IMG/VR virus record: IMGVR_UViG_3300035183_000505
Location: 1-24,489 of that record
DNA length: 24,489 nt
Direction: 5' to 3' (one strand)
From: a virus
Position numbers and translations under genes: made by a program. Within the stretch, counting starts at the first letter, position 1, and the number at the start of each line of letters is the position of its first letter. Shown here piece by piece: positions 1-24,489 of this stretch. Below the pieces are notes generated by a model that worked only from the letters and a program-made list of their open reading frames with translations, did no database searches and was not told where the DNA came from.

Positions 1-2
1 TG

Positions 3-515
3 CGCATCGCCGTGCTGGAAGACGCCGTGGACGTGCTGACCAAGCGCGCCGGGCGCGCGCCGGGCGAGCGCGAGTCGGCCTGGCGGCGGCACTACGTCGA
101 GGCACGGGCCTGGGTCGCCGCCGACGATCGCGGCCAGCCGTTCTCGTTCGTGCTGATCTGCGAGGCGCTGGCACTCGACGCTGACGCCATCCGCTCGCGG
201 CTGCTCGCCCGCTGCCCGGCGATTCCGCTGGTGCCGCCCGACGCGCCGCTGCACGCGGTGCCGGCAACGCGCCCGCCCGAGCGCACCGACGCAACCGCGC
301 TGCGCGACCGGGCGTGGCAGTGGGCGCAGGCGCAGGCCGGGACGTGGACGGCCTACGACATGGCGCTGGCCGTGCGCTGCTCGCTCGACCGGGCGCGCGG
401 GTTCGCGTGCCGGTGGGCGCTGGCGGGGCGCGTCGCGGTGGTCCGGCGCGGCGTGCGGGGGCGGACGGCGGTGAACGTGTATCGCACCGTGCAGGTGGAG
501 GTGGCCAATGGCTGA
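3..515 (+). CDS. Conserved phage hypothetical protein, 5' end cut by window edge
   Basis: The reading frame is open to the left edge, so the true start is probably outside the window; a GTG at 12 is the first visible start and would give 167 residues. The N-terminal half carries a segment around residues 35-60 (W-x-A-x-DD followed by PFSFVLICEALALD) that I recognise as typical of small uncharacterised proteins near phage packaging genes in several proteobacterial prophages; their function is not known. The C-terminal 60 residues (W-Q-W-A-Q..., then R-G-F-A-C-R-W-A-L-A-G-R-V) look like a winged-helix fold with a basic wing, so DNA binding is possible but only inferred. The stop overlaps the start of the next gene by 8 bases. 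Confidence 0.7.
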   Translation, partial: RIAVLEDAVDVLTKRAGRAPGERESAWRRHYVEARAWVAADDRGQPFSFVLICEALALDADAIRSRLLARCPAIPLVPPDAPLHAVPATRPPERTDATALRDRAWQWAQAQAGTWTAYDMALAVRCSLDRARGFACRWALAGRVAVVRRGVRGRTAVNVYRTVQVEVANG

Positions 516-1242
516 GAGAATGCCCGTGGATAGGAGCGCGCAGGCTGCGTCGGGCGGCGCCGACCAGGGTGCAGGGAGTTGCGGGGGTGTCGATGCGTCA
601 GAGCGGCTCGCAGGCTGTCAGCCCTCAGCGCACGCCGGGAGCACGCCGCCGTGGCGTGGAAAGCTGGCCATTGAGCATCTGCCGTATGCCGAACTGGCCG
701 GCGGCGCAATCGTCGGTTGGTGGCGCGTCGTCGATGAGTTCGGAACGTTGGTAGCGATCTGCCGCGACCTGGAGGCAGCGAACGGGCTGGTGGATCGCCT
801 GAACGCGCCCGCGTCCCCGGCGTGTGGGTGTCGGGCTCTCGTCGAGGCGGAGGCGGTGTACGTCGCCAACATGGACACGATGAGCGCGACAGGCTGGGCC
901 TCGCTGCGGTCGGTGGTGGCCAACTTGCGCGACCTCGCCGCCAAGCTCCCCGCCCCACCCGCCGAGGGGCGGGCGACGGCGGAGGGCGTGAGCCGCGAGG
1001 TGTTCGATGCGGTGCGCGGCAGCGAGTTGACGGCGTTGGAGGTGAGCCGGCAGCAAGCCGAGCAGTTGCGCGCGCAGGACGCCGAGCTGGCGCGACTGCG
1101 TGAGGAGAATGAGCGCTGGCGATACCACATCAAGCGGGTGTGCGTCGAGTACATCGACGATGAGGAGTTCGTCGATGCCTGCAAGCGGTGTGAGCACCGG
1201 GGCCGGCTGCTCATTGTGGCCGACGAGGGGGGCGTGGCCTGA
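508..1242 (+). CDS. Hypothetical protein with C-terminal coiled coil
   Basis: A 244-residue protein I do not recognise. The first ~45 residues are low complexity (Ala, Gly, Ser), so the start could be the ATG at 508, the in-frame ATG at 520, or later; 508 is given because it overlaps the upstream stop in the style of this operon. Residues 62-100 contain a compact block (GGAIVGWWRVVDEFGTLVAI) that looks like a small beta sheet. Residues 161-205 form a strongly charged heptad-like helix (Glu, Gln, Arg, Leu), a likely coiled coil. The tail has three cysteines near residues 212, 225 and 228. It stops one base before the next gene's start region, so co-translation is likely. Role unknown; the position before terminase suggests an early or regulatory protein, but that is inference. 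Confidence 0.65.
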   Translation: MAERMPVDRSAQAASGGADQGAGSCGGVDASERLAGCQPSAHAGSTPPWRGKLAIEHLPYAELAGGAIVGWWRVVDEFGTLVAICRDLEAANGLVDRLNAPASPACGCRALVEAEAVYVANMDTMSATGWASLRSVVANLRDLAAKLPAPPAEGRATAEGVSREVFDAVRGSELTALEVSRQQAEQLRAQDAELARLREENERWRYHIKRVCVEYIDDEEFVDACKRCEHRGRLLIVADEGGVA

Positions 1243-1243
1243 G

Positions 1244-1756
1244 ATGGCGTACCGCTCCGCCGACGCGATGCTCGAACGGTATCTGGTGCTGTGGTCCGAG
1301 CTCGGCGCCGCCCGCGCACTGACGCTGCCGGATCCGCGCATGCCGCGCTTCAAGTTCGTGGCGGTCGACCCGCGCAACTCGAAGCAGGACCGCCAGCTCG
1401 TCGAGGTCGGCGACATCGGCCGCTGCATACGTCTGGCGCGCCTCACCGTGGTCGAGCGGCGGCTGTTCTTCGAGATCTACCGGCCGCGCGGCCGCGTGTG
1501 CCGCCGGTGCCGGCACGAGACGCCGACGGCGTACCCGCGGTGCCCGAAGTGCAGAGCGACGCGCGCTGACGGCTGGACGCACGAGGCCCTGCCGACGCTG
1601 CCAGTGCTGGCGCAGGCGATGGAGAAGGCGACGCGCGAGCGCTGGAGCACGGAGCGAGTGCGGCGCGCACGGGACAGGGCGTACGACCGCCTGGAGGCGG
1701 TGATGCGGCGGCGGGGCCTGCTCGATGACGATGGTGCCGCGGAGGCGGCAAGGTGA
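1244..1756 (+). CDS. Zinc-ribbon protein with sigma-region-4-like helices
   Basis: The ATG at 1244, just after the upstream stop, gives 170 residues; a longer in-frame extension to 1100 would overlap the upstream gene and has atypical composition. Cys86, Cys89, Cys100 and Cys103 form a CxxC-x10-CxxC zinc ribbon. It is flanked by a helix at residues 62-80 (ARLTVVERRLFFEIY) and one at 132-156 (RWSTERVRRARDRAYDRL). The two flanks resemble the first and last helices of sigma-70 region 4 or of RinA/ArpU-type late activators, where a terminal S-x-E-x-V-R-x-x-R-x-x-A-x-x-R-L pattern is common. Phage genes of that kind often sit just before terminase and control late transcription, which fits here. 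The family assignment is inference from motif and position only. Confidence 0.7.
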   Translation: MAYRSADAMLERYLVLWSELGAARALTLPDPRMPRFKFVAVDPRNSKQDRQLVEVGDIGRCIRLARLTVVERRLFFEIYRPRGRVCRRCRHETPTAYPRCPKCRATRADGWTHEALPTLPVLAQAMEKATRERWSTERVRRARDRAYDRLEAVMRRRGLLDDDGAAEAAR

Positions 1757-1762
1757 GGAGCC

Positions 1763-2254
1763 ATGGCGACAAAGCCGACAACGAAAAAAGCCGGCGCAAA
1801 GAAGGGCGCCAAAAAGCGGCGCGACTGGAAGCCGCTGTTCCTCGAGTGGTTCGCCAAGACGGGCAACGTCAGCCTGTCGGCCCAAAAGGCGAAGGTGAAT
1901 CGCCAGCACGTGTATACCGCACGCGAGAGCGACGAGGCGTTCGCCACCGCCTGGGACGAAGCGGAAGAGGTGGCCGTCGATGCGCTCGAGGAGGAGGCGC
2001 GCCGCCGTGCGCACGATGGGTGGGACGAGCCCGTATTCTACAAGGGCGAGCAGGCCGGCACGATTCGCAAGTACGACAGCACGCTGTTGATCTTCCTCCT
2101 GAAGGCGCGCCGGCCGCAGACGTATCGCGAGAACACTCGCGTCGAAAACTTCAACTTTGATCCGTCCGAGCTGACCGATGAGCAGCTGGAGCGCATCGCC
2201 GGAGGGGAGCACCCGCTCGTCGTCCTCGCGGCAACGCGCGAGCGCCCTGCTTGA
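1763..2254 (+). CDS. terS: Terminase small subunit
   Basis: A 163-residue protein directly before the large terminase, which is where the DNA-recognition subunit usually lies. The first 20 residues are very Lys-rich. Residues 24-52 form a helix-turn-helix (FLEWFAKTGNVSLSAQKAKV followed by NRQHVY), the usual packaging-site binding domain. Residues 103-122 contain a Y-D-S-T-L-L-I-F-L-L-K-A-R-R-P-x-T-Y-R block that is highly characteristic of small terminase proteins, with a preceding W-x-E-P-V-F-Y-x-G strand. The C-terminal tail (PSELTDEQLERIAGGE) is typical of the part that contacts the large subunit. It should form a ring that binds the packaging site and stimulates the motor. The gene overlaps terL by 77 bases in another frame. 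A weak purine-rich site (GGTGAGGAG) precedes the ATG. Confidence 0.9.
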   Translation: MATKPTTKKAGAKKGAKKRRDWKPLFLEWFAKTGNVSLSAQKAKVNRQHVYTARESDEAFATAWDEAEEVAVDALEEEARRRAHDGWDEPVFYKGEQAGTIRKYDSTLLIFLLKARRPQTYRENTRVENFNFDPSELTDEQLERIAGGEHPLVVLAATRERPA

Positions 2255-3794
2255 GCTGCGGCGCCGGCGCGCGGGTAACCGGTTCGCGAAGTATGCGGAC
2301 CGGCCCGCCGACTACGCAACGGACGTCCTCGGCGTCGCCTGGTGGGGGAAGCAGATTGAGATCGCCGAATCGGTGCGGCGCAACCGACGCACGGTCGTGT
2401 ATGCGGGGCATGGCGTCGGGAAGTCGCATCTCGCCGGCGGCCTGGTGCAATGGCACTTCGACTGCTTCGATCCATCGATTACGCTCACGACGGCGCCCAG
2501 CTGGTCCTCCATCCATGACCTGCTGTGGGGGGAGGTGCGCGCGCAGCGCCCGCCGCATCTCTCGGGGCGCCTGCTCGACATGTACCTGGACGGAGGCCCG
2601 ATGCACTACGCCAAGGGGCACAACGCCGAGTCCGGATCGGGATTCCAGGGCCGCCATGAGGCGCGCGTCCTGATCATGCTGGATGAGGCGCAGGGCGTGC
2701 CGCCGTACATCTGGGAGGCGAGCGAGGCGATGATGAGCGCGCCGGATTGCCGCCTGGTGGCGTTCGGCAACCCGACCGAGACCAGCGGCGACTACTACGA
2801 CATCCGCACCGATCCACGCTGGAACGTGATCCACATTTCCTGCCTCGATCACCCGAACATCGTCGCCGAGCTCCGCGGCGAAAAGGCGCCCTTTCCGAAG
2901 GCGGTGAGCTTGCTGTGGGTGCAGGAGATGCTGGAGAAGCACGCGACGCCGACCGATGTGCGCGACGGCGACGCGTTCGAGTTCCCGCGCGGCTCGGGGC
3001 GCTGGTACCTGCCCGACGACGTCTGCCGGTCGCGTGTCCTCGGCCTGCATCCGAAGCAGGCGTCGCAGGCGGTGTGGTCGGAGGAGTGGCTGTTGCAGGC
3101 GCGCGCGCGTTCCCTGCCGATCGTGCAGGGCGACCCGCTCGAGCTCGGCGTCGACGTGGCGCGATACGGCCTCGACAAGACGACGATCTACGGCCGCCGC
3201 GGCGGCGTGGTCGTCGGCCGCGAGCAGTACGAGAAGCAGGGCACGATGGAGACCGTCGGGCGTGTGCTGCGGTTCATCGACAGCTACATCGGGCCGGGTG
3301 AGGACCCGAAGCAGGTCTCGATCAAGGTGGACGACACCGGCCTCGGCGGCGGCCCCACCGATCGGCTCGAGGAGCTGGAGTACAGCGTCACCGGCATCAA
3401 CTTCGGCGGCGCACCGCTCGACCGCGAGGAGTTCTACAACCGCGGGTCGGAGATGTGGTTCACCGTCGCGTACCGCGCGCGCGAGGGTCGCCTCGATCTC
3501 AGTCGTTTGGACGAGCAGGCGTACAAGCAGCTGAGCGCCGAGCTGCGCGCGCGCCGCTACAAGATCCACTCCGACAAGACGCTACGCGTCGAGAGCAAGG
3601 ACGACCTGAAGAAGCGCATCGGGCGATCGCCGGACGACGCGGACGCCTTGGTGCTCGCGTTCGCGCCTGGCGAGGCGGGGCTGACGTTCGGCAGCGTCGG
3701 CGCCGCGGCATCGCCGGGCGCGGCACCGGCAATCACCAACCCGCAGCACCCGGGGTACCGGGGCGGGCGCGCGCTGCGGATCAGGAGGAGCTGA
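2178..3794 (+). CDS. terL: Terminase large subunit (packaging ATPase and nuclease)
   Basis: This 538-residue protein pumps DNA into the prohead and cuts the concatemer. Walker A is GHGVGKS at residues 77-83; Walker B with the catalytic glutamate is VLIMLDE at 164-170; the coupling motif LVAFGNPT lies at 193-200. The RNase H-like nuclease domain follows, with the acidic residues expected: Asp326 in LGVDVAR, Asp385/386 in IKVDDTG, and Asp486/487/489 in SPDDADALVLAF. Length and domain order are normal for the family. The only usable in-frame start is the ATG at 2178, within terS, so the two genes overlap by 77 bases; the first ~25 residues are Ser-rich and poorly conserved in appearance. The stop shares bases with the next ATG. 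Confidence 0.97.
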   Translation: MSSWSASPEGSTRSSSSRQRASALLELRRRRAGNRFAKYADRPADYATDVLGVAWWGKQIEIAESVRRNRRTVVYAGHGVGKSHLAGGLVQWHFDCFDPSITLTTAPSWSSIHDLLWGEVRAQRPPHLSGRLLDMYLDGGPMHYAKGHNAESGSGFQGRHEARVLIMLDEAQGVPPYIWEASEAMMSAPDCRLVAFGNPTETSGDYYDIRTDPRWNVIHISCLDHPNIVAELRGEKAPFPKAVSLLWVQEMLEKHATPTDVRDGDAFEFPRGSGRWYLPDDVCRSRVLGLHPKQASQAVWSEEWLLQARARSLPIVQGDPLELGVDVARYGLDKTTIYGRRGGVVVGREQYEKQGTMETVGRVLRFIDSYIGPGEDPKQVSIKVDDTGLGGGPTDRLEELEYSVTGINFGGAPLDREEFYNRGSEMWFTVAYRAREGRLDLSRLDEQAYKQLSAELRARRYKIHSDKTLRVESKDDLKKRIGRSPDDADALVLAFAPGEAGLTFGSVGAAASPGAAPAITNPQHPGYRGGRALRIRRS

Positions 3795-4003
3795 TGGGCA
3801 ATCAGTGTGGGCCGAAGCCGCCCCGCATCGAGGACGTGGTTGGCCGTTCTCGAGTCGAAGCGCGGCTCACCGAACTGCATCTGACCGACGATCTTGAAAT
3901 GGCGCGGGCTTACGGAGCCGAGAAGTGCACGATCAAGCACTACGGCGACCCGGCGGGTAGCACTGTCTCCGTCTGCGTCCATATGAGCCGCGGGCGTGCT
4001 TGA
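3794..4003 (+). CDS. Small orphan protein, 69 aa
   Basis: The ATG at 3794 overlaps the terL stop (ATGA) and has a strong ribosome binding site, AGGAGG, at 3783-3788. The product is 69 residues and I do not recognise it. Residues 13-35 are a likely helix (EDVVGRSRVEARLTELHLTD) and the second half contains a strand-rich block with two cysteines (EKCTIKHYG ... VSVCVHM). No signal peptide or membrane segment. The excellent translation signal and tight coupling make it a real gene. Together with the next two genes it forms an accessory insert between terminase and portal, a place where phages often carry non-structural cargo. Confidence 0.75.
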   Translation: MGNQCGPKPPRIEDVVGRSRVEARLTELHLTDDLEMARAYGAEKCTIKHYGDPAGSTVSVCVHMSRGRA

Positions 4004-4715
4004 GCCCGTGCGCACGCTCGTCGCGGTGGTCAGCTGCCACCGCCGAATCCTCCACCGCGTCGCGCAGCGCATGACGTGGGCGCCGCATCTGGGCGCCGAC
4101 GCGGTGTTCTTCGTCGGCCGGCAAGCGAGCCAGCGCGGCGCATTCGAGGTGGAGGCCGGAGACGCGCAGCGCATCCTCGGCGATGACGACGGGGCATCCG
4201 CGGTGCGGTACGACGTCGTCGAGCTGAACGTCGACGACAGCTACGACGGGCTGTCGCAGAAGACGTGGGCGATCGCGCGCTGGGCGCTCGAGCACGGGTA
4301 CGAGGCGGTGTTCAAGGTCAACGACGACGTCGTGATCTTCCCGGCGCGGTTCGGCCTGCCGCCGCGCGACGCCGACTATGCTGGCTGGGTGCAGGACGAC
4401 GGCACGTGGATCCAGGGCCACGCGTACTGGCTCCGGCGGCGCGCGCTCGAGGCGATCGCCGCCGCGCCGATGCCGGCGGTGATCCCCGGCGCCGTCGAGG
4501 ATCGCTGGGTCGGTTGGGCGATGGGGGCCGCCGGGATCCCCGCAGTGTCGGAGCCCCGGATCGGATGCGTGCGCCGGCCGCAGGGCCGTACGGCGTTCGA
4601 TCTGGCTCGCATGCTGCGCGCAACTGAGCCGTTCTACGCGGCAGCGGAGTTCAATCCGGAGGAGATCGTGGCGCTGTACGACGCGGTCTACGGGGGAACG
4701 GTGTGGAGGAGGTGA
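3996..4715 (+). CDS. GT31-like (beta-galactosyltransferase-type) glycosyltransferase
   Basis: A 239-residue protein with the ordered landmarks of family GT31 transferases. An N-terminal strand TLVAVVSCHRR (residues 7-17) starts the nucleotide-sugar fold. DSYDGLSQKT (81-90) matches the D-x-Y-x-N-L-x-x-K-T block. FKVNDDVVIF (106-115) is the DxD-type metal and sugar-nucleotide site. IQGHAYWLRRRALEAI (139-154) matches the acceptor-side G-x-G/Y-V-x-S segment, and EDRWVG (168-173) matches the catalytic E-D-V-Y-x-G. There is no signal peptide or membrane anchor, so it should act in the cytoplasm, transferring a sugar from a nucleotide donor to an unknown acceptor (virion protein, phage DNA or host glycan). 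The GTG at 3996 overlaps the previous stop; a second GTG at 4008 would fit as well. Family call from motifs seen by eye. Confidence 0.8.
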   Translation: MLEPVRTLVAVVSCHRRILHRVAQRMTWAPHLGADAVFFVGRQASQRGAFEVEAGDAQRILGDDDGASAVRYDVVELNVDDSYDGLSQKTWAIARWALEHGYEAVFKVNDDVVIFPARFGLPPRDADYAGWVQDDGTWIQGHAYWLRRRALEAIAAAPMPAVIPGAVEDRWVGWAMGAAGIPAVSEPRIGCVRRPQGRTAFDLARMLRATEPFYAAAEFNPEEIVALYDAVYGGTVWRR

Positions 4716-4966
4716 TGATGGGGGCAATTGTCGAGCGCCGTCGGCTGCGCATAGATCGGGCGGCCGGCGACCTGCTGCGCACGTGGGGGCAGATCGCGGC
4801 GGTGCTAAACGTCTGCGAGCGCACGGCGCGCCGCTGGGCGCGGTACGATGGGCTCCCGGTGTTCAAGCGCGGAGGGCGCACGGCGACCGTGGTGGCCAGC
4901 CGCCGCGCGGTGCTGGCATGGCAGGCCGATCGGTGTCGACCGGCGGCAGGGCACCGCGCCGGCTAA
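4715..4966 (+). CDS. Small helix-turn-helix DNA-binding protein (MerR/excisionase-like)
   Basis: With the ATG at 4715 the product is 83 residues; the neighbouring ATG at 4718 is better spaced from the GGAGGAGG site at 4705-4712, and a GTG at 4703 is also in frame. Residues 21-53 (TWGQIAAVLNVCERTARRW, then LPVFKRGG) form a helix-turn-helix with the short wing seen in excisionase and MerR-type proteins, followed by a strand and the helix SRRAVLAWQ that closes this fold. Such proteins bind DNA, often at repeated sites, and act as directionality factors, repressors or terminase accessory factors. The repeat-rich non-coding stretch right after the gene is a natural candidate target. It overlaps the glycosyltransferase stop (ATGA). 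Fold call is confident, biological role is not. Confidence 0.8.
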   Translation: MMGAIVERRRLRIDRAAGDLLRTWGQIAAVLNVCERTARRWARYDGLPVFKRGGRTATVVASRRAVLAWQADRCRPAAGHRAG

Positions 4967-4979
4967 CATTCTGCGGGCG

Positions 4980-5009
4980 TGTCCGTAGATGTCCGTAGAT
5001 GTCCGTAGT
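4980..5009 (+). repeat. Three tandem copies of a 10-bp repeat
   Basis: TGTCCGTAGA occurs at 4980-4989 and 4990-4999, and TGTCCGTAGT at 5000-5009, with no spacers. The 10-bp period puts each copy on the same face of the helix, as is usual for repeated protein-binding sites. It starts 14 bases after the stop of the HTH gene. No coding function is visible here. Confidence 0.9.
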
Positions 5010-5021
5010 GGGGCGCTGGAA

Positions 5022-5043
5022 ATGCCATGGTCCCGGATGGCAT
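5022..5043. repeat. Inverted repeat, 7-bp arms
   Basis: ATGCCAT (5022-5028) and ATGGCAT (5037-5043) are perfect complements around an 8-base spacer. There is no T-run after it, so it is more like a protein-binding site than a terminator. Confidence 0.6.
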
Positions 5044-5052
5044 AGGTTCGGC

Positions 5053-5068
5053 ACACTTGCTGAAGTGT
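5053..5068. repeat. Inverted repeat, 6-bp arms
   Basis: ACACTT (5053-5058) and AAGTGT (5063-5068) are perfect complements separated by GCTG. It lies 70 bases before the portal start in the same non-coding stretch as the tandem repeats and a second inverted repeat. Confidence 0.55.
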
Positions 5069-5138
5069 CAGCGCACGGCCAGCCGGCCCGCTCGCACTTC
5101 GGTGAACGCGATGGACATCCCTACGCAGACGCCTACCC

Positions 5139-6887
5139 ATGTGGCCCCGAATCCAACGCTGGCTAGCGGACCGGACGCTGCGGCGGGCGGCCCGCGTAGT
5201 CGATCCGGAGCAGCTCCGGCGCGCGTTCGCGCAGGCTTCTGAGCAGGGACGCCTCGCCTACCAAGGCGCACTGAACCAACACGCCGTTGCCACTGGCGGC
5301 TCGTTCGTCCCGAAGTGGATGGACGCCGCGGCGCAGCTGCAGGCGGGAATCGACAGCCCAGACCGCCGGTCGATCGAATGGCCCACGTACGGGTCGCTCG
5401 GCCGCGGCCGCTACCCCGGTCTGACGAACCTCCCGAAGCCGACGCCGCCGCAGCTGCGCCGCTTCAGCGAGACGCCGCCGGCGCGGTTCTGCATCGACAA
5501 GATCAAGGGCGCGGTGACGCGCCTCGAGTTTCGGGTCAAGCCGACGAGCAAGCAGTTCCTCGACCGCAACGGGAACCGGCTCCGGCAGCTGCCGCTGGAC
5601 ATGCAGCAGCGCATCGACGCCGCCGAGCGCGCGTTCGCGTGTCCCGATCCGAAGACCGGGATGTTCTGGGACGTGTTCCTCGAGGAAGTCATCGAGGACA
5701 TCCTCGTCGGCGGGTTTGGCTCGGTTGAGACGCACCCGTGGCTGAACAACCCGCTGCAGCCGTTCGTGCTCTACCCGATCCAGGGCGAGTCGATCTGCAT
5801 CAACCTTGACTGGCTCGCCGATGACGCCGCCGAGGAGCATCGCCGGTACCGGTACGTGCAGACGCCGTACGCCGGCGGCAGCGCTGGCGCCGCCGTGCCG
5901 TACATCCTGTTCCGCGACCAGGAGCTGATGTACCTGCGCGAGGATCCGCGCACGAGCACGCCGTTCGGCCTCGGCCGGTGCGAGGTGGCGTACGAAATGA
6001 TCAGCGCGTGGCTCGGGCACATGGACGCGCGCGAGCGGAAGGAATCGAACGAAATCCCCGAGTACCTGATCCATCTGGGCGAGGACGCGGGCTCGAAAGT
6101 CGACGGCTTCCGGTTCTACTGGCGGCACAACATCGAGGGGAACGGGGAAACGCCGATCATCGGCGGATCGAAGGAGCCGAAGGTGCTGATGCTGCGCGGC
6201 CACCAGGTGGGCGAGCAGCTGAACGCCTGGCCCGACATGGTGCTGCGCATCACCGCGAAGGCGTTCCACCTTTCGTCGCAGACCTTCAACGAGCAGAACA
6301 CCAACCGCTCGACGGCCGAGGTGCTGACCGGCGAAGAGTTCGCCGACGCGGTGTTGCCGCTCGTCCGGCGGCTCGAGGGCCAATTCACGCAGCACATCCT
6401 CCGCCGGATGCTCGGCTGGCACGACCTGCGGTGCAGCTTCGTCATCACGCAGGGTGACCGTGAGAAAGAGGTGGCGGTCGCGCGCGAGCTCGCCGATGGC
6501 GACCTGGCCGACATGAACGAGGCGCGCGAGCACGCGGGCCTGGAGCCGTGGCCGGAGAACGACCCGCGAGGCCGCATGACGCTGACCGAGTATCGCGCCT
6601 GGGCGAACGCCCGCCATCAGCCGGAGGACCCCTTCGGCATGGCGCCATCGAAGCGCCTGGGCATGGAGGACGAACCGCCGCTGCCGGATGCGCCCGCGGC
6701 GGTGCCCGGATTCGAGCCGGGGAGCGCCGCAGCGGTGTCCGCCGGCGACCGGGCGCTGGCTGCCTTCGCCGAGCAGGTGCGCGCCGAGCTCGCCGGCCGC
6801 CCGCGTGATGGTCGCTACGTCTCGATGATCCTACGCGACGCGGATCTCGCAGGGCGGGTCCGCAAAGACCTGGCCGCGTTGCACTGA
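5139..6887 (+). CDS. Portal protein
   Basis: A 582-residue protein that should form the dodecameric DNA entry channel at one vertex of the head and dock the terminase. Recognisable blocks are the DVFLEEVIEDILVGGFGSVE segment (residues 178-197), typical of the clip/wing core of HK97- and SPP1-type portals, and TPFGLGRCEVAYEMISAWL (274-292), followed by a helix with E-R-K-E-S-N-E-I-P-E-Y-L-I. The stretch FHLSSQTFNEQNTNRSTAEV and the later helix DMNEAREHAGLEPWPEND are also standard for portals. The C-terminal 110 residues are Pro/Ala-rich and then helical, a likely barrel or flexible tail. The ATG at 5139 has no clear ribosome binding site; alternatives nearby are out of frame. It follows a 172-base non-coding stretch, so it may have its own signals. 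Confidence 0.92.
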   Translation: MWPRIQRWLADRTLRRAARVVDPEQLRRAFAQASEQGRLAYQGALNQHAVATGGSFVPKWMDAAAQLQAGIDSPDRRSIEWPTYGSLGRGRYPGLTNLPKPTPPQLRRFSETPPARFCIDKIKGAVTRLEFRVKPTSKQFLDRNGNRLRQLPLDMQQRIDAAERAFACPDPKTGMFWDVFLEEVIEDILVGGFGSVETHPWLNNPLQPFVLYPIQGESICINLDWLADDAAEEHRRYRYVQTPYAGGSAGAAVPYILFRDQELMYLREDPRTSTPFGLGRCEVAYEMISAWLGHMDARERKESNEIPEYLIHLGEDAGSKVDGFRFYWRHNIEGNGETPIIGGSKEPKVLMLRGHQVGEQLNAWPDMVLRITAKAFHLSSQTFNEQNTNRSTAEVLTGEEFADAVLPLVRRLEGQFTQHILRRMLGWHDLRCSFVITQGDREKEVAVARELADGDLADMNEAREHAGLEPWPENDPRGRMTLTEYRAWANARHQPEDPFGMAPSKRLGMEDEPPLPDAPAAVPGFEPGSAAAVSAGDRALAAFAEQVRAELAGRPRDGRYVSMILRDADLAGRVRKDLAALH

Positions 6888-6895
6888 CGGGCGCC

Positions 6896-8020
6896 ATGAT
6901 CGGCGACCCGCTCTACGCGGCGCTGGACCGAACGGCCGTGCCGGTCGGTGCCACCGCCGAGCAATGGGACCGGTACCTGCGAATCCTCGCAGCGGCAAAG
7001 CCGACGCTCTGCGTCGACTTCGATGGCACGATGACGCTCGCCGGGCCGTACGAGCCGGGCGTGCCGTCGATCGGCGTACAGCCGGGCACGCGGCGCGCGC
7101 TCGCCGAGTGGGTCGCCGAGGGCTATCGCATCGTCGTCCTGACGGCGCGGAACACGGCCGACGTCTGGCCCTGGCTCGCCGGCCACGGGCTGACGCAGTT
7201 CGTCGACGAGGTCACCAACACCAAGCCGCCCGCGGTTGCGTACATCGACGACCGCGCGGTGTCGTTCGGTGGGGACTGGGATGCGGTGCGGGCGAAGGTG
7301 CGGACGCTGGCTGATCGGCCGGCGGCCCCACCGAGCGACGACGTTTCACGTGAAACCGATCTGAGCGGCCACGGGCGCGTTGCCTGCTCGTGCGGCGCGA
7401 CGATCCGGAACTGCCGCTGCCCGAGCGAGGCGCATCCCGGGCTCGTCGAGACGATCGAGCGCGGGTGCGCCGCGTGCCTTGCTGCTGCCGCCGAGCCGAC
7501 GCCTCACGCCGTTGCCCACGTCCGCGTGCACGGCCTGGACGTCGCGATCGAGAACGAGCCCGGATCGATCCGCCGCTCGAAGCACACGAAGCCGGACGGC
7601 TCTCCCGAGTGGGAGACGCGCATGGCGTACCGGTACGGCGAGATCGGCCACACCGAAGGCGCCGACGGCGACGCCATCGACGTGTTCCTGACCCCCGACC
7701 CCGAGGGCAGCGACCGCGTCTTCGTCATCAACCAGATCGACCCGGCGACCCGCCGGTTCGATGAGCACAAGTGTGTTCTCGGCGCTCGATCACTCGACGA
7801 AGCGCGCGCGGTCTACCTCGCGAACTACGACGCGACGGGGCCACAGCGCATCGGCTCGATCCGCGAGATGCCGCTCGACGAGTTCAAGCGGTGGGCGTTC
7901 GGCGGGCCGCGGCGCATCGAGGCGGCGAGCTATTTCGAGACTTGCGAGCACGCCCCTGCAGGCGGCGATGGTCATCCCGGCGCGATCCCCGACAGTGACC
8001 GCGTCCCCGATCGCGAGTAA
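6896..8020 (+). CDS. HAD-like phosphatase fused to an inorganic-pyrophosphatase-like domain
   Basis: A 374-residue multidomain protein. Residues 36-138 are a HAD-type domain: motif I LCVDFDGT (38-45), motif II VLTAR (81-85), a conserved lysine at 110 and motif IV YIDD (116-119), so phosphomonoesterase activity is plausible. A linker (139-158) follows, then a compact Cys cluster CSCGATIRNCRC (164-175) with a later CxxC (191/194), a possible zinc knuckle. Residues 205-335 resemble the pyrophosphatase-like domain described in phage polyvalent proteins: an ENEPGSIRRS start, DGDAIDVF (257-264) close to the soluble pyrophosphatase signature D-G-D-P-x-D-x with Ala for Pro, FDEHKCVLG (288-296) and a C-terminal PLDEFKRW. 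It lies between portal and protease. The linker DNA holds a perfect parS-like palindrome. Activity and substrate are unproven. Confidence 0.8.
   Translation: MIGDPLYAALDRTAVPVGATAEQWDRYLRILAAAKPTLCVDFDGTMTLAGPYEPGVPSIGVQPGTRRALAEWVAEGYRIVVLTARNTADVWPWLAGHGLTQFVDEVTNTKPPAVAYIDDRAVSFGGDWDAVRAKVRTLADRPAAPPSDDVSRETDLSGHGRVACSCGATIRNCRCPSEAHPGLVETIERGCAACLAAAAEPTPHAVAHVRVHGLDVAIENEPGSIRRSKHTKPDGSPEWETRMAYRYGEIGHTEGADGDAIDVFLTPDPEGSDRVFVINQIDPATRRFDEHKCVLGARSLDEARAVYLANYDATGPQRIGSIREMPLDEFKRWAFGGPRRIEAASYFETCEHAPAGGDGHPGAIPDSDRVPDRE
7343..7356. promoter_or_regulatory. parS-like palindrome (ParB-binding core)
   Basis: The sequence GTTTCACGTGAAAC is a perfect 14-bp palindrome identical to the inner 14 bases of the bacterial chromosomal parS consensus (outer bases T and A are here C and C). 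It is AT-rich in a high-G+C gene and encodes V-S-R-E-T at residues 150-154, in the linker between two domains, where it would not disturb folding. I find no second exact copy in the window. ParB binding is inferred. Confidence 0.7.
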
Positions 8021-8040
8021 CGCGTTTGCGACCCTGAAAG

Positions 8041-9519
8041 GTGTCCGACCAGGACGACGCCACGCGCCGGACCGATCCGGCCGACGACCCCGGCCCCGAC
8101 GCGGAAGTTGCGCTCGGGCCCGGCTTCGACGACATCGGCGCCGGCGAGGACCTAGCGTTCTACGCCGAGGCGAGCTTCTACCCGGCCGCCGAGCTCGCGC
8201 ACCCGAACTGCCAGCCCTTCAAGGCGGTCCTCCACCAGGTGGATCAGCCGAGCACGCGAGCGCCGCATGGCGCTCAGGGGCATCGCGTGATGGTGCCGCG
8301 GGCGGTCGCCGAGCGGCGCGTCAGCACGCTCATCAACATGGGCCTGAACGCGTCGGTCGCGCTCGACGGGCACCAGGTCACGAAGAAGATCGGCGTCATC
8401 ACCGCCGCGGCCGTGGGCAAGGACCCGAAGCCGGAGCTGAACGTGCCGGGCTTCACGGTCGACCCGAACGCCGTAATGATCGCCGGCTGTCTCTACGCGA
8501 ATGACTTCCCGCGCGAAGTGGCAGCGATCCGCGCCGCGGCAGCTCGCGGCACGATCGGCGCCTCGTACGAGACCGCGAAGACGCGCATCCGCGACCGCAA
8601 CGCTCCGGTCTGGGAGCTCGCCGACCTCGTGTACACCGGTGCCGCCGCGCTCGAGCGCCGCGCCGCCGCCTACGAAGACACCCGACTCGCCGCGTCCGGC
8701 GAGCGCAAGGAGGACGACCCGATGACGACCCCGAATCCCGATCCGAACCCGGCTCCGGCCCCGGCTCCGAGCCCCGCGCCGGAAGGCGGGCTCGACGACA
8801 AGATCAAGGCCGCGATCGCCGCGGCCGTCACCGCCGCCGTCGCTCCGCTGCAGCAGTCGGTCGAGTCGATCCGCTCCGAGGTCGGCAGCCGCATGCAGGC
8901 CGTCGAGGGCGCGCTGGCGACGATGCGCACCAAGCCCGGCGAGAGCCCCGAAGAGCTGCAGATGCGCGAGCAGGCGCAGGCGCTCGAGGAGCAGGCGAAG
9001 CAGCTCGACCCCGCCGCGCTCACCAAGCGCGAGGAGGCCGCGGCGCTGCGCGGCGAGAACAAGGACGACCTCGCGCGCCAGGCGGAGCAGGCCGCCGCCG
9101 GAATCGAGACGCAGGCCGCCACGCTGCGCGCCCAGGCGACCACGCTGCGGGCGAAGGCCTTCGGCTACGGGCCCATCCTCCACGCGATGGGCGTCCTGGT
9201 CACCGACGGCCTCGCCACCCTCGAGAAGAAGCTCGCGACCGAGCTCGGCGGCAAGATCGAGTCGATCACCTCCAAGCTGGCGACCGATCCGGGCGGCCCT
9301 CACGGTGCCCCGAACAACGGCGGCCCTGCCCAGCCCGAGCGCATCTCGCTCAGCGCGGCGGGTATGAACCTCCTGAGCAAGTTCCCCGATGCCCCGACCA
9401 AGGGCATCACCGAGTCCGAGCTGAACCAGGCGATGCGCGCCCGGAACATCCCGACCGACCAGCAGATCGGACTGATCCAGGAGTTCGGCTCGCGCGGCTG
9501 GCTGCGCGGCGCCGTCTGA
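8041..9519 (+). CDS. Prohead protease fused to scaffold
   Basis: A 492-residue protein starting at GTG 8041. Residues 40-220 look like a capsid maturation protease: His111 in LDGHQVTKKIG and Ser175 in RGTIGASYE are the likely catalytic pair, and the block WELADLVYTGAAALERRAAAY (191-211) is the typical end of this domain. Residues 230-250 are a Pro/Ala-rich linker with an N-P-D-P-N-P-A-P-A-P-A-P-S-P motif. Residues 253-420 are almost purely helical, Ala/Gln/Glu-rich, as in scaffolding proteins, and the last 40 residues form a small basic domain (NQAMRARNIPTDQQIGLIQE) that could contact the capsid subunit. Protease-scaffold fusions with self-cleavage are well known in phages. Immediately upstream of the major capsid gene, as expected. 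The exact protease family is not certain. Confidence 0.8.
   Translation: MSDQDDATRRTDPADDPGPDAEVALGPGFDDIGAGEDLAFYAEASFYPAAELAHPNCQPFKAVLHQVDQPSTRAPHGAQGHRVMVPRAVAERRVSTLINMGLNASVALDGHQVTKKIGVITAAAVGKDPKPELNVPGFTVDPNAVMIAGCLYANDFPREVAAIRAAAARGTIGASYETAKTRIRDRNAPVWELADLVYTGAAALERRAAAYEDTRLAASGERKEDDPMTTPNPDPNPAPAPAPSPAPEGGLDDKIKAAIAAAVTAAVAPLQQSVESIRSEVGSRMQAVEGALATMRTKPGESPEELQMREQAQALEEQAKQLDPAALTKREEAAALRGENKDDLARQAEQAAAGIETQAATLRAQATTLRAKAFGYGPILHAMGVLVTDGLATLEKKLATELGGKIESITSKLATDPGGPHGAPNNGGPAQPERISLSAAGMNLLSKFPDAPTKGITESELNQAMRARNIPTDQQIGLIQEFGSRGWLRGAV
8707..8714 (+). promoter_or_regulatory. Internal ribosome binding site for scaffold
   Basis: AAGGAGGA sits seven bases before an in-frame ATG at 8722 inside the protease-scaffold gene, at the exact junction of the two domains. 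It is the best Shine-Dalgarno match in the region and far stronger than the site before the full-length start. Confidence 0.75.
8722..9519 (+). CDS. Nested scaffolding protein from internal in-frame start
   Basis: Translation from the ATG at 8722 would give a 265-residue protein equal to residues 228-492 of the protease-scaffold gene: Pro-rich leader, long coiled coil and basic C-terminal domain, without the protease. This is the arrangement of lambda C/Nu3, in which a separate scaffold is made in larger amounts than the protease fusion. Support here is the strong AAGGAGGA site and the position of the ATG exactly at the domain boundary. It is an inferred second product of the same reading frame, not a separate gene. 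Confidence 0.65.
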   Translation: MTTPNPDPNPAPAPAPSPAPEGGLDDKIKAAIAAAVTAAVAPLQQSVESIRSEVGSRMQAVEGALATMRTKPGESPEELQMREQAQALEEQAKQLDPAALTKREEAAALRGENKDDLARQAEQAAAGIETQAATLRAQATTLRAKAFGYGPILHAMGVLVTDGLATLEKKLATELGGKIESITSKLATDPGGPHGAPNNGGPAQPERISLSAAGMNLLSKFPDAPTKGITESELNQAMRARNIPTDQQIGLIQEFGSRGWLRGAV

Positions 9520-9583
9520 GCACGCCAACCCCCGGCTCCCACAACGCGACACCATCGCCAACATCCCAAGGAGGCTGAACGCC

Positions 9584-10681
9584 ATGGAGCTCAACGAAGC
9601 GGCTTTCGTCGATCCCGATAAGGTCCCTTGCCCGAACGGCCAGCTGCCGATCGCGGCGATCCGCGAGACGGACGTGAAGCTGCGCGCCTCGGCGGACGCC
9701 ATGGGGCCCGGCACCATCCACGTTCCGCGCTTCGAGGAGCAGATCCTCGACTACTCGCGCGGCCGCGGCGCCCTCGGCCAGCGCGTGCGACGGCTGCCGG
9801 CCACCGGCCAGCCGACCCGCTACTTCGAGCAGCTCGCCATCACCGACGGCGAGTTCGCCGACCCCCGCCAGATCGCACCGGCGCCGGCGAACCACCCCCG
9901 CGGGCACCGCGCCGCGGTCGTGAAGTGCATCGCGAGCGGCATCAACTTCGGCCAGTTCGACGCCGAAGTGACGCGCGATCAGAGCATCTACAACGAGCTG
10001 GTCGCCGACGACATCCAGCGCACGATCAAGGGCGTGTACCGCAAGTCGGACCGCGGCTACTGGCGCGGCAGCGACACCAACCTCGTGACGCCCACCACGC
10101 TCGAGTACATGGGCGGCATGAAGCAGATCAACCGCACGGCGCTGGTGCCGTCGAACTCGAGCGCGATCGACGCGATCATCACCGAGGTCGCCTCGCTGTG
10201 CTCGAACGACGACTTCGAGGCGAAGCCGTCGGCGATCTACGCGCACCCGCTCACCATCAACATCATCTGCCAGGAGGAGCGCCACAATCAGCGCCAGGTC
10301 GCGGTGCTCACGCCGAACATCCAGGTGACCGACAAGAACGGCCAGGCGATCGCGGGCCTGCAGGTGGCCGGCATCGTCACCGCCGTCGGCATCCTGCCGC
10401 TGATCCCCGACGTGTCGATGCCGCCGCCGGCGGCGTCGGAGAGCGAGAGCGGCCTCCTCGACTACAAGCTGGCGATCGTCACCGAGGATCTGATCGAGGT
10501 GCGCTACGTCGGCAGCCAGGTGCCCCGGATGTACGTTCTCGGCCTGCAGGCGAACCTCGCGACGCAGTACGTCTGCGTGCTGTACGACTGCATCATCTTC
10601 AAGGGCAAGGCCGATGCGGTGAACCAGCCGGAGACGAACCCGGTCAGCTACGCCCATTCGATTGTCACTGTAGTCAGATAG
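9584..10681 (+). CDS. Major capsid protein (HK97-fold type)
   Basis: A 365-residue protein, preceded by AAGGAGG at 9568-9574 with good spacing, the strongest translation signal in the head module, as expected for the most abundant virion protein. It lies directly after the protease-scaffold gene. The N-terminal region (RFEEQILDYSRGRGALGQRV) matches the long-helix and E-loop part of major capsid proteins of this class; the middle has the helical spine and the SAIDAIITEVASLC helix; the C-terminal part is beta-rich (IEVRYVGSQVPRMYVLGLQA), consistent with the A-domain and P-domain strands. It should form the icosahedral shell after scaffold removal. Identity rests on position, size and these blocks. 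The stop overlaps the first base of a perfect palindrome. Confidence 0.88.
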   Translation: MELNEAAFVDPDKVPCPNGQLPIAAIRETDVKLRASADAMGPGTIHVPRFEEQILDYSRGRGALGQRVRRLPATGQPTRYFEQLAITDGEFADPRQIAPAPANHPRGHRAAVVKCIASGINFGQFDAEVTRDQSIYNELVADDIQRTIKGVYRKSDRGYWRGSDTNLVTPTTLEYMGGMKQINRTALVPSNSSAIDAIITEVASLCSNDDFEAKPSAIYAHPLTINIICQEERHNQRQVAVLTPNIQVTDKNGQAIAGLQVAGIVTAVGILPLIPDVSMPPPAASESESGLLDYKLAIVTEDLIEVRYVGSQVPRMYVLGLQANLATQYVCVLYDCIIFKGKADAVNQPETNPVSYAHSIVTVVR

Positions 10682-10700
10682 ATCAGCTAGTTAGCTGATC
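10681..10700. repeat. Palindrome at the 3' end of the capsid gene
   Basis: GATCAGCTA (10681-10689) and TAGCTGATC (10692-10700) are perfect complements separated by two bases; folded as RNA this is an 8-bp stem with a 4-base loop. It begins at the last base of the capsid stop and overlaps the end of the minus-strand reading frame. There is no T-run, so an intrinsic terminator is unlikely; an RNA-processing hairpin or the scar of an insertion are alternatives. Confidence 0.7.
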
Positions 10701-10947
10701 GCTGGCTCCAGTGCCGACCGAGAAGGATCTGGGAAACCGTCGATTGCGCCAAGCCGGTACGATCGGCGATCGCTTGCTGCGACAGCCCGCGCTGTCGCAG
10801 CGCGAGGACCTCGTTAAAATCGAACCCGGCGAGGCGTTGTGCGTTGCCGTTTCTGGCGCCGCGAGCGCGCACGCGAATCCGAGAGATTGGCGCGAGCGCG
10901 AGCCCGCGCAGCGCGTAGTGCTCTCCGCGCCGGATGCGATGCAGCAA
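10687..10947 (-). pseudogene. Minus-strand HTH protein, probable relic of an HNH-type homing endonuclease
   Basis: On the opposite strand to all its neighbours, an 86-codon frame from a TTG at 10947 contains RARGARNGNAQRL, then EVLALRQRGLSQQAIADRTG and LAQSTVSQILLGRHW. This order (G-x-R-N-G-x-A, a helix-turn-helix, then V-S-x-I-L-x-G-R-H-W) is what the C-terminal DNA-binding tail of phage HNH homing endonucleases looks like. The nuclease half with its His-Asn-His motif is missing: the frame stays open upstream into the next gene but shows no such motif. I therefore read it as a decayed or truncated mobile endonuclease. It could still make a small DNA-binding protein. Its 3' end faces the end of the capsid gene. 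Confidence 0.5.
10776..10801. repeat. Inverted repeat, 11-bp arms
   Basis: GCTGCGACAGC (10776-10786) and GCTGTCGCAGC (10791-10801) are perfect complements around CCGC. It would form a stable stem-loop. It lies in the codons for L-R-Q-R-G-L-S-Q-Q of the minus-strand HTH frame. No T-run follows on either strand. Confidence 0.65.
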
Positions 10948-10991
10948 GGCGCGAACGTTCTCACGCCGTGCATAACTAATAGGAGAGTTAC

Positions 10992-11588
10992 ATGAAGCAC
11001 GTCTACGCGTTGCTCGCGCTCGTCTCGTTTTTCGTTGTGCTGGCCGGCGTCAACGCCGCTGTGGCTCAGACCAACACGCCCACCCCTACCGCCACATCGA
11101 CGCCCACGGTGACCTCGACGCCGGACGTCCGAGGTCGCGCCGATCGCGTGCGTGCCCTGAACGAAGGGAGCTTCCCCAGCGGGTTCCGCCTGGGCGACTT
11201 CCTTCAGGCCCTGTGGAGTGCCCGACAGAGCGGCGGCGGGCTCACTGCCAACAGTACCGGCGTGGATGTCGCCGCGATCACGGCCATGGTCAACGGCGTG
11301 TACGTGACGAAGACCGCCGCCACCGGTCAGGCTGTCACCGCGTGTGGGAACACCACCGGGTCGCAGTACCGCAAATGCACGCTGTGCATGAACCAGGCGG
11401 CGACGCTGCGCTTCGCGCCCGGCGCGGTGGCCGCATCGCAAGCCGCGGCGTTGAAGCCGTCGTGCTCCGACTCGGAAACCGAGATCGCCTACCTCGAACT
11501 TCCGACGTCGTTCACTGCTGGATCAACGAGCATTACGAGCAACATGCTGAAGCAGGCGGCGACGCGCGCCTCGGCGATCCGGTTCTGA
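10992..11588 (+). CDS. Exported protein with signal peptide and Thr/Pro-rich linker
   Basis: A 198-residue protein with a clear signal peptide: Lys-His start, hydrophobic core YALLALVSFFVVLAGV (5-20) and a likely signal peptidase I site after Ala25 (AVA-QT). Residues 27-44 are a Thr/Pro/Ser linker of the T-P-T-x-T kind common in bacterial surface proteins. The rest (45-198) is a mixed domain with four cysteines at 118, 129, 132 and 158 that could form disulfides after export. There is no lipobox and no second membrane segment, so it should be secreted or periplasmic. AGGAGA at 10981-10986 precedes the ATG. An exported protein in the middle of a capsid operon is not a usual virion part; superinfection exclusion or a cell-surface role is a reasonable guess, and a decoration protein is not excluded. 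Not a family I recognise. Confidence 0.8.
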   Translation: MKHVYALLALVSFFVVLAGVNAAVAQTNTPTPTATSTPTVTSTPDVRGRADRVRALNEGSFPSGFRLGDFLQALWSARQSGGGLTANSTGVDVAAITAMVNGVYVTKTAATGQAVTACGNTTGSQYRKCTLCMNQAATLRFAPGAVAASQAAALKPSCSDSETEIAYLELPTSFTAGSTSITSNMLKQAATRASAIRF

Positions 11589-11590
11589 TC

Positions 11591-12226
11591 ATGGCGCGCC
11601 ATCAGCAGCAGAAGCCGAGGCAGGCCGAGGGCGAGGGCACCGACGCCGTCACTGAGGGCACCGACATCGGCGGCGCGGGTGAGGACTCAGCAGCGCCGAA
11701 GATCGACGCCGGCACCGGCGAGACGAACCAGGGCACCGAGGTTCCGCTCGGCGACACGGGCGAGGTCGCCGGCGACGATCTGGTCACCGCGCACCTGAAG
11801 CAGCCGCACGAGGGCCAGCGCTCGATCGCCAGCGGCGACCCCAACCGGCCGCACGTGTTCATCAACGGCAAGGCGAAGGTGACGCCGGCGGCGCACGCCG
11901 AGTTGCGGGCGGCTGGCTTGATCGAGGAGCGCACCGACGACGACCCGCCGGCCGACGTGGCGGTCACCGCCGCCCAAGCACCGGCCGCCGGCGTGGCCAC
12001 CGAGGCGGCAGCCGCCGCGCCGCAGGGGCTGCAGACGACGTACGGTCGGCTGCCGGAGTACGCCGATGACAGCCCCGAGGCCATCGTCGACTTCTGGTAC
12101 CGCGAGACCAACATCCACTGGCGCAACCTGCCGCTCGCCGAGCAGCAGGCGAAGGCGAAGCTGGTGGAGTACGTCCGCCGCTTCACCGAGCAGGCGGTCG
12201 CGCAGGCGACTGCGACGAAGAGCTGA
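11591..12226 (+). CDS. Small head-region protein with AHLK domain
   Basis: The ATG at 11591, two bases after the previous stop, gives 211 residues. Residues 1-60 are low complexity (Gly, Glu, Thr, Ala). Residues 67-110 hold a short domain beginning AHLKQP and containing FINGKAKVTPAAHAELRAAGL; the same order of residues occurs in the next gene, so the two share a domain. Residues 115-150 are an Ala/Pro linker, and 160-205 form a helical C-terminal part (SPEAIVDFWYRETNIHWRNL) that looks like a capsid-associated helix pair. Its location between capsid and adaptor genes suggests a head decoration or connector-associated protein, by position only. A longer in-frame extension to 11213 overlaps the exported-protein gene and is not credible. 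Confidence 0.75.
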   Translation: MARHQQQKPRQAEGEGTDAVTEGTDIGGAGEDSAAPKIDAGTGETNQGTEVPLGDTGEVAGDDLVTAHLKQPHEGQRSIASGDPNRPHVFINGKAKVTPAAHAELRAAGLIEERTDDDPPADVAVTAAQAPAAGVATEAAAAAPQGLQTTYGRLPEYADDSPEAIVDFWYRETNIHWRNLPLAEQQAKAKLVEYVRRFTEQAVAQATATKS

Positions 12227-12283
12227 TCCGCCGGCGGCACCGGTCCCGGACCCTCACCATCATCGACCCCGAGGAGCGATCTC

Positions 12284-12469
12284 ATGAACGCCCATCTCAA
12301 GAACCCCGAACACCGCCGCGGCTTCACCACCGTCTACCTGGCCGACGAGTCCGCCGGGAAGGACGGCAGCGGCAAGGCGAAGGGGCAGAAGCCGATCCAC
12401 TTCTTCCGCGGCAAGGCGCAGGTCGAGCCGCAGGACCACCGGCATCTGAAGGACGTGGGTCTCGTCTGA
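12284..12469 (+). CDS. 61-aa protein paralogous to the upstream AHLK domain
   Basis: A 61-residue protein with GAGGAG at 12271-12276 before its ATG. It starts AHLKNPEHRRG at residue 3 and continues to FFRGKAQVEPQDHRHLKDVGL, aligning with residues 67-110 of the upstream protein: AHLK-x-P, then F-x-x-G-K-A-x-V-x-P-x-x-H-x-x-L-x-x-x-G-L. An insertion rich in Gly, Lys and Ser (residues 21-35) separates the two halves. It is a single free-standing copy of that domain, probably from duplication. The fold may bind a surface on the capsid or connector; the function is unknown. Confidence 0.75.
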   Translation: MNAHLKNPEHRRGFTTVYLADESAGKDGSGKAKGQKPIHFFRGKAQVEPQDHRHLKDVGLV

Positions 12470-12481
12470 CGAGAGAGCCGC

Positions 12482-13498
12482 ATGTCGCCCGTCGTCTCGA
12501 AGGGCGGCGAGCTTCGCACCACGTGGACCTTCTATCGGCCGGTTACGAGCGGCGCGCCATCTGAGCAGCTCGACCCCGACGAGTTCCCCGAGGGGCCGCG
12601 CTTCGCCGTCTACCACAACAACGTCGCTGTCGAAGGATTCACTGGGCTTGCCTATACGCGGCGGTACGCGCGGGGCACATTCGGCTTCAATCTCCCAATC
12701 CCCTTCAGTGACGGGATCCTCGATCCGGGGGACTATGAGCTGCGCGCCGATCTCGCCACGGTCGGCGGCAACCCGCTGGTTGGGCCGAGTGGCAGCGTCC
12801 CCGTCGCGCCGTTCACCATCGCGGCCGCAGCGACATCCTTTTCCGGGGATCGCTTCTACGTATCGCCGGCCGAGCTCGGCGGGCGCTACGGCGTCCCGAA
12901 CGCCGCCGAGCACGAGGTCCGGTACGCGCAGCAGCTGATCGATGACTGGATGGGGCGATCGCTGTGGCCGACCGTGGTTGAGCGCGAGCGCCACGACATC
13001 GCGGGCGACCACAACGTCATCCAGCTCGACGTACGCCCCGTCATCCGGCTGTTCTCGCTGCAGCCGACCGATCCGCTCGACACCGCCGGCCTCGTCGGCC
13101 GCGCCGGGTACGGCCGTCGCGGTCGAGGCCGCGGCGCCGGCGACTTCCGCGGAGACTACATGGCGACCCTGGCGGCGCTGGGCGGAGCGGGCGTCGCCCA
13201 GCCGATCGACCCGGCGAGCTGCACGTTGCACAACGAGTCGGGGCAGCTGTGGCTGCCTGTCGGCGCCTTCCTGGTGTCGTACAACCAGGTCGAGGCGACA
13301 TACGAGGCCGGCTACCGCGTCATCCCCGAGTACGCGAAGTGGGCCGTCGCCGAGCAGGTCGCATTCTGTCGGGTGAAGAAGTTCGGCCCGATCAACAACT
13401 GGACGCGCGGCAAGGTGTCCATGCAGACGGGCGAGTCGCTGATCACTCCGGAGGTGATGCGCCGCTTGGAAAAGGATCGGTTGCAGATCCTCCGCTGA
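12482..13498 (+). CDS. Head-tail connector (gp6-like adaptor) with N-terminal beta domain
   Basis: A 338-residue protein in two parts. Residues 10-113 look like an immunoglobulin-type beta sandwich (TWTFYRP..., FAVYHNNVAVEGFT, DPGDYELRADL), similar in pattern to small Ig-like modules on phage structural proteins. Residues 125-338 resemble the gp6-like head-tail adaptor: a helix EHEVRYAQQLIDDWMGRSLW (143-162), strands with VIQLDVRPVIRLFSL (179-193), and the diagnostic EATYEAGYRVIPEYAKWAV (271-289) with the Y-x-A-G-Y-x-x-I-P-x-x-x-K-x-A-V spacing. An Arg/Gly-rich loop at 207-222 (GRAGYGRRGRGRGAG) interrupts the domain. It should sit under the portal and join it to head closure. The adaptor call is strong on pattern; the sandwich call is weaker. 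Confidence 0.78.
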   Translation: MSPVVSKGGELRTTWTFYRPVTSGAPSEQLDPDEFPEGPRFAVYHNNVAVEGFTGLAYTRRYARGTFGFNLPIPFSDGILDPGDYELRADLATVGGNPLVGPSGSVPVAPFTIAAAATSFSGDRFYVSPAELGGRYGVPNAAEHEVRYAQQLIDDWMGRSLWPTVVERERHDIAGDHNVIQLDVRPVIRLFSLQPTDPLDTAGLVGRAGYGRRGRGRGAGDFRGDYMATLAALGGAGVAQPIDPASCTLHNESGQLWLPVGAFLVSYNQVEATYEAGYRVIPEYAKWAVAEQVAFCRVKKFGPINNWTRGKVSMQTGESLITPEVMRRLEKDRLQILR

Positions 13499-13499
13499 G

Positions 13500-13853
13500 A
13501 TGTTCGGACCGCCGTCCCCGTTGCTGTCGCCGTTCGGCGGCACACTGAAGCGCCTGGTGTTCCTGCGCAACGTGCCGGCACAGGACCCGACGACCAGGGA
13601 GGAGCGGACCAACTACTGGCCGTTTCTCGACGTGGAGGCGGACGTGCAGCCGCGCGACATGTCGCGGGTGCTCAACACGCGCCTCGCCCAGACCTACGGC
13701 GAGATGTTCGACATCATCGTCGCGGACGTGGTCGACGTGAAGACGAACGACCGGGTGATCATCGAGGGCGCCGAGTGCATTGTCGAGGGCGCCAACGTGC
13801 TCGGCTCGCACACCGAGATCGTCGCCGGTGCCCGCCAGCCCCCGGCGCGCTGA
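13500..13853 (+). CDS. Head-closure (stopper) protein
   Basis: A 117-residue protein starting one base after the adaptor stop. The beta-rich C-terminal half (VKTNDRVIIEGAECIVEGAN, residues 80-99, then VLGSHTEIVA) has the pattern of head-closure proteins of the SPP1 gp16 / HK97 type: a charged-turn I-x-x-G-x-x-Y/C-x-V strand pair followed by S-H-x-E. Position after the adaptor and before the tail-completion genes is the usual one. It should plug the connector after packaging. The first 40 residues (Pro-rich, then LKRLVFLRNV) are a likely beta arm. The call rests on motif and neighbours, since this family diverges strongly. Confidence 0.68.
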   Translation: MFGPPSPLLSPFGGTLKRLVFLRNVPAQDPTTREERTNYWPFLDVEADVQPRDMSRVLNTRLAQTYGEMFDIIVADVVDVKTNDRVIIEGAECIVEGANVLGSHTEIVAGARQPPAR

Positions 13854-14887
13854 TGCCGGCGGCAGCCCGATACGATGCGGCTTCGCGGCGCGGGCTCCAG
13901 GCGCTGCGCCGAGCAACGCACGAAGACCTGCACCGCGGCTTCACTCTCATCCGGCCGATGTACGCGCGGCTCCGCGATCGACTGCTCGAGGAGTACCGCC
14001 ACGGCGGGATCGAGCAGCTGAGTCGCACGTATCGGCACTGGCACAACCAGCTGGTGATCGCGCCCCGCGGCGTCCTCTTCCGGGACGCGATGCAGCGTGC
14101 GGCGGAGCGCCGAGCGGCGTTGCTCGCCGCCGAGCTCGAGCGCCGCTACGGCGGCCGCCGACCGTTTCACCCGGAGACGATCCCGCGCGCCATCCAGCAC
14201 GTCTGGTCGCGCCCGCGCGGACGGCGCCGCTGGGCCTACGCGCAGCGCCGCCTGCCGACCGACGTCATGGTCCGGCAGCGCTTCACCGCGCTGCTCGATG
14301 ATTGGCGCCGGCGACACCGCACGGACCGCGGTCTCGCGATCCAGGCGAAGCGCGACGACGGGCCGGCACCCTGGCCGGACCGCACGCCGCGGATCGATCC
14401 GAAGCTGCGGAAGATCGCCTACCCGATCGAGCTGTCGCCCGACGAGATCGACCTGGTCGAGCAGGCGCTCGACACGGTGGTGGTCGGCCGCGGGCAATAC
14501 TTCGCCGAGGTCGGCCTGACCGACATCATCCGCGAGGCGGACCGGGCGGTGTCGATGATCGAGAGCGGCCGGCAGGCGGTGATCGTCGGATGGCGATGGA
14601 CGCTGTCGTCGGCGCACACGGAGGAGGTCTGCCCGAGCGGGATCTGCTCGGCGCTCGCCGAGGCGGACGTCGGGCACCCCCATGGCGCCGGCGTCTACTT
14701 CGACGCGCTGATCCCGTCGTCGCATCCGAATTGCTGGTGCGAAACCGAGGCCGAATGGGCGACCGACGACGAGGCCGCGGACCCCAACTTCGAGGCGCCC
14801 GAGCCGCCCGACGACTACGAAAGCCGCGTGCGCGCGATCTTCGCCGCATGCGGAGTGGAATTGCTGGCGGCGGCGGACGCCGCCTGA
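13853..14887 (+). CDS. MuF-like minor head protein
   Basis: The ATG at 13853 overlaps the head-closure stop (ATGA) and gives 344 residues. Residues 1-120 are long basic helices (Arg-rich). The C-terminal region around residues 245-300 has the hallmark of the Mu gpF / SPP1 gp7 head-morphogenesis family: a W-x-W-T-x-S start, HTEEVCPSGICSALAEAD, then GAGVYFDALIPSSHPNCWC, so that Cys, His-Pro and Cys-x-Cys are positioned as in a metal-binding treble. Such proteins are injected or head-internal and help in head assembly. In most phages this gene lies directly after the portal; here it is placed after adaptor and head closure. Its basic N-terminal half suggests DNA contact. Confidence 0.75.
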   Translation: MPAAARYDAASRRGLQALRRATHEDLHRGFTLIRPMYARLRDRLLEEYRHGGIEQLSRTYRHWHNQLVIAPRGVLFRDAMQRAAERRAALLAAELERRYGGRRPFHPETIPRAIQHVWSRPRGRRRWAYAQRRLPTDVMVRQRFTALLDDWRRRHRTDRGLAIQAKRDDGPAPWPDRTPRIDPKLRKIAYPIELSPDEIDLVEQALDTVVVGRGQYFAEVGLTDIIREADRAVSMIESGRQAVIVGWRWTLSSAHTEEVCPSGICSALAEADVGHPHGAGVYFDALIPSSHPNCWCETEAEWATDDEAADPNFEAPEPPDDYESRVRAIFAACGVELLAAADAA

Positions 14888-15033
14888 ACGACCCCCGGCC
14901 CGAGCGGAGCGGGCCCGAGCGTTCCCCTGCAGGCCCCCCCCTGCGCGGGTCGAGCGCTCCCCTCGTGCCCCGGCGCGCCGCCCGGGTCTGCGCCGCGGCG
15001 CACCCCCATTCACGAACACAGGAGGCATCACAA
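14888..15033. other. Non-coding GC-rich interval with hairpin and imperfect direct repeat
   Basis: Between MuF-like and the next small gene. GGCCCG (14897-14902) and CGGGCC (14910-14915) form a 6-bp stem with a 7-base loop, without a T-run. CGAGCGTTCCCCT (14916-14928) recurs as CGAGCGCTCCCCT at 14951-14963, differing at one base. AGGAGG at 15020-15025 is the binding site of the downstream gene. No reading frame of its own is convincing. Confidence 0.5.
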
Positions 15034-15261
15034 ATGGCCGGACAGCTGAAGACCGACATCCTGGCGGTTGGCGCCGCTATCGCCGACAACGAAGAGGCCA
15101 CCGTGCTGGCCGAGACGCCCGGCTTCTCCGCCCGCGACAGCCTCGCGGCGCTGCTCGCCAAGCGCGACGACTGCCTGCGCCTCGCGAACGAGATCAAGGA
15201 CAAGCTGCCGGCGGGCACCGCGAAGACCGCGATGGATACGGTCATCGCGGACCTGGCCTGA
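15034..15261 (+). CDS. Small helical protein, 75 aa
   Basis: The ATG at 15034 has a perfect AGGAGG eight bases upstream (15020-15025). The protein is 75 residues and mostly helical: AGQLKTDILAVGAAIADNEEA, then SARDSLAALLAKRDDCLRLANEIKDKL and a C-terminal TAMDTVIADLA. No signal or membrane segment. I do not recognise a family. The strong translation signal and its position between head and neck genes suggest an abundant structural or chaperone-like protein, by inference only. Longer in-frame extensions run into the MuF-like gene and the non-coding interval and are not credible. Confidence 0.72.
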   Translation: MAGQLKTDILAVGAAIADNEEATVLAETPGFSARDSLAALLAKRDDCLRLANEIKDKLPAGTAKTAMDTVIADLA

Positions 15262-15302
15262 CGACCTGAGCGGGGCGGCCGCGCGCCGCCCCCAGCTCCG
15301 CC

Positions 15303-15893
15303 ATGCCCAGCGCGAGCGACACGACCCGCGTCATCACCGCGGCGCTGAAGGAGCGCCTCGCCGGGATCAGCGATGGGCTCTTCAGGGTGGTCGGAGACGC
15401 CACCGATGTGCTCGAGATCGAGGTGCGCCGACAGGCCGCGCTCGAAGATCATTCGCTGAAGGACCTCCGGCGGATGGGGCACCCGTACCGGATTCGTGCC
15501 GTGCTCCGCACCGTCGCGGGGAAGGTGCTGAAGGACGCGGGCTTCGCCGGGGCCACGAAGAATGGCGGTTGGCGCGCGGGCATCGGCACGGCCGCTCGCG
15601 AGTTCCGCGAGGGGCAGCTCGGCCACGACATCAAGCTCGTGCACGTGCAGTCGCACCGGCTGCAGGACGCCATCACCCGCGAGGTCTTCCGGGTCGGCGA
15701 CTACGCCATCGTGGGCAAGGTGAGCGTCGACCTCGGCAAGGCGCCGCACGCGAAGTGGATCATCACCGGCACGCGCAAGATGATCCCGCGCGACTTCTTC
15801 GGTCGCGCCGCCGTGATCGCCCGGAGCCGCGTGCTGCAGGTGATCCGCACCGGGCTGAACGGCATCTTCCGCAACTTGAAGGCGGCCGCCTGA
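15303..15893 (+). CDS. Neck / tail-completion protein (HK97 gp10-like)
   Basis: A 196-residue basic protein. The C-terminal part (DYAIVGKVSVDLGKAPHAKW then RKMIPRDFFGRA) has the feature of the HK97 gp10 / tail-completion group: a strand, a K/R-x-P-H-A or P-A segment and an aromatic-rich helix. The first 150 residues alternate helix and strand (TRVITAALKERLAGI; VLEIEVRRQAAL). Place in the order adaptor, closure, MuF-like, neck, tail terminator is what is expected. The stop overlaps the next ATG by one base (TGATG). No good ribosome binding site is visible before the ATG at 15303. The name is given on pattern and order, and another neck protein is possible. Confidence 0.6.
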   Translation: MPSASDTTRVITAALKERLAGISDGLFRVVGDATDVLEIEVRRQAALEDHSLKDLRRMGHPYRIRAVLRTVAGKVLKDAGFAGATKNGGWRAGIGTAAREFREGQLGHDIKLVHVQSHRLQDAITREVFRVGDYAIVGKVSVDLGKAPHAKWIITGTRKMIPRDFFGRAAVIARSRVLQVIRTGLNGIFRNLKAAA

Positions 15894-16384
15894 TGCCCTT
15901 CGTTCCGTTCAAGGCCAAGGTCTACGACGTCCTCGCCGCCGACGCGACGCTGACGGCGATGCTTGCCACGGTGCCCGGCACGAGCCGGCCGGCGATCTAC
16001 GTGAACCACCTGTCAACGGTGGAGCGGGTGCTGTATCCGGCGGTCTCGCTCGCCTGGTCGAACGCGGGCGCCAATCAGGCGGTGCAGATCGCTGACGGCG
16101 GCGCGTTCCTCGTTGACGTGTGGACCGAAGAGGCCGCGGCGGATCCGAGCCTGGTGGCGAACGTCTCCGGCGCCTGGGCGATCTACAAGCGCATCAAGCG
16201 GTCGCTACACCGGGCGCACCTGGGCGCACTGCTGCGCTCGAGCGAGTACCAGCTGAGCTACTGCGTCGAGCTCGACGCCGAGGTGAACGAAGAGTTCGAC
16301 GAGCAGCAGAAGCTGTACCACCTGCAGGGCCGCTACCGCGTGCAGCTCGTCGAGGCCGGCGCGTTCATGGCGTACCCGCATTGA
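15893..16384 (+). CDS. Tail terminator protein
   Basis: The ATG at 15893 overlaps the stop of the neck gene; 163 residues. The sequence has the order of tail-terminator proteins (DUF3168-like): a helical start (KAKVYDVLAADATLTAML), a PAIYVNH strand, then YPAVSLAW, GGAFLVDVWTEE, a helix (SGAWAIYKRIKRSLHRAHLG) and a C-terminal strand (LYHLQGRYRVQLV). The D-V-W-T block after a Gly turn is typical. It should cap the tail tube as a ring and set the tail-head joint. It lies directly after the neck protein and shortly before the tube protein. The stop overlaps the next ATG. Confidence 0.75.
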   Translation: MPFVPFKAKVYDVLAADATLTAMLATVPGTSRPAIYVNHLSTVERVLYPAVSLAWSNAGANQAVQIADGGAFLVDVWTEEAAADPSLVANVSGAWAIYKRIKRSLHRAHLGALLRSSEYQLSYCVELDAEVNEEFDEQQKLYHLQGRYRVQLVEAGAFMAYPH

Positions 16385-16605
16385 TGGAAGCGTTTCCGCT
16401 GATCGCGATCGGCGTCCTGGCGATCGCCAACCTGGTGCAGTGTCGCGCCACGCGTGCCCTGCGGCTGCGCGTCGCCGCGCTCGAGCGTCAGCAGCGGGCG
16501 CAGGTCCCAGTGGCGCGCGCCGCGGCGCCGCAGCCGCGCCGCCATGTCCCGCCGGGCGCAATCGAGCATTCACCGGTACCGCGCACGCGCACCGTCGTGC
16601 GCTGA
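16384..16605 (+). CDS. Small membrane-anchored protein, 73 aa
   Basis: The ATG at 16384 overlaps the upstream stop (TGATG). Residues 4-20 (FPLIAIGVLAIANLVQC) are a membrane segment, followed by a basic heptad-like helix (TRALRLRVAALERQQRA, 23-39) and a Pro/Arg-rich tail. No signal peptidase site is obvious, so it would stay as a single-span inner-membrane protein with its tail in the cytoplasm. A membrane protein in the middle of a tail operon is out of place for a virion part; membrane cargo, a holin-like or a superinfection-related role are all guesses. The tight coupling argues for a real gene. It could also be an unexpressed frame. Confidence 0.55.
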   Translation: MEAFPLIAIGVLAIANLVQCRATRALRLRVAALERQQRAQVPVARAAAPQPRRHVPPGAIEHSPVPRTRTVVR

Positions 16606-16616
16606 GAGGAGATCCC

Positions 16617-16862
16617 ATGCGAGTCGTCCGCAAAGGCGTCGCCCTGCCCGGCATAGAGAACGTCGAGGTCGAAGGCGCCGGCTCCTACAACTTCAGCAAC
16701 GGCGAGGCCGACTTTCCGGACGCGATCGCCAGGATGCTCTGCGACCGCGACGTCTGCACGCCGATGGAGGGTACTCGCGTGCAGGTGCCGATGGGCACCC
16801 GCGCCGTCGGCGACCTCGCCGGCAGGGGTGACCATGTCGTGATCGGCGACCCGAAGAAGTGA
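16617..16862 (+). CDS. Small protein before the tail tube gene, 81 aa
   Basis: The ATG at 16617 follows GAGAGGAGA (16604-16612); 81 residues. The composition is mixed with beta-type segments (RVVRKGVALPGIENVEVEG; YNFSNGEADFPDAIARML) and a cluster at 41-49 (MLCDRDVCT) with two Cys. No signal, membrane or helix-turn-helix segment. Not a family I recognise. It lies 50 bases before the tube protein, in a place where small structural proteins or assembly cofactors are often found. Confidence 0.65.
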   Translation: MRVVRKGVALPGIENVEVEGAGSYNFSNGEADFPDAIARMLCDRDVCTPMEGTRVQVPMGTRAVGDLAGRGDHVVIGDPKK

Positions 16863-16912
16863 CCCGGGCCGCGGGCCCGAACCGTTCAGCGCATCTCAGG
16901 GAGGATTGATCC

Positions 16913-17665
16913 ATGGCACGGCGATTCATGTTCCAGTTCGGCGTCGGCCGCTTCTTCGCGCAGGCGTCGGGCGACCTCGATTACCGGCAGTTCGGCGTTG
17001 CCGCGCTGCAGGAGGGCGGGTTCGGCATCGAGGTCGACGTCAAGGAGCTGCACGGCCGTGACCGTTTCGCCGTCGACGTGCGAACCGGCAAGGGCAAGAT
17101 CGACGGCATGTGCAAGATGGCAGACTGGGATCCGGACGTCATCGCGCTCGTGCTGGGCGTCAACAAGGCGACGACCGGCATCCACAAGCTCGCCACCAGC
17201 GAGGCCGGTACGGTCCCCGCCAGTTCCGCGTACACGATCACCGTCGCCAATTCCGGGACCTTCGTGAAGAACGTCGAGGTGGTCTACGACGACGACGGCA
17301 CCCGCCTGAAGCAGGTCGCGCCCAGCTCCGAAGCGGCGGGCAAGTACAGCGTCAGCGCCGGCGTCTACACCTTCCACGCCGCCGACGCGGGGAAGATGGT
17401 GCAGATCACCTACATGTTCAGCACCACGAACGGCGCCATCGTGTCGTGGACGAACGTCGCGATCGGCACCACGCCGGTCTGCAAGGGCATCTTCCAGGGC
17501 ATCCACGACTCGGACCAGATGGTCCTCGAACTGGAGAACGTGGTGCCGTTCAATCTCAAGTCCTCGACCAAGGTCGACGACTGGGCGTTCCTCGACACCC
17601 AGCTGAAGGCGTTCGCCGATCCCCAGACCGGGAAGATCGGCAGCATCAGCCTGGCGATGTCGTAA
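16913..17665 (+). CDS. Major tail tube protein
   Basis: A 250-residue beta-rich protein, preceded by AGGGAGGA. It has the order typical of tube proteins of long-tailed phages: an N-terminal strand-rich start (FMFQFGVGRFFAQ), FGVAALQEGGFGIEVDVKEL and a KIDGMCKMADWDPDVIALVL helix that are in the tube-interface region, a middle beta insertion (VYDDDGTRLKQVA, GVYTFHAADAGKMVQITYMF) that resembles a surface domain, and a C-terminal strand set (DQMVLELENVVPFNL). About 250 residues is a normal size. It should polymerise into the tail tube around the tape measure. It lies before the two tail chaperone genes, as expected. A terminator-like set of hairpins follows it. Confidence 0.8.
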   Translation: MARRFMFQFGVGRFFAQASGDLDYRQFGVAALQEGGFGIEVDVKELHGRDRFAVDVRTGKGKIDGMCKMADWDPDVIALVLGVNKATTGIHKLATSEAGTVPASSAYTITVANSGTFVKNVEVVYDDDGTRLKQVAPSSEAAGKYSVSAGVYTFHAADAGKMVQITYMFSTTNGAIVSWTNVAIGTTPVCKGIFQGIHDSDQMVLELENVVPFNLKSSTKVDDWAFLDTQLKAFADPQTGKIGSISLAMS

Positions 17666-17707
17666 GGGCGCGGCCCGCACCACTCTCCTCCGCACCACCC
17701 GCGTGCA

Positions 17708-17737
17708 CCGCCGGCTCTCCACTGCGAGGGCCGGCGG
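17708..17737 (+). repeat. Large stem-loop after tail tube gene
   Basis: 17708-17719 pairs with 17726-17737: 8 bp GCC-rich, one U-G pair and 3 more base pairs, closing a 6-base loop. No T-run follows, so it may block exonucleases or help processing rather than terminate. Confidence 0.65.
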
Positions 17738-17771
17738 GTGCTGCCGCTTCCACGCGCGCCGCACGCGAGCC

Positions 17772-17799
17772 GCAGCCGTCTGCCGGCTGCACCGCTTTT
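17772..17799 (+). terminator. Intrinsic terminator-like hairpin after tail tube gene
   Basis: GCAGCCG (17772-17778) pairs with CGGCTGC (17784-17790) around TCTGC, with a T4 run five bases later (17796-17799). It is short but the only stem with a T-run near its base in the interval between tube and chaperone genes. Placed 107 bases after the tube stop, it could reduce transcription of downstream tail genes. Confidence 0.45.
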
Positions 17800-17800
17800 C

Positions 17801-17816
17801 TGATCCGCACGGATCA
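17801..17816. repeat. Inverted repeat, 6-bp arms
   Basis: TGATCC (17801-17806) and GGATCA (17811-17816) pair perfectly around GCAC, directly after the T-run of the preceding hairpin. Confidence 0.5.
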
Positions 17817-17873
17817 CCTCAGCACCGCTCCGCCCGCCTCGGGTCGAGCACCAGCGATCGCAAGGAGTCCCCC

Positions 17874-18311
17874 ATGGCGACACCATTTCCCGGTCTACGA
17901 GAACCACCGATCCCCGGCGTCGAGCTGCAGCTCGGCGAGTACCTGTTCTTTGTCCCGCCGATGGCGCTGGTCCATACGCGCCAGACGGCACGGGAGGGAC
18001 TCCTGGAGAAGCTGGTGCGACTCGAGCGCAAAGCGACGGACGCCGCGCTCCAGGTCCCGCCCGAGCAGGTCCAGGCGTACATGGACGAGGCGATCGACGC
18101 CGCGGTCACGATCTTCGAGCGGAGCCTGAAGCGGAACTATCCGGACGTGACGCGCCAGGAGATCGAGGAGCTGCTCGATATGGGCAACCTCGCCGGCGCG
18201 ATGGCTGCGGTGCTCGAGACGAACGGGCTGGTGCGCAGCTCGCGCCCAACGTGGCCGGCCGCGGAGACGCCGCCTCCGACGCCCGGCGCAACGACCAAGC
18301 GGAAACGGTAG
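17874..18311 (+). CDS. Tail assembly chaperone, first frame (gpG-like)
   Basis: The ATG at 17874 follows AAGGAG (17862-17867) and gives 145 residues. It sits between the tube protein and the tape measure, with a second frame overlapping its end, the normal design of tail chaperones that bind the tape measure during tail assembly. The core (LGEYLFFVPPMALVHTRQTAREGLLEKLVRL, helices; NYPDVTRQEIEELLDMGNLAGAMAAVL) resembles the chaperone family, in particular E-E-L-L-D-x-x-N-x-x-x-A-x-x-A-V/L. The last 15 residues are Pro/Arg/Lys-rich. The next gene overlaps it by 61 bases in the -1 frame. Confidence 0.75.
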   Translation: MATPFPGLREPPIPGVELQLGEYLFFVPPMALVHTRQTAREGLLEKLVRLERKATDAALQVPPEQVQAYMDEAIDAAVTIFERSLKRNYPDVTRQEIEELLDMGNLAGAMAAVLETNGLVRSSRPTWPAAETPPPTPGATTKRKR

Positions 18312-18811
18312 ACCTCGCCGACGACTACTTCTGGACGCAGCTCGAGTGCACCTACGCGAGCGCGTTCGGGTGGTCGCTCGCGCAGATCTACGAAGACCTC
18401 GACCTTCCGACGTACTTCCGCCACCTCGAGTGGTGGGCGGAGAACCCGCCGCTGCACATGCTGCCGCGGGCGCTCGCGGGCGCCGGCGATGACGTCGACG
18501 CCGACGATGCGCCTCGGTTGCCGTCGCGATCGCGCGGGGCACGTCCGCGCCGGGAGCGCGACGAAGACGGCCAGCGGTCGAACGCCGGCAATGCGGGCGG
18601 CTTCCTGCAGGCGTTCCTCGCCGGCGGCGGGCAGATGAAGCAGGTGCCGCCCGACTATTTCGAGCGCCGCGTCGCGGAGATCGATGCCGCCGCGGCGCCG
18701 TTCCTGAACCGCGGCTCTCGGTATGGGAGCGGCGGCGGGAAACACGCGAAGCTCGCCGCCTCGATCTGGATGGCGAAGCTGCAGGACCGCACCGGCGCGC
18801 CGGGGCGCTGA
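18251..18811 (+). CDS. Tail assembly chaperone, second frame (gpT-like)
   Basis: A 186-residue reading frame starting with GTG at 18251, in the -1 frame to the first chaperone and open well upstream of its start, so it could be made as a -1 frameshift extension. Residues 22-70 (LADDYFWTQLECTYASAFGW, IYEDLDLPTYFRHLEWWAEN) have the pattern of the second chaperone segment that binds the tape measure: an aromatic-rich helix followed by F-G-W-S. The rest is Arg/Gly-rich and helical. The GTG has no good ribosome binding site, and I see no canonical slippery heptamer in the overlap, so the translation mode is open: frameshift at an unusual site or re-initiation. The stop is 56 bases before the tape measure. 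Confidence 0.68.
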   Translation: MAGRGDAASDARRNDQAETVDLADDYFWTQLECTYASAFGWSLAQIYEDLDLPTYFRHLEWWAENPPLHMLPRALAGAGDDVDADDAPRLPSRSRGARPRRERDEDGQRSNAGNAGGFLQAFLAGGGQMKQVPPDYFERRVAEIDAAAAPFLNRGSRYGSGGGKHAKLAASIWMAKLQDRTGAPGR

Positions 18812-18867
18812 CCCGATGACGCGACACCTCACGAAGACGACGCGGCGATCGATGCCCGAGGTGCGCC

Positions 18868-21800
18868 GTGGCGGGTGAGGAGCAACTCGGGAAATACCAG
18901 GTCGGCGTCGCGCTCGACTTGCGCGACCTGGTCGGCCGCGTCGGCACGGTCGAGGGCATCCTCGGCCGGCTCGAAAAGGGCATCGACTCACTCAACGAGA
19001 AGGGCGAGAAGGCCGGCAGCGGCTGGCTCAAGGGCTTCGCGCAGATCGAGATCGCGGAGAAGGTCCTTCACGCCGTCCATGCCGCGCTCGACGTCATCCC
19101 CGAGCTCGCCCACAAGGGCCTGGAGGCGTTCGAGGCCACGGTCGGCGCTGCGGGCCGGTACGCCGACCAGCTCGAGCTGCAGGCTGCGCTGGTCGGCACG
19201 AACATCCGCGAAACGCAGGCGCTGTCCACCGGGCTGGAAGCCGTCGGCGGCAGCGGCGATGCGGCGACGGGCGTCCTGCTGCGCGTGGGGCGCGCGGTGG
19301 CGATCGCGGCCGGGGGCGGCGGGGGCATGCGCATTCCGCCGGCGCAGGCCTTCAAGGAGCTCGGCGTTGAGTTGACGGCAGCGGGGGGGCGCGGCCGCCC
19401 GTTCGCCGAGGTGATGGACGACATCAGCCGGAAGTTCGCCGAGATGCCCGACGGTCCGCGGCGCACGGCGCTCGCCATCGCGATCTTCGGCGGCGAAGCG
19501 ACCCGGATGCTGAAGCTGTTTGCCGACCTCTCCAGTGAGGGCAAGACCTGGCGGCAGAACATCGACGAGTTGGGCCTCACGATCGACGAGCGGCTCCTCG
19601 AGGCCGCGGCGAAGCTCGACAACCAGCTGGACATCTTGAGGGCGCAAGGGGCGGCGACGTTCCGCCTGATTGGCGCGGAGGCGGCGCCGGCGTTCATGCC
19701 GTTGGTGAAGGAACTGATCGAGGGCCGACGCCAGATCATCGAGTGGGTCAAGGAGCACAAGGAGGGCATTCAGGACGTCGCGGCGGTGATTGCCACGAAG
19801 TGCGAGCAGATCGTCAAGCAGATCGAGCAGGTGGTCGCCGCCTTCCGTGAGAGTGGGCCCGAGCTCGAGGACGTGATCGTCGACGCCTTCGATCTGATGA
19901 CGGTGGCGGTGACGAAGTTTGTAAAGTGGACCGGCTACGCCGTGCAGGGGATGGCCGGGCTCGCCGCGGCGAAGGACAAGATCTTCGGCGGTGGGCAAAT
20001 CGGGCAGGGCGCGATCGACCTCGACAACTATGCCCTGGGGCTGATCAAGGCCGCGCAGGCAGCCGAGCAGCAGCACGAAGAAGACGTCAAGCAGACCGCG
20101 GCGTTCCGCGCCAAGCGCGATCAGCTCCGCGCCACGCGCGAGGAGATCGAATCCCTCGCGGCCGCCCAGCGCGAGCTGCCCCGCGACGTCCAGGACAACA
20201 TGGGCCTCGACGACCGGTTGCAGGCCGCCCTGGGTCGCGCGCGCCAGCAGCTCGATGCGCTCGGCGACGAGTACAACAAGGTCAACGAGGCGGACCGAAA
20301 GTTCTGGGAGGATATGGGGCTCCACGAGCGGACGCTTCCACTTGAGAAGCCGACGCCGGACGCCACGCAACCGCCCATCCCCAAGTTCAACGCGCAGGAA
20401 GTCGAGCAGGCGACCAACGCCATCCAGAAGGCCATCGATGCCGCCGACCAGGAGCGCGCCGCCATTCTCGGCGGCACTCAGGCGAAGATCGCCGCGATCG
20501 TTGCGAGCCGCGAATACGCGGCGGCCAGCGACGCGGAGCGCACGGCGCTGCAGCAAAAGCTGACCGATCTCGACGCGCTGCAGCGGGCGCTCCAGCACGC
20601 CACCGACCAGCTCCAAGACTTCCAGTCTCAGGAGAAGCAGGGCATCGCCAACCGCGACCGGTCTCTGGCGCTGCAAAAGGAAGCCATCCAGGTCGCGCTC
20701 GCTGCGGCGAAGGCCCACCACGACGATCAGGCCATCCTGACGCAGACGGCGGCGCTGTCGGCGGTCGAGGCGCAGCAGCGCATCGCGACCGAACAGGACG
20801 CGGTGGAGCGGATCAAGGCTTCGTTGGTCTCCCTGGCTGATGCGCGTTCCGACGCCGCGCGGGTCACGGTGCAGGCGGCGATCGCCAATGGCCGCGAGCT
20901 CGCCGGCGTCGGCGAGGAGCAGGTCGCCAATCTGCGCACCCAGCTCCAAGACGAGCTCGCGCTCCGCGAGAGCCAGCTGGCGCAGGTGCGCGCCATCGCG
21001 CAGGCACAGGCCGCGGCGGCACAGGAAGCCGCGCAGCAGGAAGTCGAGCGGCTCCGGGGCGCCCTGCTGGACCTGAAGGCGGTGAGCAGCTCCGTTCTCG
21101 ACGACATGTTTGAGGGGGGCATCCTCGGCACGCAGAAGATGTCGAAGGCGTGGGAGAGCATGTGGCTCTCGATGGGCCGCACGGGCCTGAAGACGCTGAA
21201 GGACATGGTGCTCAACAAGGTGACCGCCTTCGATGAGCCGATGGTCCTGAACTTCACCGAGCTGCCCGGGAAGCTCGCCTCCGCGTTCAGCCCGGTAAAG
21301 GGGCTGATCAGCCGCATCCTCGGCGACACGGCAAAGGATGAGGTGCCCGTGGGCACCGCCGGGGTGCTGGCGCCCGAACCGCCAACGCCGGGCGGCGCCG
21401 ATCTCGAGGGCAGCGTGCGTCGAACGCTCGGCCAGCCGGAGCCCGCCGAGGTGCCCTACGCACCGCCAGAGACGGAGGCCGCCGAGAGCGCGGCTGCGGC
21501 GCCCGGGCTCTTCCGCCGACTGTTCGGTGGACTGTTCGGAGGCGGTCCGCCGGCAACAGAGCCGACGGCGGGCGCCCCCGGTGCGACTGCGCCCGGGGCT
21601 GTCGCGTCCATGAACATCTCGGCCGGAACGGTCTTCCTCACCGGCGCGATCGGTGGCTCCGGCGTGCCTGCGCCACCGGGTGCCGCGCCGCCGGTGGGGC
21701 CGGAGGCCGGCGCGCCGCCGCCACCAGGAGCGGCGGCGATCCCAGCGCAGCCGGCGCCGGCGAAGCCCGCGGCCCCCAGCGGGATCGAAAACGAGGGCCC

Positions 21801-22593
21801 CACGGGGATCCAGTCAGCGATCTCCGGCCTTGGCAACATCATGCGCGGCGTCGGCTCGCTCCTGATGAAGCCGCTCGAGTTGGTGCCCAATCTGTTGCAA
21901 AAGGGGTTCGGCGATGCCGTGCACACCATCGCGAGCGGGACGAAAGAGAGCGGGACGCAGATCGCGAAGGGCGCCGCGCAGACCGTCGGCGGCGTCGCGA
22001 AGGCGACGGGCGAGCTGGGGAGCTTCCTCGGCGGCACGCTGCAGACGATCGGCAACCTGATCGGAGGCGGCGCCGGTAAGATCGTTTCCATCATCGGTAT
22101 CGTCATCTCGCTGCTGTCCAGCATCCTGGTCGGCATCAGCGCGTCGGTGAGTATCTTCGGCACCGGCAAGGGCGCCAGCGGCGGCTACTTCACCCTGAGC
22201 GGCGGCTTCGAGCGGCCGGCCGGCAAGAGTGCCGATCGGGGCACCGACGGCGCGATCCCGTTCTGGACGCACCCCGGCGAGGGGCTCATCAACCCCGAGG
22301 CGACGCGCAAGCTCGGCGGCCGCGATGCCATCATGGACCTGAACGCCGGGCACATCCCGCGGTCGATCTTCGACCGTGTCGCCGCGTCGCTGCCGGCCGA
22401 TGGCCGGATCCGCGTGGCGGTGCCGGCCGTCCCCAGGCTCGGGAACGTCACCTCGAGCGTCATCGACAGCAGTGACCACCGCTCGTTCACCATCCATCCG
22501 GGCGCCATCGTCGTGCAGGCCGAGCGCGGGGTCGACGTCGACGCGATCGGCGACGCCGTGATGCGCAAAGTCGTGACGCACTTCGCGCGATGA
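18868..22593 (+). CDS. Tape measure protein
   Basis: The largest gene, 1241 residues from GTG at 18868. It should set the tail length and pass through the tube with DNA. Features in order: an N-terminal helical region (1-110) with ATVGAAGRYADQLELQAA near 90-107; Gly-rich loop (151-155); a helical core (155-330); a coiled coil of Ala/Gln/Glu (400-740) with many short repeats; a flexible Pro/Ala/Gly part (about 826-975) containing GLFRRLFGGLFGGG at 880-893; a hydrophobic segment IIGIVISLLSSILVGI at about 1073-1088; and the typical C-terminal block GTDGAIPFWTHPGEGLINPEA (about 1123-1142) followed by G-x-R-D-A-I-M-D-L-N. This PGE block is common near the end of tape measures. A 20-codon ATG frame at 18816-18878 precedes and overlaps the start; it is probably not a gene. 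Confidence 0.95.
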   Translation: MAGEEQLGKYQVGVALDLRDLVGRVGTVEGILGRLEKGIDSLNEKGEKAGSGWLKGFAQIEIAEKVLHAVHAALDVIPELAHKGLEAFEATVGAAGRYADQLELQAALVGTNIRETQALSTGLEAVGGSGDAATGVLLRVGRAVAIAAGGGGGMRIPPAQAFKELGVELTAAGGRGRPFAEVMDDISRKFAEMPDGPRRTALAIAIFGGEATRMLKLFADLSSEGKTWRQNIDELGLTIDERLLEAAAKLDNQLDILRAQGAATFRLIGAEAAPAFMPLVKELIEGRRQIIEWVKEHKEGIQDVAAVIATKCEQIVKQIEQVVAAFRESGPELEDVIVDAFDLMTVAVTKFVKWTGYAVQGMAGLAAAKDKIFGGGQIGQGAIDLDNYALGLIKAAQAAEQQHEEDVKQTAAFRAKRDQLRATREEIESLAAAQRELPRDVQDNMGLDDRLQAALGRARQQLDALGDEYNKVNEADRKFWEDMGLHERTLPLEKPTPDATQPPIPKFNAQEVEQATNAIQKAIDAADQERAAILGGTQAKIAAIVASREYAAASDAERTALQQKLTDLDALQRALQHATDQLQDFQSQEKQGIANRDRSLALQKEAIQVALAAAKAHHDDQAILTQTAALSAVEAQQRIATEQDAVERIKASLVSLADARSDAARVTVQAAIANGRELAGVGEEQVANLRTQLQDELALRESQLAQVRAIAQAQAAAAQEAAQQEVERLRGALLDLKAVSSSVLDDMFEGGILGTQKMSKAWESMWLSMGRTGLKTLKDMVLNKVTAFDEPMVLNFTELPGKLASAFSPVKGLISRILGDTAKDEVPVGTAGVLAPEPPTPGGADLEGSVRRTLGQPEPAEVPYAPPETEAAESAAAAPGLFRRLFGGLFGGGPPATEPTAGAPGATAPGAVASMNISAGTVFLTGAIGGSGVPAPPGAAPPVGPEAGAPPPPGAAAIPAQPAPAKPAAPSGIENEGPTGIQSAISGLGNIMRGVGSLLMKPLELVPNLLQKGFGDAVHTIASGTKESGTQIAKGAAQTVGGVAKATGELGSFLGGTLQTIGNLIGGGAGKIVSIIGIVISLLSSILVGISASVSIFGTGKGASGGYFTLSGGFERPAGKSADRGTDGAIPFWTHPGEGLINPEATRKLGGRDAIMDLNAGHIPRSIFDRVAASLPADGRIRVAVPAVPRLGNVTSSVIDSSDHRSFTIHPGAIVVQAERGVDVDAIGDAVMRKVVTHFAR

Positions 22594-23738
22594 TCGAGCT
22601 CGCCGGCACCGTCGTCGAGGAGACGCTCGCCGCCGCCCCGGTTCCGATCGCCGTCCATGCCTTCGAGGACCGGCTGCCCGCGTACGACGGCAGCGGCGGC
22701 CGCATTGGCGTCGTCGCGCCGAGCCTCGGTCTCTGCCGGGATCTCGGTAGCGGCGCCATGGATCGGTGGCGCGCAACCTGCGAGCGGTTCGGGCAGGAAG
22801 CAGTCGAGCGCTCACTGAACGGCGGCGCGCCGCTCGGCGACTACACGCTCGCCCGCGCGAGCGCCGTAGGCATGCTGAGCGGGAGCGCGGCGGCGCTCTG
22901 CGCCTTGCAGGTAGTGCGCGACGTGTTCATCCCCGAGGGCGCCGACTCCGTCGAGCTCTGGGCGGTGAAGTGGGGCCTCGAGGCGCTCGTGTTCCGGTGC
23001 GCGGTGACCCACGAGGCGCGCACCGCGGTGTACGCCCTCAACGTGGCGCGCGATACGACGGCTGCGGCGGAGGCGGTCCGCGCCGCCGCGGCCGCGCTGG
23101 CCGACGACTACGCCCGCGATCCGGCGCACGTCGTGCGCCCGCTCGGACTCTGCGAGACGCAGCTGGGCGTCGGGCTCCGCGTCCCGGTCGCCGTGACCGA
23201 ATGGGCAACCGGACCGGACGGGGCAGATCTCGACGAGCTGCACATCGACGCGGCGCACGCCCCGCAGTTTCGCCGCTGGGTCGGTCGCGACGTCGTGCCG
23301 CTCAGCGACGAGGCCTCGGTGCACGCATGGCGCGAGGCGATCGCCAACATCGCGCGGTACTCCTATCAGCTACCTGACGGCCGCTGGCAGCTGGAGCAGC
23401 TCGGGATTGGCGCCGGCGACCTGGTCGGCGATGGCGACCGGATCGTGCGCAAGGTCTGGTCGCGGAAGCAGGTGTCCACCTGCGCCTGGCATCCGCTGGC
23501 CGCGGCGCTGCTGGCGCATGCGACCGACGGCGATCGGTACGTCTTCCTAGATGATCCCGCGCTTGCGTTGGATGCGTTCGGAGTCCCCGGCGCCGCCGCG
23601 GCCGAGCTCGCCGCACTGGTGCGAGCCGGCGGCGCCGCGCCGGTGGCGCGCGTCGTGCTCGGCGCGGCACCGCCTGCCGCAATCGCCGCGCTCGAGCGCG
23701 CGATCGGCTCGCTCGCGCTCGGGGCCGTCGCGGCTTAG
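22590..23738 (+). CDS. Unknown tail-region protein, 382 aa
   Basis: The ATG at 22590 overlaps the tape measure stop, so the two are coupled. I do not recognise the 382-residue product. It starts with a short strand pattern (IELAGTVVEETLAAAPVPIAVHAFEDR), has an Ala-rich helical middle (AARDTTAAAEAVRAAAAALADDY-like, about residues 150-175), then FRRWVGRDVVPLSD, RYSYQLPDGRWQLEQLGIG and a C-terminal Ala-rich region (300-382). No signal peptide, membrane segment or nucleotide-binding loop is seen. Phages usually place distal-tail or tail-tip genes here. A structural or tail-assembly role is plausible but inferred only from position. Its stop overlaps the stop of the minus-strand lipoprotein gene by 3 bases, so the two converge. 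Confidence 0.75.
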   Translation: MIELAGTVVEETLAAAPVPIAVHAFEDRLPAYDGSGGRIGVVAPSLGLCRDLGSGAMDRWRATCERFGQEAVERSLNGGAPLGDYTLARASAVGMLSGSAAALCALQVVRDVFIPEGADSVELWAVKWGLEALVFRCAVTHEARTAVYALNVARDTTAAAEAVRAAAAALADDYARDPAHVVRPLGLCETQLGVGLRVPVAVTEWATGPDGADLDELHIDAAHAPQFRRWVGRDVVPLSDEASVHAWREAIANIARYSYQLPDGRWQLEQLGIGAGDLVGDGDRIVRKVWSRKQVSTCAWHPLAAALLAHATDGDRYVFLDDPALALDAFGVPGAAAAELAALVRAGGAAPVARVVLGAAPPAAIAALERAIGSLALGAVAA

Positions 23739-24019
23739 CGTGAGGCCGTCTCGCCCGCGTCCGTCGCGCCGGGGCAGGTCTGGTAGCAGTGGTCGCGCGA
23801 ATCCGCGCACGCCGCCATGCACCGCTTGACGGCCCAGTAAGCGAAGAGATTGCCGCGGCACGTGCCGATGCACGTCGTCGTGGTCAGGTCGCACTCGCGC
23901 CAGCACTTGTTGGCGTCGGGCGTGTTCGGGACCGTGATGGTGGTCGGCCGGATCGGCACCGCGCAGCCGGCGCCAGCGGCGCCCAGCAGTAGGACCAGTA
24001 GGCACGTGGCCATCTTCAT
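23735..24019 (-). CDS. Lipoprotein with two CX3C-X6-CX3C motifs, opposite strand
   Basis: A 94-residue protein on the minus strand, reading against the tail operon. Residues 1-18 are a lipoprotein signal: MKMATCLLVLLLG, then a lipobox-like AGAGC with the likely lipidated Cys19. After it, Cys residues fall in two equal sets: CWREC, 6 residues, CIGTC; then 12 residues; CMAAC, 6 residues, CYQTC. Each set is CX3C-X6-CX3C, so the mature part looks like a helical hairpin held by disulfides. An upstream GGGGGG site (24026-24032 on the + strand as CCCCCC) precedes the start, and a TTGACT -35-like box lies upstream. Such monocistronic lipoproteins are typical of phage morons that alter the infected cell surface, often blocking superinfection. 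The function is inferred; no family is recognised. Confidence 0.78.
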   Translation of the reverse strand: MKMATCLLVLLLGAAGAGCAVPIRPTTITVPNTPDANKCWRECDLTTTTCIGTCRGNLFAYWAVKRCMAACADSRDHCYQTCPGATDAGETASR

Positions 24020-24051
24020 GTCGAATCCCCCCAGAATCGAACGTGGCGCGG

Positions 24052-24080
24052 TTGTGACGCGCCCTGAGGAGTGAAGTCAA
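24052..24080 (-). promoter_or_regulatory. Possible promoter for the minus-strand lipoprotein gene
   Basis: Read on the minus strand, TTGACT (24080-24075) matches the sigma-70 -35 box in 5 of 6 bases. After a 17-base spacer comes TCACAA (24057-24052), a poor -10 match. It is 33 bases upstream of the lipoprotein start. The -35 and spacing support a promoter, the -10 does not. Confidence 0.35.
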
Positions 24081-24092
24081 CCACCGTCGCCC

Positions 24093-24489
24093 ATGAGCCT
24101 CCCCTATGTCCTCACGAGCCAGACCGGCGCGCGCGCGTACCTGCTCAACGCCACCGCGTTCATCCCGGATCACGCGGCCTCGTTCGCCTGGGGCATGCAG
24201 CCAATTCCGCGCGCCCACGGCGGCCGTGCGAACGATCGCGGTTTCCTGAATCCGCGCGCGCTGACGATCCGCGGCTACCTCGGCGCGGGGTCCGCCGGCG
24301 GCTCGCTGCCCATGCCGGCATGGAACGCCTTCTCGTGGACGGGGGCGGGGACGCCCGGCAACCTCAAGTTCGTCGCGGCTACGAAGACCATCGAGGCGGC
24401 CGGCGCGGACTTCACCCGGCTCCAGATCGGGCAGGAGCTCACGATCACGTTCGCGGCGCAGGCCGGGAACAACAAGAAGGTGACGCTCA
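24093..24489 (+). CDS. Tail-tip (distal tail-like) protein, 3' end cut by window edge
   Basis: The ATG at 24093 opens a frame that runs without a stop to the window end, giving 132 codons of an incomplete protein. Parts read as a distal tail or tail-tip protein: a strand set SLPYVLTSQTGARAYLLNAT, ALTIRGYLGAGSAGGSLPMP (the I-x-G-x-L turn common in Dit proteins), and FTRLQIGQELTITFAAQ followed by N-N-K-K-V-T-L, which fits the small beta domain D-F-T-x-x-x-x-G-x-x-I-T-I found on tail-tip proteins. The location after tape measure and an unknown gene agrees. The only purine-rich site (GAGGAG) lies about 20 bases upstream, too far to be a clear ribosome binding site. The identity is moderate since most of the gene may be missing. 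Confidence 0.68.
   Translation, partial: MSLPYVLTSQTGARAYLLNATAFIPDHAASFAWGMQPIPRAHGGRANDRGFLNPRALTIRGYLGAGSAGGSLPMPAWNAFSWTGAGTPGNLKFVAATKTIEAAGADFTRLQIGQELTITFAAQAGNNKKVTL

Follow-up and report, generated by a model that had tools for sequence, protein, structure and literature searches.

The question raised by this locus is whether a perfect copy of a chromosomal parS core within a phage gene is a chance match or a working site and, if the latter, which ParB it serves. parS is a short DNA tag used in bacterial chromosome segregation, and ParB is its binding protein. The window analyzed here (the whole stretch of 24,489 nucleotides) has a G+C content of 69.9%, which rises to 88% at third codon positions, and carries the palindromic 14-bp chromosomal-type core GTTTCACGTGAAAC with 0 mismatches, as the first-pass annotation had claimed. 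The expected count of this 14-mer in the window is 0.4 to 1.5 × 10^-5 (Markov orders 0 to 4), matching the order of 1 in 100,000 put forward earlier for ∼68% G+C. A search for further copies, proposed at the same time, retrieved no second match to GTTTCACGTGAAAC at up to 3 mismatches elsewhere in the 24,489-base record; the window thus holds a single site and not the repeat array of a phage-type parS. The site is flanked by C..C, whereas the 16-bp consensus TGTTTCACGTGAAACA has T..A as its outer pair. It is read in the frame GTT TCA CGT GAA AC(C), encoding V-S-R-E-T (residues 150 to 154), and lies, as originally described, between two domains, one HAD-like (residues ∼35 to 131) and one InPase (residues 205 to 333) (Table 1). 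GTT, TCA, CGT, and GAA are four rare codons with a joint synonymous probability of 2.2 × 10^-5 given V-S-R-E and the codon usage of the window, where the sole other VSRE is spelled GTG AGC CGC GAG.

Table 1. Coordinates of the parS core, its host gene, and neighboring genes in the window
Feature	Position	Strand	Evidence
parS core GTTTCACGTGAAAC, flanks C..C	7343..7356	.	exact match and viral enrichment
374-aa HAD-like/InPase fusion gene; site at V150-S-R-E-T154 in linker	6896..8020	+	ORF and domain matches
HAD-like domain, residues ∼35-131	6998..7288	+	phrog_1238, E = 1.7e-12; PF12710 below its cut-off
InPase domain, residues 205-333	7508..7894	+	PF18823, E = 3.4e-38
Portal protein gene, directly upstream of fusion gene	5139..6887	+	PF04860, phrog_2662
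Terminase large subunit gene, upstream	2178..3794	+	phrog_2, E = 5.5e-25
Tape measure protein gene, downstream	18868..22593	+	phrog_8462, phrog_28

The phage itself has no visible close kin. No near relatives were recovered from the viral contigs for the fusion protein, TerL, or portal, nor from the genome contigs for the portal, and a prophage search with the portal across four phyla (347 Streptomyces-phylum, 237 Myxococcota, 399 Azospirillum-phylum, and 150 Gemmatimonadota genomes; >1,100 in total) returned two trivial matches only. The tail protein of Leptospira phage LE1 aligned to 84% of the fusion protein, and the 14-mer did not occur within the 12.9 kb of LE1 examined. The homologue comparison suggested in the first-pass annotation for the fusion gene was accordingly made on other phage genes that bear parS. 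The first-pass annotation had also suggested looking for a phage ParB; no match to the cognate ParB family (PF02195, ParB_N) was found in the 24.5-kb record, which is a fragment. Two further features of the region are a cysteine-rich CSC..CRC..CAAC stretch between the HAD-like and InPase domains (window positions 7388 to 7483, residues ∼165 to 196), which resembles a small zinc-binding ribbon, and a Galactosyl_T match (PF01762) in the ORF at 3996 to 4715, an unusual place for a glycosyltransferase, between the terminase and portal genes.

Counts across viral contigs revealed that the window site belongs to a large set. The window 16-mer CGTTTCACGTGAAACC (the core plus C..C) was present in at least 119 viral contigs, and clustering by flanking DNA resolved at least 91 unrelated clusters among the C..C-flanked viral sites. 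As a control, we counted CGTTCTACGTAGAACC, a palindrome matched in composition and flanks, in the whole viral collection, where it occurred in 25 contigs and 4 unrelated clusters; the resulting enrichment factor of parS over the control is approximate, since the control is read in frame with rarer codons (CTA, AGA). Among the first 120 viral 14-mers, ∼70 were the full T..A 16-mer, against an expectation of 1 in 16. Among 21 one-pair palindromic neighbors of the core, only GTTCCACGTGGAAC, a known Pseudomonas parS core (PMC4368675), was present in 3.4 Mb of viral loci, which had largely been picked for parS. Viral sites within ORFs fell in the VSRET frame in 140 cases versus 51 in the FHVK frame, and many sites were intergenic or in a frame other than VSRET. 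The site-bearing genes encode terminases of several families, portals, head protease/major head protein, scaffold, head-tail adaptor, and primase, and terminases of a single family were found in no fewer than 26 of the 50 carriers. Clustering of phage parS near the terminase was considered and dropped (10 of the 19 longer records had the site no more than 5 kb away versus 6.8 expected; P = 0.08, not significant). At the control palindrome sites (L287 to L311), GTTCTACGTAGAAC recurred in 21 related high-GC contigs, nearly always in intergenic positions, and it probably represents some other conserved palindrome with a regulatory role.

An assessment that does not depend on the site itself came from a scaffold/head-assembly family of marine podoviruses, whose members were fetched by protein similarity with parS ignored (78 further contigs, 780 kb). 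GTTTCACGTGAAAC topped all palindromic 14-mers in these 780 kb, with 10 contigs as opposed to 4 for the runner-up, and at up to 1 mismatch parS was found at 11 loci versus a mean of 0.05 for permuted controls. All 10 scaffold-family sites lie within the scaffold gene itself, and no other parS copies were found in the eight whole records of the family that could be searched. On the scaffold tree, the carriers split into at least four groups; the site sits in the N-terminal linker in three of these and in a C-terminal linker in one. Non-carrier homologues have unrelated residues at the site columns. Wherever VSRET occurs in the 780 kb, the exact 14-mer encodes it, although each such codon choice has an expected probability of 0.019. 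Since VSRET never occurs in other codons and non-carriers display unrelated residues, it is the DNA rather than the peptide that has been kept in this family; against this, the codon-conservation signal within clades is modest. Near-parS sequences were noted in two relatives, TGTTTCAAATGAAACA at L315:20010 (Pelagibacter phage EXVC031P Hodr) and TGTTTCACATGAAACA at L318:1542, both at the N-terminal position occupied by the perfect site in other members of the family; they may have decayed, or they may be adapted to a different ParB.

Other phage genes display similar mobility of the site. Two TerL homologues (L004 and L161), 38% identical to each other, have it at residue 43 and residue 328, respectively, and in a pair of proline-rich proteins that are 56% identical the flanks differ while the 14-mer is retained; both pairs were found via the site and hence illustrate this behavior rather than test it. 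The nearest homologues of a parS-bearing portal (∼70% identical) are devoid of the site, which implies that sites are gained and lost and are dispensable in some lineages. A GroES-like phage protein bears parS in its N-terminal linker in seven loci (L178, L184, L192, L204, L206, L238, and L282). In phage DSL-LC05, the GroES gene directly precedes a portal gene whose relatives bear parS at the C terminus.

The viral sites are typically solitary. Exactly one copy was found in 48 of the 49 carriers other than the window. Further parS sites nearby were recorded for 2 of 119 viral C..C contigs among the matches listed, versus 66 of 118 cellular loci with a C..C site, where a further parS lies within 8 kb. 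This solitary arrangement, together with the location in genes of the terminase, portal, and head families, led us to reject the idea that most viral sites come from origin fragments of chromosomes that had been misbinned. As many as five parS copies were seen in certain viral contigs (L195, a 44-kb record, and L017, L044, and L116), and some of these may be pieces of chromosomes or plasmids. ParB_N was above the cut-off in 1 of 50 carriers, window included, with weak matches in three more. The C..C flanks themselves occur throughout high-GC bacteria, in Actinomycetota above all, often with extra parS within 8 kb, and Pseudomonas aeruginosa parS1 ends in C (PMC4368675). Because C..C sites are common in high-GC bacteria, often among multiple parS, the missing T..A is not a strong argument against function, and the outer T..A is probably not strictly required for parS.

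At the level of sequence, the viral sites as a class are therefore exact, more frequent than expected by chance, solitary, nearly always unaccompanied by ParB, and repeatedly gained in unrelated genes, and they bear the marks of selection on the DNA. For the window palindrome, we favor a functional orphan host-type parS kept by DNA-level selection in a tolerant protein linker, with a rough probability of 0.75. A contrary view is coincidence, with a 14-mer match that caught the eye given the number of windows and motifs read. The viral collection is indeed big enough for such matches, as the 25 contigs with a matched 16-mer palindrome illustrate, and the window flanks differ from the preferred T..A. 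Yet the C..C-flanked sites represent at least 91 unrelated occurrences versus 4 for the control, rare codons extend across the entire window site, and the scaffold-family survey recovered the same 14-mer with no regard to parS, all of which renders coincidence improbable. The reading as a real parS is instead well supported by the viral enrichment over the control, the repeated gain in homologues sampled without bias, and the indications of DNA-level selection. Selection for the peptide VSRET, e.g., because virion proteins use it for processing or binding, would account for the preference of in-ORF sites for the VSRET over the FHVK frame, but is hardly credible given that each VSRET in the unbiased contigs is the exact 14-mer, that homologues have the motif at either terminus or lack it, and that many sites are intergenic or in another frame.

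If the palindrome is a real parS, the next questions are whose ParB would bind it and with what outcome. A phage-encoded ParB, for which the site would serve as the phage's own centromere as in the phage-plasmids P1 and RedRock, might be encoded elsewhere in this phage, as the window record is a fragment, and two carriers (L222 and L228) do have the parS core within a ParB-like partition protein (phrog_620), at codons 61 to 65 in the N terminus of a 393-aa ORF. However, ParB_N had no match in the window and exceeded its cut-off in a single carrier, and the sequence is of the universal chromosomal type with no private repeat array, which makes a dedicated phage ParB quite unlikely. Since the window and almost all carriers encode no ParB, recruitment of host ParB to the phage DNA is the simplest consequence and the probable one. 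The main alternative consequence of such recruitment, compatible with the same parS reading, is a decoy, in which copies of the site, amplified as the phage genome replicates, would titrate ParB off the host origin and stall segregation and the cell cycle. Solitary sites in tested scaffold-family carriers that have neither ParB nor integrase, and that may be non-integrating phages, would suit this idea, but a titration device is expected to be multi-copy and nearly all carriers have one copy; we regard the decoy as a minority option, though a more plausible one than either coincidence or a phage ParB.

How a single orphan site could act can be outlined from chromosomal systems. Acting as a CTP-dependent clamp, host ParB would load at the site and spread for kilobases along the phage DNA, so that one site would be enough and host ParB would coat most of a phage genome that carries it. 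In Corynebacterium glutamicum, ParB recruited by a single parS extends as far as 16 kb to each side, and an ectopic single parS recruits both ParB and SMC (PMC7083940). In P. aeruginosa, one of four oriC-proximal parS sites suffices for segregation (PMC4368675). With less certainty, the loaded ParB might attract host ParA and/or SMC, so that the phage genome inside the cell is positioned, partitioned, or condensed; we give this tentative proposal slightly less than even odds. The first-pass annotation had suggested that the site could help a prophage to fit into the ori region. This idea found no support in the integrase content of records that may all be fragments: none was found in the window, and a tyrosine integrase was present in 7 to 8 of 50 carriers. 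In the scaffold family, a single record out of 38 had an integrase, and no tested parS carrier did, numbers too few for a conclusion on lifestyle. A role in the extrachromosomal state is thus slightly more likely than one in the integrated prophage, given the single copy per genome and the few integrases in records that are fragments.

Phage partition systems have so far been known in the form of complete cassettes that bring their own proteins. We found no description of a solitary host-type parS without ParB in phage structural genes in the open-access papers that constituted our search. From the sequence comparisons, it appears rather more probable than the contrary that capture of the host centromere is a widespread convergent phage strategy, in which phages from numerous lineages evolve one exact host-type parS in tolerant linkers with no ParB of their own, and that the captured site commandeers host ParB/ParA/SMC for intracellular DNA, acts as a decoy, or marks the DNA as self. 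If this is true, 14 base pairs would suffice for many phages to tap the chromosome segregation and condensin machinery of the host, which would give a directly testable entry into how phage DNA within the cell is positioned, condensed, or passed on. As the site must match a host ParB, it might also help to narrow the possible hosts of uncultivated phages.

The window site has the exact 14-bp core of chromosomal parS of the Bacillus subtilis, Corynebacterium, and Streptomyces type, but unlike these it is single, located on a phage and in a coding linker, and accompanied by neither ParA/ParB nor the outer T..A. Extrachromosomal prophages such as those of the phage-plasmids P1 and RedRock have a ParABS system of their own. 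Mycobacteriophage RedRock encodes its own ParA/ParB and has two parS loci, each with eight 8-bp direct repeats (PMC7157519). The window shares with the ParABS systems of P1 and RedRock a centromere-like site on phage DNA; in contrast to RedRock, it has one host-type palindrome, and a ParB was not found in the 24.5-kb fragment. Staphylococcus epidermidis phages of the Lacachita genus encode ParB without ParA (PMC10286716). They resemble the window phage in having a partial ParABS, and their arrangement is the reverse of that described here, since they have the ParB protein whereas the window has the site without the protein.
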